A stretch of 64,000 nt of DNA from a candidate division WOR-3 bacterium. Lineage in GTDB: Bacteria > Hydrothermota > Tepidihabitantia > Tepidihabitantales > Tepidihabitantaceae. Below are positions 1 to 64,000 of this stretch, piece after piece. Under the pieces are notes generated by a model. That model had not been told where the DNA came from. It worked only from the letters and a program-made list of their open reading frames with translations, and searched no databases. The translations under genes and the position numbers were made by a program. Numbering within the stretch: position 1 is the stretch's first letter; each line of letters begins with the position of its first letter. The stretch covers positions 138,944 through 202,943 of the forward strand of contig JANLFQ010000003.1 of assembly GCA_024653355.1 (NCBI GenBank). Direction: 5' to 3'.

Positions 1-409
1 CCAGGCGAGGCACAAGCACCAGTTGCCTGGTGTCAAGGCGGGTGGCGGAAACTTGAACCTCGCGCTCGAATCGTGCCCGTTCCGCGGTGACCTTGACTTC
101 GCCCACCGGGACCGGTTCGGGTTTGAGTTCAAGATTCAGGGTTAAAACCTTTCCGCTCCGCACCGTAACCTGTTTTATCAAACTTCGGTAGCCGATAAAT
201 GACACCTCAAGTTGATACTCACCCTCGGGTATCTCACCAAGGTAAAAGTAGCCCTTAGAGTTGGTGATATTGCCGATGCCGGTGTTCTTTAATTCAACAT
301 TGGCATAGCCGAGCGGTTCGCCGGTGGATTCGTCTTTAACAAAGCCGTTGATGGCGCCGGTACCGCCCGAAGAAAGGTTAAAAACAAGCGTGAGTACCAA
401 GAACAGCAT
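1..409 (-). CDS. TonB-dependent receptor, N-terminal part (cut by window edge)
   Basis: Reading the minus strand from ATG at 409 gives an open frame that runs off the window edge. It begins with a hydrophobic signal-like stretch (LFLVLTLVFNL). A carboxypeptidase-regulatory-like beta-sandwich follows (GAINGFVKDESTGEPLGYANV, then KGYFYLGEIPEGEY and FIGYRS). After that comes a segment like the start of a plug domain (VGEVKVTAERARFER). This order is typical of SusC-like or TonB-dependent outer-membrane receptors of the FCB group, which import oligomers or metal chelates. An in-frame GTG at 430 would add seven residues including a lysine, giving the signal peptide a charged n-region. Neither start has a clear ribosome site. 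It follows the Fe-S flavoprotein gene by under 30 bases on the same strand, so the two are probably co-transcribed. The barrel, and hence the substrate class, lies outside the window. Confidence 0.8.
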   Translation of the reverse strand, partial: MLFLVLTLVFNLSSGGTGAINGFVKDESTGEPLGYANVELKNTGIGNITNSKGYFYLGEIPEGEYQLEVSFIGYRSLIKQVTVRSGKVLTLNLELKPEPVPVGEVKVTAERARFEREVQVSATRLDTRQLVLVPRL

Positions 410-438
410 TTTTATCGAGAAGAGCGGCACCCGGGTTG

Positions 439-1014
439 CTACTTGATTAATGCGGCACGCAGTTCCTTGCCAAACCGCTGGGCTTCGGCGGCGATTGTTT
501 GGTTTTTCTTCAACTGCTGGGGGCGGGAGCAGTTGGTGGCAACAAACTGCCCGAGGTAATCAACTTTGCCGAACTCTGCCAGCCGGCGAAACATTTCAAC
601 CGCCAGGTCGGCACCGTCAAAATGGTCGCCACCGGCGGTTAAAACAACCGCCCATTTACTACCTTTCAGGAGGTTTTCGCCGTTCAGGAGGGCGAAACAG
701 CGGTCAACCACCGCCTTGAGCTGGCTGGTAACACCCCAGCAGAAAATCGGGCTGGTCCAGATGATTAAATCACTATCTATCATCAGGTCATAAACTTCAA
801 GCATATCGTCTTCCTGCTGACAGCCGGCGGTGTGCTTGTAGTCGATACAGCCTTCGCACTCCTGACAGCCGTTGATGTTTAAATCGCACACCCGGAGTCG
901 ATTGATTTCGTACCCCTTTTTACCTAATCCTTTTAAAACCCAGTCGGTGACAATTTCGGTGTTACCACGCCGCGGGCTGCCTTCAAGCACTAAAATCTTT
1001 TTCTTCGCAGTCAT
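439..1014 (-). CDS. Iron-sulfur flavoprotein, NADPH-dependent FMN reductase family
   Basis: The 191-residue flavodoxin-fold protein starts with the FMN phosphate-binding motif GSPRRGNTE (residues 12-20) and has the TSPIFCWG flavin loop. A compact cysteine cluster (C50, C53, C56, C65) matches the CX2CX2CX(5-8)C arrangement of Isf-type iron-sulfur flavoproteins, which bind FMN plus a 4Fe-4S cluster and pass electrons between ferredoxin-like donors and oxidants. The start ATG is preceded by GGAGG 7-8 bases upstream, and a sigma-70-like promoter lies about 30 bases further up, so this gene has an ordinary leader. It is followed closely by the TonB-receptor gene. A second member of the family lies at 24584-25174. 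The physiological partner cannot be read from the sequence. Confidence 0.85.
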   Translation of the reverse strand: MTAKKKILVLEGSPRRGNTEIVTDWVLKGLGKKGYEINRLRVCDLNINGCQECEGCIDYKHTAGCQQEDDMLEVYDLMIDSDLIIWTSPIFCWGVTSQLKAVVDRCFALLNGENLLKGSKWAVVLTAGGDHFDGADLAVEMFRRLAEFGKVDYLGQFVATNCSRPQQLKKNQTIAAEAQRFGKELRAALIK

Positions 1015-1044
1015 AATTGGTTTCCTCCATTAAATTTGTTATAA

Positions 1045-1073
1045 ATTATCTCTGTGCTATTTTTTCCTGTCAA
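1045..1073 (-). promoter_or_regulatory. Promoter of the Fe-S flavoprotein gene
   Basis: On the minus strand, TTGACA (1073-1068) is followed after 17 bases by GATAAT (1050-1045). The ATG at 1014 is about 30 bases further and has GGAGG in front of it, so the predicted mRNA carries a normal leader. It is a useful contrast to the leaderless promoters elsewhere in the window. Confidence 0.6.
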
Positions 1074-1098
1074 GGAAAACGGCTGTTCGTTGCACGAT

Positions 1099-1656
1099 TT
1101 ATTTCGGGGCCGAGTTCCAGAAGGCAATTTCCTCAATGGGTTTGCGCTTCGGCGTACGGGGTTTTAGTTCTTCTGCCGGATAGCCAACCGCAATCAGGGC
1201 AACCGCACGATATTTCGAACCAAGCCCGAGGTGTTTTAAAAGTGCCCGGGTGTCAAACCAGCCAATCCAGCAGGTACCCAACCCCTGTTCCGCTGCAGCA
1301 AGGACAAAGTGCTCTCCGGCAATTCCGGCGTCGATAAACTGAAACGGTGTTCCGGCAGCACCGCCGCCCAAGCGGTTAATTACAAAACTTTCTTTCAATA
1401 GCAGTGCGACGAGGACCGGTGCCCGGGCAAAATGTTTTGATACAGCGAAGACCCCTTTAAATACAGCCTCAGCCAGTGCCTGTTTTTTCGCCGGGTCGTC
1501 AAAAACTAAAAAACGCCAGGGTTGACCGTTGTCGGCTGAGGGCGCAAGGCGGGCGGCTTCAAGGCACAGTTCTAACTTTTCTTTCTCAACCGGTTGTTCG
1601 CGGAACTTTCGCACCGAACGGCGCATAAGGCAGAGGTTTAAGAATGCGCTTTCCAT
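1099..1656 (-). CDS. Nitroreductase family FMN oxidoreductase
   Basis: This is a 185-residue nitroreductase-fold protein. It shows the N-terminal FMN-binding RRSVRKF, the central LAPSADNGQPWRFLVF loop and the C-terminal GLGTCWIGWF motif, all in the order usual for the family. Members reduce nitroaromatics, quinones or flavins with NAD(P)H, or act in cofactor chemistry, so the substrate is not predictable. The frame is open further upstream, but I chose ATG at 1656 for two reasons: family members start about 10 residues before the RRS motif, and a promoter (TTGACT, 17 bases, TAACAT) ends 7 bases before this ATG. That leaves no room for a longer leader or N-terminus. It is divergent from polA. 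Confidence 0.85.
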   Translation of the reverse strand: MESAFLNLCLMRRSVRKFREQPVEKEKLELCLEAARLAPSADNGQPWRFLVFDDPAKKQALAEAVFKGVFAVSKHFARAPVLVALLLKESFVINRLGGGAAGTPFQFIDAGIAGEHFVLAAAEQGLGTCWIGWFDTRALLKHLGLGSKYRAVALIAVGYPAEELKPRTPKRKPIEEIAFWNSAPK

Positions 1657-1663
1657 CAAAAAG

Positions 1664-1692
1664 ATGTTAAGGAAGGCAAACGCTGAAGTCAA
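1664..1692 (-). promoter_or_regulatory. Leaderless-type promoter of the nitroreductase gene
   Basis: On the minus strand TTGACT (1692-1687), a 17-base spacer and TAACAT (1669-1664) are followed by only 7 bases before ATG at 1656. A transcript starting about 7 bases after the -10 box would begin at the start codon. Confidence 0.55.
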
Positions 1693-1781
1693 TGAGAACA
1701 CAGCACCCGAGGCCAGCAAGAGTTAGATAGATTAGAAGTACGGCGGCGGCGTGGTCTGACTTTTGGCGACGATGCCGATTC

Positions 1782-1809
1782 TTGTCTTTTGTTTCATCAA
1801 GGATATACT
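1782..1809 (+). promoter_or_regulatory. Leaderless-type promoter of polA
   Basis: TTGTCT (1782-1787), a 16-base spacer and TATACT (1804-1809) are followed by 8 bases and the GTG start at 1818. The predicted transcription start falls at or next to the start codon. Confidence 0.6.
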
Positions 1810-1817
1810 GATGAGTT

Positions 1818-4322
1818 GTGAAACGGCTTGTCCTGATCGATGGTCATTCGGTGTTGTACCGGAGTTTTTTTGCTTTTATCCGGAATCCGTTGCGAAATTC
1901 CCGGGGCGAAAATACCTCAGCACCGTTTGGGTTTGCCAATACCATCCGCAAGGTGATTAAAGAGTTGAAACCGGACTTTTGTGCGGTTGTTTTTGATGCG
2001 CCGGGGAAAACCTTCCGGGAGGAACTTTTTGCCGATTACAAGGCGCAGCGGCCTAAAGTTCCGGACGAACTGAAAGCCTCAATTCCTGTGGTTAAGGAGA
2101 TGGTACAGGCGTGGGGGGTTAAAGTTTTTGAGGTGCCGGGGGTGGAGGCGGATGATGTTATTGGCACGCTCGCCGAGCAGGGCAAAAGTGAGGGAATAGA
2201 GGTTGTCGTCGTAAGTTCGGATAAAGATATGCTTCAGTTGGTGACGGAAGGAGTTAAGGTCTACGACCCGTGGAAGGAGTTTTTTTTCACTCCGGTGGAG
2301 GTCAAGGAGAAACTGGGTGTGAATCCCGAACAGGTACCCGAATTTTTAGCCCTTGCCGGTGATACGGTTGACAATATTCCGGGTGTACCGGGAATCGGAC
2401 CGAAACGGGCACTCGATATCTTATTAAAGTACGGCGGATTGGAAGAAGCACTAAAGCGGGATGAGCGGTTGAAGGGTTATCAGGATGTGATAAAGACAAG
2501 TAAACAACTGGCGGTTATCAAACGGGATGCACCGATCGCAGTGCGCTGGGACGATTTGAGGATAAAGGATGTAGACCGCGAAAGACTGATGGAGATTTAT
2601 CGCCGTCTCGAGTTTAGTTCTCTTCTGAAGGAGTTGGCGATTGATGAAGGCGCCAACGAAGAGGGGTTTAAAGATTTGAAAGTTGTTGAGTTTGGTTTCA
2701 GGGAACTGGAACAAATTTTTGGCGAGGGAGTTTTGGGGGTGTATTACGAACGGGATAAGGGGCTCTGGATTTACGGCCGTAACGAAACGGCGCTGTGCGT
2801 GCCGATGCAGGAGATAGAATTGTTGTTGCGATTGAGTAGGTCGAAAGGTGCAATCTATGCCGGGTTCGAGATGAAGCAGGTTGTGAAAGAGCTGATGAAG
2901 ATGGGTATTGATGAGTGGACAGATATTTTTGATGTGGGTGTGGGTGCGTGGCTTGTGGACCCAAATCGGAAACGGTTCGAGTTGAGTGATGTGAGTGCCC
3001 AGATTTTGGGGCGTGCGTTCCGGGCTGAGGGCGGAGCAGAAAAGGCGGCACTGGCTTATCAGATTTATCGGGCGCTACTACCGCAAATCCAGGCGCTGGG
3101 TTTAGAACCGGTTGCCCAAAAACTAGAGATGCCGCTGATTTTTGTGCTTGCCCGGATGGAGCGTCGGGGGGTCAAGATTGACATAAAGTTCCTTGCCGAA
3201 CTGGAGGATGAGCTGGTTGCAGAACAGAACAGGGTCGAGAAAAAGATTCACGACTGCGCGGGGGTCGTATTTAATGTTGGTTCCCCGAAACAGTTAGCGC
3301 AGGTTCTTTTCGAACGGTTGAAACTGCCCCGGGGCAGGCGAACCAAAACCGGCTACTCTACCAGTTCTGATGTTCTCATCGAACTGGTTGATGCACATCC
3401 AATTGTTAAGGAGGTTTTGCGTTATCGGGAACTGGACAAATTAATCTCTACCTATCTTAAACCCCTGCGGGAAGTGGCAGAGAAAAGCACCCAGCGGGTA
3501 TACACCAATTTTAACCAGACGGGAACAAGTACTGGTCGGCTGTCCAGTTCCGAGCCCAATTTGCAAAATATTCCGATTCGGGGTGAACTGGGAAGGAAGG
3601 TGCGGCGGGCGTTTATTGCTGATGATGGGATGGTGTTAATCTCCGCCGATTACTCTCAAATTGAGTTGCGAATTCTGGCACATTTTACTGAAGATGAACG
3701 CTTGATTGAACTGTTTGAACAGGGGAAGGATATTCACGCCGCAACGGCAGCGGCGATTCTTCGTATACCGCTCGATGCGGTAACCGAGGAACATCGTCGG
3801 ATTGCAAAGATGGTAAACTATGGAATTATATATGGGATGGGGGATTGGGGTCTTTCGTCACGGATGGATATTCCGGTTGAACAGGCGCGGGCGTTTATTG
3901 AAGAGTATTACCGTAATTTCCCCGGTGTAGCGAAGTGGCGGGAGCGGGCGTTTGCCGAGGCGAGGTCTCAGGGGTTTGTGCGCACAATTGCCGGCCGCAT
4001 CAGACCGGTGCCCGGAGTGATGAGTTCAGACCGGCAAACGGTTGAGGCGGCACAACGAGCGGCGCTAAACGCTCCGATGCAGGGGTCAGCAGCCGATATT
4101 ATGAAGAAAGCGATGATTGCCATTGACCAACGGATGCGGGAGCAAGGTTTTAAGGGGGGAATTGTTATTCAGATTCACGACGAACTGGTTGTCGAAGTGG
4201 AGGAGGCGCGGGTTGATGAAGCAAAAGAGATTGTGAAGGGAGAGATGGAGGGTGCCTGGCGGCTGCGGGTACCGCTGGTTGTGGAATTGGGGGTTGGGCA
4301 GAATTGGGGGGAGGCGCATTAA
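1818..4322 (+). CDS. polA: DNA polymerase I, 5' nuclease active, proofreading domain degenerate
   Basis: The 834-residue Pol I fills gaps and removes RNA primers during replication and repair. The N-terminal 5' nuclease is intact: DGHSVLYRSFF at the start, EADD, SSDKDML, and the helix-hairpin-helix GDTVDNIPGVPGIGPK. The middle domain (about 290-450) keeps its position but has lost all three 3'-5' exonuclease motifs. There is no DxE near GVYYERD, no NxxxD near GFEMKQVV, and no YxxxD near ALAYQIY. The polymerase domain has motif A (SADYSQIELR), the O-helix (RRIAKMVNYGIIYG) and motif C (IQIHDELVVE). The O-helix has Tyr where E. coli has Phe762, a residue known to relax discrimination against dideoxynucleotides. 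Size and domain state resemble Thermus Pol I. The GTG start is fixed by VLIDGHSVLYR and by the promoter just upstream. The stop codon directly abuts wecB. Confidence 0.97.
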   Translation: MKRLVLIDGHSVLYRSFFAFIRNPLRNSRGENTSAPFGFANTIRKVIKELKPDFCAVVFDAPGKTFREELFADYKAQRPKVPDELKASIPVVKEMVQAWGVKVFEVPGVEADDVIGTLAEQGKSEGIEVVVVSSDKDMLQLVTEGVKVYDPWKEFFFTPVEVKEKLGVNPEQVPEFLALAGDTVDNIPGVPGIGPKRALDILLKYGGLEEALKRDERLKGYQDVIKTSKQLAVIKRDAPIAVRWDDLRIKDVDRERLMEIYRRLEFSSLLKELAIDEGANEEGFKDLKVVEFGFRELEQIFGEGVLGVYYERDKGLWIYGRNETALCVPMQEIELLLRLSRSKGAIYAGFEMKQVVKELMKMGIDEWTDIFDVGVGAWLVDPNRKRFELSDVSAQILGRAFRAEGGAEKAALAYQIYRALLPQIQALGLEPVAQKLEMPLIFVLARMERRGVKIDIKFLAELEDELVAEQNRVEKKIHDCAGVVFNVGSPKQLAQVLFERLKLPRGRRTKTGYSTSSDVLIELVDAHPIVKEVLRYRELDKLISTYLKPLREVAEKSTQRVYTNFNQTGTSTGRLSSSEPNLQNIPIRGELGRKVRRAFIADDGMVLISADYSQIELRILAHFTEDERLIELFEQGKDIHAATAAAILRIPLDAVTEEHRRIAKMVNYGIIYGMGDWGLSSRMDIPVEQARAFIEEYYRNFPGVAKWRERAFAEARSQGFVRTIAGRIRPVPGVMSSDRQTVEAAQRAALNAPMQGSAADIMKKAMIAIDQRMREQGFKGGIVIQIHDELVVEVEEARVDEAKEIVKGEMEGAWRLRVPLVVELGVGQNWGEAH

Positions 4323-5438
4323 ATGGGACCGCATAAGGTGCTTTTTGTGTTCGGGACCAGGCCGGAAGCGATTAAAATGGCACCGGTGATACAGGAGTTA
4401 AAAAGGTTCAAAAGTTTATTCCGAACATCGGTGGTGGTTACGGCACAACACCGGGAGATACTTGACCGGGTTCTGAAAATTTTTGGTATCAAACCCGATT
4501 ACGACCTCGGTGTAATGAAAGAAAATCAGAGTCTAACCGATGTGACGGTGCGGGTGTTGCGACGGCTGGAGCCGGTTTTAAGGAAGGAAAGACCTGATTT
4601 GGTGATGGTTCAGGGCGATGCCACAAGTGCATTTGCCGCGGCACTTGCCGCTTATTATCAGAAAATACCGGTTGGCCACATCGAGGCGGGATTGCGTACC
4701 CGGGACAAGTATGCTCCGTTTCCTGAAGAGGTTAATCGGCGATTTATTACCACGGTTGCTGATTTCCATTTCGCCCCAACCGAGTGGGCACGGGAAAATC
4801 TTTTACAGGAAGGGGTTGACCCGCACCGTATCTATGTAACGGGCAATACGGTGATTGATGCCCTGTACTGGATTCGAAAAAAGCAAAAACGGAAGAGCCA
4901 GCGGGAAAGCAAACTACGGGTTTTACTCCTGACATTGCATCGGCGGGAGAGTTTTGGGAAGCCTTTGATGGCAATATGTCGGGCGATTTTGGCGTTAATA
5001 AAGCGGAATCCGGACATTGAAGTAATTTATCCGGTTCACCCCAACCCTAATGTTCGGCAACCAGTTAAGGCGCTATTAGGGGGAAGGGAAAGAATTCATT
5101 TGGTGGCACCGCTGGACTATCCAGATTTTGTGCGTGTTCTGGAGCGTTGTTACCTCGTGCTCACCGATTCCGGCGGTGTTACCGAGGAAGCACCTGCCCT
5201 TGGCAAACCGGTGCTGATATTAAGAGAAAAAACGGAAAGGCCTGAGGCGGTTAGGGCTGGAGTTGCAAAACTGGTCGGAATCGAGCCGAAAACGGTCGTT
5301 AATGAAACAGAGAGATTGTTGCGTCACCCGCTTGCCTATCGGCGGATGCAGGGAAAGGGTAGCCCGTATGGCGATGGCAAGGCAGCCCAAAGAATACGAA
5401 GGTTGCTTTTAAAGGTGTTGCCACAGGTTGACAAGTAA
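4323..5438 (+). CDS. wecB: UDP-N-acetylglucosamine 2-epimerase (non-hydrolysing)
   Basis: The enzyme interconverts UDP-GlcNAc and UDP-ManNAc, supplying ManNAc or ManNAcA for surface polysaccharide. The 371-residue length is standard. Visible family motifs are FGTRPEAIKMAPVI at the N-terminus, GHIEAGLRT, PFPEEVNRR, TGNTVIDAL, the HRRESFG variant of HRREN, and LTDSGGVTEEAPALGKPVL for UDP binding. The ATG follows the polA stop with no gap, and GGGGAGG at 4307-4313 can serve as ribosome site inside the end of polA. It opens the polysaccharide locus functionally, although it is transcribed with polA. The -35 box of the next promoter lies in its last codons. Confidence 0.95.
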   Translation: MGPHKVLFVFGTRPEAIKMAPVIQELKRFKSLFRTSVVVTAQHREILDRVLKIFGIKPDYDLGVMKENQSLTDVTVRVLRRLEPVLRKERPDLVMVQGDATSAFAAALAAYYQKIPVGHIEAGLRTRDKYAPFPEEVNRRFITTVADFHFAPTEWARENLLQEGVDPHRIYVTGNTVIDALYWIRKKQKRKSQRESKLRVLLLTLHRRESFGKPLMAICRAILALIKRNPDIEVIYPVHPNPNVRQPVKALLGGRERIHLVAPLDYPDFVRVLERCYLVLTDSGGVTEEAPALGKPVLILREKTERPEAVRAGVAKLVGIEPKTVVNETERLLRHPLAYRRMQGKGSPYGDGKAAQRIRRLLLKVLPQVDK

Positions 5439-5455
5439 ACCTCTTTTCTTACACT
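5428..5455 (+). promoter_or_regulatory. Leaderless-type promoter of the Wzz-like gene
   Basis: TTGACA (5428-5433, inside the end of wecB), a 16-base spacer and TACACT (5450-5455) are followed by 6 bases and GTG at 5462. The predicted start of transcription coincides with the GTG. Confidence 0.65.
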
Positions 5456-5461
5456 TCATCT

Positions 5462-6691
5462 GTGAACAAACTGGTTAACTATTTGAGCGTCATTGTTAAG
5501 TGGCGCAAAATCATACTCCTTAACACCCTCGCAATAACGGTGCTGGTGATGGCACTCTCGTTTGTAATTCCCCGTCGATTTACCGCTATCGCCCAGTTGT
5601 TGCCTCCAAGTGAAGAAGGGGATATGTTTGGGCTTACAAGTATTCTTGGTGGCGGATTGAGTACTAGTTTGAGCAAACTGCGGGTTGGTGGGCTTGGTGG
5701 GGCGCCGACCGCTTCGGAACTGATGGCTGGTATCCTTGTAAGTCGCTCGATTATGGACCGTGTGGCGGAGAAGTGCAGTATCGCATATTACTACCGGATA
5801 AAGCCAACCAAGACTGAGGAGGTTCGTAAACAGCTCAAGGGGATGACCAAAATCGGTGTCGGGGATGAAGGGATTGTGCGAATTACCGTTGAAGCCAAAA
5901 CACCATCTTTGGCGGCAAAGGTTGCTAACTCCTATATCGCAGAACTGGACAGTTTTCTGCGGACTTCAAACATCAGTCGGGGTCGAAATATGAGGGTGTT
6001 TTTAGAGCGAAGATTAGCCCAGGCGGAAAGCACACTTGGGGTTGTTCAAGAGTCTTTAAAAGTTTATCAGGCGCGGCATAAGATAGTAGCGGTTGATGAC
6101 GAAACCCGCGCGGCAATAGATGCCTATGCCCGACTTAAGTCCCAGGCATATGTCAAAGAGGCCGAGCTGGAGGCGGTACGGCGGGTCGCCAGCGATGACA
6201 ACCCTTACCTGCTTTCACTGCAACGGGAGACCAGGGCATTTGAGGAGCAGTTACGCCGTCTGGAACAGGGGAATGGGAAAAGTGGTTTCGGGGTCGGGTT
6301 TGCCGTATCGTTTGCTCATCTACCGGAAGTTGGTGCCGAATTTGCCCGGCGGTACCTTAATTACCGAATTCAGGAAGAAACTTATCTGATGCTTTCCCAG
6401 CAACTGGAATATGCGAAAATTCTTGAGGCAAGGGATGCACCAACTTTGACAGTGCTTGATTATGCCGTTCCGCCCCAACGCCACAGTTTTCCCAAGCGCA
6501 GTGTCCTGACAATTGCGGCATTTGTTTTAAGTTTCTTAGCAAGTCTGATGCTGGCATTCACTACTGAATATTTTGAATATCTGCGCGGGGAAAAGCCCGA
6601 TGAATATCAAAAATGGAGGGAGTTGGCGCAGGAGTTGCGGCGGATGGTGGGGCGTACAAAAGGCTGGTTCCGTTCCGATAGAAAAAAGTAA
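5462..6691 (+). CDS. Wzz-like polysaccharide chain-length determinant / co-polymerase
   Basis: This 409-residue inner-membrane protein has the classic Wzz layout. There is a membrane helix near residues 17-35 (IILLNTLAITVLVMAL), a large periplasmic part with RRFTAIAQLLPPSEE and long helices rich in E, R and Q (coiled-coil-like, about 170-290), and a second membrane helix near 345-370. A basic cytoplasmic tail follows. There is no C-terminal tyrosine-kinase domain. Such proteins set the chain length of O-antigen or exopolysaccharide in Wzx/Wzy systems, and wzx-like and wzy/waaL-like genes follow directly. The start is GTG, with no ribosome-binding site and a promoter ending 6 bases upstream. 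Confidence 0.85.
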   Translation: MNKLVNYLSVIVKWRKIILLNTLAITVLVMALSFVIPRRFTAIAQLLPPSEEGDMFGLTSILGGGLSTSLSKLRVGGLGGAPTASELMAGILVSRSIMDRVAEKCSIAYYYRIKPTKTEEVRKQLKGMTKIGVGDEGIVRITVEAKTPSLAAKVANSYIAELDSFLRTSNISRGRNMRVFLERRLAQAESTLGVVQESLKVYQARHKIVAVDDETRAAIDAYARLKSQAYVKEAELEAVRRVASDDNPYLLSLQRETRAFEEQLRRLEQGNGKSGFGVGFAVSFAHLPEVGAEFARRYLNYRIQEETYLMLSQQLEYAKILEARDAPTLTVLDYAVPPQRHSFPKRSVLTIAAFVLSFLASLMLAFTTEYFEYLRGEKPDEYQKWRELAQELRRMVGRTKGWFRSDRKK

Positions 6692-6692
6692 A

Positions 6693-8177
6693 GTGGACTT
6701 ATCGACCGAGCAAAGTTTTGACCATCCGGTCAGTGCCAGCCGGCGCATAATCAAAAACACCTTCTTTCTTGCGATTGCTGATGTAGTAAATAAGGCGATG
6801 ATGTTTGTATTCTATCTTGTCGCGGCGCGCCATTTAAGTGTTGAGCAGTTCGGGGTGCTATCTTTTGCAACCACCTTTGTTACGATGTGGTCGGTTTTTT
6901 CTGACCTCGGGCTGGGTGTAGTCAGTGCCCGGGAACTTGCCCGGGACCGAATTGAAGGTCGGCGCCAGGTGAATATCGCCTTGGCAATAAAACTTGTTGC
7001 TACCCTGCTGGTCATTGGGTTAATTGTCTTGGTGGTCAATCTGATGAAACTGAACAGCGAGAAAGTCAGAGTTGTATATATTGCAACAATTTTTGTTCTC
7101 CAGACCGCTTTTACCACCTATTTTGCCAGTGTATTTCAAGGGGTAGAAAAAATGCACCTTACAACAGTCAGTCGCATTTTGCAAGCGGTGGTGCTTGTCG
7201 CAGGGGTATTTGTGTTGCGTACCGGTCCGGCACGGGTCGAAAGTTATACCTGGCTTTACGTTCTTGCCGGGCTGATTTCGGTACTTTTCGCCGCGGGTGC
7301 GGCTTATGTCCTTGTCCGCCCCAGTTTTGATTTTCATATCAAGCGCTGGTGGGGGGTGTTAAAAGAGGCGTTTCCTATTGGATTGGCGATAATTTTAGTC
7401 TCTTTCTACTACTGGAATGGAACAACATTTCTTACGAAAATGAGTGGCGATGAAGCGGTGGGTGCTTACAGTGCCGCTTTTCGGGTTGTTTGGGGTACAC
7501 TGTTCATAACCCTTTCTTTTTCGGCGAGTATCTATCCCTTTTTTTCCCGATTGTATGTATCGGAGCCGACGCGGTTAAGTGAGATTCTAAAACAGGCATT
7601 ACGGTATATTACGGTTCTTACACTCCCTGTTGGGGGGTTCGGAACCCTGCTGGCGAAACCGATCGTCTTTTTACTGTACGGGACAAAATATTCCGGTGCG
7701 GTAACACCGTTTATGATTCTGGTCTGGTGGAGTGTCGGTGCCAGTTTTAGTTCGATACTTTCTAACTATTTCATTGCGATCAATCGTGCTTCGGAAATGA
7801 CTATTCAATCGGGATTATCACTCGGGGTGAATTTACTCGGGAATGTTTTTTTAATTCCGCGATTCGGCGCAATCGGTGCGGCGGCTTCGATTACTGCCGC
7901 CGAGTTTGCCGGGGTACTTTATTTGTGGTTAAGACATTTAAGGACACCATACCGTGTTACTGTTGGCGACTATATGTCAATACTGGGCAGAGGCACAGCG
8001 GCATTAATATTGGCGATTCTGGTCGCATGGTTATTAGGGAGATACAACATCGGGGCGGCGGTTTTTACCGGCGTCGTGCTTTACGCCTTTTTTCTTATGG
8101 TTACCAGGGTCATCTCGAGACAGGATATTAAGTTTGTTCAGAGATTGATAGGGAAAAGGGTTGTGAAGGAGAGTTGA
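6693..8177 (+). CDS. Wzx-like polysaccharide flippase (MATE/MOP superfamily)
   Basis: This is an integral membrane protein of about 494 residues with roughly a dozen hydrophobic helices. It opens with RRIIKNTFFLAIADVVNKA and EQFGVLSFATTF, the usual start of polysaccharide-synthesis (Wzx/RfbX) proteins. Such proteins flip undecaprenyl-linked oligosaccharide units across the inner membrane. The frame is open well into the Wzz-like gene, but the earlier part reads as low-quality sequence. GTG at 6693, one base after the upstream stop, places the first helix at the expected distance. There is no strong ribosome site, so expression probably depends on translation coupling from the upstream gene. 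Confidence 0.88.
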   Translation: MDLSTEQSFDHPVSASRRIIKNTFFLAIADVVNKAMMFVFYLVAARHLSVEQFGVLSFATTFVTMWSVFSDLGLGVVSARELARDRIEGRRQVNIALAIKLVATLLVIGLIVLVVNLMKLNSEKVRVVYIATIFVLQTAFTTYFASVFQGVEKMHLTTVSRILQAVVLVAGVFVLRTGPARVESYTWLYVLAGLISVLFAAGAAYVLVRPSFDFHIKRWWGVLKEAFPIGLAIILVSFYYWNGTTFLTKMSGDEAVGAYSAAFRVVWGTLFITLSFSASIYPFFSRLYVSEPTRLSEILKQALRYITVLTLPVGGFGTLLAKPIVFLLYGTKYSGAVTPFMILVWWSVGASFSSILSNYFIAINRASEMTIQSGLSLGVNLLGNVFLIPRFGAIGAAASITAAEFAGVLYLWLRHLRTPYRVTVGDYMSILGRGTAALILAILVAWLLGRYNIGAAVFTGVVLYAFFLMVTRVISRQDIKFVQRLIGKRVVKES

Positions 8178-8180
8178 TTG

Positions 8181-9614
8181 ATGGAGCGGAGTCATTTTCT
8201 CGAGACCCGAAGGACTAATACAATCCCGCTCAAGTGGTTTTTGGGGTTGGAAGGTTTGTTGTGCGGTGGGTTTGTCGTTTTGAACCTACTGGGGATGGAA
8301 AAACTTGCTATCGCATTGGTGCTGGCGCCGTTACAACTGTTTATCTGGGCGTTAATAGTGGGGAATGGTCTGGGGGTGTTATGCTACTTTGCAGCACTGG
8401 TACCAATCGGTGGTGCAGCATTTTTGCCCCCGTCCTATCAGCAGTTCGCTTTCTATCCTGTAGTATTGCTCCTGTTAGGTTTGTGTTATGTCGCACCCTG
8501 GGCGAGATGCCAAGTTAATTTTCGGACCCTTTCTCGAATTGAGAAAATACCGATTGTGACATTAGGTATGGTGATAATCCTATCGTTTATCAATGCTTAC
8601 AATAAAGGATGGCGGGGTCCAACGCTTTTACCGACGACCGTGTTGATGCTTGAATTGCTTTTGATTGGGTATCTATGCGCTAAAATGGAATTGGATGAGA
8701 GTGAGATTACAAAGGTATTGCGGATAATAATTTTTTCCACTGTTATCAGCACGCTGGGGGTATTTGCGCTGGCATGGAGTAGAGGAGTGGGTAGTGACTT
8801 TGGGTCAAAATCGGTATTGACACCGTTTGGCTGGTTGAATCTTAACGCCTGGGGGTGCATCGCAGCGGTTGCCGGAATTATGGCTTTGGTGTTTGTTCTG
8901 CAGGGAAAATCGTTCTTGGATAGAGTGATACTGGGAGTAGTAATTTTTATCTTATTGGCGATGCTGGTGTTGACAAAATCACGCGGCGCCTGGTTGGGTT
9001 TTGGTCTGGCGTTGCTGTATGTTTTAATTGTGTCCCGGTCGTTTAAACTGATTCTCGTTCTGGCGGTCGTCTTATTTGTTTTGAGTTTCTGGGAGTTAGC
9101 CCGACAGTTAGTTTTCACCCGCTTTAGCGAGACGACACTTTTCGACCCTTCACTGGCGGGTCGGTTTTTGTTGTGGCATTATGCGTGGAAGATCGGTAAA
9201 ATCAACTGGTTACTTGGCGTGGGAATGGAGAACTTCCGGTTCGTAAAGCACCTGTACCGCTTTCCCGGTTCCACTGCGATGGGTTTGCCTTTTAATGCCC
9301 ATAATATCTATTTAGAGTTATTTGCCGACCTCGGCTTTTTTGGCGCAATGGCGTTTCTTGCGCTGCTGGCAGTTGCTTTAGTACGCTCCTATGCAACAAA
9401 ATTTGACGACTCCTTACCCTATGATGTGAGAACCGTAGGCATTGCACTGAGTGCCGGAATTATTACTTTTATGGTCCATGGGTTGGTCGACGCATTCACC
9501 TACAATCCCGGAGCCCTATCTCTTTTGATAATTCTTGTTGGACTTTCTTTGGCTTTCGGGAGGTTAAAGGAGAAATATCGGACAGTCAGTGCCGCTGAGC
9601 GTAGCGCAAGATAA
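8181..9614 (+). CDS. O-antigen ligase / polymerase family membrane protein (Wzy_C)
   Basis: The 477-residue polytopic protein carries the O-antigen ligase domain signature. TKSRGAWLGFGLAL lies in the middle, followed by a long periplasmic loop with GVGMENFRF and the HNIYLELFADLGFFGA motif that contains the catalytic-type histidine. It either polymerises repeat units (Wzy) or ligates the polymer to lipid A-core (WaaL); sequence alone does not separate these. AAGGAG lies 9 bases before ATG 8181, and a TTG at 8178 is also possible. Its last 29 bases overlap the end of the convergent glycosyltransferase gene at 9586. Confidence 0.85.
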   Translation: MERSHFLETRRTNTIPLKWFLGLEGLLCGGFVVLNLLGMEKLAIALVLAPLQLFIWALIVGNGLGVLCYFAALVPIGGAAFLPPSYQQFAFYPVVLLLLGLCYVAPWARCQVNFRTLSRIEKIPIVTLGMVIILSFINAYNKGWRGPTLLPTTVLMLELLLIGYLCAKMELDESEITKVLRIIIFSTVISTLGVFALAWSRGVGSDFGSKSVLTPFGWLNLNAWGCIAAVAGIMALVFVLQGKSFLDRVILGVVIFILLAMLVLTKSRGAWLGFGLALLYVLIVSRSFKLILVLAVVLFVLSFWELARQLVFTRFSETTLFDPSLAGRFLLWHYAWKIGKINWLLGVGMENFRFVKHLYRFPGSTAMGLPFNAHNIYLELFADLGFFGAMAFLALLAVALVRSYATKFDDSLPYDVRTVGIALSAGIITFMVHGLVDAFTYNPGALSLLIILVGLSLAFGRLKEKYRTVSAAERSAR

Positions 9615-10650
9615 GCCGGGCGGTGTTCTCCCAGGTAAATTGGCGGGCGCGTTGTTGTCCGACCGCACTCAATCTGGTTCTAAGTTCGGCATTATCCAGC
9701 AGGAGTTGAATTTTGGTGGCGATGTCTTCTATCGAGAGAGGATTAAAATAGACCGCGGCGCCGTCAGCCACCTCAGGTAAACTGGAGGTGTTGCTGCACG
9801 CAATCGGTGCGCCATACGCCATTGCCTCCAAAACCGGTAGTCCGAACCCTTCGTACAGCGAAGCGGTTACAAACAAAGTACAGTATCGATACAGGCTGGC
9901 AAGCTCAGTTTCGTCCAGTCCACTGAAGACAAACGCCCGGGACAACAGGTTGAACCGTCTCAACTGAGTGTGAGCGAAATCGAGCTGGTGTTGCGTGTCC
10001 CCGCCGACAAGTACAAGTTTCAACGAAGGTGGGGCTTTGAGTTGAGCGAAGGCGGCGATCAACCGCCGAGTATTTTTATACGGGGCATGACTGCCAACAT
10101 AGAGGATAAATGGCACAAACTGTTTACCGAATTCCGATTCGGTTATCGATGGAGTGATGCCTGGTCCGTTGTGAGCGACGAAGATCCGGCTGGTAGGTAA
10201 CAGTTTCATTTTCCCCAAGTCTTTTTTGGTGGCTTCTGATACGGTAACAATCCGCCAGGCAAAACGGAGGCTCTGAAAACCAAGCCAGAAGGAAAGTTTT
10301 TCCTTCTGGGGGAGGAATTGACGCATTTTGAAAGGAATCAAGTCGTGGACCACGGCAATGGTTGGCAATCGGGGAAAGATGGGAACCACTGGTGTGGGGC
10401 AAAACAGGATGTCGTACTCGTTTGTGCAGTACTGGTTGAGGGCGGTTAGTGTCCAGATTGTGCGGTCGAGGTTGGAGCGGACCAATTCCGGCAGTTTGAC
10501 CGTTTTTCCAAAAGATGAAAACATTTCCGGATCCGGGGTCAGGATAGTAAGGTCACAAATTCGGGCGAGTTCGGGTATCAGGTGTTTGATGTAACTGGAG
10601 ATGCCTACTTTTAACCGGGTGTTAAAAGCGGCGTTGAATAGTATCTTCAT
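9586..10650 (-). CDS. GT4 glycosyltransferase, paralogue of the 13035 gene
   Basis: This is a 354-residue GT-B retaining glycosyltransferase of the RfaG/mtfB type. The N-terminal half starts MKILFNAAFNTRLKVGISS. The C-terminal nucleotide-sugar domain has [38 protein letters not shown] (the E-x7-E motif) and CSNTSSLPEVA. It probably adds one sugar to a lipid-linked polysaccharide unit. It is clearly related to the gene at 13035 (same MKILFNAAF start, LTILTPDPE, CSNTSSLPEVA), so the two look like local duplicates. Its start overlaps the preceding GT4 gene by 4 bases (ATGA), and its end overlaps the convergent ligase gene by 29 bases. Confidence 0.9.
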   Translation of the reverse strand: MKILFNAAFNTRLKVGISSYIKHLIPELARICDLTILTPDPEMFSSFGKTVKLPELVRSNLDRTIWTLTALNQYCTNEYDILFCPTPVVPIFPRLPTIAVVHDLIPFKMRQFLPQKEKLSFWLGFQSLRFAWRIVTVSEATKKDLGKMKLLPTSRIFVAHNGPGITPSITESEFGKQFVPFILYVGSHAPYKNTRRLIAAFAQLKAPPSLKLVLVGGDTQHQLDFAHTQLRRFNLLSRAFVFSGLDETELASLYRYCTLFVTASLYEGFGLPVLEAMAYGAPIACSNTSSLPEVADGAAVYFNPLSIEDIATKIQLLLDNAELRTRLSAVGQQRARQFTWENTARLILRYAQRH

Positions 10651-11816
10651 AGGGTATTTTTTTCACCGAACAAGCAATTCCAGAGGAGGTTTTCTACCCG
10701 GATGATATTCTTCCGGGCGTCGTAATGTTCTTCAGCGATAGAACGGCAGTTTTGAGAAAGGTAGGTGCGTAGTTTCTCATCGGATAGCACCCTGATGATT
10801 GCATTAGCCAACGCCTCCGGGTTTCGTTCGGGCACGAGGATTGCTGTTAAGCCATCACTCATAAATTCAGGTATCGAGCCACTCCGGGTTGAGATTACTG
10901 GTGTTCCGCACGCGATGCTCTGAATATTCACCATTCCGACCTGTTCGGCACAGCGCTGGGTGGTGATTGAGGGGGTAACAGTAACCCGGGCGGCGCGGAA
11001 ATAAGGTGGTAAGTGTTGATTTAAAATCATACCCAGGAGGTGGATGGAATCGGTGATGTTTTTGGTATTAGCGATTTGGGTTATCTTTTCTTTTAATGGC
11101 CCATCACCGATTATAAAAAGCTGGGCATCTGGTATCTGCTCTTTTACTTTGACAAATGCCTCAAGCAGGACAATAATGCCCTTCTGTTCAACTAACCGCC
11201 CAACAAATAAAATGGCGTTAGCACCCATATCGGGTTCATTGCCGTCGGTCCGGGGAGTAAAAAGTTCTGTGTCCACTCCCCAAGTGGCATAAAGTAATTT
11301 GCTGATTTTCCCTTCGGGGCATTTTAAAGATGCCATATTTTTTCTTGCCCCTTCATTAACGGCAAATATCAAGGTTGCTCGCTGGGCATAGATTCGGGCA
11401 ACCGATTTTACGAAGGGGATTAAGAGCGGGCTCAAGGGGATGCCAAACCGATAAATTCGAGCAAACTTTATCTCGGGCGGGATGTTTTCAAATGTGGGGA
11501 AATAATAAGGAACGCCCAGAATTAAACTGCCAATGATAGTTGCAAAAATCAATGGTATCTGAGTGGGAAAGTCGTAAGGTTCGCCGCCCTGAATCAGTGC
11601 CGGTTTTAACTTGATCAGTTTCAGCAGGAGGTCGATTGAGTTACGGAAATGCACGGTTCTGCCCCCCAATTCATCAGGAGAAATGTCCGGGGCACAACGC
11701 TGGTAAAGATGCCAGACCTCAAATCTTTTAAAATGAGACAACATATTATGGAAATCGGCGCGGAGTACATTGGTTAATATCGCCAGGCGCGGCTTAAAGC
11801 CGGGGGATGAAATCAT
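10647..11816 (-). CDS. GT4 glycosyltransferase
   Basis: The 389-residue GT-B protein has FVGRLVEQKGIIVLLEAF and GDGPLKEKI in the donor-binding domain. ACGTPVISTRSGSIPEF follows in the E-x7-E region, where the first acidic position is less standard (GMVNIQSIACG). It is more divergent than the other GT4 proteins here and has a hydrophobic stretch near residues 110-145 (LIFATIIGSLILGVPYYF), which may seat it at the membrane. It is the first gene of a two-gene minus-strand unit. The promoter (TTGACA, 16, TATTAT) leaves a leader of only a few bases before ATG 11816. The acceptor sugar cannot be predicted. Confidence 0.87.
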   Translation of the reverse strand: MISSPGFKPRLAILTNVLRADFHNMLSHFKRFEVWHLYQRCAPDISPDELGGRTVHFRNSIDLLLKLIKLKPALIQGGEPYDFPTQIPLIFATIIGSLILGVPYYFPTFENIPPEIKFARIYRFGIPLSPLLIPFVKSVARIYAQRATLIFAVNEGARKNMASLKCPEGKISKLLYATWGVDTELFTPRTDGNEPDMGANAILFVGRLVEQKGIIVLLEAFVKVKEQIPDAQLFIIGDGPLKEKITQIANTKNITDSIHLLGMILNQHLPPYFRAARVTVTPSITTQRCAEQVGMVNIQSIACGTPVISTRSGSIPEFMSDGLTAILVPERNPEALANAIIRVLSDEKLRTYLSQNCRSIAEEHYDARKNIIRVENLLWNCLFGEKNTL

Positions 11817-11828
11817 GGGTTGACAAGA

Positions 11829-11856
11829 ATAATAACCGTATTGCCGGCGATGTCAA
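11829..11856 (-). promoter_or_regulatory. Short-leader promoter of the 10647 GT4 gene
   Basis: On the minus strand TTGACA (11856-11851), 16 bases and TATTAT (11834-11829) are followed by 12 bases to ATG 11816. A leader of about 5 bases is predicted, without a Shine-Dalgarno sequence. Confidence 0.55.
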
Positions 11857-11870
11857 TTATCATTTTGAGT

Positions 11871-11898
11871 TTGACGCTCTAATTTTTTGTTTTATACT
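11871..11898 (+). promoter_or_regulatory. Short-leader promoter of the 11911 GT4 gene
   Basis: TTGACG (11871-11876), a 16-base spacer and TATACT (11893-11898) are followed by 12 bases to ATG 11911. It is divergent from, and adjacent to, the promoter of the 10647 gene; the two -35 boxes lie 14 bases apart. Confidence 0.55.
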
Positions 11899-11910
11899 TC
11901 TGCGACGATA

Positions 11911-13032
11911 ATGCGTATCGGCATTGACGGATTTCCTTACATATTTAAGGGGGCGGGCGTCGCCCGTTATGTGACCGCGATGCTGAATGAGATGGTTGTT
12001 CTGGCACCCGAAGACGAATTTTTCATCTATGCGCCGATGCCGGTGGAGATACCGCTTCTACCTGCGGCTAACTGGCGGTTGCGGGTGGTGAAAAGCGTGC
12101 TTTCCCAAAGGCCCACGCTCTGGACGCAAATTGTGTTGCCTAAAGCGCTGGCAGCAGACGGCATCGATGTTTTCTGGGCACAACCCACCTACTTACCGCT
12201 GGCGGCAAAATGTTTTCGGATATTGACCGTACACGACCTGGTTCCCTATGTGGCACCGTGGAGTATGGAATTACGATGTCTATTGCAGATGAGAATGCGG
12301 CTCGGGCGAATTGCACGGGCGGCGGAACTGGTTGTGTGTGTTTCCGATGCTACGGCAAAACTTGCCCAGCGTTACTTGAAACTGAACCCCGAAAAAATTA
12401 GGGTGATAAAGGAAGCCGCGGCACCGGTTTTTTATCCGATTGAACTTTCGGAAGCAAAGCGGTTGGTAGCCGAGCGGTTTGGCATCGATGGCGATTACAT
12501 AATTTTCGTCTCAACGATTGAGCCGAGAAAGGACCATTTACTTTTATTAAAAGCTCTGGAGATGGTGCCTGATGCACCTTTACTCGTTCTGGTGGGGGGC
12601 ATTGGCTGGCGCTGCGGTAGAATTTTAAAAGAAATCAGACGTTTTGAGAAGGAGGGTCGGGTGCGTTACCTGGGAAGGGTTGATGATGAACAGTTGCGGC
12701 TACTTTACAGCGGTGCCCGGCTTGCGGTTTATCCTTCCCGTTACGAGGGTTTCGGTTTGCCGGTTCTTGAGGCGATGGCGTGCGGCTGTCCGGTACTGGC
12801 AAGCGACTCTTCCAGTTTGCCAGAAGTGGGTGGTGAGGCAGCGGTCTATTTCCGCACCGGTGATGCCTTTGAGCTTGCACGGAAACTACGGGATTTACTT
12901 CACGATGAAGAGCGGTTGAGGTTAATGGCGCGGCAAGGAGTGCAGCGTGCCCAGCAGTTCAGTTTCAAAAAATCGGCTCGGGAGTTTTTGGAAATAATTA
13001 AAAAAGAAGTTACTAAATTTTATTCTTCCTAA
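11911..13032 (+). CDS. GT4 glycosyltransferase
   Basis: This 373-residue GT4 protein has MRIGIDGFPYIFKGAGVARY at the start, a typical glycine-rich acceptor loop. TVHDLVPYVAPW follows in the middle, then FVSTIEPRKDHLLLLKAL and [20 protein letters not shown] with SSSLPEVGGEAAVYF. Proteins of this group (mannosyl-, rhamnosyl- or galactosyl-transferases) extend O-antigen units. ATG 11911 is preferred over an in-frame ATG 24 bases upstream: family alignment starts at MRIGIDG, and the promoter -10 box sits between the two. It converges with the 13035 gene, with a 2-base gap. Confidence 0.9.
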   Translation: MRIGIDGFPYIFKGAGVARYVTAMLNEMVVLAPEDEFFIYAPMPVEIPLLPAANWRLRVVKSVLSQRPTLWTQIVLPKALAADGIDVFWAQPTYLPLAAKCFRILTVHDLVPYVAPWSMELRCLLQMRMRLGRIARAAELVVCVSDATAKLAQRYLKLNPEKIRVIKEAAAPVFYPIELSEAKRLVAERFGIDGDYIIFVSTIEPRKDHLLLLKALEMVPDAPLLVLVGGIGWRCGRILKEIRRFEKEGRVRYLGRVDDEQLRLLYSGARLAVYPSRYEGFGLPVLEAMACGCPVLASDSSSLPEVGGEAAVYFRTGDAFELARKLRDLLHDEERLRLMARQGVQRAQQFSFKKSAREFLEIIKKEVTKFYSS

Positions 13033-13034
13033 AC

Positions 13035-14153
13035 TCAGCGCTTTTCTATTACCGTTTGGAAAAATTGGTGTAGCTTCTTTGCGGTATTTTCCCAGGAAAA
13101 GAGATTTGTGCGCGACAATCCTCTAACTTTTAACGAGGCACAAAGGTTGTCGTCCGTGAGTACCTGTTGCAGGGTTCGGGCGATGTCGTCAACCGAATAC
13201 GGATTAAAGTATAGCGCGGCATCACCAGCGACTTCGGGAAGACTTGATGTGTTGCTACAAACCACGGGAGCACCGTTTGCCATCGCCTCTAACACCGGTA
13301 AACCGAACCCTTCATAAAGTGATGGGTAAACAAATAGCCGGCAGCGTTGATAGAGGCGGGACAACTGAACCGGGGTTAAGGTATTGGGCAGGATGAGTAC
13401 CCGGTCTTTCAAGTGATGGGCGGCGATAGCTTCCCGGGTGCGATTGATAAGCGGCGGTGTTCCCCAGCCGACAAGCACCATTTGCAGTGTTGGAAACCGG
13501 TGGGCGATTTGGGCAAATGCGGCGATTAGACGCGGAATGTTTTTGTGCGGTGCGTGTCCGCCCACATACAGCAGGTAATCAGTTGAAGGTTGCGGCAAAT
13601 CATCAGGCACAGTTTCTGCTTCGGTTGCCACCGGGTTTACACAGGGTGCTATGGGGATTGCGGCGAGTGCCCGGGAGTTCAATGCCGGGAATTTTGTAAC
13701 TAAATCCTGTCGCGTCTTCTCTGAGATGGTAACTATTCCGTCCGCGCTGCGCAGGGATTGGATTCCTATCCAGAGGAGTAGTTTTTTCCGGTGATAAATC
13801 GTTGCCTTTTTTTCTTCTCGTTCAAAGGACAATAAAGGGATGAGGTCATAAACGGTGGCAACAGCGGGGATTTTTTTGTGTATTGGAGTGGCTGGGATAG
13901 AACTGAAAACCAGATCGTAGGGAGATGTGCAGAGTTTGGGAAGTTGGAAAAAAGTCCACAATAGGCTATTTCGTGGCACCCTCACCCTTTCCGATATTTT
14001 AATCGTTTCACCGTAATGGGAAAACAGTTCTGGGTCCGGGGTCAGGATGGTAAGTTCACATAATTTGGCAAGCTGGGGGACAAGCGACTTAATAAACCCG
14101 CTGATTCCTGAATTCTCTTTGGTATCGAAGGCGGCGTTAAAAAGAATTTTCAC
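13035..14153 (-). CDS. GT4 glycosyltransferase, paralogue of the 9586 gene
   Basis: This is a 372-residue GT-B transferase. Motifs are [70 protein letters not shown] and [18 protein letters not shown]. The resemblance to the 9586 protein runs along the whole chain (CELTILTPDPELFS against CDLTILTPDPEMFS), so duplication followed by acceptor specialisation is likely. It starts with GTG at 14153, 7 bases after a good -10 box and with no ribosome site. The promoter is arranged back to back with that of the 14246 gene. Confidence 0.9.
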   Translation of the reverse strand: MKILFNAAFDTKENSGISGFIKSLVPQLAKLCELTILTPDPELFSHYGETIKISERVRVPRNSLLWTFFQLPKLCTSPYDLVFSSIPATPIHKKIPAVATVYDLIPLLSFEREEKKATIYHRKKLLLWIGIQSLRSADGIVTISEKTRQDLVTKFPALNSRALAAIPIAPCVNPVATEAETVPDDLPQPSTDYLLYVGGHAPHKNIPRLIAAFAQIAHRFPTLQMVLVGWGTPPLINRTREAIAAHHLKDRVLILPNTLTPVQLSRLYQRCRLFVYPSLYEGFGLPVLEAMANGAPVVCSNTSSLPEVAGDAALYFNPYSVDDIARTLQQVLTDDNLCASLKVRGLSRTNLFSWENTAKKLHQFFQTVIEKR

Positions 14154-14160
14154 CGAGTTC

Positions 14161-14188
14161 AGTATATTGATTGACCAGGGATGGTCAA
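14161..14188 (-). promoter_or_regulatory. Leaderless-type promoter of the 13035 GT4 gene
   Basis: On the minus strand TTGACC (14188-14183), 16 bases and TATACT (14166-14161) are followed by 7 bases and GTG at 14153. The predicted first base of the mRNA is the start codon. Confidence 0.65.
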
Positions 14189-14208
14189 GTGTACAGTACC
14201 CCTTTACA

Positions 14209-14236
14209 TTGACTGTAGTTACGAGCCGGTTATAAT
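14209..14236 (+). promoter_or_regulatory. Leaderless-type promoter of the 14246 GT4 gene
   Basis: TTGACT (14209-14214), a 16-base spacer and a perfect TATAAT (14231-14236) are followed by 9 bases and ATG 14246. The leader would be 0-3 bases. Confidence 0.65.
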
Positions 14237-14245
14237 TCGAGAACT

Positions 14246-15394
14246 ATGCCCAAACTCGCAATCGACGCACGACGACTGGTGCGCCGAATGTCCGGTATTG
14301 GCCATTATGTTTTTCAAATCGCCCGATGGGTGGCGCGACTGGCACCAGATTTTGAGGTCAACTTACTCTTGGACCGCGCGCCATCGAAGGAGGCAATTCC
14401 TCCGGGCTGTAATGCGGTGGTTTTGGGAAGTTATCTGGGCGACGGGACACCATTGGCTAAGTTGTATTCACCATTCTGGTTAAATCGCTATGTGCCTTTT
14501 TATTGCAACCGGGCAAGGGTAGACCTATTTCATGGCGCAAATTTCGTCTTACCCTTTCGGCTAAATTGCAAAAAGGTGGCAACGGTTCATGACATCTCTT
14601 TTATCCGAATTCCGTATGCCTACGGGCCAATCTATCGCCGTTATATGGTAATGCAGACCAAAAGGTCTTTGGACACTGCGGATGCGGTGATTGCGATAAG
14701 TGAAAAGACGCGGGAGGACCTGATAACAGCGTTCCGGGTAAAACCGGAACAGATTACGGCGATTCCCATTGGCATCGGCGATGCGTTCCGAAACGATTAC
14801 GACCATGACTATTTAATTAAGGTCCGCGCCCAATTGGCGCTTCCGGAAAGGTACATCCTCCATGTTGGTGTTGTCGAGGTAAAAAAGAATATCGGGCTGT
14901 TACTTCAGGCGGCGGCACCGCTGATTAAAAATGGTCTGGTTGATGGTGTTGTCCTTGCCGGTCGTGATGGATTGGGTGCCGATGAAATCCGGCGGTTGGC
15001 AAAGGAGCTGGGATTAGCCAACCAAGCGCATTTTTTAGGATTTGTTCCCCAGGAGTTGCTCCCCGGTGTCTATATAATGGCAAAGGTGGTGGTTTTCCCT
15101 TCTCTTTACGAGGGTTTTGGGCTGCCGGTTCTTGAGGCGATGGCGTGCGGCACACCGGTTATCACCTCCAACATCTCATCATTGCCCGAGGTTGCGGGTG
15201 ATGCGGCACTGTTGGTTTCACCGAACAACCCGGAAGAGTTAAGACAGGCGCTGGAGCGGGTGTTAAAGGACGAGGGGTTGTGTGCTTCTTTGCGGGTGAA
15301 GGGGTTAAAGCGGGTTCAGGAGTTTACCTGGGAGAAGATAGCGGCGAAGCATATTGAAGTCTATCGCCGGGTTCTAAGGGGCGGTGATGTTTGA
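14246..15394 (+). CDS. GT4 glycosyltransferase
   Basis: This is a 382-residue GT4 protein with [20 protein letters not shown] at the N-terminus, [41 protein letters not shown] and [33 protein letters not shown] follows the E-x7-E motif. It probably acts on the same lipid-linked glycan as its neighbours. The ATG is set by the perfect TATAAT 9 bases upstream. Its 3' end overlaps the start of the following GT2 gene, so the two form one transcription unit. Confidence 0.9.
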
Positions 15395-16544
15395 GCCATT
15401 GGCGGTTGTCCTTTTCTGGGTCCCATTAGGGGTTATTTTTTATCACTGGGTGATTTTTCCGGCGCTACTCTGGATATGGGCAAAACTCTTTCCAAGAAAG
15501 TATCATTTTGAAAAACGGGATGAGCCGCTGCGGGTGAGCGTGGTGATGGCGGTTTACAACGAAGAGGCGATAATCGCGGAAAAGATGAAAAATATCCTGG
15601 CGATGGAATATCCGGCTGATTATCTCGAAATCCTTATCGGGTCGGACAACTCCACCGACCGCACCGACGAAATCATCCGCTCGTTCAACGACCCGCGGGT
15701 GCGCTTGATTCATTATGACGAGCAGTCCGGGAAGACGGTGGTGCAGAATCGGCTCTTGGAGATTGCCACAGGCGATGTTGTGCTCTGCACCGATGCCGAC
15801 TCCCTGCTCACGCCGGAGGCGCTTAAACTGATGGTGGAAAAATTTCTTGACCCGAGAGTGGGTGTGGTCAATCCGAAGTATCGACGCGTCAATGAAGATG
15901 GTAGTCCGGCAGAAAGTTTTTACGACCTCTGGGAGAGTAAGGTAAAAGAACTGGAAGGCAAGATTGGAGCGATGGTTGGCTGTAACGCCTATGCCAATAT
16001 GGTGCGCAGGTCCCTGGCAACCCCGATTCCGGACGACACCATCCTTGACGACTTTATCCTGGGAATCAGGCCTTTCCGGTTCGGATACGATGTGGTGTGT
16101 GAACCCCGGGCACTGGTTGTTACCCGGGCGGAGAGCGAAACAGTTGAATACCGGCGCAAATCAAGGATATCAAGCGGCAACCTCCAGGCGCTATTGCGCT
16201 GTTATGACCTGCTTTCCCCGAAGTACGGCCGGAAAGCCTGGGTTTACTTTTCCCATAAGGTCATAAGGATGATGGTGCCATTTCTGCTCCTCGCGATGCT
16301 AATCGGTGCGGGATTACATTTCAGATATCCATTTTTTGCGGTACTGTTTGGGCTGCAACTGCTTGCTTATGCCACGATTCCGCTTCTGTTTGTAGTTCCC
16401 CGACGGTGGCGCAAACTTCTGATAATACAATACTACCTTTATCTCAATATCGGTCTGGTTATCGGTTACTGGCGCTACCTGTTCCGGCGGGAGCGATTCT
16501 GGAAGAAGACGCCGCGCACCGCACCACCACCTGAATTAAGTTGA
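15387..16544 (+). CDS. Membrane-bound GT2 glycosyltransferase
   Basis: The 385-residue processive-type GT2 protein has one N-terminal membrane helix (residues 1-30). The cytoplasmic GT-A domain carries VSVVMAVYNEE, GSDNSTDRTDEI, the DxD-type CTDADSL and DDTILDDFIL, plus an RRKSRISSGN element at the Q/RxxRW position. Three hydrophobic segments follow toward the C-terminus. The layout resembles IcaA- or HAS-like synthases and glycosyltransferases that build beta-linked polymers or act on undecaprenyl-phosphate sugars. ATG 15387 overlaps the end of the GT4 gene by 8 bases; a GTG one codon earlier is possible. Its TGA forms part of the TTGACA -35 box of the pdxJ promoter. Confidence 0.88.
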   Translation: MFEPLAVVLFWVPLGVIFYHWVIFPALLWIWAKLFPRKYHFEKRDEPLRVSVVMAVYNEEAIIAEKMKNILAMEYPADYLEILIGSDNSTDRTDEIIRSFNDPRVRLIHYDEQSGKTVVQNRLLEIATGDVVLCTDADSLLTPEALKLMVEKFLDPRVGVVNPKYRRVNEDGSPAESFYDLWESKVKELEGKIGAMVGCNAYANMVRRSLATPIPDDTILDDFILGIRPFRFGYDVVCEPRALVVTRAESETVEYRRKSRISSGNLQALLRCYDLLSPKYGRKAWVYFSHKVIRMMVPFLLLAMLIGAGLHFRYPFFAVLFGLQLLAYATIPLLFVVPRRWRKLLIIQYYLYLNIGLVIGYWRYLFRRERFWKKTPRTAPPPELS

Positions 16545-16569
16545 CAAAGGGCATAGGGTTTTCTAAAAT
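16541..16569 (+). promoter_or_regulatory. Leaderless-type promoter of pdxJ
   Basis: TTGACA (16541-16546), a 17-base spacer and TAAAAT (16564-16569) are followed by 8 bases and the TTG start at 16578. This predicts a leaderless mRNA beginning with UUG, which is unusual because leaderless initiation normally favours AUG or GUG. Confidence 0.6.
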
Positions 16570-16577
16570 CGGCTGAA

Positions 16578-17294
16578 TTGAGAACGCTATCTGTTAATAT
16601 CGACCACATTGCAACGCTGCGGCAGGCACGGCAGGAGCCATTTCCTGACCCGGTTCAGGCGGCAGCGCTGGTTGAATTAGGCGGCGCCGATGGTATTACG
16701 GTCCATCTGCGGCAGGACCGGCGGCATATAAACGACCGGGATGTGAAACTTCTGCGTCAGACGATAAAGACGGAACTCACCGTGGAGATGGCGGCAAAAC
16801 CGGATTTAATACGGTTTGCCTGCAAAGTGAAACCGGACCAGGTAACTTTGGTCCCGGAGCTGGTGACCGAGGTTACGACAACCAGGGGTCTGGATGTAGT
16901 TAAGGAGGCAAAGCGGTTGCGGCAAGTGGTTGTATTACTAAAACGTGCCGGTATCAGGGTCAGTTTATTTGTCGACCCGGAGCCCCGGCAGGTGGTTGCG
17001 GCAGCCAAAATCGGGGCGCAGGTTGTAGAGTTGAATACCGACCGTTACAGTAAAGAGCCCGGGCACAGGGAGTTTCGTCTTCAGGAGTTGGAAACTGCCG
17101 CCCAGACCGCAATCCAGCACGGGTTAACGGTTCATGTAGGCCATGGGTTGGATTACCAGAATGTTGTGCCAATTCTGCAAGGGAATTGGGCGCAGGGGTT
17201 TTCCATCGGTTTTGCAATTGTGAGCCGGGCGGTGTTTGTGGGCCTGAAACAGGCGGTTAGAGATATGAAGCATTTACTGGAGGTGTACGCTTGA
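16578..17294 (+). CDS. pdxJ: Pyridoxine 5'-phosphate synthase
   Basis: PdxJ condenses 1-deoxyxylulose 5-phosphate with 3-amino-2-oxopropyl phosphate to form pyridoxine 5'-phosphate, the last ring-forming step of the DXP-dependent vitamin B6 route. The 238-residue length and the motifs are standard: LSVNIDHIATLRQAR, GADGITVHLRQDRRHI, LTVEMA, FVDPEP, ELNTDRYS, and VHVGHGLDYQN near the end. TTG at 16578 is the start because family proteins begin two to four residues before VNIDH and no other start codon is available. It overlaps secD by a TTGA tetranucleotide. Confidence 0.96.
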   Translation: MRTLSVNIDHIATLRQARQEPFPDPVQAAALVELGGADGITVHLRQDRRHINDRDVKLLRQTIKTELTVEMAAKPDLIRFACKVKPDQVTLVPELVTEVTTTRGLDVVKEAKRLRQVVVLLKRAGIRVSLFVDPEPRQVVAAAKIGAQVVELNTDRYSKEPGHREFRLQELETAAQTAIQHGLTVHVGHGLDYQNVVPILQGNWAQGFSIGFAIVSRAVFVGLKQAVRDMKHLLEVYA

Positions 17295-18958
17295 GAGGCA
17301 CGAGAATTAAACTTGCAATCTGGCTTGTGGTATTAGTTATCGCCGGAGTGATTCTCTGGCCCAGTTTTCAACTTTATGTACTGTTTCCGAAGCAGGAGAA
17401 GGCGTTAAAAGCGCGGTTAAGCAAGGCAGCGACATTTGAGGACAGTCAGGCGGTGCGAATGGAAATCAACGAGTTCAATCAGCGGAAAGGCGCGCTTTAT
17501 GAGAAACGGATTGTCCATCTCGGACTGGACCTGGTGGGTGGTATGCATGTGGTTCTTGATGTTGACCGTTCCCAGCTTTCCGAAGAGGATGCAAGACGAG
17601 CCCCGGATTTGGCGCTGGAGGTTATCCGAAACCGAATCGACCAGTTCGGGGTGTTTGAGCCGACAATTCAAAAGACTGACCGGGGAAGAATTCTTGTGCA
17701 ACTGCCCGGGGTTGACCGGGAGCGCGCGCTCAACATCATAAAACAACCGGCACACCTGACATTTCACCTGGTTGAAGAGAAGGCAAAGGTTTACGATGCT
17801 TTGAAGACGGTGGATGAACGCCTTCAGGCAAAAGCCGGGGTAAAACCGACAGTGGATTCTACCGTTACTCAGCCTTTGGACTCAACCGAAAAAGAGGCGG
17901 CGCCGGGAACGCTTTTGAGTTTTCTGCGCAGCGAGGGTGATGAACTGGACCTTTTGATTTACGCCAAGGACACCGCGGCGTTCAGAACGCTGCTTGAACA
18001 GGGAAGGGAGTTCTGGCCCCAGGGCTACGAGTTTGCTTTCGGTCCTGTGGAGACGGTGGACAATGACCGGGTGGTGCGCATCTATCTTTTGAAGAGTGAA
18101 CCGGAACTTATCGGAACGAGGTTGCGCCGGGCTGAACCGGCAATTTATCAGGGCGCAGAACTGGAACGGGCGAACACCTGGGTGGTGAACTTTGAACTCG
18201 ACCGCGAAGGCGCGGCAAAGTTTGCAACAGTTACTGGCAGAAATGTGGGCAGAAGGCTGGCAATCGTACTGGATGGCGTGGTTCGCTCCGCCCCGCGGAT
18301 TCAAGAGCGGATTCCCAACGGTCGGGGTCAGATAACAATGTACGACCGCCGGGGTGATAAGGCAAAAGACCTTTCAATTGTCTTGAACTCTGGTGCCCTG
18401 CCCGCACCGGTGGTGGTTGTAGAAGAGCGCTCAATCGGCGCTTCCCTGGGCGCAGATGCGATTCGGCGAGGTTTGATTGCCGCCGCGGTTGGTGCGCTGG
18501 TGGTGGTGCTTTTTATGCTCCTGTACTACGGTATTGGTGGATTGTTAGCGGACTTCGCCCTTGTTGTGAACATCTTTCTCCTTCTTGCGGTTCTTGCCGC
18601 ACTGCGCGCGACTCTTACTTTACCCGGGCTTGCTGGTATCGCTTTGACAATCGGGATGGCGGTTGATGCCAATGTCCTGGTTTTTGAACGTATCCGGGAG
18701 GAGTTGCGGGCAGGAAAGACGCCGATGGCAGCGGTTGATACCGGTTATGACCGGGCGCTGGTGACAATCATTGACGCCAACGCCACGACGATTATCACCG
18801 CGCTGGCGCTGTACTTTATCGGCTCGGGCCCGGTGCGGGGGTTTGCCATCACGCTCGGGGTCGGGTTGGTGATTAACGTGCTGACCGCGGTTTTCCTGAC
18901 GAGGTTCATCTTTGACTGGTTCCTTGCGCAGTTTGAAGTCAAAACACTGAGGATATAA
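17291..18958 (+). CDS. secD: Protein translocase subunit SecD
   Basis: SecD works with SecF and SecYEG, using proton motive force to pull exported proteins through the inner membrane. The 555-residue protein has a first membrane helix (IKLAIWLVVLVIAGVIL) and then the periplasmic P1 region with GLDLVGGMHVVLDVD and RNRIDQFGV. The C-terminal membrane bundle carries GMAVDANVLVFERIREELR and DANATTIITALAL. The TTG start overlaps the pdxJ stop (TTGA), so translation is likely coupled. secF follows after 2 bases. Confidence 0.96.
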   Translation: MRGTRIKLAIWLVVLVIAGVILWPSFQLYVLFPKQEKALKARLSKAATFEDSQAVRMEINEFNQRKGALYEKRIVHLGLDLVGGMHVVLDVDRSQLSEEDARRAPDLALEVIRNRIDQFGVFEPTIQKTDRGRILVQLPGVDRERALNIIKQPAHLTFHLVEEKAKVYDALKTVDERLQAKAGVKPTVDSTVTQPLDSTEKEAAPGTLLSFLRSEGDELDLLIYAKDTAAFRTLLEQGREFWPQGYEFAFGPVETVDNDRVVRIYLLKSEPELIGTRLRRAEPAIYQGAELERANTWVVNFELDREGAAKFATVTGRNVGRRLAIVLDGVVRSAPRIQERIPNGRGQITMYDRRGDKAKDLSIVLNSGALPAPVVVVEERSIGASLGADAIRRGLIAAAVGALVVVLFMLLYYGIGGLLADFALVVNIFLLLAVLAALRATLTLPGLAGIALTIGMAVDANVLVFERIREELRAGKTPMAAVDTGYDRALVTIIDANATTIITALALYFIGSGPVRGFAITLGVGLVINVLTAVFLTRFIFDWFLAQFEVKTLRI

Positions 18959-18960
18959 GT

Positions 18961-19866
18961 ATGAAACTATTTGGCGATACGAACATTCAATTTGTGCCCA
19001 AACGCCGGCTCTTCTTTCTAATTTCGGCGTGCCTGGTGGCAATCAGTATTCTTTTGATTGTGTTTAAAGGGTTTCGGTACGGTGTCGACTTTACCGGTGG
19101 TGGGTTGGTGCAGGTACGGTTTTCCGCTCCGGTAAAGATTGATGCGGTTCGGGCGGCACTGGCGGCAATGGGTGAAGCCGGTGCTTCAATACAGCAGACC
19201 GAAACCGGCGACTTTCTTATCCGGGTGAAGCCCAGCGCCAAGTCCGGTGACGAAAGCGGGTTTTCATCGCGGTTGCGCCAGCAGTTTGCGGTCTCATTCC
19301 CCAATATCCCGTTTGAAGTTTTACGGGACGAGGCGGTTGGTCCGCGCATCTCTAAAGAGTTGCAGAGCAAGGTTTTGATTGCGGTTCTTATCGGACTCAT
19401 TGGCATCCTCATCTATGTCAGTTTCCGGTTTGACTTCCGGTTCGGCACCGCTGCGGTACTGGCGCTCATTCACGACACATTGATCACCCTCGGGTTTTGC
19501 GCCCTTTTTAACCGGGAAATCACCACGACGCTTATTGCCGCAATCCTGACGGTAATCGGTTATTCAGTTAACGACTCGATTGTTGTTTCCGACCGGATTC
19601 GAGAGGCGATTAAAAAAATCCGCAAAGAGTCTTTCCCGGAGGTTGTCAATCGGGCGATAAACGATACGCTTTCGCGCACAATTGTCACGGGGCTTACCAC
19701 CCTATTTGTGACGATTGCTTTACTCGTGCTTGCCTCAGCCGAAATCAGGGATTTCGCCTTTGCGCTCACGGTCGGCATTGTGATTGGTACCTACTCCTCA
19801 ATCTTTGTGGTTGCGAATCTGGTGGTGGAGTGGGAGCAGAAGTTCCCGACCCGGCGCCGGCGGTAA
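18961..19866 (+). CDS. secF: Protein translocase subunit SecF
   Basis: SecF partners SecD in the same membrane complex. The 301-residue chain has the N-terminal helix after KRRLFFLISACLVAISI, then GVDFTGGGLVQVRF and RISKELQSKVLIAVLIG. The conserved GYSVNDSIVVSDRIRE motif and four C-terminal membrane helices follow. Its last 37 bases overlap the start of pgpA. Confidence 0.96.
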   Translation: MKLFGDTNIQFVPKRRLFFLISACLVAISILLIVFKGFRYGVDFTGGGLVQVRFSAPVKIDAVRAALAAMGEAGASIQQTETGDFLIRVKPSAKSGDESGFSSRLRQQFAVSFPNIPFEVLRDEAVGPRISKELQSKVLIAVLIGLIGILIYVSFRFDFRFGTAAVLALIHDTLITLGFCALFNREITTTLIAAILTVIGYSVNDSIVVSDRIREAIKKIRKESFPEVVNRAINDTLSRTIVTGLTTLFVTIALLVLASAEIRDFAFALTVGIVIGTYSSIFVVANLVVEWEQKFPTRRRR

Positions 19867-20342
19867 GCCAGCCGCGGTCCAGGATAAAACTCTTTTTCCA
19901 GGCGGCAGTTGCCAGCGGTTTTTTTACCGGGTACTTCCCTTTTGCCCCGGCGACGGTAACGAGTCTCTTTACTTTAGTTCCGGCTTATTTCCTTTCGCGC
20001 CAGCCATTCCTGGCGGCAGGGGTGATTGTTGTTGTTTTCTTTCTGGGCGTCTATCTGGCTGATGAACTGGAAAAGGTGTGGGGTAAAGACCCGGCAAGGG
20101 TTACGATTGACGAAATTGTTGGCACCTTCATAACATTCCTTTTCAATCCGGTTTCATTTGCCGGGCTTGCGGTTGGTTTTGTCCTCTGGCGCGGGTTTGA
20201 TATCTTGAAACTGCCTTTCATCAATCGGGTGCAGGATGTGCGGGGTGGCTGGGGTGTGATGCTGGACGATGTCCTTGCCGGCATCTGCGCCAATTTAATT
20301 TTAAGACTGCTTATCCTTATATTTCCTGTTCTTCACCCCTGA
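19830..20342 (+). CDS. pgpA: Phosphatidylglycerophosphatase A
   Basis: PgpA dephosphorylates phosphatidylglycerol phosphate to phosphatidylglycerol in the inner membrane. The 170-residue protein shows the family landmarks FFTGYFPFAPATVTSL near the start, the acidic TIDEIVGTF and the C-terminal MLDDVLAGICANL (DDxxAG), with hydrophobic helices between. The start is uncertain. GTG 19830 lies within secF, and the first roughly 20 residues read through secF's tail, but no start codon lies closer to the conserved region. It is the last gene of the pdxJ-secDF-pgpA unit. Confidence 0.9.
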   Translation: MGAEVPDPAPAVSQPRSRIKLFFQAAVASGFFTGYFPFAPATVTSLFTLVPAYFLSRQPFLAAGVIVVVFFLGVYLADELEKVWGKDPARVTIDEIVGTFITFLFNPVSFAGLAVGFVLWRGFDILKLPFINRVQDVRGGWGVMLDDVLAGICANLILRLLILIFPVLHP

Positions 20343-20357
20343 CAGCCTTTGCCGGTT

Positions 20358-20385
20358 TTGACAGATTACGCCTGAATGGTATGAT
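20358..20385 (+). promoter_or_regulatory. Leaderless-type promoter of the STAND/TPR gene
   Basis: TTGACA (20358-20363), a 16-base spacer and TATGAT (20380-20385) are followed by 8 bases and ATG 20394. Confidence 0.65.
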
Positions 20386-20393
20386 TCGGTGTA

Positions 20394-22775
20394 ATGTGGT
20401 CTGATGTGAAATCAATTTTTAACGGGATTCAGGAGGCGGTACGCAAGGGAATTTTTGACTTTGACCCGGAGAAAATCGCCAAATTTTTACCTCTTGATGT
20501 TGCCTATGTGCAGAATTTCATTACGATGGTTTTACCCGCAGTTATTGGTCAAAGGCCGGGTTTAATCGTAATCTGGCTTGTCTACTCGTATCTCAGTAGT
20601 TGCCGAAAAAAACTCACTACTAAAGAATTAACTGATGAAGAATTAGAAGAATTAAAAGAAGAATTCAGAAATTTCTACGAAACCTACACCAGTGTCATAC
20701 AGAGGTGGGATGGTTATATCACCGCATCGGGAATTAAACCTTTAATAGAAATAATCGGCAATTTAAACCGGGAAAGAGCCGAAACGGATAAAGAGAGGTT
20801 TCTTGCTGGCTTAAAGCCCACCTATAATGTAATTATTGATAACCTTGATATCAAAAGGGAGAAATACGATGTAATTAAAAAAGAAATAGCAGATGGAAAA
20901 AATGTTTTAATTCTTGGCAACAGCGGTTCAGGCAAGACAGTTCTTATGATGCGTCTGGCTTACGACTTAATGAAAGAAGGTTGGCACTGTTTTATTGCCC
21001 AGGATTCTATAGATGTTCAGAAGGCACTAACTTTCTTACGGCAGAAGGAGTTTACCAACAATTCCCGGGTGGTGTTTATTGATAATGCGGCAAGATATAA
21101 AGATTCGGTTTTATCATTTATAAATGAGATTTACCAGCAAAGTTGTGATGTAAAAATCGTTCTGGTTGAACAAACGCCCCGATGGAAAAAGGATGTTAAA
21201 GAGAATCTCGCAGTATATAATTTTGTTGTAGAGGAAATTACTTTGACCGACGCCGAGGCTGTGTCTTATAGCAATCGTTACGGCAGAGATAAAAAATTTA
21301 TTCCCATAGCAAGAGGGGTGCTTCCAGTGCTGATTTTCCTGCAGAGAGGAAAAGAACAAAGTTTGGAAAAGGCGATTGACGATTTCTGGAATCCGCTTAC
21401 CGAACAAGAGAAAAAACTTATGCTACCGATACTGATAGTTTCTGCTTATTATCTTGATTATCCCCGCGAGGTGTTTGAGAGAATTTATGCCGATGACATC
21501 AGCACAATCGCAGAATTAGAAAAATCTAATATCATATCAAAAGATGATACCTGGATTTCTACCTGGCATCCATTTATATCGCAGGCAATCATAAAAAGGA
21601 TTTCTCTACCAAAACAGACTGTGTTAACGCACATTTGCCAACTCCGGGAGAATATTCCATCAGACAAAAAATATCACAATTTCTTATTCTCTTTTGGCAC
21701 TGAAATTCTTGTTCACGAAGAGGACAGCAAAGACGAAAGTTTCATTGATGAAGGCATCCAATTCCTTGACAGGGTGCTTCAGCTCGACCCCCAAGATGCC
21801 GAGGCATATAACAACCGCGGGGTTGCTTATGCTAAGAAGGGTGAGTATGACCTGGCGATAGAGGACTTTAATAAGGCGCTTGAACTCAACCCGAAATATG
21901 TTGAGGCTTATTACAACCGCGGTAATGTTTATGCTAGGAAGGGTGAGTATGACCGGGCGATAGAGGACTATAATAGGGCGCTTAAACTCAACCCGAACCT
22001 TGCCGCGGCATATGTAAACCGCGGGAATGCTTATGATGCTAAAGGTGAGTGTGACCGGGCAATAGACGACTACAATAGGGCACTTAAACTCAACCCGAAA
22101 TATGTTGAGGCATATTACAACCGCGGGAATGCTTATGCTGCTAAGGGTGATTATGACCGGGCGATTGCAGACTTTACGAGGGTGATAGAACTCAACCCGA
22201 ACCTTATTGAGGCTTATAACAACCGCGGGAATGCTTATGGCAAGAAGGGTGAGTATGACAAAGCGATTGCAGACTTTACGAGGGTGATAGAACTCAACCC
22301 CCAATATGCCGAGGTTTATTACACCCGCGGGGCTGCTTACGCTATAAAGTGTGAGTATGAGCTGGCTATCGCAGACTTTAACAAGGTGATAGAACTCAAC
22401 CCAAAAGATGCTAGGGTTTATAACAACCGCGGGAATGCTTATGCTATTAAGGGTGAGTATGACAAAGCGATTGGAGACTTTACAAAGGCGATAGAACTCA
22501 ACCCAAAAGATGCCGAGGTTTATTACACCCGCGGGACTGCTTATGCTGCTAATGGTGATTATGACCGGGCGATTGCAGACTATAATAAGGCGATAGAACT
22601 CAACCCGAAATATGCCGAGGTAATGGCGAATCTTGGGGGAGTTTATCATAAAGTAAAGGGTGATAAGGAAAAGGCGGAATTCTGGTATAAAGAGGCATTA
22701 AAGAACAAAGAGTTACTTCCCGACAAGGGCGCAAGGGTTCAAGAATGGCTGAAAGAACTTCTGGGGCAGAGATAG
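20394..22775 (+). CDS. STAND-like P-loop NTPase with C-terminal TPR array
   Basis: No named family is evident for this 793-residue protein. Residues 42-66 form a hydrophobic stretch that may be a membrane anchor. Residues 75-160 are charged and helical. A P-loop follows (GNSGSGKT, 175-182), with a Walker-B-like RVVFIDNA (D230-N231). A helical region (about 340-430) could be a winged helix, as in STAND ATPases. Eight near-perfect 34-residue TPRs (470-741) and one divergent repeat end the chain. In known STAND proteins (apoptotic, signalling and Avs-type defence proteins) the repeats sense a ligand and the NTPase drives oligomerisation; an effector would be expected at the N-terminus, but none is recognised here. 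Codon use is richer in A/T than in neighbours, which suggests transfer. It has its own promoter and overlaps cinA by 31 bases. Confidence 0.8.
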   Translation: MWSDVKSIFNGIQEAVRKGIFDFDPEKIAKFLPLDVAYVQNFITMVLPAVIGQRPGLIVIWLVYSYLSSCRKKLTTKELTDEELEELKEEFRNFYETYTSVIQRWDGYITASGIKPLIEIIGNLNRERAETDKERFLAGLKPTYNVIIDNLDIKREKYDVIKKEIADGKNVLILGNSGSGKTVLMMRLAYDLMKEGWHCFIAQDSIDVQKALTFLRQKEFTNNSRVVFIDNAARYKDSVLSFINEIYQQSCDVKIVLVEQTPRWKKDVKENLAVYNFVVEEITLTDAEAVSYSNRYGRDKKFIPIARGVLPVLIFLQRGKEQSLEKAIDDFWNPLTEQEKKLMLPILIVSAYYLDYPREVFERIYADDISTIAELEKSNIISKDDTWISTWHPFISQAIIKRISLPKQTVLTHICQLRENIPSDKKYHNFLFSFGTEILVHEEDSKDESFIDEGIQFLDRVLQLDPQDAEAYNNRGVAYAKKGEYDLAIEDFNKALELNPKYVEAYYNRGNVYARKGEYDRAIEDYNRALKLNPNLAAAYVNRGNAYDAKGECDRAIDDYNRALKLNPKYVEAYYNRGNAYAAKGDYDRAIADFTRVIELNPNLIEAYNNRGNAYGKKGEYDKAIADFTRVIELNPQYAEVYYTRGAAYAIKCEYELAIADFNKVIELNPKDARVYNNRGNAYAIKGEYDKAIGDFTKAIELNPKDAEVYYTRGTAYAANGDYDRAIADYNKAIELNPKYAEVMANLGGVYHKVKGDKEKAEFWYKEALKNKELLPDKGARVQEWLKELLGQR
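21801..22616 (+). repeat. Tandem 102-bp repeats encoding eight TPR units
   Basis: Eight consecutive in-frame 102-base units encode 34-residue TPRs of the form EAYxNRGNAYAxKGEYDxAIxDFxxAIELNPxxA. Blocks such as AACCGCGGGAATGCTTATG and GAACTCAACCC recur with few changes, so the array is conserved at the DNA level and not only in protein. This suggests recent expansion or ongoing homogenisation. Confidence 0.9.
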
Positions 22776-23974
22776 TCGTTGTTGGTGACGAGGTTGTTGC
22801 GGGCAGGGTTGTGGACACAAACTCGGCGGTTATCGCCCGGCAACTGGCGAAGATTGGTATTGAAACCCAAAAGGTGGTGCGGGTAAGAGATGACGAGGAG
22901 GCGATTAAGAAGGCGGTTGCTGGCGCACTGGTCTGTTCCCGGTTGATTTTTGTCTGCGGCGGACTCGGTCCGACACCGGATGATAAAACTTTGCCCGCAG
23001 TTGCGGAACTGATTGAGCGGCGACTTACAGTTCATCAAGAGAGTCTAGAAAGGATTGACCGATTTCTGAGCCGAAGGGGTATAAAGACTCCAGAACTGGC
23101 AAAGCGGCAGGCGTTCATTATTGAGGGGGCAACGGTTTTTGAGAATCCGGCGGGTATGGTGCCGGGAATGGTGGTTGAGCATCAGAATAGTACTCTTGTC
23201 CTTTTGCCCGGTGTGCCTGAGGAACTTGTTGGTATCCTTGAAGGTGGCGTTATTTCTTATCTGAAGGAGCGGTTTTCCGGGCAACGGTTGATGGTCGCGC
23301 TTATTCGGACCGCGGGTTTGATTGAGTCGCAAATCGCGCCCCGGGTCAATCGGCTTGTTGCACATTATCAGGGTGTGAAGGTTGGTTATTATCCTTCGGT
23401 TCAGGGGCTGGACCTCTTGATTTCGGGTAGGGATAAAAAGGCGGTGGCAGCGTGCGCCGGTAAGTTGAAGGAACTTTTTGGGGCGCGGGTGTATGCTGAT
23501 GAGGATAAGAACCTGGAAGTTGTGGTGGGCGAGATTTTGAACTCAAGGCGGTTGACTTTAAGCACCGCTGAGTCCTGCACCGGTGGTTTGATTGGCGATT
23601 TGTTGACCAATGTGCCGGGCAGTTCAGACTATTATCTGGGCGGTGTAGTTGCCTATGCCAACGCAACAAAGATGCGGGTGTTGGGCGTTAAGGAAAACAC
23701 TTTGAAAAGTTATGGCGCGGTGAGTTCTCAAACTGTGAAGGAGATGGTAACCGGGGTTTGCCGGGTTATCGGTAGCGACTGCGGGATTGCGGTTTCAGGA
23801 ATTGCCGGTCCGGGTGGTGGGACAAAAGATAAACCGGTTGGTCTGGTTTATATTGGGGTGGCGTTTAAGGGCAAAATCAAGGTAGAAAGGCACATCTTCT
23901 CGGGAAACAGAAGGGTTATTAAAGAGCGTGCAGCATACACCGCGCTTGACCTTTTGCGCCGTGTGCTATTGTAA
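22745..23974 (+). CDS. cinA: CinA family protein, nicotinamide-nucleotide amidase
   Basis: The 409-residue protein combines two domains. The N-terminal MoCF-like (COG1058) domain has VVGDEVVAGRVVDTNS and FVCGGLGPTPDDKT, and is linked with ADP-ribose or NMN-type pyrophosphatase activity. The C-terminal CinA domain has LSTAESCTGGLIGDLLT and GIAGPGGGTKDKPVGLVYIG, the NMN deamidase that recycles pyridine nucleotides. The link with competence holds only in some Gram-positives. ATG 22745 lies inside the end of the STAND/TPR gene with no promoter of its own in view, so its expression may depend on that gene's promoter. Confidence 0.95.
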   Translation: MAERTSGAEIVVVGDEVVAGRVVDTNSAVIARQLAKIGIETQKVVRVRDDEEAIKKAVAGALVCSRLIFVCGGLGPTPDDKTLPAVAELIERRLTVHQESLERIDRFLSRRGIKTPELAKRQAFIIEGATVFENPAGMVPGMVVEHQNSTLVLLPGVPEELVGILEGGVISYLKERFSGQRLMVALIRTAGLIESQIAPRVNRLVAHYQGVKVGYYPSVQGLDLLISGRDKKAVAACAGKLKELFGARVYADEDKNLEVVVGEILNSRRLTLSTAESCTGGLIGDLLTNVPGSSDYYLGGVVAYANATKMRVLGVKENTLKSYGAVSSQTVKEMVTGVCRVIGSDCGIAVSGIAGPGGGTKDKPVGLVYIGVAFKGKIKVERHIFSGNRRVIKERAAYTALDLLRRVLL

Positions 23975-23989
23975 AGGAGGCAAAGGGTG

Positions 23990-24583
23990 ATGAACAGTAA
24001 CCGGACAGCATCTGGGGGCAAAGGCGAGATGGTGCGCGCGTTTGTTGCGGTGGACACAACACCAGAGGTTAAGGCAGAGGTTTCCCATCTTTTGCGCCAA
24101 TTAAAGGAACGAACCCGTTTTTCGGTTAAATGGGTCAAGCCGGAGCAGATGCACATCACCCTGGTATTTTTAGGTGAGGTCGGCGCGGAGTTTATTCAAG
24201 GGGCAAAGGTTGAGTTGAACTCGGTGGCGAGTAGATGCCAGGGGTTTGGGTGTCGGCTTGAAGGGTTGGGCGCATTTCCTTCACCGGTAAGGGCAAGGGT
24301 TTTGTGGGTCGGGCTGAAGAGCGGAGAACAGGAGTTAAAGGAACTACAGAAGGAGGTATCCCGGGCTCTTACCCGAATTGGCTATGTACCGGAGAAAAGA
24401 CCGTTCAGCCCCCATTTGACACTGGGACGATTGCGGGAACCGGCAGATGTAAACTTTATAAATGAGATGGCGTTTCAAAGTTCGCCTTTTTTTGTCTCGC
24501 GGATGATTCTATTCAGTTCCACGCTGAAGCCTGAAGGACCAATCTATTCGGCCCTTGATGAGTTTCGGTTGGGCAACGGATAG
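23990..24583 (+). CDS. thpR: RNA 2',3'-cyclic phosphodiesterase (2'-5' RNA ligase family)
   Basis: This is a 197-residue LigT/2H phosphoesterase. The two catalytic HxT motifs are visible as MHITLVFLGEV and SPHLTLGRL, and the fold starts with VRAFVAVD. Family enzymes hydrolyse 2',3'-cyclic phosphates and can join 2'-5' RNA ends in vitro. GGAGG at 23976-23980 supports ATG 23990 (GTG 23987 is also possible). ATG 24029, at MVRAFVAVD, would match the usual family N-terminus and is a third option. It follows cinA by 15 bases. Its stop touches the stop of the convergent flavoprotein gene with no base between. Confidence 0.9.
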   Translation: MNSNRTASGGKGEMVRAFVAVDTTPEVKAEVSHLLRQLKERTRFSVKWVKPEQMHITLVFLGEVGAEFIQGAKVELNSVASRCQGFGCRLEGLGAFPSPVRARVLWVGLKSGEQELKELQKEVSRALTRIGYVPEKRPFSPHLTLGRLREPADVNFINEMAFQSSPFFVSRMILFSSTLKPEGPIYSALDEFRLGNG

Positions 24584-25174
24584 TTAAACTTTCTTATCGT
24601 GCCAGAGTTTTTGGGCGAGGAAGGCGATGTTCTGACCAAGGTTTTTGAAGTTTTTTATCCCTTCCTCGTCGTTGAGAATCTCGCCCGGTTTCATTCCGAA
24701 CCCAAAGTTCCAGTAGGTTGAGCCCGGAACAAACATCTCTTTGATAAGAAAGAAGTAGTTGATTTCGGCAAATACGACATTGCCGCCACCGCGGCGCACC
24801 GCCACAACCGCAGCACCAATCTTGTGCCGTAAAGGGTTGTTGTTTCTGCCCGCCACATAGCCGGCACGGTCAATCAGCGCTTTTGCCTCAGCGGTCATTG
24901 AACTGAAGTAAACCGGCGAACCGATTATGATGATATCTGAGGCAAACATCTTATCAATCAAATGGTTCATATCGTCATCCCAGCCGTGACAACGGCGGTC
25001 CCGGATTTCGGCGCACTTATTACACGCCCGGCAGCCGTGCAGGTTCAAACCACCCACCGACACCAGTTCGGTTTCAATGCCCGCGGCACGCAGTTCTTCA
25101 AGGACGATGTTCAACGCCAGAAAGGTGTTGCCCTTTGGTCTGGGACTGCAGTTAAACCCGGTTGCTTTAACCAT
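24584..25174 (-). CDS. Iron-sulfur flavoprotein, NADPH-dependent FMN reductase family
   Basis: The 196-residue flavodoxin-like protein has GFNCSPRPKGNT for FMN phosphate binding, then HGCRACNKCAEIRDRRC (the CX2CX2C...C cluster of Isf-type proteins) and IGSPVYFSSMTAEAKALIDR. It is related to the protein at 439-1014 but only in overall plan. It probably shuttles electrons from ferredoxin to small oxidants such as H2O2, O2 or quinones. AAGGAG lies 6-7 bases before the ATG. No convincing promoter was found in the leader. Confidence 0.87.
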   Translation of the reverse strand: MVKATGFNCSPRPKGNTFLALNIVLEELRAAGIETELVSVGGLNLHGCRACNKCAEIRDRRCHGWDDDMNHLIDKMFASDIIIIGSPVYFSSMTAEAKALIDRAGYVAGRNNNPLRHKIGAAVVAVRRGGGNVVFAEINYFFLIKEMFVPGSTYWNFGFGMKPGEILNDEEGIKNFKNLGQNIAFLAQKLWHDKKV

Positions 25175-25375
25175 TGTAACTCCTTTTCAGTTTAAGTTCA
25201 GAGAAAACTGTGATGGAAACGGTTTTAAGTCGTTTGATTGCCATTTTGTATCCTGATTACCATCACTTTTACAGCAAAAATTGCCTGAGGTCAAGGAAAG
25301 TTTTTTGCAACGGCAGGTGCGATTTTTTCGGAAGGGGTCAATTCAGGGCTCATTGCGCTAATGTCTTGATAAAAT
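25175..25375. other. Gene-less stretch upstream of the flavoprotein gene
   Basis: This is the first part of a 540-base interval between the flavoprotein start (25174) and nfeD (25719). It is A/T-richer than the flanking genes. It has stops in all frames and no tRNA-like or strong hairpin structure. The flavoprotein promoter should lie here but no good -35/-10 pair is evident. Confidence 0.5.
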
Positions 25376-25660
25376 GTGAGTTGGCTGATTACACCTATCG
25401 CTAATTCAGTCCCAGAGGGCACTCTGGATACCGTTCTGGGAACGGTTCTGGGAGCGGTTCGGTGAGTAACTCTGGGAACGCTTTCCGGGTTGGTAATCAC
25501 CGGGATTAACGCATCGGTTACTCTTAGGGTTATGTTGATTGATTCTCGGGGTGAAATGGCAACTGTTTTGGAGTTGGACCCAACCGGTAAATCAGGATTC
25601 TGTTTTGGTGCTCAACCGGACGCAACCAAGAACAGTTATCCGGTTTACAACTCTCCTTGA
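25376..25660 (+). pseudogene. Possible degraded coding remnant with in-frame TGA
   Basis: From GTG 25376 one frame reads 94 codons to TGA 25658, interrupted only by TGA at 25463. The part after the interruption (VTLGTLSGLVITGINASVT, then LRVMLIDSRGEMATVLELD) has the alternating hydrophobic pattern of a beta-sandwich or secreted protein. The part before it has a short repeat, TVLGTVLGAV, caused by near-identical GTTCTGGGAACG-like units. There is no ribosome site. It may be the decayed end of a surface protein, or chance. I do not recognise the family. Confidence 0.25.
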
Positions 25661-25687
25661 CTTTTTGAGATAAAAGGGCATTATAGT
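25657..25687 (+). promoter_or_regulatory. Possible promoter of nfeD-SPFH
   Basis: TTGACT (25657-25662) is followed by TTATAGT (25681-25687). The spacing is 18-19 bases, longer than in the other promoters here, so confidence is moderate. GGAGG in front of ATG 25719 gives this unit a normal leader. Confidence 0.4.
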
Positions 25688-25718
25688 TTGTGGTGTTATC
25701 TGTCAAATGGAGGCGGTT

Positions 25719-26159
25719 ATGGTTGCATTGAAGCCGGTGGTCTGGATTATAATTGGTCTGGTTCTTGTCGCACTGGAGATGGTTGTGCCCGGGCTGGTGA
25801 TTATCTGGTTTGGAGTCGCCGCAATTCTTACCGGAGTTCTGGCGTTTTTTATCCGGAATCCCTATTTCCAGTATGGGGCGTTTCTGTTTTTTTCCGGTCT
25901 GGGCGTTTTTCTGGCACAGTGGATTGGCAGGAAAATCACCCGGCCCGAACCAGAGCCGGTGGGTGCGTTGCGGTTATCGGGCGCCATCGGCGTGGTGTTA
26001 GAGAGAATCGAGCCGGCGAAAATGGGTCGGGTAAAAGTGCAGGGTGAGGAGTGGCGGGCAGAGGCAGCAGTGCCGCTGGCAGAAGGGGTCAAGGTCAAGG
26101 TGGTAAAAGTTGACGGAACCCATCTGGTAGTTGAACCATTAGAAGAAAGGAGGCAATGA
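25719..26159 (+). CDS. NfeD-like membrane protein
   Basis: The 146-residue protein has two or three N-terminal membrane helices ([19 protein letters not shown] and [17 protein letters not shown]) and a C-terminal OB-fold domain ([45 protein letters not shown]). This is the short NfeD form, without the protease domain, that is nearly always paired with a stomatin/SPFH protein; the two work together in membrane-domain organisation and quality control. ATG 25719 has GGAGG about 6 bases upstream, while an earlier in-frame ATG (25707) has none. The stop overlaps the start of the SPFH gene. Confidence 0.88.
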
Positions 26160-27073
26160 TGCCGGTACTGGTAATCATCGTTTTGATTTTTTTGTTTATC
26201 TGGGCGCTTTTAGGTTTGAAGATTGTGCGGCCTTATCAGCGGGGTGCGGTGGAAAGGCTGGGAAAGTATCAACGGATGGTCCAGCCCGGTTTGAATTTTA
26301 TCATCCCGTTTCTGGAGCGGTTGATAAAGGTTGATATGCGCGAGCAGGTGGTTGATGTGCCACCGCAGGAGGTTATCACCAAGGACAATGCCACGGTGAC
26401 GGTTGATGCGATTGTTTATTACGAGGTGACAGACCCGGTGAAAGTGCTTTACAATGTCGCCAATTTCCGGCTGGCAACGATTAAACTGGCGCAGACCAAT
26501 TTGCGCAATGTGATTGGTGATTTGACGCTGGATGAGTCTTTGACCTCCCGGGAAAGAATCAATGCGAAGTTGCGTGATGTGCTGGATGAGGCGACCGATA
26601 AATGGGGTGCCAAGGTGACCCGGGTGGAGTTGCAGCGCATTGAGCCGCCGAGCGATGTAACCGAGGCGATGCACCGCCAGATGAAGGCGGAACGCGACCG
26701 GCGGGCGGTTGTTCTGGAGGCAGAAGGTATCAGGCAGGCGGCGATTCTTAAGGCAGAGGGTGAAAAACAGGCAAGGATTCTGGAGGCAGAAGGTCAGGCG
26801 GGTGCGATTGAGCGGGTTGCCAATGCCGAGAAGTATAAGTTGCTGACCGTGGCCGAGGGTGAGGCGCAGGCGATTGAGCGGGTTTATGCGGCGATTCACA
26901 AGGGAAACCCAACAAAAGATTTAATCGCAATTAAGTATTTAGAGGCGCTGGCGAAGATGGCTGAGGGTAAGGCGACGAAGATGTTTATTCCTTACGAGGC
27001 GTCCGCGATTATGAGTGCGGTTGCAATGATCGCCGAGGCTTTAAAGGATAAGACCGAGGCGGAGAAGAAGTAG
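26156..27073 (+). CDS. SPFH/stomatin-like protein (paraslipin type)
   Basis: The 305-residue protein has one N-terminal membrane helix ([18 protein letters not shown]) and the SPFH domain ([56 protein letters not shown]). A long coiled coil rich in A, E and Q follows (about 180-250: [22 protein letters not shown]). Such proteins form large membrane-bound rings or scaffolds with NfeD partners. Paired ATGs at 26156 and 26159 overlap the nfeD stop, with AGGAGG just upstream. Confidence 0.92.
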
Positions 27074-27122
27074 GCGCGGGCGCGGTTGGGTGTAAGGTTT
27101 CCCGGTTGCAGTTTCCTTTGCT

Positions 27123-29906
27123 ATGAGTGACTGGGACAAAAAAACAGCGGCGGAGGTTGTTTTTGAACTGGGCTCGGACCCGGAAAAGGGGCTGAGCAAA
27201 GAAGAGGCGCAAAACCGGCTCCAGCGATTTGGCAAAAATGTGCTGAAGGAACGGGAGATTCGAAGCCCGTTATCAATTCTTTTATCCCAGTTCACTTCGG
27301 TGATGGTGATTATGCTCCTGATTGCCGGAGTGGTGTCGGTATTTTTAGGCGAGACGGTTGATGCGGTGGCGATTTTCGCTATCGTGGTGCTCAATTCAAT
27401 CCTCGGTTTTGTGCAGGAGTTTCGCGCCGAGAAGGCGCTGCAGGCTTTGAAACGGCTGGCGATGCCTAAGGTCAGGGTGTGCCGTAACGGTGTGGTGGCT
27501 GATGCGCCGGCGCAGGATTTAGTGCCCGGTGATATCGTGCTGCTTGAAGCGGGGAGCAACATTCCGGCAGACGGCAGGTTGCTTGAGGCGGTGAACTTAC
27601 GGGTTCAGGAGGCGGCATTGACCGGCGAATCAGAGCCGGTGGATAAAGAGAGCAAACCGCAGGCGATGGCAGCGCACGGTGCGGTGCCGGATGGGGAACA
27701 CCGCGCGAAAAATATGGTGTTTATGGGCACGGCGGTGGTTGCGGGTCGGGGTCGGATGGTGGTGACAGAAACGGGGATGAGAACCGAGTTGGGCAAGATT
27801 GCGGATATGCTTCAGACAACGAAGCGGGAGCCAACACCGTTACAGAAACGGCTGGAGCGGATGGCAAGAGAACTGGCGATTGCGGTTTTAGTAATTGTTG
27901 CCATCGTGTTTATTTTAGGGGTGTTGAGGGGACAGAACTATCGCGAGATGTTTCTCGTGGCGGTGGCGATGGCGGTAGCAGCGGTGCCCGAAGGGTTGCC
28001 GGCGGTTGTTACCATCGGTCTGACGCTGGGTGCGCGGCGCATGCTGGGCCGGAATGCGTTGATTAGAAGGTTGAATGCGGTGGAAACGCTGGGTTCGGTT
28101 ACGGTAATTTGTTCGGACAAGACCGGCACTTTGACTCAGAATCGGATGACGGTGACGGTGCTGGATGTTGCCGGCGAAAAGTGCGACCTGCAGGTGGTAC
28201 GGGCAAAGGGTGATAAGGTGGAGGGCTGTCACTATCTTTCTCCGACAATGCTACTTCTGGTTGCCGCGGGTGCGTTGTGTAACGATGCTCTGATTGCGGT
28301 TGATGCCGGGGAGATGAAGGTTTTGGGCGACCCAACTGAAGGGGCATTGGTTCTGGCAGCAATGGAGTTGGGAATGGAACCCAACCAGTTGCGGCGGCTT
28401 TTACCCCGGGTCGGCGAAATCCCCTTTTCTTCTGAACGAAAGCGGATGAGCACCATCCATCAGTTAAAAATTGAAGGTCCGGTTGCGGAAAAGGAGCGGG
28501 TGGTTTTTGAAATTTTGAAGACCAGGGATGAGGGAGAGCTGGTTCTCTTCACCAAAGGTGCGGTTGATGTGCTGTTAAAGTTGTGTCGCGGGGTTTATGT
28601 CAATGGTGAGGTGGAACCTTTGACCGAAGTCTGGCGGCAACGGATAACTGAAGCCCTGACCAATCTCACCGCCCAGGGAATCCGGGTACTGGGGAGCGCG
28701 TTCCGGATGGTTAAAGAGGTTGAGGTTACCGAGACAGGTGGCATAGGCGAGGGGCTGGAAAGCAATTTAATTTTTATCGGGATGAGCGGAATGATTGACC
28801 CGGCAAGGCCGGAAGTTAAGGATGCGGTTAAGGTGTGCCGGGAAGCCGGTATTAAACCGGTGATGATTACCGGAGACCATCCTTTGACCGCACTTTTTAT
28901 TGCCAGTGACATCGGTATTTTGAATCGGGCGGAGCCGAACTGGCAGGAACGCTGTCTTACAGGCGAACAGTTGCGGGAGCTGCCTTTTGAAAGGTTGAAG
29001 TCAATTGTCGAACGGGTCGTGGTTTTTGCCCGGGTTGCGCCCGAGGATAAACTGGCGATTGTCAAGGCGCTGCAGGAGAAGGGCGAAGTTGTGGCGATGA
29101 CCGGTGATGGGGTGAATGATGCCCCGGCGTTGAAGAAGGCGGATATCGGTGTGGCGATGGGTATTACGGGAACCGATGTGGCGAAGGAGGCGGCGGATAT
29201 GGTGCTCCTCGACGACAACTTTGCGACGATTGTGGCGGCGGTGCGCGAGGGTCGGGCAATCTATGAAAACATCCGCAAGTTTATCCGCTATACATTTGCC
29301 TCTAACACCGGTGAGATTGTGGCGATGGTTTTTGCACCCTTTTTCGGGATGCCGTTTCCATTGGGTCCGCTGCAAATACTCTGGGTTAATCTTGTTACCG
29401 ATGGTTTGCCCGGTCTGGCTTTAGGGGTTGAGCCGCCGGAGCGGGATGTGATGCAGCGGCCGCCCCGACGGTTGAATGAAAGTATATTTGCCCACGGTAT
29501 GGGCTTTAACATCATCTGGTCGGGAATTTTTTTAGGATTGGTTTCACTGGGTGTCGGCTACTGGGCATTCATCAAGGGCAGGGAGGATTGGCGGACGATG
29601 GTGTTCACAATACTTATTATGGGGCAGTTGCTTCACTCTTTGGCGCTAAGGTCGCAGCGCGACTCTTTCTTTAAGATGAAACTGCTGGGGAATCCAGTGC
29701 TGATCGGCACATTTTTGCTCACATTTGGGCTGCAACTTCTGGTGATATACAGTCCAGTTCTGCAACGGGTATTCAGAACTCAGGCGCTGCCCATTTCCGA
29801 TTTGATTGTCGCCCTGCTGGCAAGTTCGGTGGTGTTCTTTGCGGTCGAAGTGGAGAAAGCGCTGCGCCGGGTTCTGAACCGAACAGCGGCAAAACAAAGG
29901 TCGTGA
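27123..29906 (+). CDS. Cation-transporting P-type ATPase, Ca2+ (P2A) type
   Basis: This 927-residue P-type ATPase belongs to the SERCA/PMR1-like group. The actuator loop has LTGES, the phosphorylation site is [11 protein letters not shown], and the hinge is [22 protein letters not shown]. Ca2+-ligand positions are kept: [19 protein letters not shown] in TM4, SNTGEIVAM in TM5 and [16 protein letters not shown] in TM6. An N-terminal cation_ATPase_N region ([21 protein letters not shown]) and the C-terminal transmembrane bundle complete it. It probably exports Ca2+ (or Mn2+). There is a 49-base gap after the SPFH gene, with neither a clear promoter nor a Shine-Dalgarno sequence. Confidence 0.93.
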
Positions 29907-29910
29907 TGCG

Positions 29911-31614
29911 GTGGTTTTTTTAACGGTTATCGTGATTCTGGGACAGGTGGCACCGGGGATGAAGGTTGACATCGTCCGGTTTGCCGGCAATAAGAGTTTT
30001 TCGCACCGGGTGCTGGTCAACATTGTTCAGGTTAAACCCGGTGCATTGGCAATGGAGGCGTTACTGGACGAGGATGCGCGCACCCTTGAGGCGTTTTATC
30101 GTAATGAAGGTTTTTTTGATGTCCAGGTTGAGAAGGGTCTTGGCGTGGTCGCCCAGAAGGTGGTTGCAACATTCTATATTCAAGAAGGGGTTAGGGCAAA
30201 GGTGGCAGATGTGGTTTTTGAGGGAAACAGGGCGTTTACTGCCGAGAGGTTGAAACGGGTCTTGAAGTTTGGTGCCCAAGCACCCTTTTCTCTTGCTTCG
30301 GTCAAGGCGGGTACCCAGAGTCTGCGCAATTTGTATCTGAACACCGGATATCCTTTTGTAACGGTTGAGGACAGCTTTGAGCGCCGGGATACATTGGTGT
30401 TGGTTAGATATCGTGTTGCGGAGGGACCCCGCTGTTATATAAGGGATGTTCGGGTGCGAGGTAACAGGTCGGTACGCACGGCAACGATTTTGCAGAGCGT
30501 GGAGATAAAGAAAGGCGAGATGTTCTCACGGCGCCGGCTCGAGGAGGCACAACGCCGGGTTTATGCGATGAAGGTTTTTTCCCGGGTTCTGTTCTATGTG
30601 ATTCCGGATTCGCTCGCATCGGATAGCGTTGTGGTGCGGTTTGATGTGGTAGAAGGGGCGCAAAAGGGTATCGCCCTTGGCGTTGGTCTGGAAACGCCGC
30701 CCAGTCGGGCGCTCTTTTCGGTTGAATGGGAGCACAACAATGTGATGAATCGCGGGCAGTGGTTGATTGCCGAGGTTGTTTTTAGCCCGGATTTAAGCAA
30801 GAATTACCGGAGCAGTTTTGACCTGACCTGGCGGGTGCCTTATCTGTTTTGGACCCGGGTTGATTTTCAGAGCCATCCCTTCTTTTACTACGAGCGGTTT
30901 GACTCGGCACGGCAGCGTGAGTACGGAATAGAAAATGGTCTGCAAAAGGATATCGCACCTCAGTTGCGGCTCGGTCTGTTCAATCGGTTGCGGTTAGTTG
31001 CCGATACGAGCCGGGGGATAACCAATTCTCTGGCGCTGAGTTTGATATACGACTCGCGGGACAACTTTTTTGACCCGCAACGCGGTGTGTATTTCCAGCC
31101 CGGTCTTGAAGGCGCGGGTGGTATTTTGCTCGGGGACAATGACTTTGTCCGCGGGGTGGCGGACATCCGTGTCTATCAGTCACTGGGGCGGGGCTTTGTT
31201 TTCGCCGTGCGGGGGTTAGGAGGCAGGGTGATTCCTTATGGCAGGTCAGCCTCGGTACCTTATTACGAAGAGTTTTCGCTGGGCGGCAAGAACAATCTGC
31301 GGGGTTATCCGGACCGGGCTCTGGGACCGGATACGGCGCGCGGTGGCAGGTATGGACCGGTTATTTTGAATGCCAATGTTGAGGTGCGAAGCCCTTATAT
31401 CCTGCGCTGGGTTGGGGTTGTTGGTTTTATCGATTGGGGTCAGATTGCCGGTCAGAGGGATTTGAAACTACGGGGATTTGAAGTTGGCGCCGGTTTTGGT
31501 TTACGGCTGCGGACGCCGGTGGGCCCGATTCGGCTTGACTGGGGAAAACGTTTGAAAGGTGCGGCCGCCGGAGATTGGGGCAGAATTTATTTCGGGGTGT
31601 TGCATGCGTTTTAA
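29911..31614 (+). CDS. Omp85-family outer-membrane protein, TamA-like
   Basis: The 567-residue protein has a short signal-like start and three POTRA domains (about 18-90, 95-165 and 168-250; for example VDIVRFAGNKSFSHRV, ADVVFEGNRAFTAERL, RDVRVRGNRSVRTATI). A 16-strand-type barrel follows, with GGKNNLRGYPDRALGP near the lid loop and GVLHAF ending in Phe. Three POTRAs, the length and the overlapping tamB gene favour TamA over BamA (usually five POTRAs, about 800 residues). With TamB it would help insert proteins in, or carry lipids to, the outer membrane. GTG 29911 lies 4 bases after the ATPase stop; an ATG at 29906 is in a frame that stops at once. Confidence 0.85.
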   Translation: MVFLTVIVILGQVAPGMKVDIVRFAGNKSFSHRVLVNIVQVKPGALAMEALLDEDARTLEAFYRNEGFFDVQVEKGLGVVAQKVVATFYIQEGVRAKVADVVFEGNRAFTAERLKRVLKFGAQAPFSLASVKAGTQSLRNLYLNTGYPFVTVEDSFERRDTLVLVRYRVAEGPRCYIRDVRVRGNRSVRTATILQSVEIKKGEMFSRRRLEEAQRRVYAMKVFSRVLFYVIPDSLASDSVVVRFDVVEGAQKGIALGVGLETPPSRALFSVEWEHNNVMNRGQWLIAEVVFSPDLSKNYRSSFDLTWRVPYLFWTRVDFQSHPFFYYERFDSARQREYGIENGLQKDIAPQLRLGLFNRLRLVADTSRGITNSLALSLIYDSRDNFFDPQRGVYFQPGLEGAGGILLGDNDFVRGVADIRVYQSLGRGFVFAVRGLGGRVIPYGRSASVPYYEEFSLGGKNNLRGYPDRALGPDTARGGRYGPVILNANVEVRSPYILRWVGVVGFIDWGQIAGQRDLKLRGFEVGAGFGLRLRTPVGPIRLDWGKRLKGAAAGDWGRIYFGVLHAF

Positions 31615-34600
31615 GCGGCGTTGGTGGCTCCTGGTGTTCGGATTTGTGATTGGTTTGCTGGTAGTGGTGGTTTTATTCCGGCAGGAGGTTGGACGGCTGG
31701 TGTTGAAAAGGACACTGGCGGCTTTGAGTAAGGGGATTAACGGCGAGATTACTTACGGTAACATCAGCGGTGATATATTTTCTGCTCCTCAGGTGAGCGA
31801 TTTAAGGATAGTTTTAAACTCTGATTCAATTCTGATTAAACGGCTCGGGGTACGGTACGACATTCTTTCTTTAATACGGGGTAAAATTGTCCTGCGCGAT
31901 GTTCAACTGGATAGCGTGCGGGCTTACTGCTCCGGGGTCAGGACAGAAGTCGGTGCCGGGCAACCAATCAAGAGCTGGAGTTTCCCCGATATTACGGTCA
32001 GGCAACTGGCAGTGAAGGGCGGTGCGGTTTATATCAAAGACGAGAAACGGATTGATTCGTTGCGGATAAATCTCCGCCTTCGGGCAAGGAAGTCGGTTGC
32101 GGTGCTTAACCTTGACTCGGCGCAATTTTTAATGGTTAAGGAAAGTTTGGCACTCCGGCATATCGGTGCCCGGGTGGAGTTGACCGGGGATTCATTAAAG
32201 ATGAGCGAAGTTCAAGCGATGAGCCGGGGTTCAAGGTTTCGCGGTAGTGTGGGGATTGATTTGAGGTCAAGAGAGGTCACGGCTGAAGTTACCGAGTTGA
32301 GTGTCAATCTAACGGAGATTTTGCATATCCCGGGGCGGGTTTGGTTTCAAGGGGAGGCAGAGGTGGGAGAGAAGAGAAAGGTGGCGGCAGGTCGTTGGGT
32401 TGCTGATGGGCTGCTCTGGAGGAGAGTGAACCTGCCAAGGCTGACCGGGGGGTTTAATCTTCAGGAGTCAACATTTCAGTTGACGCTTGCCGGTAGTGAC
32501 CGTGAGATTGGGCGGTTTGCGCTTGATGGGTGGGTTGATTTGCAGCGGTTTGATTTTACCGCCTCAATTCAGGTTGACAGTCTGGCGGTGTCCCGTTTGG
32601 AGCCTACGCTACCCGATTTTCGGTTATCGGCACAGTTTCAGTCGAGCGGTGTGCTGGGTTCTCTAAGTTCCTTACTGGGCTATAAGCGAGATTCCAGTCT
32701 TACCGATTCAATTAACTTGCTGGTGAAGGGCAAAGTGACCGAATTGGGGATTGATACGCTGAATGCGGTTGTTGATTATCGACAGGGCGGTGTGCAGTTA
32801 CGAAGTTTGACCCTGAGAGGTCCGGTGGGAAACTTTGACTTCGTCGGTGTGGCGCGTGCCGGGTTGTTGAAGGCGCGGTGTGATATGGAAAATTTTGATT
32901 TAAATGTTGCGGGGCGGTTGTTCAATGTTGAACTCACCGGACGTGCGGATGGCGAACTGTCGGCTTTCTGGGAAAAAGATTCCTGGGGTTTTTCCGGTGT
33001 TGTTTATTTTGATGGATTCCGCTGGAGTAAAGTGGAGATTACCAACGGTCTTATCGCGGCGGATGTTAATGGCAGTGGTCCGCTGCGGGGAAATTTTGTT
33101 GACCGAATGGCGGGCAGATTGGCGCTGGGCGGCGAAGGCATCGTCGTAGCAAATCAGGAGTGGAATGCCGGACAGCTGGTATGGACCGGACCCGATTTTG
33201 AAGTGAGGTTTGATCGGGAGAACGCACGCTGCGGTGCGCTGGGCGAGCTGCATTTTCAAGGGCGCGCGGTGGTTTGTTCTTTGAATATGCTGGAGTATGC
33301 GACCGAAAAGGAGACGCTTGCCCTTCTTGAACCGTGCCGGCTGGTTTTAAGCGATTCGGTTGTTGACCTGACCGGTGTGAAGTTTGCGGTTGCCGATGGT
33401 GAATTAAATCTGAACGCCAAAATTGTTAAGCAGCGGTCACCCTGGTTTGAAATTGGGTTGCGCCATATCAACATCAGGAAGGTACAGCGGTTGCTGGGTA
33501 TCAATACCGAGTTGTGGGGGGTGTGTGACATTGATGTCGTCGGTGGTGATTCGGTGTTTGTCAAGTTTACCGGGGTTGATTTTGGGGTGCCGAGCCTTTC
33601 TTTGAATCTGAAACATATTCAGGGGAGTTTGGTTGCCGGGCGCGCGGGTTGCCATTTAGCAGGGCTGGAGTTCGTGTGCCGCCAGGACACCAGTTATATA
33701 AAAGGTGATTTTGACTGGAAATTGAGTCCCGGGTTTCGCTTAACAGGTGCCAGGCTGGACTTTGCGCTTGTTGACCCGGGAAACTGGATTTTTGAGGTGA
33801 CCAAGCCTTATGTTGAGGTTACCCAAGGGGTCGTGTTTGGTGCGTTCAAGGTGGAATGGCAGCCGGCGCATCTGGTGCTTTCCGGAAGGTCAAGGGTGAG
33901 CAGGGGTGTTATCAGGGTACCAAGCGTTGCCACCACAGTAGATGGGGTGGAAGCGGAGATTACATTTAATGAGGACCGGCTGGTCATTGAGAAGTTGAGC
34001 GGAAAGAGTGCCCGGGGTACGGTTACTGCTGAGGGGATTGTGGATTTGAGCCCGAGCGGCGAAATCGATTCGGTGGCATTTAAGACCCACTTCACCGGCG
34101 TATCAGCGGTGCCGATGCCCCAGGTTTATGCCATTGGTAGGGGGGATATCAACATCGTCTGGCATCAGGGCGAAGAACGGGCGTTTATCTCGGGAAACAC
34201 GGTGGTGGATGAGGCGCTGGTGGCAATCGGATTTGGTGGTCAGCAGGGTGGTGGCAATGGTGCAGCCGGTGTTGATTATGACATTCGGGTCCGCGCGGAC
34301 CGCGGTGTTTGGCTGCGCAATCGGGAGGCGGACATTGAACTGGCGGTGGATTTGACGGTCCGTCAGGTGGGTGAGGAGGCGGTGTATATCGGTGAACTTG
34401 TTACCCGGCAGGGCAATGTGTACTACCTTGACCACATCCTGCGCGTTACTGAGGGAACGCTGACCTTTGACAATGTGAGCCGATTTGACCCAAAACTTGA
34501 TATCACCGCGGAATTGCCTATTACCCACAACGGTAAAAAGGAACAGCCGGATAAGGTCGTGCTCAGTTTAACCGGAACGCTTTCGGAACCATCATTTGTA

Positions 34601-35011
34601 TTTCGTACTGAACCGCCGGTGTGGGACGAAACTCAGATTCTCTCTTATTTGAGTTTGAATGTCACGATGGACGAAATTTCCGCAATGGAACAGAAGGAAA
34701 TTTTGAATAGGCTTTTGTCAGAACGGCTCCTCGGTTATTTCCAGACTCAGGTTGCGAAAAAGGTCAGAGAGTTTGTCAGTCTTGACTATCTCGAACTGGA
34801 GACCGGTATTCTTTCGGGACAGGGCGCCCGGGTTACGGTGGGAAAATATGTTGGGCGTAATCTCTATGTTTCTTACACCCAGAACTTTACCGGTGAATTG
34901 AGCCCGGCTTTTTTGATTGAGTACTATCTCAATCGGCGCAACGAACTGATTGCCGAGCGTTCTTCAGATGGCAGGTACTCTTTGCGCTATCGTTTTAAAC
35001 TACGTTATTGA
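31604..35011 (+). CDS. tamB: TamB/DUF490-family translocation and lipid-transport protein
   Basis: The 1135-residue AsmA-like protein has an N-terminal signal anchor (RRWWLLVFGFVIGLLVVVVLF). It then consists almost entirely of short beta-strands forming the hydrophobic groove of VPS13-like bridge proteins. The C-terminal DUF490 region is clear: DYDIRVRADRGVWLRN, ELVTRQGNVYYLDHIL, TLTFDNVSRFDPKLDI, and a tail ending RYRFKLRY. It spans the periplasm and moves phospholipids or assists protein insertion together with the preceding Omp85 protein. I use ATG 31604, which starts just before the anchor and overlaps the previous stop by 11 bases; the frame is open further upstream, inside the barrel gene. 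The stop overlaps the start of priA. Confidence 0.9.
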   Translation: MRFKRRWWLLVFGFVIGLLVVVVLFRQEVGRLVLKRTLAALSKGINGEITYGNISGDIFSAPQVSDLRIVLNSDSILIKRLGVRYDILSLIRGKIVLRDVQLDSVRAYCSGVRTEVGAGQPIKSWSFPDITVRQLAVKGGAVYIKDEKRIDSLRINLRLRARKSVAVLNLDSAQFLMVKESLALRHIGARVELTGDSLKMSEVQAMSRGSRFRGSVGIDLRSREVTAEVTELSVNLTEILHIPGRVWFQGEAEVGEKRKVAAGRWVADGLLWRRVNLPRLTGGFNLQESTFQLTLAGSDREIGRFALDGWVDLQRFDFTASIQVDSLAVSRLEPTLPDFRLSAQFQSSGVLGSLSSLLGYKRDSSLTDSINLLVKGKVTELGIDTLNAVVDYRQGGVQLRSLTLRGPVGNFDFVGVARAGLLKARCDMENFDLNVAGRLFNVELTGRADGELSAFWEKDSWGFSGVVYFDGFRWSKVEITNGLIAADVNGSGPLRGNFVDRMAGRLALGGEGIVVANQEWNAGQLVWTGPDFEVRFDRENARCGALGELHFQGRAVVCSLNMLEYATEKETLALLEPCRLVLSDSVVDLTGVKFAVADGELNLNAKIVKQRSPWFEIGLRHINIRKVQRLLGINTELWGVCDIDVVGGDSVFVKFTGVDFGVPSLSLNLKHIQGSLVAGRAGCHLAGLEFVCRQDTSYIKGDFDWKLSPGFRLTGARLDFALVDPGNWIFEVTKPYVEVTQGVVFGAFKVEWQPAHLVLSGRSRVSRGVIRVPSVATTVDGVEAEITFNEDRLVIEKLSGKSARGTVTAEGIVDLSPSGEIDSVAFKTHFTGVSAVPMPQVYAIGRGDINIVWHQGEERAFISGNTVVDEALVAIGFGGQQGGGNGAAGVDYDIRVRADRGVWLRNREADIELAVDLTVRQVGEEAVYIGELVTRQGNVYYLDHILRVTEGTLTFDNVSRFDPKLDITAELPITHNGKKEQPDKVVLSLTGTLSEPSFVFRTEPPVWDETQILSYLSLNVTMDEISAMEQKEILNRLLSERLLGYFQTQVAKKVREFVSLDYLELETGILSGQGARVTVGKYVGRNLYVSYTQNFTGELSPAFLIEYYLNRRNELIAERSSDGRYSLRYRFKLRY

Positions 35012-36837
35012 TGTTTTGTGATATCGTCATTCCCCGGACGCCGCTCAACGAGTTGACCTACGAACTTCCCCGGGATATGGAAGTTGCACCGGGTGACTGC
35101 GTACGGGTACCGTTGCGCGGTAAGCAGGTAACGGCGGTGGTTTTCGGATTGAGAAAAGAGTTGCCCGAGTGCCAGGTGCCGGGCAAACTACAGCAAATTA
35201 CTAAAATTCTGGCCCGGGGGATGATTTCAAGCGAACTGCTTTGTTTGGTACGGTGGGTGGCGGACTATTATGTTGCCAGTATGGGTGAAGTGCTCAGTTT
35301 TGTTCTGCCGCGCGGGGTTTTTCCGCAAAAGAGAACCGCTCCGTACCCGCAATCGAGCACCGGGGTTGCTTCGATTTGTTCGGATGGTGGTGCTGATGCA
35401 GAAGCCGTTGCGAGACAGAATTTTTCGGTGCTGGTTTGTTCCGAGAGCAAAGAGAAGGAGGCGGTGGCGGATTTTTTAAAGCGGGCACAGCGGTACGGTT
35501 CAGTCGTTTTTTTGATGCCCGAGCGGCGGCTGAAGGAGTGGCGCAACTTAGTGCGCGATATATGGGGGGACGGGGTAATTGAGTACCACAACAAACTTTC
35601 ACCGGCAAATCAGCGCAAGGCGTGGTTAAAAGCGGTAGAGGCAGAACAGGTCGTGGTTGTTGGTGTGCGCGGGGCGGTTTGGGCGCCAGTTAAGAAACTT
35701 GCCGGGGTGGTGATACTCGAAGAGCACTTTTCAGGTTACAAGGAGGAACGGCGACCAGGTTGGCATGCCCGGGATGTGGCAATTGCCCGGGCAAAGTTTG
35801 CCGACTGTCCGGTTTTGCTTACTGACCGGACACCAACCCTCGAGACTATTGCCAACATTAAGTCGGGTCGCTTTACCCTTCTGGCACCGCTGGAGTTACC
35901 AATAAACCGGGAACGAATTTTTGTAGTTGATATGCGCTTGCATCGCGGGGAGTTGCTTTCACCGCTCCTGTTAACCGAGTTAAAAAGGGCAGATGAAAAA
36001 AATCGGGTTGCGCTTCTTTTTTTAAACAGAAAAGGTGTAAGCCGGTTTGTGGTTTGCCGGCAGTGCGGTAATGTGTTGCGATGTTCGCGGTGCGGTGTGC
36101 CCGGGGTACTTACCGCCGATTCCCGGCTTACCTGTCGGTACTGCGGAACCGATTGTCCGGCACCCGACAGATGTCCTTCTTGCCAGGGGGTTGATTTTGA
36201 GTACCGGGCGCCCGGTGTTGATATGGTGCAAAGGAAGTTAAAGGAGTATGGGTTTTCTGGTGCCGGAACAAAGATAGTCGTTGGAACCCGGAAACTGCTG
36301 AGTCAGGATTTTCCCGAAAACCTTGGGGTCGTCGGCATTGTCAATCTGGACACCGAATTCGCCCTGCCCGACTTTCGTGCCCGGGAGCGGGTCTGGCAAC
36401 TTTTGTGCGATGTTATCAACCGTGTGCAGCGGCAGCGTGCCCGGCTGGTTATTCAAACCTATTGTCCCGAAGAGTCGGTGCTGGACTGCTGTTTGCGGGG
36501 GGATAGCGCACAGTTTTTCAAAGAGGAGTTACGGCTCCGCAAGGAGGCGGGATTTCCGCCCTACCGCCGATTGGTTTTGCTGACAATTAAGGGCGCGGAT
36601 AGGGAGTTGGTGGGCAAACAGTCCGAACAGTTGCGCCGCATTATTGAGGAGCAGGGCAAAAAGATTCAGCCGCGCCTTGAAATTCTGGGTCCGGTAACAA
36701 CGATGAAGGCGGGAAGGTTTAATGCCCGGCTTCTGGTTAAAGTCCCGACCACAATAATGCCGGGCAAGGTTATCCCCAGAATAAAACTGCAAAACAGCCA
36801 GTTACGGATTGAGGTTGACCCGCAGGAAATAGTTTAA
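35011..36837 (+). CDS. priA: PriA-like primosomal protein N', ATPase motifs lost
   Basis: PriA normally restarts stalled replication forks as a 3'-5' helicase. This 608-residue protein keeps the DNA-binding N-terminus (FCDIVIPRTPLNELTYELP), the eight zinc-binding cysteines in four CxxC pairs (CRQCGNVLRCSRCG, CRYCG, CPSC) and the C-terminal domain. The helicase core is degenerate. The Walker A position reads VLVCSESKEKEAV with no GKT. The DEEH box reads LEEH (236-239). The motif VI arginines (QxxGRxGR) are replaced by INRVQRQRA. Flanking landmarks such as LMPE, YKEERRPGWHARDVAIARA and LPDFRARERVWQLL align well, so the homology is secure. Actinobacterial PriA is a known precedent for loss of ATPase motifs. 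ATG 35011 overlaps the tamB stop. Confidence 0.85.
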   Translation: MFCDIVIPRTPLNELTYELPRDMEVAPGDCVRVPLRGKQVTAVVFGLRKELPECQVPGKLQQITKILARGMISSELLCLVRWVADYYVASMGEVLSFVLPRGVFPQKRTAPYPQSSTGVASICSDGGADAEAVARQNFSVLVCSESKEKEAVADFLKRAQRYGSVVFLMPERRLKEWRNLVRDIWGDGVIEYHNKLSPANQRKAWLKAVEAEQVVVVGVRGAVWAPVKKLAGVVILEEHFSGYKEERRPGWHARDVAIARAKFADCPVLLTDRTPTLETIANIKSGRFTLLAPLELPINRERIFVVDMRLHRGELLSPLLLTELKRADEKNRVALLFLNRKGVSRFVVCRQCGNVLRCSRCGVPGVLTADSRLTCRYCGTDCPAPDRCPSCQGVDFEYRAPGVDMVQRKLKEYGFSGAGTKIVVGTRKLLSQDFPENLGVVGIVNLDTEFALPDFRARERVWQLLCDVINRVQRQRARLVIQTYCPEESVLDCCLRGDSAQFFKEELRLRKEAGFPPYRRLVLLTIKGADRELVGKQSEQLRRIIEEQGKKIQPRLEILGPVTTMKAGRFNARLLVKVPTTIMPGKVIPRIKLQNSQLRIEVDPQEIV

Positions 36838-36847
36838 CAGTTGGTAA

Positions 36848-37639
36848 TTAACGGTGCAGATTTCTTTTCAGCCGTAATGCCGGTGCGGCGTTTAATCCCC
36901 GGGATTGGTCAAGAGAAACGGTCGTGTCAATGTACATTGTTGCCCGGATAAACGCCTCCTTTGCACCAATCGAGTCACCGATAAACTCGGCGGCAACGCC
37001 GAGGTTGTTCAGGATTGCGCCGGCTAAATCGGCAGGGGATGGTGTTAGAGTAGAAAGTGAGCGCTCTGCCAAGCGGTAATAGAAAAGGGCGCTTTCGGGA
37101 TAAGAGTAGTACTGGAAGATGTAACCAGTGTTGAATGCCAGCCAGCCGGTGATACAGGATGCGGCGCGCCCGCTAAGGGCGTGTGTCAGTTCAAGACCTT
37201 TTTGAAATTCAACGAGCGCCGATTGAGGTTGCGCAAGTTCATTGTAGGAGAAACCGATATATCCATAAACCACCGCCTGACCTATTGAGTCTTTTCTTAA
37301 CTCTTTTTTCTGCAAGAGTTTTGTTAACCGGGCGATGGCGTCCCGCAACTCACGATTTTCAATCATAGTATCGATTGACACCAGCTGCCGGTTCAGTTCC
37401 GGGGAAAGGAAGGTGCGAACGGTGGTGTCAATGTACACCTTGCCCAGCATTCGGGTGTAAGCGCTGAGGTCTACTTTAGTCAATTCGGCTGTTTTTCGTC
37501 CGGGCTCACTTTTGGGTGGCTGGGAAAGAATCCGGCTGAGGAACAAAAGGATGACCAGGACAACAACACCGACCGTAACCCAGAGCCACAGATTGCGCAG
37601 CGAGAGCCCGGGGTTTGGCTTTTTGGGCTTTTTCGGCAC
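36848..37639 (-). CDS. Membrane-anchored TPR-like protein
   Basis: This 263-residue protein has a basic N-terminus (PKKPKKPN), one membrane helix (LWLWVTVGVVVLVILLFL) and an extracytoplasmic or cytoplasmic helical domain with weak TPR-like pairs (about 110-250: AVVYGYIGFSYNELAQPQSA, AGAILNNLGVAAEFIGDS). I do not recognise the family. It may be a small scaffold. The two copies of the phrase YIDTT(V) at about 69 and 236 are curious but short. It starts with GTG 37639, 5 bases after a TAAAAT box, and converges with priA at a 10-base gap. Confidence 0.75.
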   Translation of the reverse strand: MPKKPKKPNPGLSLRNLWLWVTVGVVVLVILLFLSRILSQPPKSEPGRKTAELTKVDLSAYTRMLGKVYIDTTVRTFLSPELNRQLVSIDTMIENRELRDAIARLTKLLQKKELRKDSIGQAVVYGYIGFSYNELAQPQSALVEFQKGLELTHALSGRAASCITGWLAFNTGYIFQYYSYPESALFYYRLAERSLSTLTPSPADLAGAILNNLGVAAEFIGDSIGAKEAFIRATMYIDTTVSLDQSRGLNAAPALRLKRNLHR

Positions 37640-37644
37640 GCCGA

Positions 37645-37672
37645 ATTTTAATCTAACTAACTTTTATGTCAA
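37645..37672 (-). promoter_or_regulatory. Leaderless-type promoter of the TPR-like gene
   Basis: On the minus strand TTGACA (37672-37667), 16 bases and TAAAAT (37650-37645) are followed by 5 bases and GTG 37639. This is the tightest promoter-start distance in the window together with 58988. Confidence 0.65.
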
Positions 37673-38085
37673 TGTTGTGGCAGATGTCAAAAACGGCAAT
37701 TCGGATGGCACTCCACAATGCAACCGAATGAAAGAGTAACCGGTAACTATTCAATGGTATTTAATTTTGCCGAAGTGTTGCAAGAGGCTGTTTTCTGGGC
37801 ATTATAAAGCGGTGCAATCCATCTTCAGGCTCGACTTTTCTGAACCCTGTATGCTGGCCGGTTCAGTTGTGTTCTGGTTCACAGGGGTTAGATGTTGTGA
37901 TGGGTATAAGTTTAACTACTGCTGTATTGGTAAGTTGTTAGCATTATAAAATATCGCTCATCATCACACCGGTTAGGGCTCGTTAATTCATTCTGAAAGC
38001 GGTTCATCAGTTCAATCCCGGACACACTGGCAGAACCAATCCCTGAGTCGCTCCCCGAGCGGTTTCCTAAGACAGATAAGGACCG

Positions 38086-38100
38086 ACTCAATGATTGAGT
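38086..38100. repeat. Perfect 15-base palindrome, possible operator
   Basis: ACTCAATGATTGAGT is a perfect inverted repeat around the central G at 38093. It stands in a gene-less region about 245 bases before the nfn promoter. Its size and symmetry fit a dimeric regulator site, but its distance from the promoter argues for caution. Confidence 0.35.
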
Positions 38101-38114
38101 TACCCAACCCTTTT

Positions 38115-38136
38115 CCCTATTCTATCCGAAATAGGG
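38115..38136. repeat. Hairpin: CCCTATT, 8-base loop, AATAGGG
   Basis: A 7-base perfect stem lies 14 bases after the palindrome. It is not followed by a T tract on the plus strand, so it is not an obvious terminator. Confidence 0.35.
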
Positions 38137-38343
38137 TGATGGGTGATTTTAACATAGGTTTAGTATGCTAATTTACTGGTTTTTAACGGGTTAACATCAC
38201 AGTCAGTATCTGTTGCCACCTAATCTTTTACCATTTCAACCGTTTGCTGTTTTTTCCCGGATTGTTGTCGGGGTTTTCTGACAAGAAGGATGGAGTCTGG
38301 AAATAACATCGGTATGATATTGTTTTTATAAAGTGCTGACCCC

Positions 38344-38372
38344 TTGACTTTTGGTATATTTTTCGGTATAAT
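38344..38372 (+). promoter_or_regulatory. Promoter of nfnAB with about 70-base leader
   Basis: TTGACT (38344-38349), a 17-base spacer and a perfect TATAAT (38367-38372). The predicted leader is about 70 bases and contains AAAGGAGG just before the TTG start, so this unit uses conventional initiation. Confidence 0.7.
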
Positions 38373-38449
38373 GCCAATCAATTTACTGGTTATTTTAGTG
38401 AGAGCGAAAATAAGGAATAGTTTTTTGTTTTATCCCAAAGGAGGAATTT

Positions 38450-39310
38450 TTGGTTAAGATTTTGAAAAAGCGCCAGTTAGCGCCACAAATTAAGATGTTA
38501 GAACTGGATGCACCCGAAATCGCCCGCAAGGCACAGCCCGGGCAGTTTGTTGTCGTTAGGGTCAACGAAGAGGGCGAAAGGATACCTTTGACTGTGGCGG
38601 ATGCGCTTCCCGAGCAAGGGGTTCTGGTTATTGTTTTCCAGGAGGTTGGTAAATCGACGATGCTTCTGGGCACGCTTGAAGAGGGCGAGGCGATTCTGGA
38701 TTTGATTGGACCGCTGGGAAAGCCAAGCGAAATTGAACGGTTCGGGACGGTGGTGTGTGTTGCCGGCGGGGTCGGAACACCGGAGATTTTTCCTGTTGCC
38801 CGGGCGTTGAAACAAGCGGGTAATCGGGTGATTTCAATTATCGGATTTAGAAGTCGGGAACTGGTTTTGATGGAGGAAAAGATGCGTGCGGTTTCCGATG
38901 AGTTGATTGTGGCAACTGACGACGGTTCTTACGGCGTTAAAGGTTTTGTCACCGATGTATTGCGGGAGGTATTGAATCGGGGCGAAAAGGTGGATAGATG
39001 TTTTGCCGTTGGTCCGGTAATAATGATGAAGATGGTTTCCCTGCTCACCAAAGAGTATGGCGTGCCGACAGTTGTAAGTTTAAATCCGATAATGCTGGAT
39101 GCGACCGGGATGTGTGGTGTGTGCAGGGTTGAGGTCGGTGGTGAGACAAAGTTTGCCTGTGTGGACGGTCCGGAGTTTGATGGCCATAAGGTAAATTTTG
39201 ACCAGTTGATGGCACGGTTGAGGACCTATGTTAATGAGGAGAAACAGGCGGTAGAGTTATTCCTTAAATCCCGTAATTGTGGTTGCGAGAAAGGAACTGT
39301 CCGTGGCTAA
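38450..39310 (+). CDS. nfnA: NfnA-type ferredoxin-NADP+ reductase subunit (FAD, 2Fe-2S)
   Basis: This 286-residue protein resembles dihydroorotate dehydrogenase electron-transfer subunits and sulfide dehydrogenase SudB. The N-terminal FAD domain has QPGQFVVVRVNEEGERIPLT, the NAD domain has VCVAGGVGTPEIFPVARAL, and a C-terminal 2Fe-2S site sits in GMCGVCRVEVGGETKFACVDG. With the next gene it would form NfnAB, which couples reduced ferredoxin and NADH oxidation to NADP+ reduction by flavin-based bifurcation. SudAB-type sulfide dehydrogenase is the alternative reading. It starts at TTG 38450, with GGAGG (38440-38444) 5 bases upstream. It overlaps nfnB by 8 bases. Confidence 0.9.
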   Translation: MVKILKKRQLAPQIKMLELDAPEIARKAQPGQFVVVRVNEEGERIPLTVADALPEQGVLVIVFQEVGKSTMLLGTLEEGEAILDLIGPLGKPSEIERFGTVVCVAGGVGTPEIFPVARALKQAGNRVISIIGFRSRELVLMEEKMRAVSDELIVATDDGSYGVKGFVTDVLREVLNRGEKVDRCFAVGPVIMMKMVSLLTKEYGVPTVVSLNPIMLDATGMCGVCRVEVGGETKFACVDGPEFDGHKVNFDQLMARLRTYVNEEKQAVELFLKSRNCGCEKGTVRG

Positions 39311-40700
39311 GATAAATCCGAAACGAACACCGATGGCTGAGCAACCGGCAGACAAGCGCCGGCACAACTTTGATGAGGTGCCTTATGGATATACGCCAGA
39401 ACAGGCGATGGCTGAGGCGCAGCGCTGTCTCCAGTGTAAAAAGCCCTCCTGTGTTGGCGGTTGTCCGGTTCAGGTGGATATTCCAGGATTCATCCGTGAG
39501 GTGGCGCAGGGGAATTTTCTGGAAGCGGTTAAGGTGATGAAGCGGACAAATGTGTTGCCGGCGATATGCGGTCGGGTGTGTCCCCAGGAGGTGCAGTGCG
39601 AAGGTGCCTGTATATTAGGTAAGAAAATGGAGCCGGTGGCGATTGGCAATCTGGAACGGTTTGTCGCCGATTGGGAAGCGACGCAACCGGAGTGTGTGAT
39701 GTGCGAGATACAGCCGGCCACGGGCAAGAAGGTGGCGGTTGTTGGTGCCGGACCAGCCGGGTTAACGCTTGCCGGTGATATGAGGAAACTGGGGCACAGT
39801 GTCACGATATTTGAGGCGCTGCATAAGCCAGGCGGGGTGCTGATGTACGGGATTCCTGAGTTCCGGTTACCCAAGGCGGTGGTGGAAAGGGAGGTAAACT
39901 TTCTGCTCGCGATGGGTGTGGAGTTGAAACTTGATTACGTGATTGGAAAGATCAAGACGATTGATGAGTTGTTGAACGAGTACGATGCGGTTTTTGTTGG
40001 CACTGGTGCCGGTTTACCACTTTTTATGGGAATTCCGGGCGAGAATAGTTTGGGGATTTATTCGGCGAATGAGTATCTTACCCGTTCCAATCTGATGAAG
40101 GCTTACCTGTTTCCCAAATATGATACGCCGATTGTGCGGGGGAAGCAGGTGGCGGTGATTGGCGGTGGCAATGTAGCGATGGACGCGGCGCGCACCGCAT
40201 TAAGATTAGGTGCCGAGCGGGTGGTTTTAATCTATCGCCGCTCCCGCGATGAGATGCCGGCACGGGTAGCAGAGATTCATCATGCAGAAGAAGAGGGTGT
40301 GGAGTTCCAGTTGTTGACCAATCCGGTGCGTTACATCGCTGATGAGAGTGGCTGGGTTAAAGAGGTGGAGTGTTTGCGAATGGAATTGGGCGAACCGGAT
40401 GCATCGGGCCGAAGACGGCCGGTGCCGGTACCAAATAGCGAATTTCGTATTCCGGTGGACACGGTGGTAGTGGCGATTGGCAACAGCCCCAATCCGCTTA
40501 TTCCCCAGACAACACCGGGTTTGGCGACAACCAAGCGGGGAACACTGGTAGTTGACCCGAATACCGGTAAAACCACGAAAAGAGGGGTTTTTGCCGGCGG
40601 GGACATCGTTACCGGAGCGGCAACGGTGATTCTGGCAATGGGCGCAGGTAGAGTTGCTGCTAAGGCAATGGATGAGTTCCTGCGCACCGGGGTGTGGTGA
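39303..40700 (+). CDS. nfnB: NfnB-type / glutamate synthase small-subunit-like oxidoreductase
   Basis: The 465-residue protein has an N-terminal 4Fe-4S module (CLQCKKPSCVGGCPVQVDI and CGRVCPQEVQCEGACILG), then FAD- and NADPH-binding domains (VAVVGAGPAGLTLAGDM; VAVIGGGNVAMDAARTALR). A closing FAGGDIVTGAATVILAMGAG follows. It is the family often called GltA or NADPH-dependent glutamate synthase. No glutamate synthase large subunit is nearby, and the fixed pairing with an NfnA-like partner supports the bifurcating transhydrogenase. GTG 39303 is preferred: it matches the family start (MAKINPKRTPM) and has AAAGGA about 8 bases upstream, while an upstream GTG (39279) does not. Confidence 0.9.
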   Translation: MAKINPKRTPMAEQPADKRRHNFDEVPYGYTPEQAMAEAQRCLQCKKPSCVGGCPVQVDIPGFIREVAQGNFLEAVKVMKRTNVLPAICGRVCPQEVQCEGACILGKKMEPVAIGNLERFVADWEATQPECVMCEIQPATGKKVAVVGAGPAGLTLAGDMRKLGHSVTIFEALHKPGGVLMYGIPEFRLPKAVVEREVNFLLAMGVELKLDYVIGKIKTIDELLNEYDAVFVGTGAGLPLFMGIPGENSLGIYSANEYLTRSNLMKAYLFPKYDTPIVRGKQVAVIGGGNVAMDAARTALRLGAERVVLIYRRSRDEMPARVAEIHHAEEEGVEFQLLTNPVRYIADESGWVKEVECLRMELGEPDASGRRRPVPVPNSEFRIPVDTVVVAIGNSPNPLIPQTTPGLATTKRGTLVVDPNTGKTTKRGVFAGGDIVTGAATVILAMGAGRVAAKAMDEFLRTGVW

Positions 40701-40811
40701 TAAAATGATTAAAATGACACCGGTCACCGGTTATCCGACACCAAACGATTTAAAGTTTAATATGATATCTTTTCAGGGTGGCCAGTCAGAGGTGTCAGGA
40801 GGTGTAGAAAA

Positions 40812-41759
40812 ATGAGTAGAAGCGACATTGTCCGCCGGTTACGGAAAAGGAAAATCGGCGTTCTGATGGGAGGCTGGTCGAGCGAAAGGGAGGTTTCGCT
40901 CCTTTCGGGCCAACGGGTTCTGGAATCTTTGAAAAGGCAGGGTTATCAGGCGGTCGGGATTGATATCAACCGGAGTTTTGTCGACCAGATACGCCAGGCA
41001 AAGATTGATATGGCGTTTGTCATACTCCATGGCCGGCCCGGTGAAGATGGAACGATGCAGGGTTTTTTAGAACTCCTGGGAATTCCCTATACCGGTTCCG
41101 GGGTTACCGCATCGGCGATTGCGATTGACAAAGTGTTCACGAAGATGCTTTTCCGACAGATTGGTATCCCGACGCCGGATTTTGTAAGTGTTGGTAAGGA
41201 TGATGATGTTGCTGAAGGGTTAGCCGCGGCGGAGAAACGTTTCGGGTATCCGATGATTGCCAAACCGCGCTGCGAGGGTTCGAGCGTGGGAATTGAACTG
41301 CTCGAAGGGAAACGGGGCGCACTGGACCGATGCGAGCGGGTCTGGCGCGGTTTTAGTGAGATGCTCATCGAACCTTTTATCGATGGGATGATTGCCACGG
41401 TGGGGATAGTTGGTGACCAGGTGTTACCAATTCTCGAACTGGTTCCCAAACAGCAGAAGTTTTACAGTTATGAGGCAAAGTACATTCGGGGCGAAACCGA
41501 TTTTATTGTACCGGCGCGGCTGAGCAGCCGGGTTGAGGCGAGAATTAAAGAATTGGCGATAAAGGCGTATCGCGAACTGGGTTGCAAAGGTTTCGCCCGC
41601 CTTGACTTAATTGTTAAGGACGGTCGCCAGCCTTACTTTCTTGAGGTGAATACCCTTCCTGGATTAACCGACATTTCCGACCTACCGGTGCAAGCCGAAG
41701 CGGCCGGAATTACTTATGACGACCTGATTTTCCGGATTCTGGCGGATGCCTTAGAGTGA
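40812..41759 (+). CDS. ddl: D-alanine--D-alanine ligase
   Basis: This 315-residue ATP-grasp enzyme makes the D-Ala-D-Ala end of peptidoglycan precursors. Motifs are IGVLMGGWSSEREVSLLSG, LHGRPGEDGTMQGFLE, IPYTGSGVTASAIAIDK, the ATP-binding KPRCEGSSVGIEL and LEVNTLPGLTDISDLP. The ATG has AGGAGG upstream (40798-40803). A possible -10 (TATGAT, about 40760) has no good -35. It stands alone here, away from the mur/ftsZ cluster, and is followed by the promoter of the ribosomal-protein unit. Confidence 0.95.
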   Translation: MSRSDIVRRLRKRKIGVLMGGWSSEREVSLLSGQRVLESLKRQGYQAVGIDINRSFVDQIRQAKIDMAFVILHGRPGEDGTMQGFLELLGIPYTGSGVTASAIAIDKVFTKMLFRQIGIPTPDFVSVGKDDDVAEGLAAAEKRFGYPMIAKPRCEGSSVGIELLEGKRGALDRCERVWRGFSEMLIEPFIDGMIATVGIVGDQVLPILELVPKQQKFYSYEAKYIRGETDFIVPARLSSRVEARIKELAIKAYRELGCKGFARLDLIVKDGRQPYFLEVNTLPGLTDISDLPVQAEAAGITYDDLIFRILADALE

Positions 41760-41784
41760 CGGTAAACGATGGTGTTGGTATTTC

Positions 41785-41812
41785 TTGACTGAGAGTAATT
41801 TATGAATAAGAT
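41785..41812 (+). promoter_or_regulatory. Leaderless-type promoter of the rplR-rpsE-rpmD-rplO-secY unit
   Basis: TTGACT (41785-41790), a 16-base spacer and TAAGAT (41807-41812) are followed by 8 bases and ATG 41821 of rplR. It makes the distal half of the spc operon an independent unit with a predicted leaderless first gene. Confidence 0.6.
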
Positions 41813-41820
41813 TGGTGATT

Positions 41821-42168
41821 ATGATTCGTGACCGAAAGTTAAGAAGGCATTTAAGTATCCGGCACCGGATTTCCGGAACGCCGGAGCGACCCCGGTTGTG
41901 TGTTTTTCGGAGTAACCGGCATATGTATGCCCAGTTGATAGACGACACTACCGGTCGGGTGCTAACCGCGGTTTCCAGTTTAACTCCGGAGTTAAGAGAC
42001 AAAAAAGGGAAACCCACTGAGATGGCGCTTGAGGTGGGTAAACTGGTTGCCGCAAAGGCGAAAGAACGGGGAATAACAAAAGTTGTTTTCGACCGCGCCG
42101 GTTATCGCTACCATGGCCGGGTGAAGGCGGTGGCTGAAGGAGCGCGCCAAGGAGGTCTGGAGTTTTGA
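41821..42168 (+). CDS. rplR: 50S ribosomal protein L18 (uL18)
   Basis: The 115-residue L18 binds 5S rRNA on the large subunit. Visible landmarks are [35 protein letters not shown] and [22 protein letters not shown]. The ATG at 41821 matches the family N-terminus and the promoter; TTG 41812 and GTG 41815 lie in or directly after the -10 box. In most bacteria rplR follows rplF inside the spc operon; here ddl is upstream instead. It overlaps rpsE by TTGA. Confidence 0.95.
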
Positions 42169-42710
42169 TTGAGGTTTTAACTGATAGTGAGGTTGTTCAG
42201 CAGGAACCCGAACTTATTGAACGGGTAATCAATATAAAGCGAATTTCCAAGGTGATGAAAGGTGGCAAGCGGATGCGGATTTCGGCCGCGGTGGTTGTGG
42301 GCGATGGTAAAGGACAGGTCGGAGTGGGACACGGCAAAGCGGTAGAGGTGGCTGTGGCGGTACGGAAGGCGGCAGCGCGCGCGCGCAAGGAGATGGTGAA
42401 AATCTCTTTTCGTGGTCATACGATACCCCATGAGACGACGGGAAAGTTTGGAGCGACAAAGGTATTAATTAAGCCGGCGGCACCGGGTACCGGTCTGATC
42501 GCCTGTCCGCAGGTGCGAGCGGTTTTGGAGGCGGTCGGGTTGCGCGATGCCTTGAGCAAAGCGTACGGTTCACGTAACCACTACAACACCGCCAAGGCAA
42601 CAATAATTGCTCTGTCCCGGTTGCGCACGCTTGACCAGGTAGCAGCGGCGCGCAACAAACCGATAGGGTATTTTGTAGAACGGAAGGGCGATGAAAAAGT
42701 TGAAGGTTAA
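42165..42710 (+). CDS. rpsE: 30S ribosomal protein S5 (uS5)
   Basis: This is a 181-residue S5 with the dsRNA-binding N-terminal domain ([37 protein letters not shown]) and the C-terminal domain ([33 protein letters not shown]). It contributes to decoding accuracy at the mRNA entry site. The start is TTG 42165, overlapping the rplR stop as TTGA; AAGGAGG at about 42147-42153 is the probable ribosome site. Its end overlaps rpmD by 20 bases. Confidence 0.95.
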
Positions 42711-42870
42711 ACTGATTAAGAGTCTTATTGACGAGAAAGAGGAGCACAAGCGGACCGCACGGGCGCTGGGATTGCGAAGGCTTGGGGCGGAAAGGGTGCA
42801 CAACGATTCGCCGGTTGTTCGGGGAATGATTTTTAAAATCAGGCATCTGGTAAAGGTGGAGGAGTTATGA
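42691..42870 (+). CDS. rpmD: 50S ribosomal protein L30 (uL30)
   Basis: This short gene (59 residues) reads [20 protein letters not shown], followed by [10 protein letters not shown] and a [15 protein letters not shown] end. That is the full L30 fold: K-rich strand, first helix with the ARALGLRRL motif, and final strand. The position between rpsE and rplO is the canonical one. It starts inside the end of rpsE and overlaps rplO by ATGA. Confidence 0.95.
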
Positions 42871-43328
42871 GAATAAATGAACTGAAACCGGCAACCGGTG
42901 CTGTGAAGAAGAAGAAACGGGTTGGTTGCGGACCCGGTTCCGGGCACGGTAAAACATCGTGTCGGGGCCACAAGGGTATGGGACAACATTCGGCACCGGA
43001 GTTTGATTCCCGTTTTGAAGGCGGCCAGATGCCCTTCTACCGGCGGATTCCCAAGCGCGGTTTTAAAAACCCGAGCCGGGTTGAGTTTGAAGTGGTAAAC
43101 CTTGACGACCTGGCGAAAGTGAAAGAGGAGCAGATTACGGTTGAGACGCTGATAAAAAATAAACTGGTCCGGCGGGGAAAGTATGTCAAAGTCCTTGGCA
43201 AAGGCGAAATAAACCGGCCAATTACGATAACCGCCCATGCATTCTCGGCAACCGCCCGACAGAAGATTGAAGAAGCAGGGGGCAAGGTTACGGTTCTCGC
43301 CCTGAAACCGACGGGGGTTGTTAATTGA
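42867..43328 (+). CDS. rplO: 50S ribosomal protein L15 (uL15)
   Basis: The 153-residue L15 has the standard basic, glycine-rich N-terminus ([20 protein letters not shown]), [15 protein letters not shown] and a globular C-terminal half ([19 protein letters not shown]). It is involved in late assembly of the large subunit. The start overlaps the rpmD stop (ATGA), with GGAGG about 5 bases before. It overlaps secY by TTGA. Confidence 0.96.
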
Positions 43329-44629
43329 CGGGCAGTGTTCCCAGTATCTTTAAAATCCCGGACCTGCGGAAAAAGATTTTATTTACCCTTGCGATGGTTG
43401 TGGTTTACCGCCTTGGTACCCACATCCCGGTACCGGGCATCAACGCTCAGGCGCTGGGCTGGACCTTAAGGCAACTTCAGGGTACGATATTCGGGCTTTA
43501 CGACATATTCGTGGGCGGCGCCCTTTCCCGGGCATCGGTTTTTGCCCTGGGGGTTATGCCTTATATCTCAGCGTCAATCGTATTTCAATTGCTGGGTTCG
43601 GTTTTCCCGTTTCTTGAGAAACTGCAAAGGGATGAAGAGGGGCGCAAGAAAATCAATCAGTACACCCGCTATGCCACCGTGCTGCTCGCGGTCATTCAGG
43701 CGGCAAGTATCTCGGTTTACCTTGAGTCTCAACCGCCGACGCAGTTTGGTTCAATTGTTCTTCAGCCGGGTCTGTTCTTCCGTTTGATGACCATCTTCAC
43801 CCTTACCGCGGGGACGATTTTTGTGATGTGGCTGGGCGAACAGATTACAGACCGGGGTATTGGCAACGGTATTTCCTTCATAATCCTGATTGGCTGTCTC
43901 GACAGTACACCGCAAGATTTGGCGCGTACCTTCCAGCAGGCACGGATTTCTTCCTGGTTCTGGCTCCTGATTGTTGCGGCGATGGTCTTTGTTGTTTACG
44001 CCGCAGTGGTGTTGATGACGATGGCGGTGCGTAAAATTCCGGTCCAGTACCCGAAGCGTATTGTTGGCCGGCGGATGTACGGCGGTCAGAGTACGCACAT
44101 TCCGCTCCGAATTATCACCGCCGGTGTCATTCCGATCATCTTTGCCCAGAGTTTAATTGTTTTTCCCTCGACCTTTGCTACCTTTCTTAAACTGCCGTTT
44201 CTGGAGTGGGTGCAGCGATTTCTTTCCCCCGGGGGCTGGCTCTACAATCTGCTTTACGCGGTGTTGATTGTTTTCTTTACCTACTTTTACACCTCCATTG
44301 TGTTTAACCCGAGAGACCTTGCCGAAAATATGCAACGCTACGGCGGGTTCATTCCCGGTATCCGGCCGGGCGAAAAGACCGCCGCTTACATTGACCGCAG
44401 CCTTTCGCTGTTAACTTTACCCGGGGCGCTGTTTCTGGTGGTGATTGCCCTTTTGCCCTGGATCCTGATGAGCGCCTTTCGGGTACCGTTCTACTTTGGT
44501 GGTACAACCCTGTTGATTATCGTTGGCGTTGCCCTTGACATCCTCCAGCAGATTGAAGCCCACCTGGTGATGCGGCACTACGAGGGTCTGGTCAAGGGTG
44601 GCAAGTTCACGGGCCGGCGTTTCGGCTAA
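43325..44629 (+). CDS. secY: Preprotein translocase subunit SecY
   Basis: SecY is the channel of the Sec system. The 434-residue protein has ten membrane helices. It begins FKIPDLRKKILFTLAMVVVYRLGTH in family-typical form and keeps GVMPYISASIVFQLL, ITDRGIGNGISFII, PLRIITAGVIPIIFAQS and PGIRPGEKTAAYIDR. The start is TTG 43325 (TTGA overlap with rplO). Unlike the common order, adk, map and infA do not follow; a pyrimidine phosphorylase gene does. Confidence 0.96.
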   Translation: MTGSVPSIFKIPDLRKKILFTLAMVVVYRLGTHIPVPGINAQALGWTLRQLQGTIFGLYDIFVGGALSRASVFALGVMPYISASIVFQLLGSVFPFLEKLQRDEEGRKKINQYTRYATVLLAVIQAASISVYLESQPPTQFGSIVLQPGLFFRLMTIFTLTAGTIFVMWLGEQITDRGIGNGISFIILIGCLDSTPQDLARTFQQARISSWFWLLIVAAMVFVVYAAVVLMTMAVRKIPVQYPKRIVGRRMYGGQSTHIPLRIITAGVIPIIFAQSLIVFPSTFATFLKLPFLEWVQRFLSPGGWLYNLLYAVLIVFFTYFYTSIVFNPRDLAENMQRYGGFIPGIRPGEKTAAYIDRSLSLLTLPGALFLVVIALLPWILMSAFRVPFYFGGTTLLIIVGVALDILQQIEAHLVMRHYEGLVKGGKFTGRRFG

Positions 44630-44648
44630 AAGACCGGCGCTCCCGGCA

Positions 44649-45995
44649 GTGGAATTTCTCGAACTTCTCCGGCGCAAAAGAGACCGGGGTCGCCTTACGC
44701 CCGAAGAAATCAATTGGCTGGTAAGTAGCTTCACATCCGGGGCAATTCCTGACTATCAGATGGCGGCGTTCTTAATGGCGGTTTATATTCAGGGGATGAA
44801 CACGCGGGAGACGGTGGCGTTGACCCGGGCGATGATGAGTTCCGGACGGGTACTTGATTTGAGTACACTACCTGGGCCAAAGGTGGATAAACATTCTACC
44901 GGTGGTGTCGGTGATAAAGTTTCGCTGATTCTCGCGCCTTTGGTTGCCGCCTGCGACGTAATTGTGCCGATGGTTTCGGGCCGCAGTCTGGGCCATACCG
45001 GTGGAACACTCGACAAATTGGAGTCGATTCCCGGTTTTAAGACCGATTTGGCGCTGGATGAGTTCACCCGGATTCTGGAAAGAATCGGGGTCGCAATTAT
45101 CGGGCAGACCACCGAGATGTGTCCGGCGGACAAAAAGATGTATGCGCTGCGCGATGTCACGGCGACAATCGAATCGCTGGCGCTTATCACCGCCAGCATA
45201 ATGGCGAAAAAACTTGCCGAGGGTATCGATGGGCTGGTGCTTGATGTCAAAACCGGTCGGGGCGCATTTATGCAGCGATTGCGGACAGCGCGGCAATTAG
45301 CAAAACTGATGCTCTCAGTCGGTGAAACGATGGGTAAAAGGGTCTGTGCGTTGATAACGGCGATGGACCAGCCGCTGGGAGTTGCGGTTGGCAATGCCCT
45401 TGAGGTGCGCGAGGCGATTGGGGCGCTGAAAAACCAATGGCCGCCCGACCTTAAAGAGGTAACGGTCGCCCTTGCCGAAGAGATGCTTCTGCTGGCGGGT
45501 CGGGCGCAAAAACGACAGCAGGCGCGGCGGCAAATTCTCCGGGTTTTAGAAAATGGTCGGGCACTAGAGCGGTTTAAACAGATGGTTGAAGCGCAAGGTG
45601 GCAACCCGGCAGTGGTTGATGATGAGAAACTGCTCCCGGTGGCGCGCTATCAAAGGGCAGTCCGGGCTGAAGGGGAAGGTTATGTTCGGGCGATTGATGC
45701 TTATCAAGTTGGTGTGCTGGGGCTGGATATCGGTCTGGGCCGGAGGTCAATTACCGACCGGGTTGCGCCGGGTGCCGGTTTTATGTTCTACAAAAAGGTT
45801 GGTGACCCAGTGAAAAAAGGGGATGTCGTGGCAGAGGTTTTTGCCGAGCAGGAAGATAAGGCGGAGTCGGTTGCGGCGCAGCTGGCAAAATGTTTTACCT
45901 ATTCAGAACGACCGGTGCCAGGGGTAAGGTTGATTCTTGAACGCTTGACAGCAGCCGCGGGGTCGAGAAGAGGCCGTAGAGGGCGGCGGGTATAG
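44649..45995 (+). CDS. Thymidine / pyrimidine-nucleoside phosphorylase
   Basis: This enzyme of about 448 residues cleaves thymidine, deoxyuridine or uridine with phosphate. The motifs are clear: LTPEEINWLVSSFTSGAIPD, AVYIQGMNTRETVALTRAM, KHSTGGVGDKVSL, SGRSLGHTGGTLDKLES, KTGRGAFM, and the C-terminal alpha/beta domain with KKVGDPVKKGDVVAEV. It cannot be assigned to DeoA or Pdp by eye. I use GTG 44649 (VEFLELLRRKRDRG), which fits the family start; a GTG at 44598 would lie within secY. The R-rich tail (GSRRGRRGRRV) is unusual. The next gene starts 2 bases later. Confidence 0.92.
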   Translation: MEFLELLRRKRDRGRLTPEEINWLVSSFTSGAIPDYQMAAFLMAVYIQGMNTRETVALTRAMMSSGRVLDLSTLPGPKVDKHSTGGVGDKVSLILAPLVAACDVIVPMVSGRSLGHTGGTLDKLESIPGFKTDLALDEFTRILERIGVAIIGQTTEMCPADKKMYALRDVTATIESLALITASIMAKKLAEGIDGLVLDVKTGRGAFMQRLRTARQLAKLMLSVGETMGKRVCALITAMDQPLGVAVGNALEVREAIGALKNQWPPDLKEVTVALAEEMLLLAGRAQKRQQARRQILRVLENGRALERFKQMVEAQGGNPAVVDDEKLLPVARYQRAVRAEGEGYVRAIDAYQVGVLGLDIGLGRRSITDRVAPGAGFMFYKKVGDPVKKGDVVAEVFAEQEDKAESVAAQLAKCFTYSERPVPGVRLILERLTAAAGSRRGRRGRRV

Positions 45996-45997
45996 TT

Positions 45998-47584
45998 GTG
46001 AGTAGCGATAGCATCGGGCGAGACCCAACGGTGCAGAGTCGGGTTAAGGAACTGCTTGAGCCCACCTTTTACGGCGGTGGTGTGAAACGGGTGCGATTGA
46101 TTCAGACCCACACCTCCTGGGTTTTTATCGCCGGCGATTTTGCCTATAAAATTAAGAAGCCGGTGAACTTTGGATTTCTTGATTACACGACACTTTCGGC
46201 CCGAAAATTTTTCTGCTACGAGGAGTTGCGGTTGAATCGCTACCTCTCGCCCGACCTGTATCTTGATGTTGTGCCGATTGTGGAAAGGAAGGGACGATTG
46301 TGTCTGGGCGGTTCCGGGCAGGTGATTGACTACAGCGTGAAGATGAGGGCGTTACCGCAGCGGGCGATTATGACCGAGCGGTTGAAAAGAGGAAAGGTGA
46401 CTTTTCAGGAGATTGATGAAATTGCCCGGCGGGTTAGCGATTTTCACCGGCAAGCGGAGCGGGGTAAACAGGTGGCGCAGTACGGGAGCTCCGAGATAAT
46501 TAAACTAAACTGGGACGAAAACTTTGCCCAGACGATGGAGTTTAGAGGTAAAACGATTTCCTACCGAATGTTTGACGAGATTAAAGAGGTGGTGGAGCGG
46601 TTTATTATTGAAAATCGGGACACATTCCGCGAGCGAAGGCAGCACGGTTTTGTTCGCCGCTGTCACGGTGACCTGCATTCCAAAAACATTTTTCTGACCG
46701 ACCGGGTTTATATCTTTGACTGTATCGAGTTCAATCCCCGTTTTTCCTGTTGTGATGTTGCTTCAGAGGTGGCGTTTATGGCGATGGACTTAGACTTTTT
46801 TGACCGCCATGACCTGGCAAACTTTTTTCTGGAACGGTATCTGGTCTATTCAGAAGATAAAGGTTTTCTTAAACTTTTGGATTTTTACCGCTGTTATCGG
46901 GCGTATGTTCGGGGCAAAGTTACCAGTTTCCAGTTGAAAGATCCAACAGTTCCCAAACGGGCAAAACAGGCGGCATTAATTACGGCGCAACGGTACTTCA
47001 AGCTCGCAAGCCGGTATGCCCGGCTGATGCAGAATAATAACTGGCTGATAGTTGTGTTTGGATTGCCGGGCGTGGGCAAGAGTTACCTGGCACAGCGGCT
47101 GGCAACACGGCATCTGGCAATGCACCTCCTGTCGGATTCGATTCGCAAACAGATTTTGGGAATTCCGGTCGATGAGCGTCGGTTTGATGGGTACGGGAAG
47201 GGAATCTATACTTCAGATATCAGCAAGCGGACTTATGAAGAGTTGCTCAATCGGGCAGAAATTTTTTTGAAAGGCAGGCAGAGCGTGATTCTTGATGCTA
47301 CCTTTCTTGCACCGGAAAGTCGCAACCGCTGTCGGGAGCTGGCACAGAGATTGGGTGTTAAGGTACTCTTTGTCTGGGCAAAATGCCCGGAGAACACAAT
47401 TGCCCGGCGGCTGCAAAGGCGAGCAAAAGAAGGTGGTTTTTCGGATGCAAACCTTGAGGTTTACCGGGCGATGAAGGCAAGGTTTCAACCACCGGAACAT
47501 CGTGCTGATTTGATAACTGTGGACACCAGGGTTCCGATAGTAAAACTGTTTAAGAAAATTGAGCGCGCACTACTTTGTGTCTGA
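45998..47584 (+). CDS. Fusion of aminoglycoside-phosphotransferase-like and P-loop kinase domains
   Basis: The 528-residue protein has an APH/choline-kinase-like N-terminal half (about 1-320), with the catalytic loop RRCHGDLHSKNI and the metal motif IFDCIEFNPRF. The C-terminal zeta-toxin/gluconate-kinase-like P-loop domain has VVFGLPGVGKSYLAQRLA, HLLSDSIRKQILG and VILDATFLAPESRNRCRE. The two-domain form is widespread in environmental bacteria as a bifunctional aminoglycoside phosphotransferase/ATP-binding protein, but its substrate is unknown and resistance should not be assumed. The GTG start is 2 bases after the phosphorylase stop. Its end overlaps lpxH by 26 bases. Confidence 0.85.
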   Translation: MSSDSIGRDPTVQSRVKELLEPTFYGGGVKRVRLIQTHTSWVFIAGDFAYKIKKPVNFGFLDYTTLSARKFFCYEELRLNRYLSPDLYLDVVPIVERKGRLCLGGSGQVIDYSVKMRALPQRAIMTERLKRGKVTFQEIDEIARRVSDFHRQAERGKQVAQYGSSEIIKLNWDENFAQTMEFRGKTISYRMFDEIKEVVERFIIENRDTFRERRQHGFVRRCHGDLHSKNIFLTDRVYIFDCIEFNPRFSCCDVASEVAFMAMDLDFFDRHDLANFFLERYLVYSEDKGFLKLLDFYRCYRAYVRGKVTSFQLKDPTVPKRAKQAALITAQRYFKLASRYARLMQNNNWLIVVFGLPGVGKSYLAQRLATRHLAMHLLSDSIRKQILGIPVDERRFDGYGKGIYTSDISKRTYEELLNRAEIFLKGRQSVILDATFLAPESRNRCRELAQRLGVKVLFVWAKCPENTIARRLQRRAKEGGFSDANLEVYRAMKARFQPPEHRADLITVDTRVPIVKLFKKIERALLCV

Positions 47585-48269
47585 TGTTCATCTCGGGATG
47601 GGTACTCCTCTTGCCGAGATGCGGTTTGGTGATTTTCTTTTAAGTATCAAGGGCAGGGCGAAAGGGCTTTACGTACTGGGCGATTTGTTTGAGTTCTGGT
47701 TTGAATATCGCCGGGTGGTGCCCAAAATCGGTTTTGAGATTTTAGCCCGGATGAGAGATTTAGCCGAGAGCGGTACCAAAATTTTTCTGTTTCGGGGTAA
47801 TCACGACATCTGGTTTAAAGGCTGGCTGGAACACGGGTTGAAGGTGGAAGGGGTGTTTGATGAACAGGAGATGGTGATTGATGGTCTGCGGGTTTACCTG
47901 GCGCACGGCGATGCGCTGGACCGGGGTTTTGTGCCCCGACTTTTTCGTTCGCTGATGCGGTCTCCAATCAACGGCTTTTTATTTTCCTGTTTGCATCCGG
48001 ATATCGGTATTAGTTTAGCACGCCGCATCGCAATTCGAAGCCGGCGGGGGATGGAGGAACGGGGCGCGGCACAGAAAGTGCAGGCGGCAATGGTAGAGTT
48101 TGCCCGTGAGAAGATTGCGGGCGGTTACGATGTGGTGATGCTGGGGCACTCCCATATTCCGGAGATGAGCAGAATTGGATCCGGGGTTTATATCAACACC
48201 GGCGACTGGATGAAAAGTTTCACCTACGGGATGATCAGAGAGGGTAAGGCAACACTCGAGTATTTCTGA
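47559..48269 (+). CDS. lpxH: UDP-2,3-diacylglucosamine diphosphatase-like (LpxH family)
   Basis: This 236-residue calcineurin-like metallophosphoesterase has all five metal-binding blocks in order: VSDVHLG, LGDLFEFWFEY, FRGNHDIW, YLAHGDALDRG and MLGHSHIPEM. The GDLFEFW and HGDALDR forms are typical of LpxH, which converts UDP-2,3-diacylglucosamine to lipid X in lipid A synthesis. This supports an LPS-type outer membrane. TTG 47559 is the only start that keeps the DVH motif; it overlaps the upstream kinase by 26 bases. The TGA overlaps the next ATG. Confidence 0.88.
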   Translation: MSAHYFVSDVHLGMGTPLAEMRFGDFLLSIKGRAKGLYVLGDLFEFWFEYRRVVPKIGFEILARMRDLAESGTKIFLFRGNHDIWFKGWLEHGLKVEGVFDEQEMVIDGLRVYLAHGDALDRGFVPRLFRSLMRSPINGFLFSCLHPDIGISLARRIAIRSRRGMEERGAAQKVQAAMVEFAREKIAGGYDVVMLGHSHIPEMSRIGSGVYINTGDWMKSFTYGMIREGKATLEYF

Positions 48270-49216
48270 TGAAGAGTTTCTGGCGTTTTTTCGGTCTCGG
48301 GGCGTGGCGTGGTGTGCGGGCATTTGGTAAACTTTTATTGATTGTCGCGCCCGTTTATACGCTGGTTACGGCATTGAAGTATACGCCGGTTCTGGCGGCT
48401 TTTGCGCAATTTATGGCGCCGTTTATGCGTTTTTTCCGGTTACCCGGTGAAGCGGCGATGGCGCTGATTTTGGGCAATTTCATCAACATTTACGCCTCGT
48501 TAGGAGCGATTACCGCTTTGAAAATCAGTGGTAGTCAGCTGACGGTGTTGAGCCTGATGATACTTATCTCGCATTCCCAGATTCTGGAGACGGCGGTCTT
48601 CTTTCAAATTCGAGCAAAATGGTGGCTATTGTGGTTTGTCCGGCTGGTGGTTTCCCTGCTGGCCGGTGCTGGACTTGCGGTGCTCATCGTGCGGAACAAT
48701 TCGGGCGGAGGCGGGAATGTTGACTTTTCTCTCCTGCGACAAGAGTTTGTGCTTGGGCCGGCTTTGCAGGGGTGGGCGTTGGGGCTTTTCAACACGGGCG
48801 TTAAGATGCTGTTGGTTCTCGTCGGGATATTTATTCTGCTTGAGCTGGCACGAGGTTACGGGGTGCTGGAAAAGGTGCTCGCCGCAGTGAAGCGCATTAT
48901 TGGATTTATGGGCTACAACGAGGCAGCAGCGATGCCCTGGCTTGCCGGTAATGTGTTTGGAATTGTGTTTGGTGCCGGGCTGATTGTTGAGTCGGTTAAG
49001 GAGGGAGGTTTGACGCCGAAACAGGTGACGCTCGTTGCCCAGTTTCTGGCGTTGTGCCATGGGCTGTTTGAAGACACGGCAATTTTTATTGTGCTCGGCG
49101 CAAACCTTTTCTGGATTGTGGTGCCGAGGATAGTTCTGGCGGTGATTGTCACCTGGATTTTAAACCGCTGTCTGAAGGACAATCAGGGGTTGACAGAAGT
49201 AAAGGAGAGCCGATAA
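48269..49216 (+). CDS. Nucleoside-recognition (Gate) domain membrane protein
   Basis: The 315-residue polytopic protein has two Gate/nucleoside-recognition repeats, each opening with an amphipathic helix and a VAPVYTLVTALKY- or NTGVKMLLVLVGIFILLE-like membrane segment. LILGNFINIYASLGAI and MPWLAGNVFGIVFGAGL lie at matching places in the two halves. Related proteins include SpoVB-independent SpmA/SpmB and the Gate parts of nucleoside or FeoB-type transporters. The substrate is unknown. The position two genes after a pyrimidine phosphorylase makes nucleoside transport thinkable but unproven. The ATG overlaps the lpxH stop. Confidence 0.8.
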   Translation: MKSFWRFFGLGAWRGVRAFGKLLLIVAPVYTLVTALKYTPVLAAFAQFMAPFMRFFRLPGEAAMALILGNFINIYASLGAITALKISGSQLTVLSLMILISHSQILETAVFFQIRAKWWLLWFVRLVVSLLAGAGLAVLIVRNNSGGGGNVDFSLLRQEFVLGPALQGWALGLFNTGVKMLLVLVGIFILLELARGYGVLEKVLAAVKRIIGFMGYNEAAAMPWLAGNVFGIVFGAGLIVESVKEGGLTPKQVTLVAQFLALCHGLFEDTAIFIVLGANLFWIVVPRIVLAVIVTWILNRCLKDNQGLTEVKESR

Positions 49217-49241
49217 TAAACAGAGCAAGAAAGGAGCAAAG

Positions 49242-50675
49242 GTGAAAATCAATTTAATAAGCAGGAGAAAATGGTCGGGCAAAGTCAAGGCACTGCTTGT
49301 ATTTGAAGGAGAATTTGATACCGAAGGGTTGATTGACCGGCGTTTTCGCGGCCGATTGGGCGAGACGGCGTTAGCGGTGAAGGGTGAGAGCAGGGTGGTG
49401 TTGGGTGGTATGGGAAAGCGGTCTGAGTTTGAATTGGAACGGGTTCGGATTGCCGTAGCAAAGGTTTTGCGCCGGGCAGGTGAGCTGGGTGTGGATGAGG
49501 TTGGACTTGCCGTTACCGCCGGGCACAAAGTTGATGGTAAAAGTTTTGTATCCGCGGCGGTTGAAGGGGCGATACTGAGCAGTTATCGATTCCGCAAGTT
49601 CTTAACAGTGAATGAGGATATCGATAGGGTTGAGAGAATGGTAATTTTGACCGAGAGCGAAAGGGAGTCTGCCGAGTTGCAGCCGGTGGTGATGGATGCC
49701 GAGCACCGTGCTAATGCGGTGTGTTATGTCCGGGACTTGGTGAACGAACCGGCTGCCGGTAAAGCGCCAATGGTGCTTGCGGACCGGGCTAAGGAACTGG
49801 CGCAAGGGGAACGGGTTACAATTAACGTGCTGGATGTTGCAAAACTGACGCAGTTGGGAATGGGGGGCATAATTGGTGTTGGGAAAGGTTCTCACAATCC
49901 ACCGTGTATGGTTCATCTAACCTATAAACCAAAAGTCAAGCCCAAGCGGACAGTGGTGGTAGTCGGCAAGGGCATTACATTTGATTCGGGCGGACTGTCA
50001 TTGAAAACCGCCCAACAGATGGAGACGATGAAAGACGATATGTCGGGCGCGGCGACAGTTTTTGGGCTGTTTTACTATCTGCGGCAGATTGATAGTCCGG
50101 TTGTGGTCCATGGTTTGGTACCACTGGCAGAGAATTTACCCGGGGGCGGCGCTCAGAAGCCGGGTGATGTGATTCGCCATTTTAACGGCAAGACGGTTGA
50201 GGTACTCAATACCGATGCCGAGGGCCGGCTGATTCTTGCCGATGCCCTTGCCTACGGGGCGACACTGAAGCCCGATTTGATGATTGACATTGCGACCCTG
50301 ACTGGTGCCTGTGTTGTGGCACTGGGTAATGAGATTTCAGGCGTACTGGGCACCGATGAAAAGGCGATTGCCCAACTGATTGCCCTTGGTAAGGAAATGG
50401 GCGAGTACTTCTGGCAATTACCATTGTTTGAGCGGTATCGTGCTCATATGAAGAGCCGGGTGGCGGATTTGAAAAATATCGGCAAACCGCAGAATGCCGG
50501 AACAATTATCGGCGGGCTGTTTCTTTCTGAGTTTGTGCCGAAAACGGTGCCCTGGTTACATATTGACATCGCTGGTACCGCCTGGACCGGTGAAGAGCGG
50601 GATTATTACCCGGCGGGTGCCACCGGTGTGCCATTGCGGACATTAATTGCCTTTTTGTGCCGGAACAATCGATGA
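49242..50675 (+). CDS. pepA: Leucyl aminopeptidase, M17 family
   Basis: This is a 477-residue cytosolic aminopeptidase that binds two metal ions. The C-terminal catalytic domain shows VGKGITFDSGGLSLK, MKDDMSGAATVFG and the signature NTDAEGRLILADAL. The metal ligands K, D, D, D and E are therefore in place. The N-terminal macro-like domain is present but diverged. The GTG start has AAAGGAG 4-6 bases upstream, a conventional internal site. The end overlaps the ABC ATPase gene by ATGA; a Zn/Mn peptidase beside a Zn/Mn importer is suggestive. Confidence 0.95.
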   Translation: MKINLISRRKWSGKVKALLVFEGEFDTEGLIDRRFRGRLGETALAVKGESRVVLGGMGKRSEFELERVRIAVAKVLRRAGELGVDEVGLAVTAGHKVDGKSFVSAAVEGAILSSYRFRKFLTVNEDIDRVERMVILTESERESAELQPVVMDAEHRANAVCYVRDLVNEPAAGKAPMVLADRAKELAQGERVTINVLDVAKLTQLGMGGIIGVGKGSHNPPCMVHLTYKPKVKPKRTVVVVGKGITFDSGGLSLKTAQQMETMKDDMSGAATVFGLFYYLRQIDSPVVVHGLVPLAENLPGGGAQKPGDVIRHFNGKTVEVLNTDAEGRLILADALAYGATLKPDLMIDIATLTGACVVALGNEISGVLGTDEKAIAQLIALGKEMGEYFWQLPLFERYRAHMKSRVADLKNIGKPQNAGTIIGGLFLSEFVPKTVPWLHIDIAGTAWTGEERDYYPAGATGVPLRTLIAFLCRNNR

Positions 50676-51451
50676 CCGCGGCGGTTGAGTTTACAGGAGT
50701 TACCGTTGTATTTCAGCAGACGGTTGCCCTGCAGGATGTCTCATTCCGTCTTGCAAAAGGTGAGTTTTTAGGCGTCATTGGCCCAAACGGCTCGGGCAAG
50801 ACTACGCTTTTAAAAACCGTCCTGGGGCTAATTAAACCGATTCAAGGGAAAGTGACCGTGTTAGGTGCAAGCGGTAAGCGTATAAAAGAAGTGAGAACAC
50901 GGATTGGCTATGTACCCCAGCGTAGACCGATTGATGTCAACTTTCCGGTCCAGGTCTTGGATGCGGTTTTAATGGGTAGTTATGGCGGACTCGGACTGTT
51001 ACGCCGTCCCGGTAAAGAAGAAAAGGCAAGGGCACGAGAGGTGTTAAAAGCGGTGGGGTTAGAAGCTATGGCTTTTCATACAGCAGGACACCTTTCTGGT
51101 GGCCAGCAGCAAAGGCTGTTTCTTGCCCGGGCGCTGGTTGGCGAGCCGGAGGTGCTGCTGCTGGATGAGCCAACTGCCGGGGTCGATGTGGCAACGCGGG
51201 GACAGATTGTGGAACTGGTGCACCACATCCACCAGGAACGACAGCTGACGACGATTTATGTAACCCACGATGTCAACGAGGTGTTGCCCTGTTTGAACCG
51301 GGTGATGTTTCTCAATCGAACGGTTGAGGCACTGGGTAGTTGTGCTGATGTGCTGAACCCGGATGTTTTAGCGCGGCTTTACGGCACACCGGTTGCGGTT
51401 GTGGAAAGTCAGGGGCGAAAATTTTTGCTCGTCGATGACCGCCATATTTGA
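50672..51451 (+). CDS. znuC: Zinc/manganese ABC transporter, ATP-binding protein
   Basis: The 259-residue ABC ATPase has Walker A GPNGSGKTTLLK, Q-loop YVPQRRPIDVNFP (the RPxDxxFPxxV form typical of metal-type importers), signature LSGGQQQRLFLARAL and Walker B VLLLDEPTAGVD. It energises uptake of Zn2+ or Mn2+. ATG 50672, in a 4-base overlap with pepA, is the natural start. It overlaps the permease gene by 17 bases. Confidence 0.9.
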   Translation: MTAAVEFTGVTVVFQQTVALQDVSFRLAKGEFLGVIGPNGSGKTTLLKTVLGLIKPIQGKVTVLGASGKRIKEVRTRIGYVPQRRPIDVNFPVQVLDAVLMGSYGGLGLLRRPGKEEKARAREVLKAVGLEAMAFHTAGHLSGGQQQRLFLARALVGEPEVLLLDEPTAGVDVATRGQIVELVHHIHQERQLTTIYVTHDVNEVLPCLNRVMFLNRTVEALGSCADVLNPDVLARLYGTPVAVVESQGRKFLLVDDRHI

Positions 51452-52277
51452 ATTTTTGAGTTACGGTTTTGGACGCAATGCGCTCTTTGGGGCGTTGCTT
51501 GTGGGAACGGTATGTTCGCTCATCGGCGTATTTGTTATTTTGCGCGGCCTGGCGTTTGCTGGTGCGGGTATTGCTCATGCCGCCTTCGGTGGTGTGGCGC
51601 TGGGATTTTTGCTCGGCGTTGACCCGCTGATAACGGCGATTGTTTTTTGTGTCGGTACGGCGGGCTTGATTCAACTAACAGGTAAAAAGGCAAACTTGGG
51701 ACAGGATACGGCGATTGGCATCTTTTTCGCCCTGACGATGGCGCTGGGCGTTCTGTTCATCGGGTTTATGCGCCGCTATGACGCCCGGCTTTACGGGTAT
51801 CTATTCGGCAACATTTTGGGTGTGACTGCGCAAAGTCTCGTGATTATGGCGGCGTTAACGGTGGCCGTCCTGATTTTCACAGGGTTGTTTTACAAGGAGT
51901 TTAAGTTTCTGGCGTTCGATGAGGAGATGGCGCAAGCCAGCGGTTTACCAACTGGACTCCTGGGCGCTCTCCAACTGGGGCTTCTGGCGTTAGTCGTGGT
52001 GGTCTCAATTAAGGCGGTGGGCGTGATTTTAGTAGAGGCGCTGCTGGTGATACCGGCGGCGACCGCCTATCAACTTACCAACCGTTACGGGATGATGTTT
52101 ATTTTATCATGGGTATCGGCGATTGGTGCCTGTATTATCGGTTTGATTCTTTCCTATCTGCTGGGCGTGCCGTCCGGCGCAACAATCGTTCTGGTCGCAG
52201 GTTTTGGGTTTGGTCTGGCAACAGTACTTTCACCCAAAAGGAGGCGATGTAAGATATGCGGGAAAAAGTTATCCTGA
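51435..52277 (+). CDS. znuB: Zinc/manganese ABC transporter, permease
   Basis: The 280-residue ABC-3 family permease has eight or so membrane helices. Typical stretches are FLSYGFGRNALFGALLVG at the start, RGLAFAGAGIAHAAFGGVAL and KAVGVILVEALLVIPAATAYQLTNR, the coupling-helix region. The C-terminus ends in a short basic tail with two cysteines (RRRCKICGKKL). I chose ATG 51435 because it matches the family start; the frame is open further upstream in the ATPase gene. It overlaps znuA by 22 bases. Confidence 0.9.
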   Translation: MTAIFEFLSYGFGRNALFGALLVGTVCSLIGVFVILRGLAFAGAGIAHAAFGGVALGFLLGVDPLITAIVFCVGTAGLIQLTGKKANLGQDTAIGIFFALTMALGVLFIGFMRRYDARLYGYLFGNILGVTAQSLVIMAALTVAVLIFTGLFYKEFKFLAFDEEMAQASGLPTGLLGALQLGLLALVVVVSIKAVGVILVEALLVIPAATAYQLTNRYGMMFILSWVSAIGACIIGLILSYLLGVPSGATIVLVAGFGFGLATVLSPKRRRCKICGKKLS

Positions 52278-53188
52278 TAGCGTTAACCTTAATTTTTGGT
52301 TCCGGATGTCCACGGGCAAATAAAGAAAGCCGGTTTATCGGAATTGATTCACGCCCGTTGGTCATTACCACGCTTCCTGACCTGGCGGATTGGGTACGTC
52401 AGGTGGGAGGGGAATCGGTTGCGGTTCAGTCGCTCATTGTTGGGACAGAAGAGCCGCACAATTACGAACCACGAGTTGCTGATGTAGATAAGATTAAGAA
52501 AGCAGTGATGGTTGTGCGGGTTGGTTTGGGTTTGGATGAGTGGCTAAACGGGTTAATTGAAAACGCCCGCAACGGGAGGCTTAAAATAGTTACGGTTTCT
52601 GAGGGGGTAGAGATTATTCAGGATGAAGATGTTGCCGAGCACAAAGAAAACCATCATCACGTGCACGATTATGGTAATCCCCATATCTGGCTTGACCCGA
52701 ATGTCGCCCGTTTAACGGTTCAAAGGATTGTTGATATATTGAGTGAGTTCAATCCCGCACGGAAAGATTTTTACCAGAAAAGGGGCGACGATTACATCAA
52801 AAGGATTGACAGCACCGTTGCCGAGTTGAGAAGGCAGGTGGAAAATTTACCCGCGCGGAAGTTTGTTGCAATGCACGAGTCCTGGCCCTATTTCTGCCGG
52901 GCGTTTGGATTTGAGATGGTGCGGGCGATTGAGCCGTTGCCCGGACAGGAGCCTTCGGCTAAAGATTTGGCACATCTGGTTCAGATGATACAACAGGAAG
53001 GTGTTCGGGCAATAGTTGTTGAGCCGCAACACAATCGGGATGTGGCGGATGCCATCGCCCGCGAAACCGGCGTAAAAGTTGTTGTCCTGGCGTCGATAAC
53101 CGGTTCGTTACCTTCAGTTACCGACTATCTAACTCTTCTTGAATACGATGTCAAAACGCTAGCCCGCGCGCTGTCCGGTGGCGATTGA
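52256..53188 (+). CDS. znuA: Zinc/manganese ABC transporter, substrate-binding lipoprotein
   Basis: The 310-residue cluster-A-I binding protein has a lipobox (LIFGSGC, Cys18), so it is anchored to a membrane. Metal ligands fit the family: H in EEPHNYEP, H in NPHIWLDP, H in AMHESWPYF and E/D in VEPQHNRD. Between the first two lies the charged, histidine-rich loop EHKENHHHVHDYG, which favours zinc over manganese. The symbol is by function, as strict orthology is untested. It is the last gene of the 11-kb compact run. It converges with the GT-C gene at a 7-base gap. Confidence 0.9.
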   Translation: MREKVILIALTLIFGSGCPRANKESRFIGIDSRPLVITTLPDLADWVRQVGGESVAVQSLIVGTEEPHNYEPRVADVDKIKKAVMVVRVGLGLDEWLNGLIENARNGRLKIVTVSEGVEIIQDEDVAEHKENHHHVHDYGNPHIWLDPNVARLTVQRIVDILSEFNPARKDFYQKRGDDYIKRIDSTVAELRRQVENLPARKFVAMHESWPYFCRAFGFEMVRAIEPLPGQEPSAKDLAHLVQMIQQEGVRAIVVEPQHNRDVADAIARETGVKVVVLASITGSLPSVTDYLTLLEYDVKTLARALSGGD

Positions 53189-53195
53189 ACATTGT

Positions 53196-55019
53196 TCAGG
53201 ACAAGGCGTAAACGGTAAGTAACTGGCCCCGGATTCGGTACTGGCGGAGTGGTTTCATCCGTTCCTTTATTTCCAAGGGCAATTTTTCCCAGAGGAGACG
53301 GTCAACTTCGTTTTCACCAAGAATGATATGGGTGATGCCAAACCGATTTATCGGGTCGTTGATATTTGCCCAGTCGGTAATGGCGACGGCCCGTTTTCGG
53401 GATTCAATCATCAAGGGTGGTGCCCAGGAGCCGGCGACGACCGCATCTTCGGGCAAAATCTGGTCAAGGTCACGGGCAGAAGAAATCAAGATGTAGGTGC
53501 GATTGGAAAACCAGTTGAAGAACTGCCCGAGATCAAGGCGCAGGGAAAACAAAAGCAGCAGGGCGGCGACAATTGCGTTCAGTGCCGGAATTTTGCCAAT
53601 TCTGTTTTTGGTTAAAAGACGGTAAAACAAGGCGCCAACTAAACTTGTTGTCAAGGCGATGATGAGGGCGATAACAGTTATGCCCAACTCGTCTCCCGGT
53701 GCCGGGTAGTTCCGGAAATTAGAGATGTAAAGTAGTAACTGAAGGGCAAGGGGCCAGAGATAGATGGCGTATAATATAATACGAAAGAAAGGACGCGAAC
53801 TTTTGGTGGGTGCTTTCTTTTTCTCAGCCCGAGAAGGACCGGGCGCTTTTTCCTTTCCAATCGAAGGCGGGGAAGAATTTGGTTTCGGGATAAGCCATTG
53901 GCTCAGGGTACTGGCAGCGGCGGCAATCAGCGGCGGCAGAATGATAATTTCGTAGCGGGGTGGCCGGTAGTTCATATAGCCAAGCATCAGAACGGCAAAG
54001 ATAAACCAGAAGAGGAGATATTGCCAAGACTGTCGTGTTCTTACATCGCGATGTCGGATGGCATGCCCGGGCAGGGACAAAAATCCTAATAGAGCAATCC
54101 ATACCAACCGGGGCAAAAGTTTTGAACGGACACCGATGGTGAATGTGTTGAATAGGTAGGCGATCAGGGTTTGAGGATGACCAGCAGGAGATTCACTTGA
54201 GTGGCGCAAGACATATTGAAGGTACTGATTGCGATAGGGAAGAAAGACCACTATCAACCACACTATTATTGCACCGATTGCCCCAGCGGTAAACCAGCCA
54301 ATGCTAACGAGAAATCGGCGGCGTTCTTCCTGCTGGGAACGAGTCGAGAGCCAACGGCTGATAAACAGCAGAAGGAGCGCCGGCAGGATAAAGGCGCCCG
54401 AGATTTTAATTAGCAAAAATGTGGCAAAGGCGCAAAAGCCAGTCAACAACATCAGAACCGGTTTTTCGAAAGACTTTACCCAGAAAAAACCGGTGAGTAA
54501 GAGAAATAGAATCTGGACGGTCTCAACAAGTCCAAGCCGGCTGTACATCACCAGGGGGTAACTCAAAGCAAGAAGCAGACCGGCGAGCAGTGCGGCGATT
54601 TCACCGCCGGCGCGGCGAATCAACAGCGCCATTATCAGTACGCCGATGACTCCGCTAATAACCGAAAGAAGTTTTACTTGGACGAAACCGATGCCAACCA
54701 GTTTGAATATCAGGGCAACGACGATGTTGACCAGCGGATAGATGCAGAAAGGCAAAAAGTCGTCCTGGTGCCAGTTGCCATAGAGGATGAAGTTACGTGC
54801 CGAATAGGTGTTTAAACTTTCATCGGTATAAGGGGCAAAGCTCCAGGAAAGGTCCGGGGGCGGGTCGGCACGCAGGTCAGCGATACGAAAAAGCAGGGCG
54901 ATTAAAAGGATGGCACTAAGGAGGAGCCAGAAGTGGCGGCGGCTGAAATGTTCAATCTGGTAAGCGAATTTAGGAGGGTTATCCTGAATAGTTTTCTTTG
55001 ATGAATGCTTTTGGTTCAT
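53196..55019 (-). CDS. GT-C family membrane glycosyltransferase (GT39/ArnT-like)
   Basis: This 607-residue protein has about a dozen membrane helices. The first extracytoplasmic loop contains an acidic pair (TDESLNTYSARNF), the usual GT-C catalytic position, and a long C-terminal soluble part follows (LDQILPEDAVVAGSWAPPL). Such enzymes transfer sugars from polyprenyl phosphates to proteins, lipid A or glycans outside the membrane. A basic linker (EKKKAPTKSSRP) divides the membrane part. It lies 4 bases after the PAS gene on the same strand, so co-transcription is very likely. The acceptor is unknown. Confidence 0.82.
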   Translation of the reverse strand: MNQKHSSKKTIQDNPPKFAYQIEHFSRRHFWLLLSAILLIALLFRIADLRADPPPDLSWSFAPYTDESLNTYSARNFILYGNWHQDDFLPFCIYPLVNIVVALIFKLVGIGFVQVKLLSVISGVIGVLIMALLIRRAGGEIAALLAGLLLALSYPLVMYSRLGLVETVQILFLLLTGFFWVKSFEKPVLMLLTGFCAFATFLLIKISGAFILPALLLLFISRWLSTRSQQEERRRFLVSIGWFTAGAIGAIIVWLIVVFLPYRNQYLQYVLRHSSESPAGHPQTLIAYLFNTFTIGVRSKLLPRLVWIALLGFLSLPGHAIRHRDVRTRQSWQYLLFWFIFAVLMLGYMNYRPPRYEIIILPPLIAAAASTLSQWLIPKPNSSPPSIGKEKAPGPSRAEKKKAPTKSSRPFFRIILYAIYLWPLALQLLLYISNFRNYPAPGDELGITVIALIIALTTSLVGALFYRLLTKNRIGKIPALNAIVAALLLLFSLRLDLGQFFNWFSNRTYILISSARDLDQILPEDAVVAGSWAPPLMIESRKRAVAITDWANINDPINRFGITHIILGENEVDRLLWEKLPLEIKERMKPLRQYRIRGQLLTVYALS

Positions 55020-55023
55020 CCAG

Positions 55024-56790
55024 TTATTTGCCCCAGCGGTCGAACTCCTGCTTGATGCCGCTCAGGAGTTTTTCGAAAAACTCCCGGCGTCGGGTTAGTT
55101 CCTGCTGGGCATGGACCCGGCGGGTTATGTCAAAGCCGATATCTAAGATGCCAATTACTTCGTTGTTGGCGTTACGCCAGGGTTGTTTGGCAATTGCCAG
55201 CCAGACGGTTGTTTCCTGTTTGGGGTCACCGAGCGCGAACTCCAGTTGTGCTCCTTTGCCCGTTTCCAGGACCTGGCGGTCATAAGAACCTATGAGCGCG
55301 GTGACCGTGGCAGGGAACAGTTCCGCATCGGTTTTGCCGACAATGTCGGTGCCGGCACCGAGCAACCTTTGGGCGGTTTCATTGGCGGTGACATAACGGT
55401 GTTCCCGGTCTTTAAAAGCGATTAACACCAGCGGGTTTTCGATAATCGCCTTAAGACGTGATTCGGAATCCTGCCACGCCTGCTCTATCTTTTTCCGGCT
55501 GGACAAATTTTTCATGAGAGCCAGCGCACCGTTGTCCAACGGGTAGGTGGTCAAAGAAAACCAGCCAGCAAACCGGTCGCGGCCATCGGTGTAAAAAAAC
55601 TCCTGGTACTGAGGAGTGCGTTCAAGCAGGGTCCGGCGCAAAGGCACCGCCATTCCGGTTTTTTCCATTTCGGGGTAAAGTTCCCACAGCCGTTTGCCCA
55701 GCGCTTCGGCAGCGGTGACCCGGGTCTCCTTTTCGGCACCTTTGCTCCAGGCGGTTACTGTCCATTCCTGGTTAATGGCGAAGAAGCCGTCACTGGGGCT
55801 GGTGAGAAGCGAGCCGATGTCGGCGTTTTTTTTGTTTAACAGTTCCTCCAGTTGTTTCTCCCGGGTAATGTCAATCGCAAGGGCTTCAAATGTTCGGCGG
55901 CTGGCGAACGTTATTGCCCGACCGGTCATTTTGACCCAGGTCGTTTCGTTCGTGTTTTTTACGACCCGGAACTGGTAATCAGGAGGATAACTGCCGGTCT
56001 TTTTTGCTTCTGACTCAATCTGCTTGACCCGGCTGATGTCTTCGGGGTGGATGTGCGCGAAGAGTGCGGAGTTGTCGGTCATAACCGCTTCCCGGGATAC
56101 GCCAAAGATATTTTCGACCGAAGGGCTGATGGCGATGATGCGTCCTTCTTCGCTGAATCGGATGATACATACATCTTGGGCGGAATCTACCAGACCGCGA
56201 TACCGTTCTTCGCTCTCGCGCAACGCCTGTTCGATTTTTCTGCGGGCGAACTCAACATCGCGAATGTCAGCCGGCGCCGCTGCCCAGTTTTTCTCAATTT
56301 GCTGATTTTCCGCGATTTGTTCCTGAACTTTTTTTAATTCGGTGAGGTCTTCATAAATTATGGCAATTTGCTGAACCACGCCTTCGGCGTTCAGTAAAGG
56401 GAAAGCGGTGGTGCGGATACATACCTTTTTCCCGGGCGTGCTGGCGAGCCCGAGTTCAGCGGCATCGTACCAGAAAGGCGGTGTTTCGACCCGGGCACCG
56501 GCAAGCAACCGTTTAATCTGAGGCTCAAGCAATCCGGTGCGTTTTAACCCCTTTTCTTCAAATAAGTTTATGCCGGGCGGTGGCAATTTACCAAGCAACC
56601 GTTCGGCGGCTTTATTGCTTTTAACCAGGTTGCCAGCGGTATCGAATATCTCCACGCCTACCGGACAGAAGTCAACGAAACTGTCGAATAGGACCCGGGC
56701 CCGGGCTTCGGCTTTTTTTCTTTCTGCTTCTTCAAATGCCGCTTGTTCTTCAAGCAGCCGCTTGGGGTCAGGTCCCTTGGGGAAAAGCAT
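55024..56790 (-). CDS. Multi-PAS-domain sensor protein without output domain
   Basis: This 588-residue soluble protein starts with a charged coiled coil (LLEEQAAFEEAERKKAEAR). It has about four PAS/PAC units (roughly 45-160, 190-310, 330-440 and 455-575), recognised by VEIFDTAGNLVKSNKAAERL, DVCIIRFSEEGRIIAISPSV, INQEWTVTAWSKGAEKET and VLIAFKDREHRYVTANETA with their PAC tails. It ends shortly after the last PAC in EFFEKLLSGIKQEFDRWGK. No histidine kinase, GGDEF or other effector follows, and the next gene is a glycosyltransferase. It could act through protein partners or be the sensor half of a split kinase. No TM helix is seen. Confidence 0.85.
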   Translation of the reverse strand: MLFPKGPDPKRLLEEQAAFEEAERKKAEARARVLFDSFVDFCPVGVEIFDTAGNLVKSNKAAERLLGKLPPPGINLFEEKGLKRTGLLEPQIKRLLAGARVETPPFWYDAAELGLASTPGKKVCIRTTAFPLLNAEGVVQQIAIIYEDLTELKKVQEQIAENQQIEKNWAAAPADIRDVEFARRKIEQALRESEERYRGLVDSAQDVCIIRFSEEGRIIAISPSVENIFGVSREAVMTDNSALFAHIHPEDISRVKQIESEAKKTGSYPPDYQFRVVKNTNETTWVKMTGRAITFASRRTFEALAIDITREKQLEELLNKKNADIGSLLTSPSDGFFAINQEWTVTAWSKGAEKETRVTAAEALGKRLWELYPEMEKTGMAVPLRRTLLERTPQYQEFFYTDGRDRFAGWFSLTTYPLDNGALALMKNLSSRKKIEQAWQDSESRLKAIIENPLVLIAFKDREHRYVTANETAQRLLGAGTDIVGKTDAELFPATVTALIGSYDRQVLETGKGAQLEFALGDPKQETTVWLAIAKQPWRNANNEVIGILDIGFDITRRVHAQQELTRRREFFEKLLSGIKQEFDRWGK

Positions 56791-56812
56791 ATTTCGATTA
56801 TTAGCTTTCGTA

Positions 56813-56885
56813 AGCCGGCGGCCCGGCTCGAACGGGCGACCTGCGGTTTACGAAACCGCTGCTCTGCCTGCTGAGCTACGCCGGC
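56813..56885 (-). tRNA. tRNA-Thr (anticodon CGT)
   Basis: On the minus strand the cloverleaf is complete. The acceptor stem is GCCGGCG with CGCCGGC, the D arm is GCTC...GAGC, and the anticodon stem GCGGT/ACCGC encloses the loop TTCGTAA (anticodon CGT, reading ACG). The variable loop is AGGTC, and the T arm is GCCCG-TTCGAGC-CGGGC. The discriminator is T and no CCA is encoded, so a CCA-adding enzyme is needed. It has its own promoter, and the PAS gene starts 22 bases after its 3' end. Confidence 0.95.
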
Positions 56886-56897
56886 ATTTTTCGAACG

Positions 56898-56926
56898 ATT
56901 TTAGCGATTAGACTGGCTCTGGTCAA
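56898..56926 (-). promoter_or_regulatory. Promoter of tRNA-Thr
   Basis: On the minus strand TTGACC (56926-56921), a 17-base spacer and TAAAAT (56903-56898) stand 12 bases before the mature tRNA end. This gives an independent check of the promoter consensus used elsewhere in the window. Confidence 0.7.
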
Positions 56927-57512
56927 GGAGACGGTATTTCTGGGTGATTACCGTTAAAAAAAATATGATTGGTTAATTCCGAAGTAAAAGGTGTTTTACT
57001 CGTACAGTTTATATACGAAAAAATGGTGAAAAGTGACAAAATTTCATCCCCTCCACCGTCCGGGGGCAATTCCCAGGATAGCCTCCAGCGCTCACTGGTT
57101 TATTATCCTTTTCAACATATCTATTTTAATTTGGACAACTTCCCCGGGCAAAATTCAACAGTCTATGTTATTGATAATCAGAATGGTTATGTCCTGATTC
57201 CAAACAGTTTCTCTATCGAGATATGTTGTACCGTTAAATTGCCATCTGGTCCAATATAGACTTTGCTGTTATGCCCTGATTTCTGCCTCAGGGTTTGTAA
57301 TCCAATTTATGGTTAGGGTCGCATCCGAGTGAAAATCAAGTTTACTGACCCTTTCGCCCCAAAGTTTTTTCACTTACGACGCGCAAACTTGTAAATCAGG
57401 TGCTTTTGGCGAAAAGCCGAAAGGCAGGTTAGCAATTAAGTGAGGAAACTTTTGAAATTATGAGGAAAACTGGAAACGGTTGTTTTTCGACGGAGTGAGA
57501 AGTTGATATGTT
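56927..57512. other. Gene-less A/T-rich stretch with two small hairpins
   Basis: About 590 bases between the tRNA promoter and the end of the sorting-domain gene hold no supported gene. A 96-codon frame at 56969-57259 has no ribosome site, mixed codon use and no recognisable motif. Small hairpins are CCCTGA/TCAGGG (57274-57293, 8-base loop) and GCTTTT/AAAAGC (57402-57417, 4-base loop). Either might help end transcription from the sorting-domain gene, but neither has a T tract on the needed strand. Confidence 0.5.
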
Positions 57513-58988
57513 TTATGGCAGGCGAACCAACCGTTTGATTGTCGGCGGTGTAGTTTGAATGCGGGCGAAGTAGGTTCCGGCAGGAAGATGGCGCAAATTG
57601 ATGAGCGAACCGGGCGTAACGGTCTGGGCTAACACAGGGCTACCAGAGATGTTAAACAGGGTAATGGTTATTGATTGTTCAAGAGAGCGTTCAGAGATTA
57701 GTCGGACCGATGAATGTGCCGGGTTGGGGACGAAAGATATGTCTGATAGAACTTTGCCTGTTTGCTCAGTGATGCCGGTGCCGATGACGATGAAGGTGTC
57801 GGGTTGCGTGGTGACAGGAGCCATTCCGTCGGAAAAACGGAAGTAGAATTGATGCGAGCCCGGGGGAAATCCGGAACGCCTGATTGAAAAGACAACGCCA
57901 TTTGCATACTTATGGCTTGTTGGAATCAGGTTGAATGTGTTGTCGTCAACTATGACGGTGCTAATTGGTGGTAAGTTGGTGTCGGTGTCGATATAACGAA
58001 CGTTGAACCAGAAGGGGGTGGTTTCTTCTCCGGTGTCGGGTATGACCCGGGCGTTGGTGAGTTGGGGTGGCGCATTTTGGTTAACAGTAAATGCTGGTGT
58101 TCGATTGGCGTAGAAACGGCAGGGCACAGTCGTATCGCGAACATAACTGCCACCAATGGGATAAACCGCCTGGGTAACAGCCGCCGCATAAAGGTAGCCA
58201 GACGAGTTAGGCCAGGGTCCAAATCTACGGTCGGCGGTAAATCGTGATATCGGACAGCGAAGGGAGAGGAGGTTACCGTTGGTCTGGGCTTCGATATCCC
58301 CGACCCGTTCGTACGACTGGGTATAACGGTTGATGGCGTAGAGACCGGTGGTGTAGATTGTAAGGATGTTGGCATAACTCATTACGAAGATGAAGGTGTC
58401 AGAAGGTGCTTCGGGGTTGACAAAACCCAAAGAGTAGATGTAATAAGGTTGCGGGAATGTGTAGGTGGGCCAGCTGTTATGGTTGTTGCGGAGACGGGCG
58501 TAAAAGTAGTCGTTAGAGCGGGAAACCCAGGCGCCAGTAAGGTCTAACCAGGGTCCTTCAGGTTGGATGGCATCACCAACGGTCTCGGCAGCGACCGATG
58601 CCAATAGCGCCGAGCCCGGTGGCCAGATGTTGTCAATGTTGAAAGGCGAGTACGTGGCATATCCTGATTCATCGGCAGCGCGGATGTAATAATAAACGTT
58701 ACCAGATACCGGCGCGACAAGGGACGTTTGCCAGGTGCTTTCGTATCCGGGTGCGGTGAGACGGGTCATAATTGCTTCCTGCCAGGAGTTTTGGCCGTCA
58801 AGAGAGTAAAAAAGTGTTACCGTTGAGTTCCGGTTTTCTGTTTGGGGGGCAAAATGGCAGTCGACATTGATAAATACCGTTTGTGCGGGAGCAGGCGCTG
58901 AGTTGCAAACGGCGGATAATGTCGGTTGTGCCGCGGCGATTTTCAAGAAGATGAGGGTTGACAGTCCAACGGCTCGGGTTATGAGCAT
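57513..58988 (-). CDS. Secreted protein with type IX-like C-terminal sorting domain
   Basis: The 491-residue protein has an N-terminal signal peptide (MLITRAVGLSTLIFLKIAAAQ). A beta-rich body follows, with an Ig/FN3-like first part (VTLFYSLDGQNSWQEAIMT, VYYYIRAADESGYATYSPF). A C-terminal 75-residue Por-secretion-type tail ends it (FVPNPAHSSVRLIS, ITLFNISGSPVLAQTV, LINLRHLPAGTYFARIQT, RLVRLP). This tail directs export through the type IX machinery in Bacteroidota and relatives. The central function is unknown. The frame is open 34 codons further upstream, but ATG 58988 begins the signal peptide and lies 5 bases after the promoter. Confidence 0.85.
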   Translation of the reverse strand: MLITRAVGLSTLIFLKIAAAQPTLSAVCNSAPAPAQTVFINVDCHFAPQTENRNSTVTLFYSLDGQNSWQEAIMTRLTAPGYESTWQTSLVAPVSGNVYYYIRAADESGYATYSPFNIDNIWPPGSALLASVAAETVGDAIQPEGPWLDLTGAWVSRSNDYFYARLRNNHNSWPTYTFPQPYYIYSLGFVNPEAPSDTFIFVMSYANILTIYTTGLYAINRYTQSYERVGDIEAQTNGNLLSLRCPISRFTADRRFGPWPNSSGYLYAAAVTQAVYPIGGSYVRDTTVPCRFYANRTPAFTVNQNAPPQLTNARVIPDTGEETTPFWFNVRYIDTDTNLPPISTVIVDDNTFNLIPTSHKYANGVVFSIRRSGFPPGSHQFYFRFSDGMAPVTTQPDTFIVIGTGITEQTGKVLSDISFVPNPAHSSVRLISERSLEQSITITLFNISGSPVLAQTVTPGSLINLRHLPAGTYFARIQTTPPTIKRLVRLP

Positions 58989-58993
58989 AGAAA

Positions 58994-59023
58994 ATTTTAT
59001 CCCAAAACGACAATAGTGGTCAA
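58994..59023 (-). promoter_or_regulatory. Leaderless-type promoter of the sorting-domain gene
   Basis: On the minus strand TTGACC (59023-59018), an 18-base spacer and TAAAAT (58999-58994) are followed by 5 bases and ATG 58988. Shifting the -10 by one base (GATAAA) would give a 17-base spacer. Confidence 0.55.
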
Positions 59024-59078
59024 GTATTTTCTGTATTTTGAGTTGATTTATGGGCGGGCGATGGATTTTCCGGTTTAG

Positions 59079-59106
59079 TTTACATCGCACCGAAATTTGT
59101 TATTAT
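59079..59106 (+). promoter_or_regulatory. Promoter of the peroxiredoxin gene
   Basis: TTTACA (59079-59084), a 16-base spacer and TATTAT (59101-59106) are followed by a leader of about 29 bases. The leader contains AGGAGG (59131-59136), 5 bases before ATG 59142, so this is a conventional leadered transcript. Confidence 0.5.
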
Positions 59107-59141
59107 TAGTATTAGTAGGAGACAACCAAAAGGAGGAGCAG

Positions 59142-59816
59142 ATGGAAAACAACACCGAAAGAAGAAGTATGCCCCTTTTAGGGGACGATTTTCCCGAAAT
59201 CAAGGTGCCGACAACGCACGGGCTGATAGAACTGCCGAAGTTCTTTGCCGGCAAGTGGTTTGTGTTATTCAGCCACCCCGCCGATTTTACGCCGGTGTGT
59301 ACGACGGAATTTGTTGCCTTTCAAAAGCGCTACGATAAATTTCGGCGTCTGAACTGTGAACTAATCGGTTTGAGTGTTGACCAGGTGTTCTCTCATATCA
59401 AGTGGGAGGAGTGGATTAAAGAGAAACTGGGCGTTGAGATTGAATTTCCGATTATCGCCGATACGGGTCGTGTTGCCAGTATGTTAGGGTTAATTCATCC
59501 TAATAAGGGGACGAATACGGTTCGGGCGGTTTTTGTGGTTGATGACCGGGGTAAGATTCGGATTATTCTTTACTATCCCCAGGAGCTGGGACGAAATATG
59601 GACGAAATTTTGCGGGCGGTTGAGGCGATGCAGATTGCCGATAAGTACAAGGTGGCAATGCCCGCAAACTGGCCCAACAATGAACTCATTCAGGACCGGG
59701 TGATTGTGCCGCCGGCGAGCGATGTTAAGACCGCAAAAGAGCGGTTAGAAAAGGCAAAGGCGGGCGAATTTGAGTGTTTTGATTGGTGGCTCTGCCACAA
59801 GAAGTTAAACCGATAG
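59142..59816 (+). CDS. Peroxiredoxin, Prx6/archaeal 1-Cys-like type
   Basis: The 224-residue peroxiredoxin has the peroxidatic cysteine in [29 protein letters not shown] and [17 protein letters not shown]. The C-terminal extension ends [10 protein letters not shown]. The long C-terminal arm with extra cysteines (ECFDWWLC) is shared with thermophile and archaeal Prx6-group enzymes, where it supplies resolving cysteines. The protein reduces H2O2 and organic peroxides. Its ATG has an excellent AGGAGG site. It is followed after 11 bases by a ferritin-like gene, an oxidative-stress pair. Confidence 0.92.
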
Positions 59817-59827
59817 GGGAGGCGAAG

Positions 59828-60112
59828 ATGCTTTCGCGAATCCCGATAGATATTGACGAAGTTAAAAAAGAGCGGCTTGATTTAGAAATTTTGCGGGCGG
59901 CGATGATTGCTGAGCTGGATGCGATAAATCTCTATGAGCAGATGGCAGCAATGGTTGAAGATGAAACAATAAGAAGGGTGTTAATGGATGTGGCTCGGGA
60001 GGAAAAGACCCACTTAGGAGAGTTTGAGGCTTTGCTTTTGAAGTTCGATAAAGAGCAGCAGGAGGAGTTGAAGGCGGGTGAGGAAGAGGTTGAGGAGTTG
60101 ATGGAGGATTAG
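59828..60112 (+). CDS. Small ferritin-like / rubrerythrin-like diiron protein
   Basis: This 94-residue two-helix protein has the diiron-type glutamates in AELDAINLYEQ and AREEKTHLGEF. The length and EAI-x-Y / EEK-x-H pattern fit the half-ferritin family, which dimerises to complete the four-helix bundle. Some relatives are cargo of encapsulin shells, but no encapsulin gene lies in the window. The acidic tail (AGEEEVEELMED) is notable. ATG 59828 has GGGGAGG upstream. The position after peroxiredoxin suggests iron or peroxide handling. Confidence 0.8.
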   Translation: MLSRIPIDIDEVKKERLDLEILRAAMIAELDAINLYEQMAAMVEDETIRRVLMDVAREEKTHLGEFEALLLKFDKEQQEELKAGEEEVEELMED

Positions 60113-60135
60113 TTTAAAGGCGTTTCGGGAAATAT

Positions 60136-60162
60136 TTGTCCGCGTGATATTTTCAGTATAAT
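60136..60162 (+). promoter_or_regulatory. Leaderless-type promoter of the 60172 gene
   Basis: A perfect TATAAT (60157-60162) stands 9 bases before ATG 60172. The -35 is weaker: TTGTCC (60136-60141) with a 15-base spacer, or TATTTG (60134-60139) with 17. Confidence 0.5.
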
Positions 60163-60171
60163 TTGTCCTCT

Positions 60172-60714
60172 ATGACAATTCCGGAAGAAGAGAAACAGAC
60201 AGGCGAAGATTCGAGCCGGACGGAACCCGCTTTCTGGCAAAAACCGGCATTTTTTATTCCGGTGGTGGCGTTTTTGCTTCTGGTGCTGACCCTAGCGGTG
60301 ATTGTGGTTGTGAAGAATGCCGGGCGGGTACAGATTGGGCCCGCGCCGGTCCCTCAGGCGCCAATTTTGCCTGACACGACGATGGGTCGGGTGCGGCGAC
60401 AACTGGCGCGGGGTATTAAGAGACTGGAGCGGCGGTTACAAGAGTATCGGGGAAAAATTGAGACCCTATCTTTCTATCAGGATTCACTTTACAAAAGTTG
60501 CAGTCTGGGGTTGAAGCAACTGGCGATTGAGTTCGCTGCGGTGGAGAGTGCTCGTTCCTATGCAGAGCGTAAACCCCTTTTTACTAGGGCAAGAAAGATG
60601 TATGTGGAGTTGCGTAATAGTGTCAACGACTTTGCCCTTTCGGTTGATTCGGCAATTACCGGTCGAGTTCTCGACTCTTTGGACCAGGAGTTCCGTAAGT
60701 TGATCAGCGAATAG
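60172..60714 (+). CDS. Small single-pass membrane protein, family unknown
   Basis: The 180-residue protein has an acidic N-terminus (PEEEKQTGEDSSRTE), one membrane helix (FFIPVVAFLLLVLTLAVIVVV) and a proline-rich linker (GPAPVPQAPILPD). A long helical, probably coiled-coil domain follows (VRRQLARGIKRLERRLQEYR through VDSAITGRVLDSLDQEFRKL). I do not recognise a family. The layout fits a periplasmic or cytoplasmic structural protein. It precedes purL by 6 bases and probably carries purL on its transcript. ATG 60172 is favoured by the TATAAT 9 bases upstream. Confidence 0.75.
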   Translation: MTIPEEEKQTGEDSSRTEPAFWQKPAFFIPVVAFLLLVLTLAVIVVVKNAGRVQIGPAPVPQAPILPDTTMGRVRRQLARGIKRLERRLQEYRGKIETLSFYQDSLYKSCSLGLKQLAIEFAAVESARSYAERKPLFTRARKMYVELRNSVNDFALSVDSAITGRVLDSLDQEFRKLISE

Positions 60715-60720
60715 GAAGCA

Positions 60721-63588
60721 ATGGCGCTCTGGCGAATCGATATCAATAAAAAGGGTTTTGACCCTGAGGCACGGGCGTTCGAGGCTGACGCGCGCGATAT
60801 GGGATTAAAATCGATATCACCGGTCAGGATTACCCGGGTGTGGTTTCTCGAAGGAAAGTTAACCAAGAGCGATGTGGAGAAAATTGCCTGGGAGTTGTTG
60901 TGCGACCCGGTTGTTGAGGAATGGCGGGTTGAGGTGCTGGAAGATGGCGTGCTGAAGGGAGGCGAGGAGACTTTAGTCCTTTACAATCCGGGAGTGATGG
61001 ACCCGACTGTAGCAACGGCGTTACGGGCGTTGGATGATATGGGATATAAAGAAGTACAGGTGCGTACCGGTCGGGGGTATCGTCTGGGAAGAGAAGTGAC
61101 TGCCGAAGAACGAGCCGTTCTCAGCCGGGGTTTGCTTTTTAATCCGTTGATTCAGCATCTCGCATCTTCAGGGGAAAAAGTTTTTGCCCAACCCAAACCC
61201 TACCGTTTCAAACCGGTGATTGTCAATTTGCGCGGCAAGAGCGACCGGGAACTGGCGGAGATTTCTCGGAGCCGGCTCCTCGCACTATCGGTTGAGGAGA
61301 TGAAGATTCTGCGGCGGTTTTATGAAAAGATGGGACGAGACCCGAGCGATGTGGAGCTCGAGACCTTCGCTCAAACCTGGTCTGAACACTGTCAGCACAA
61401 GACATTTCGCGGGGAGATTCTTTTTGGCCGGAGGCGGATTAAAAATTTGTTGAAGTCGACAGTAATGCGGGTTACGGAAGAGCTTGCCCTGCCCTGGGTG
61501 CTCTCGGCGTTTGAAGACAACTCCGGGGTAATTGAGTTTGATGAGAATTACGGCATCAGTTTTAAGGTTGAGACGCACAATCATCCTTCGGCACTTGAGC
61601 CCTATGGCGGAGCGGCGACCGGTATCGGCGGTGTAATCCGGGACTGCCTGGGAACGGGTCTTGGGGCGAAGCCGATTTTGAATACCGATGTGTTCTGCTT
61701 TGGATATCCGGGCACGAGTTTTAACGAATTGCCCAAAGGGGTGTTGCATCCCCGACGCGTGATGAAAGGAGTGGTGGCGGGTGTACGGGATTATGGAAAT
61801 CGGATGGGAATTCCAACCGCAAACGGTGCGGTCTATTTCGACCCGGGCTACTTAGGCAATCCGCTGGTATTCTGCGGCACGGTTGGGCTTATTCCGCGGC
61901 AGAAGTTGCGCAAAAAGGTTGATGCCGGTCAGATGATTGTGCTCCTTGGTGGCCGCACCGGCAGAGACGGAATTCATGGGGTTACCTTTGCCTCGTTAGA
62001 ACTTGATGAGCGTTCGGGTGAATTTTCTTCGGGTGCGGTTCAGATTGGCAACCCGATTGAGGAGAAAAAACTACTCGATTTGGTTCTCACCGCCCGGGAT
62101 AAGGGGCTCTTTGCTGCGATTACCGATTGTGGTGGTGGTGGTCTTTCGAGCGCCGTGGGCGAGATGGCAGCGCAGACTGGTTGTGAGGTGTGGCTGGATA
62201 AGGTGCCGTTGAAGTACCCGGGTTTAAGTCCGGCTGAAATCTGGGTTTCTGAGGCGCAGGAGCGAATGGTGGTTTTTGTTGAGCCGGGAAAGGTTCTGGA
62301 ACTTTTGCAACTGGCAAAAGAGAACGATGTTGAGGCGACAATAATTGGAAAGGTTACCAAAACAAAGAGGCTGGTTTTGAAGTATCGGGAGCGAATTGTT
62401 GCCGATTTACCGATGCGTTTTCTTCATCATGGCTGGCGTCAGGTCAAGCGGGTGGCGCGATGGGAAAGGCAGGACATTCCAGAGCCGTTTGTGCCGCATC
62501 GCCGGGAATTGACCGAGATATTGCTCAAATTGCTGGCAACACCAAACATTGCGAGTAAGGAATGGGTAACAAGGCAGTACGACCATGAGGTTCAGGCGGG
62601 CACTGTTTTAAAACCGTTCTCCGGGCAAGAAAGTAACGGTCCGACAGATGCCTGCGTCATTGTGCCGGTAAAGGGTTCTAATCGGGCGTGTGTGGTTTCT
62701 TGTGGACTGTGTCCAAGGTTTGGATTGGTTGACCCTTACTGGATGGCGGCTTCGGCAATTGACGAGGCTTTGCGGAATTGCGTTGCTGCCGGTGGCGATA
62801 TCACCCGCACCGCCATCTTAGACAATTTTTGCTGGGGAAGCCCGGAAAAAGAGGAGCAGTTAGGTGGGCTGGTGCGAGCGGCAGAGGGTTGTTACGATAC
62901 CGCACGCGGTTTCCGGGTACCGTTTATCTCCGGTAAAGACTCTCTTTACAATGAGTTCAAAACCGAGCAAGGAGAAACATTGCCGATACCCGGGACGCTG
63001 TTGATTTCGGCGATTAGTGTAATCCCGGATGTTCGCAAGACGACAACTCCGGACTTTAAAAAATCCGGTTCGTATGTGTATCTCGTGGGTGATACTTTTC
63101 CCGAATTGGGCGGCAGTGAGTTTATGCGGTTGCATGGTGGCATCGGCCGCGATGTCCCAAAGGTTGAGCCCTATCGGGCAAGGCGATTGATGCAGAAGAT
63201 GTTTCAGGCAATCCAGCGGGGGTTGGTGCTCGCCTGTCACGACCTCTCTGAGGGCGGGCTTGGTGTCGCACTTAGCGAGATGAGCTTCAGTGGGGGCGTG
63301 GGCGTTGAGGTGCATTTGCGCGCGGTGCCGGGCGCACATCGGTTTGAACGGGACGACTTCCTGCTTTTCAGCGAGTCCAACAGTCGGTTCATCTGCGAGG
63401 TAGCGCCGCAGAAACGGGATGTTTTTGAACGACTTTTTGCCGGGTTACCCTGCGCGCAAATCGGCCGCACGGTAGCAGGCCAGTTAATAACGATTTTCGG
63501 TCTGGATGGCAGTGCGGTGGTCCGGCTCAGCCTGATTGAGGCGTGCAAGGTGTGGCGAACAGCACTGACGAAAAGAATCGCCGAGTAG
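60721..63588 (+). CDS. purL: Phosphoribosylformylglycinamidine synthase, tandem PurS-PurL fusion
   Basis: This is a 955-residue enzyme of purine synthesis step 4 (FGAR to FGAM). Two PurS-like domains come first (about 1-80 and 85-150: KSISPVRITRVWFLEGKLT and NPGVMDPTVATALRALDDMG). A helical linker and the PurL synthase core follow, with the catalytic histidine in TWSEHCQHKTF, the nucleotide-binding KVETHNHPSALEPYGGAATG, DCGGGGLSSAVGEMA and CHDLSEGGLGVALSEM. It ends without the glutaminase domain of large PurL, so a separate PurQ is required, encoded elsewhere. Bacillus-type systems have separate dimeric PurS; here two copies are covalently joined. The ATG follows a weak AGGAAG site. Confidence 0.92.
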   Translation: MALWRIDINKKGFDPEARAFEADARDMGLKSISPVRITRVWFLEGKLTKSDVEKIAWELLCDPVVEEWRVEVLEDGVLKGGEETLVLYNPGVMDPTVATALRALDDMGYKEVQVRTGRGYRLGREVTAEERAVLSRGLLFNPLIQHLASSGEKVFAQPKPYRFKPVIVNLRGKSDRELAEISRSRLLALSVEEMKILRRFYEKMGRDPSDVELETFAQTWSEHCQHKTFRGEILFGRRRIKNLLKSTVMRVTEELALPWVLSAFEDNSGVIEFDENYGISFKVETHNHPSALEPYGGAATGIGGVIRDCLGTGLGAKPILNTDVFCFGYPGTSFNELPKGVLHPRRVMKGVVAGVRDYGNRMGIPTANGAVYFDPGYLGNPLVFCGTVGLIPRQKLRKKVDAGQMIVLLGGRTGRDGIHGVTFASLELDERSGEFSSGAVQIGNPIEEKKLLDLVLTARDKGLFAAITDCGGGGLSSAVGEMAAQTGCEVWLDKVPLKYPGLSPAEIWVSEAQERMVVFVEPGKVLELLQLAKENDVEATIIGKVTKTKRLVLKYRERIVADLPMRFLHHGWRQVKRVARWERQDIPEPFVPHRRELTEILLKLLATPNIASKEWVTRQYDHEVQAGTVLKPFSGQESNGPTDACVIVPVKGSNRACVVSCGLCPRFGLVDPYWMAASAIDEALRNCVAAGGDITRTAILDNFCWGSPEKEEQLGGLVRAAEGCYDTARGFRVPFISGKDSLYNEFKTEQGETLPIPGTLLISAISVIPDVRKTTTPDFKKSGSYVYLVGDTFPELGGSEFMRLHGGIGRDVPKVEPYRARRLMQKMFQAIQRGLVLACHDLSEGGLGVALSEMSFSGGVGVEVHLRAVPGAHRFERDDFLLFSESNSRFICEVAPQKRDVFERLFAGLPCAQIGRTVAGQLITIFGLDGSAVVRLSLIEACKVWRTALTKRIAE

Positions 63589-63653
63589 TAACGAAATAGT
63601 ATCAAGTGCGATAACCAGACCCGCTAAATTGTCCTCTTACAAACTTCGGGGTC

Positions 63654-64000
63654 CTATTCCTGGTCTTCAGTTATATACGGGTCAATGGGTGATTTACTCA
63701 TCACCCGCATCAGTTCATCGTTAAACCGTCGTGCCGGGTAATAACCAAACACTTTAAGGATGTGGTTTTTAGCGATAACTTCATGCACAAGGGCAAGGTT
63801 CTTACCCGGAACAACGGGAATTGTTACCAGGGGGATTTTGACCCCGAGGATTTCGGAAAACTGTTCTTCTAGACCCGCTCTTTCACACTCGACACCACTT
63901 TGCCACGGAACGAGCCGGACTTCAACCTCCACCCTTTTCTGGATGCGAATTGCCCGTACCCCATAGAGGGAGTAGACATCAACAATACCAACACCGCGGA
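63654..64000 (-). CDS. hprK: HPr kinase/phosphorylase, C-terminal part (cut by window edge)
   Basis: The frame enters from the right edge and reads 115 codons to TAG at 63654. It has RGVGIVDVYSLYGVRAIRIQ, VEVEVRLVPWQSGVECERAG and IPVVPGKNLALVHEVIAKN, matching the C-terminal region of HprK (the signature around IPVxPGRNLA and the helix after it). HprK phosphorylates a serine of HPr in response to metabolites. In diderm bacteria it often sits with a nitrogen-type phosphotransferase system. The Walker A part lies outside the window, so activity cannot be judged. It converges with purL with 65 bases between. Confidence 0.85.
   Translation of the reverse strand, partial: RGVGIVDVYSLYGVRAIRIQKRVEVEVRLVPWQSGVECERAGLEEQFSEILGVKIPLVTIPVVPGKNLALVHEVIAKNHILKVFGYYPARRFNDELMRVMSKSPIDPYITEDQE

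Follow-up and report, generated by a model that had tools for sequence, protein, structure and literature searches.

A probable ATP-independent PriA pseudohelicase in a candidate division WOR-3 bacterium, and evidence for repeated loss of the PriA motor in its phylum

We analysed a stretch of 64,000 nucleotides (the window) from the genome of a candidate division WOR-3 bacterium (1.88 Mb, 98% complete), which carries a BamA-tamB-priA run on its plus strand. The start codon of priA, ATG 35011, overlaps the stop codon of tamB (TGATG). The run and the parts of the priA product, as profile matches and alignment place them, are the following:

29911 to 31614, plus strand: gene of an Omp85/BamA-type outer-membrane protein, which opens the run (PF01103, PF07244)
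31604 to 35011, plus strand: tamB, directly upstream of priA (PF04357, 108 bits; the start at 31604 is inferred)
35011 to 36837, plus strand: priA, putative pseudohelicase gene (ATG 35011, or in-frame TTG 35008 just upstream; 608-609 aa)
35023 to 35310, plus strand: 3'-end-binding domain (3'BD), residues 6-101 of the 609 aa reading (PF17764, 65.2 bits, over the cut-off)
35311 to 35421, plus strand: short linker in place of the winged-helix domain, residues 102-138, mostly disordered
35440 to 35460, plus strand: eroded Walker A (motif I), SESKEKE, residues 145-151, by alignment
35716 to 35727, plus strand: motif II, LEEH (DEEH in E. coli), residues 237-240, by alignment
36055 to 36183, plus strand: cysteine-rich region with four Cys pairs (C350 to C392), eight zinc ligands, by alignment
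36409 to 36432, plus strand: motif VI, DVINRVQR (QVAGRAGR in E. coli), residues 468-475, by alignment
36559 to 36819, plus strand: PriA C-terminal domain, residues 518-604 (PF18074, 29.5 bits, cut-off 26.9)

Profile comparison confirmed the open frame from 35008 or 35011 to 36837 as a PriA orthologue: it reaches 288.4 bits with TIGR00595 (cut-off 230.35), and all eight zinc-ligand cysteines of PriA are found in the alignment. With the longer models of general PriA, PRK05580.1-3, it stays below the cut-off (331.9 bits at best, cut-off 813), and the actinobacterial models PRK14873 do not claim it as a member (128.8 bits at best, cut-offs 812 and higher); by these two scores the protein is nearer to general PriA than to the actinobacterial lineage. 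A second intact priA, which a preliminary description of this DNA had named as evidence against an ATPase-dead PriA, was not found in the 98% complete genome by searches with PF17764 and TIGR00595. The other TIGR00595 matches lie in Mfd, UvrB and RecG (RecG judged by coordinates) and were rejected as second copies. The gene tamB precedes priA in 32 of 36 loci and is a common priA neighbour in the class of the window; this linkage points to a motor that decayed in place.

The alignment with E. coli PriA over motifs I, II and VI, proposed in the preliminary description, bears out two of the three losses reported there. In the column of the E. coli sequence GVTGSGKTE the protein reads SESKEK(-)E, the replacement of Walker A by serine, glutamate and lysine that had been described. 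The GxxxxGK[ST] pattern of an active helicase is absent, and no GKT, the other finding named as contrary evidence, can be placed at the motif I site. The loop is shortened and devoid of the P-loop glycines and threonine, with a lysine in the column of E. coli K230. The Mg-binding Asp of motif II is Leu, as had been noted; both Glu of DEEH, including the catalytic one, and the His are kept. Neither the SAT of motif III nor the KGxxF of motif V is preserved. The two arginines of motif VI, reported as missing, are both judged present because QVAGRAGR and DVINRVQR align without a gap; Gln and both Gly are lost instead. The statement that all catalytic motifs were lost thus holds for Walker A and the aspartate of motif II, and fails for the motif VI arginines and for Glu and His of DEEH. 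A PriA orthologue whose motifs I and II are both degenerate, the protein has the sequence features of the pseudohelicase of Deinococcus radiodurans (PMC4504706). Walker A is absent in all 17 covered members of the window's own family (18 in the sample, the window included), so that chance or an assembly error does not account for its loss.

The winged-helix domain, and with it the architecture of the E. coli type, is absent, and the spacing between the 3'BD and motif I is 43 residues compared to 122 in E. coli. In the AlphaFold model the 3'BD is predicted with a pLDDT of mostly about 90 and linker residues 106-136 with values under 50. The claim that the DNA-binding and zinc regions remain is therefore to be narrowed: the 3'BD and the eight cysteines are kept, the DNA-binding regions only in part, since the winged helix is missing. 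As the winged helix of E. coli PriA binds the parental duplex, fork specificity may differ in the protein of the window. PF18319, Pfam's model of the PriA zinc ribbon, does not match the protein despite the presence of the cysteines.

The model as a whole (pLDDT 83.2, pTM 0.83) is predicted to hold two RecA-like lobes arranged as in PriA. Structurally it comes closest to 6dcr, the E. coli PriA from which the winged helix was deleted (chain B: VIA Z 35.0 over 561 residues, 2.9 Å), followed among the E. coli structures by 8fak (Z 29.4) and 4nl4 (Z 29.0), and it fits the free form better than the fork-bound one. The more eroded PriA of family f3 was modelled as well: it gives Z 28.8 (3.1 Å, 579 residues) with fork-bound 8fak and 27.8 and 27.5 with free E. 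coli forms, over 510 and 503 residues. Like E. coli PriA in these structures, the protein of the window has a 3'BD, two helicase lobes, a cysteine-rich region and a C-terminal domain; unlike it, it lacks Walker A, the Mg-binding Asp and the winged helix.

A survey of related genomes, likewise proposed earlier, extends the observation. From 147 WOR-3 genomes 134 PriA frames were obtained, some of them truncated where a locus or contig ends; the remaining 13 genomes gave no match at PriA level (best TIGR00595 E-value 7.9e-16 or weaker). GK[ST] is kept in 77 frames and absent in 54, which span 28 genera and 13 families; left out of these two counts are the uncovered frames of G115 and G045 and the broken one of G086, which begins in unrelated sequence. 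The first residue of motif II is still D in 18 of 55 eroded frames, a tally that includes G086. We found 28 positions conserved to at least 90% in the 77 intact and to less than 50% in the 54 eroded proteins, and 20 of them fall within helicase motifs Q, I, Ia, II, III, IV, V and VI with the motif limits that we assume. The positions lost thus appear to be mainly residues of the ATP cycle.

The distribution suggests repeated loss of the motor in this phylum, with a total between 4 and 7 that depends on how the events are counted and always assumes that a lost P-loop is never rebuilt. The best rpoB-rpoC trees give seven losses (f1; f2; f3 with f5; f6; genus g53; f12; f32-f37). Giving up one weak node, so that the eroded members of the window's order form a single group without G102 (an arrangement that the AU test does not reject, p 0.121), leaves five. 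If the intact priA of the fragmentary genome G102 is foreign and that genome is set aside, f1-f6 could share one loss, leaving four. The G102 bin reaches 82% completeness over about 440 contigs. Its priA contig has a GC content of 36.9% and its rpoB contig one of 42.4%, and BLAST matches the G102 PriA best to intact f9 and f10 proteins. In a PriA tree built without the motif columns this protein adjoins family f2 (SH-aLRT 97), which makes contamination less likely. Family f12 joins f3 in the PriA tree; as the rpoB-rpoC tree places it outside all families except f11 (98.2), and beside f11 with 69 only, we read the former grouping as long-branch attraction.

A short linker (28-68 aa) is found in f1-f6, f8-f10, f28-f30, f32-f34, f36 and f37, families with intact motors among them, whereas in f12, f35 and genus g53 the motor is eroded and the segment longer (92-115 aa). 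Loss of the winged helix as a cause of motor loss was therefore rejected, the association being loose. Of 80 named PriA loci, 78 keep GK[ST] and the remaining two are WOR-3. This, together with the low PRK14873 scores, makes the loss seem independent of the known precedents, as had been proposed; the single event assumed for an unrelated phylum gives way to several.

The priA gene of the window is under purifying selection. Against G111, dN/dS is 0.18 over the whole gene and lower still in lobe 1 (0.13) and lobe 2 (0.08). Across the sample dN/dS amounts to 0.07-0.31 over 13 pairs of eroded genes and 0.05-0.22 over the 12 measurable of 13 pairs of intact ones, with a few genomes serving in two pairs. 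The eight zinc cysteines are complete in 117 of 117 WOR-3 PriA proteins inspected, among them 53 of 53 eroded ones, and the frames remain open over 602-712 aa in all seven genera of the window's family (frames cut by contig ends set apart).

We consider it probable, at roughly three chances in four, that the sole PriA found in this genome is a pseudohelicase that recognizes forks by their shape and recruits DnaB independently of ATP. The ATPase-dead structural loader of the preliminary description agrees with the sequence and its selection, with the predicted fold and with the finding of no second copy; PriA would probably serve as a passive loading platform and not as a motor. We infer that the protein has no ATPase, binds forks and recruits DnaB, and the same applies to any role of RecG or DciA. 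The 3'BD would take the leading-strand 3' end at a stalled fork, lobe 1 with its loop would be placed at the fork junction, and the lagging-strand ssDNA would be enclosed by the cysteine-rich region, lobe 2 and the C-terminal domain. PriA could then be the landing site at which DnaB is put back with the help of a DciA-type loader (the E. coli loader chain being PriB, DnaT and DnaC), and ATP would be neither bound nor hydrolysed. As the lagging-strand duplex could not be unwound, the substrates would be restricted to forks and D-loops in which lagging-strand ssDNA is already accessible, or to forks that another enzyme, with RecG as a candidate, has opened first.

Accounts of PriA commonly present it as a helicase, and the conservation of its motifs has been argued to signal a selective advantage of unwinding (PMC4504706). 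The same work describes a D. radiodurans PriA with no measurable ATPase and negligible unwinding which still binds ssDNA, forks and DnaB. In E. coli, PriA K230A was used in a DnaB reloading assay, and the ATPase is stated to be dispensable for PriA-PriB restart in vivo (PMC10175261). The E. coli variants K230A, K230R and priA300 are ATPase- or helicase-dead and still assemble primosomes (PMC10175261, PMC4504706, PMC2764109), as we propose for the WOR-3 protein, but they are laboratory mutants and no natural fixed state. In Deinococcus-Thermus the Walker A lysine is changed to arginine, whereas the protein of the window has an entirely altered loop and no winged helix; the phylum is a different one, and the WOR-3 losses are repeated and lie next to intact relatives. 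In actinobacterial PriA the helicase motifs are lost, and this lineage had been offered as the precedent. The proven case is that of Deinococcus-Thermus (PMC4504706); the accessible text of PMC1193525 calls the actinobacterial protein only "smaller and very divergent", a likeness that the PriA of the window shares.

A possible reading, though we doubt it, is that a partner motor is needed, so that RecG or another helicase, for which the preliminary description had allowed, regularly unwinds and the motor of PriA was lost after the handover. RecG scores over the cut-off in 115 of 147 WOR-3 genomes, including that of the window (759.8 bits), which also has DnaB and a DciA homologue. In E. coli the helicase-dead priA300 suppresses recG defects and worsens ruv, from which we gather that PriA and RecG encounter each other on shared substrates (PMC2764109). 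On the other hand RecG, like DnaB (130 of 147 genomes) and DciA (116 of 147), is also present in lineages with intact PriA, so that none of the three explains the loss. UvrD-type helicases, AddA included, occur in at least 144 of 147 genomes; PcrA, UvrD or Rep was not found in the genome of the window, while other eroded lineages have strong UvrD-family matches (among the matches listed). By inspection of the 147 genomes, no gene among RecG, DnaB, DciA and the UvrD type (the last among the matches listed) tracks the loss of the motor.

We regard it as improbable that PriA has left restart for another scaffold role, for example in origin initiation or with SSB. The missing winged helix would suit such a move, and the PriB contact residues (438 and 481-483 in E. 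coli) are not kept. The 3'BD, the cysteine-rich region and the C-terminal domain are retained, however, as are W83 and Y87 of what we take to be the SSB pocket (E. coli numbering taken as Klebsiella +1).

Very unlikely is a weak or unusual ATPase whose reshaped loop still binds nucleotide. The catalytic Glu and His of LEEH, both Arg of DVINRVQR and the lysine in the K230 column would speak for it; the short loop bare of P-loop residues, the Leu in place of the Mg-binding Asp and the missing SAT and KGxxF motifs speak against it. The motif remnants also differ among the genera of the window's family (G116 has TGSG without the Lys), and the change of K to R alone abolishes the ATPase of E. coli PriA (PMC4504706). 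That priA is a functionless gene on its way out, as the long stem branches of eroded f3, f6, f12 and g53 in the PriA tree and the 13 genomes without a PriA-level match could suggest, we judge already contradicted by the dN/dS values, the cysteines and the open frames, and those 13 absences may be assembly gaps.

A more far-reaching proposal, which we put forward tentatively and which leans on the structural models, is that the motor was discarded about seven times in a setting where restart relies on PriA only as a sensor of fork shape and a ring-like platform. Eroded forms may have drifted to the conformation of a fork-bound protein ready for loading, in which the zinc region has already turned to make the ssDNA pore; the f3 model, unlike that of the window, fits fork-bound 8fak no worse than the free forms. 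If this is true, losing the motor would be a favoured switch of mechanism and not mere decay.

The open-licence literature searched yielded no description of a lost PriA motor in WOR-3 or Stahlbacteria, and the accessible parts of PMC3290774 and PMC9825169 hold no evidence on PriA motor loss. A pseudohelicase PriA is already known from Deinococcus; the new part is the repeated loss of the motor within one phylum. A phylum in which the motor was repeatedly lost and the rest of the protein kept under strong selection represents a natural experiment: comparison can separate the residues for fork recognition and loading from those of the motor, with intact sister species as controls (G102 near f1 and f2; G032 and G033 beside G034 and G035). 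The question of what the ATPase of PriA is for thereby becomes testable by comparison.

Aligned with E. coli PriA, the PriA encoded in the window has lost motif I and is damaged in motifs II, III, V and VI. Walker A reads SESKEK(-)E where E. coli has GVTGSGKTE, motif II LEEHF for DEEHD, motif III TDRTP for GSATP, motif V GTRKLLSQDFPE for GTQMLAKGHHFP and motif VI DVINRVQR for QVAGRAGR. The preliminary description had claimed the loss of all ATPase motifs; the replaced Walker A and the exchange of Asp for Leu in DEEH are confirmed, but the arginines it reported missing from motif VI both align. With the catalytic Glu also kept, several catalytic residues are still present, which speaks against a dead motor. 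In E. coli PriA, K230R on its own is described as eliminating both ATPase and helicase activity (PMC4504706). The gene and two further coding regions of the window are:

35008/35011-36837, + strand: PriA orthologue of 608-609 aa, matching TIGR00595, the 3'-end-binding domain (3'BD) and the PriA C-terminal domain (CTD)
36848-37639, - strand: 263 aa protein without Pfam match, convergent with priA; a relative adjoins priA in 14 of 15 other loci searched in the window's own family (f1)
20394-22775, + strand: 793 aa protein whose N-terminal half carries a P-loop motif (GNSGSGKT); it also has many similar TPR-like repeats in a long row (both judged by eye)

In profile searches the window PriA exceeded the cut-off of TIGR00595 (288.4 against 230.35 bits) and stayed below those of the longer PRK05580 models. 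The Pfam 3'BD (65.2 bits) and CTD (29.5 bits) models were matched above cut-off, the Pfam PriA zinc model was not matched, and DEAD, ResIII and Helicase_C gave no match at E up to 1; two intact WOR-3 PriAs (loci L023 and L030) do give such matches.

To place this protein in its phylum we surveyed 147 WOR-3 genomes, whose PriA frames, where uncut by contig ends, scored between about 133 and 649 bits with TIGR00595. Among the frames obtained from 134 genomes, GK[ST] occurs in the Walker A columns of 77, is absent in 55 and is uncovered in 2. Removal of genome G086, whose frame starts in unrelated sequence, leaves 54 eroded PriAs in 28 genera and 13 families (f1, f2, f3, f5, f6, f12, genus g53 of f22, and f32-f37). 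Intact PriAs occur in 22 families, including f4 of the window's order and genus g52 of f22. Among named PriA loci GK[ST] is kept in 78 of 80, both exceptions being WOR-3; this sample is biased, since its loci were selected by resemblance to the window PriA and its family. Six genomes of 94-97% completeness (G070, G079, G084, G085, G130, G146) gave no PriA-level TIGR00595 match, reflecting either assembly gaps or true loss.

The form of erosion varies. The alignment shows a three-residue deletion at Walker A in loci L099, L100, L102-L109 and L125 (f32-f34, f37), and f32 and f33 mostly keep motif II (DEEQ), a form of loss that differs from that in f1. In f17-f23 and f25-f27 (e.g. L013, L122; without G034/G035 of f22) Walker A and DEE[HQF] are intact and motif VI is QVxGRxR[KRT]-like compared to QVAGRAGR, with K, R or T at the second Arg position, possibly a half-way state of the motor.

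The gene neighbourhood bears on the origin of the eroded copies. In 32 of 36 loci of f1, f2, f3, f5, f6 and f12, tamB is matched no more than about 330 bases upstream of priA; the four loci without this match are those of f12. Among another 68 loci that have 400 or more bases of upstream sequence, the same query found tamB upstream in 9, all intact (f8, f18, f19, f25, f26). It gave no match there in f9 and f10 or in the eroded families f32-f37, whose gene order may differ or whose sequence may be too distant. On this linkage, which is evidence for the window's class, the eroded priA there looks like the orthologue, decayed in its old place, and not like a second copy.

The AlphaFold model of the window PriA (11 sequences, pLDDT 83.2, pTM 0.83; below 50 at residues 106-136) represents a whole PriA minus the winged helix. 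Its best structural match is 6dcr, the winged-helix-deleted E. coli PriA (Foldseek E 1.9e-42; VIA Z 35.0, 2.9 A, 561 residues), and only 43 residues separate the 3'BD end from motif I compared to 122 in E. coli. The earlier statement that the DNA-binding regions remain therefore applies to the 3'BD, but not to the winged helix, whose absence was overlooked. Many WOR-3 families, some of them with intact motors, are short in this region, so the loss of the winged helix is distinct from that of the motor. In seven loci of f13-f16 (L002, L003, L005, L006, L007, L009, L010) the stretch from 3'BD to Walker A is longer, at about 192-206 residues against about 120, and may hold two winged helices. The model of an f3 PriA, more eroded than the window's (pLDDT 84.6), matches fork-bound PriA 8fak_H (Z 28.8, 3.1 A, 579 residues) equally well as, or better than, free PriA (Z 27.8 over 510 and 27.5 over 503 residues). 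A difference of about 1 Z is practically a tie, so the comparison gives no more than a hint that the loader-ready, fork-bound shape might be favoured by some eroded PriAs.

All eight zinc cysteines are kept in 117 of 117 WOR-3 sequences examined, including 53 eroded ones. By a simple counting method, with some dS near saturation and a few genomes in two pairs, dN/dS was 0.07-0.31 in 13 eroded pairs (0.18 for the window genome and G111; lobe 1 0.13, lobe 2 0.08) and 0.05-0.22 in 12 of 13 intact pairs, the remaining one being saturated. Stems in the PriA tree are fast for f3 (1.08 changes per column), f6 (1.13), f12 (2.04) and g53 (0.87) and slower for f1 (0.41) and f2 (0.25).

With equal weight for each family, 28 positions (E. 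coli 203, 224, 226-231, 254, 255, 321, 355, 357, 380, 387, 424, 428, 455, 491, 495, 545, 547, 576, 580, 583, 584, 592 and 633) reach a conservation of 90% or more among the intact PriAs but fall below 50% among the eroded ones; 20 of the 28 lie within the helicase motifs. Conserved to at least 80% in the eroded set are, among others, the eight Cys, Y18, G29, Y87, Y88, P310, E322, Y327, K328, P359, E362, G490, G538-T539, R569, E572, Q597, R625 and P631-P632. These tallies indicate that separate lineages lost largely one set of ATP-cycle residues while much else stayed.

The number of losses was estimated from rpoB-rpoC. In a short search with 60 genomes and E. coli (SH-aLRT), the intact f4 genome G102 stood beside f1 (96.7), followed by f2 (88.7) and f3 with f5; f6 (with f7) was sister to the window's order (100), g53 to the intact G032 (100), f12 lay beside intact f11 with weak support (69), and f32-f37 formed one group (99.8). 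A careful tree of 25 rows was concordant (G102 with f1 84/93; the fork joining f2 weak, 64/64). If a lost P-loop is never rebuilt, this topology gives seven losses. Grouping the eroded members of the order without G102, which an AU test did not reject (p 0.121), gives five, and were the G102 gene foreign, one loss could be common to f1-f6, giving four. The G102 bin is fragmentary and its priA contig deviates in GC, but its position beside f2 (97) in the PriA tree without motif columns speaks against contamination. The count within the window's class thus depends on one fragmentary genome.

Proven PriA pseudohelicases are described in Deinococcus-Thermus (PMC4504706) and a divergent PriA in Actinobacteria (PMC1193525); among open-licence papers we found no report of PriA motor loss in WOR-3. 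New are the phylum, the completely rewritten Walker A, the added loss of the winged helix and, above all, the repeated motor loss beside intact relatives.

The window PriA is a candidate passive loader. According to the account of the E. coli PriA-PriB-fork structure, the cysteine-rich region rotates through about 85 degrees on fork binding; it then forms a pore round lagging-strand ssDNA together with lobe 2 and the CTD, and the PriB site is exposed. The leading strand is held by the 3'BD, and a loop of lobe 1 wedges into the junction. The same paper states that PriA ATPase is dispensable for PriA-PriB restart in vivo, and it employs ATPase-dead K230A PriA for DnaB reloading in vitro (PMC10175261). 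D. radiodurans PriA is reported to lack ATPase and unwinding, yet to bind forks and DnaB (PMC4504706). The fork-gripping parts of E. coli PriA (3'BD, lobes, cysteine-rich region, CTD) are those retained in the window PriA.

The window genome (G000; 1.88 Mb, 98.18% complete, window on contig C3) encodes DnaB (556.9 bits), a DciA homologue (68.9 bits, above the Pfam cut-off; DUF721 models matched below theirs), RecG (759.8 bits), Mfd and UvrB, and by best match below curated cut-offs AddA and AddB. A PcrA/UvrD/Rep-type helicase was not found in this genome, as the AddA-like protein (C1:420653-421804), which an AddB-like one adjoins, is its sole UvrD-family match; such a genome is unusual. Against a loader speak the missing match to the Pfam PriA zinc model and the finding that DciA, RecG, DnaB and UvrD do not track motor loss among the matches listed. 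In E. coli the helicase-dead priA300 is described as suppressing recG defects and worsening ruv (PMC2764109), so the PriA and RecG motors share substrates, from which a handover does not follow. A passive PriA loader would be confined to forks exposing lagging-strand ssDNA, or to forks opened by RecG.
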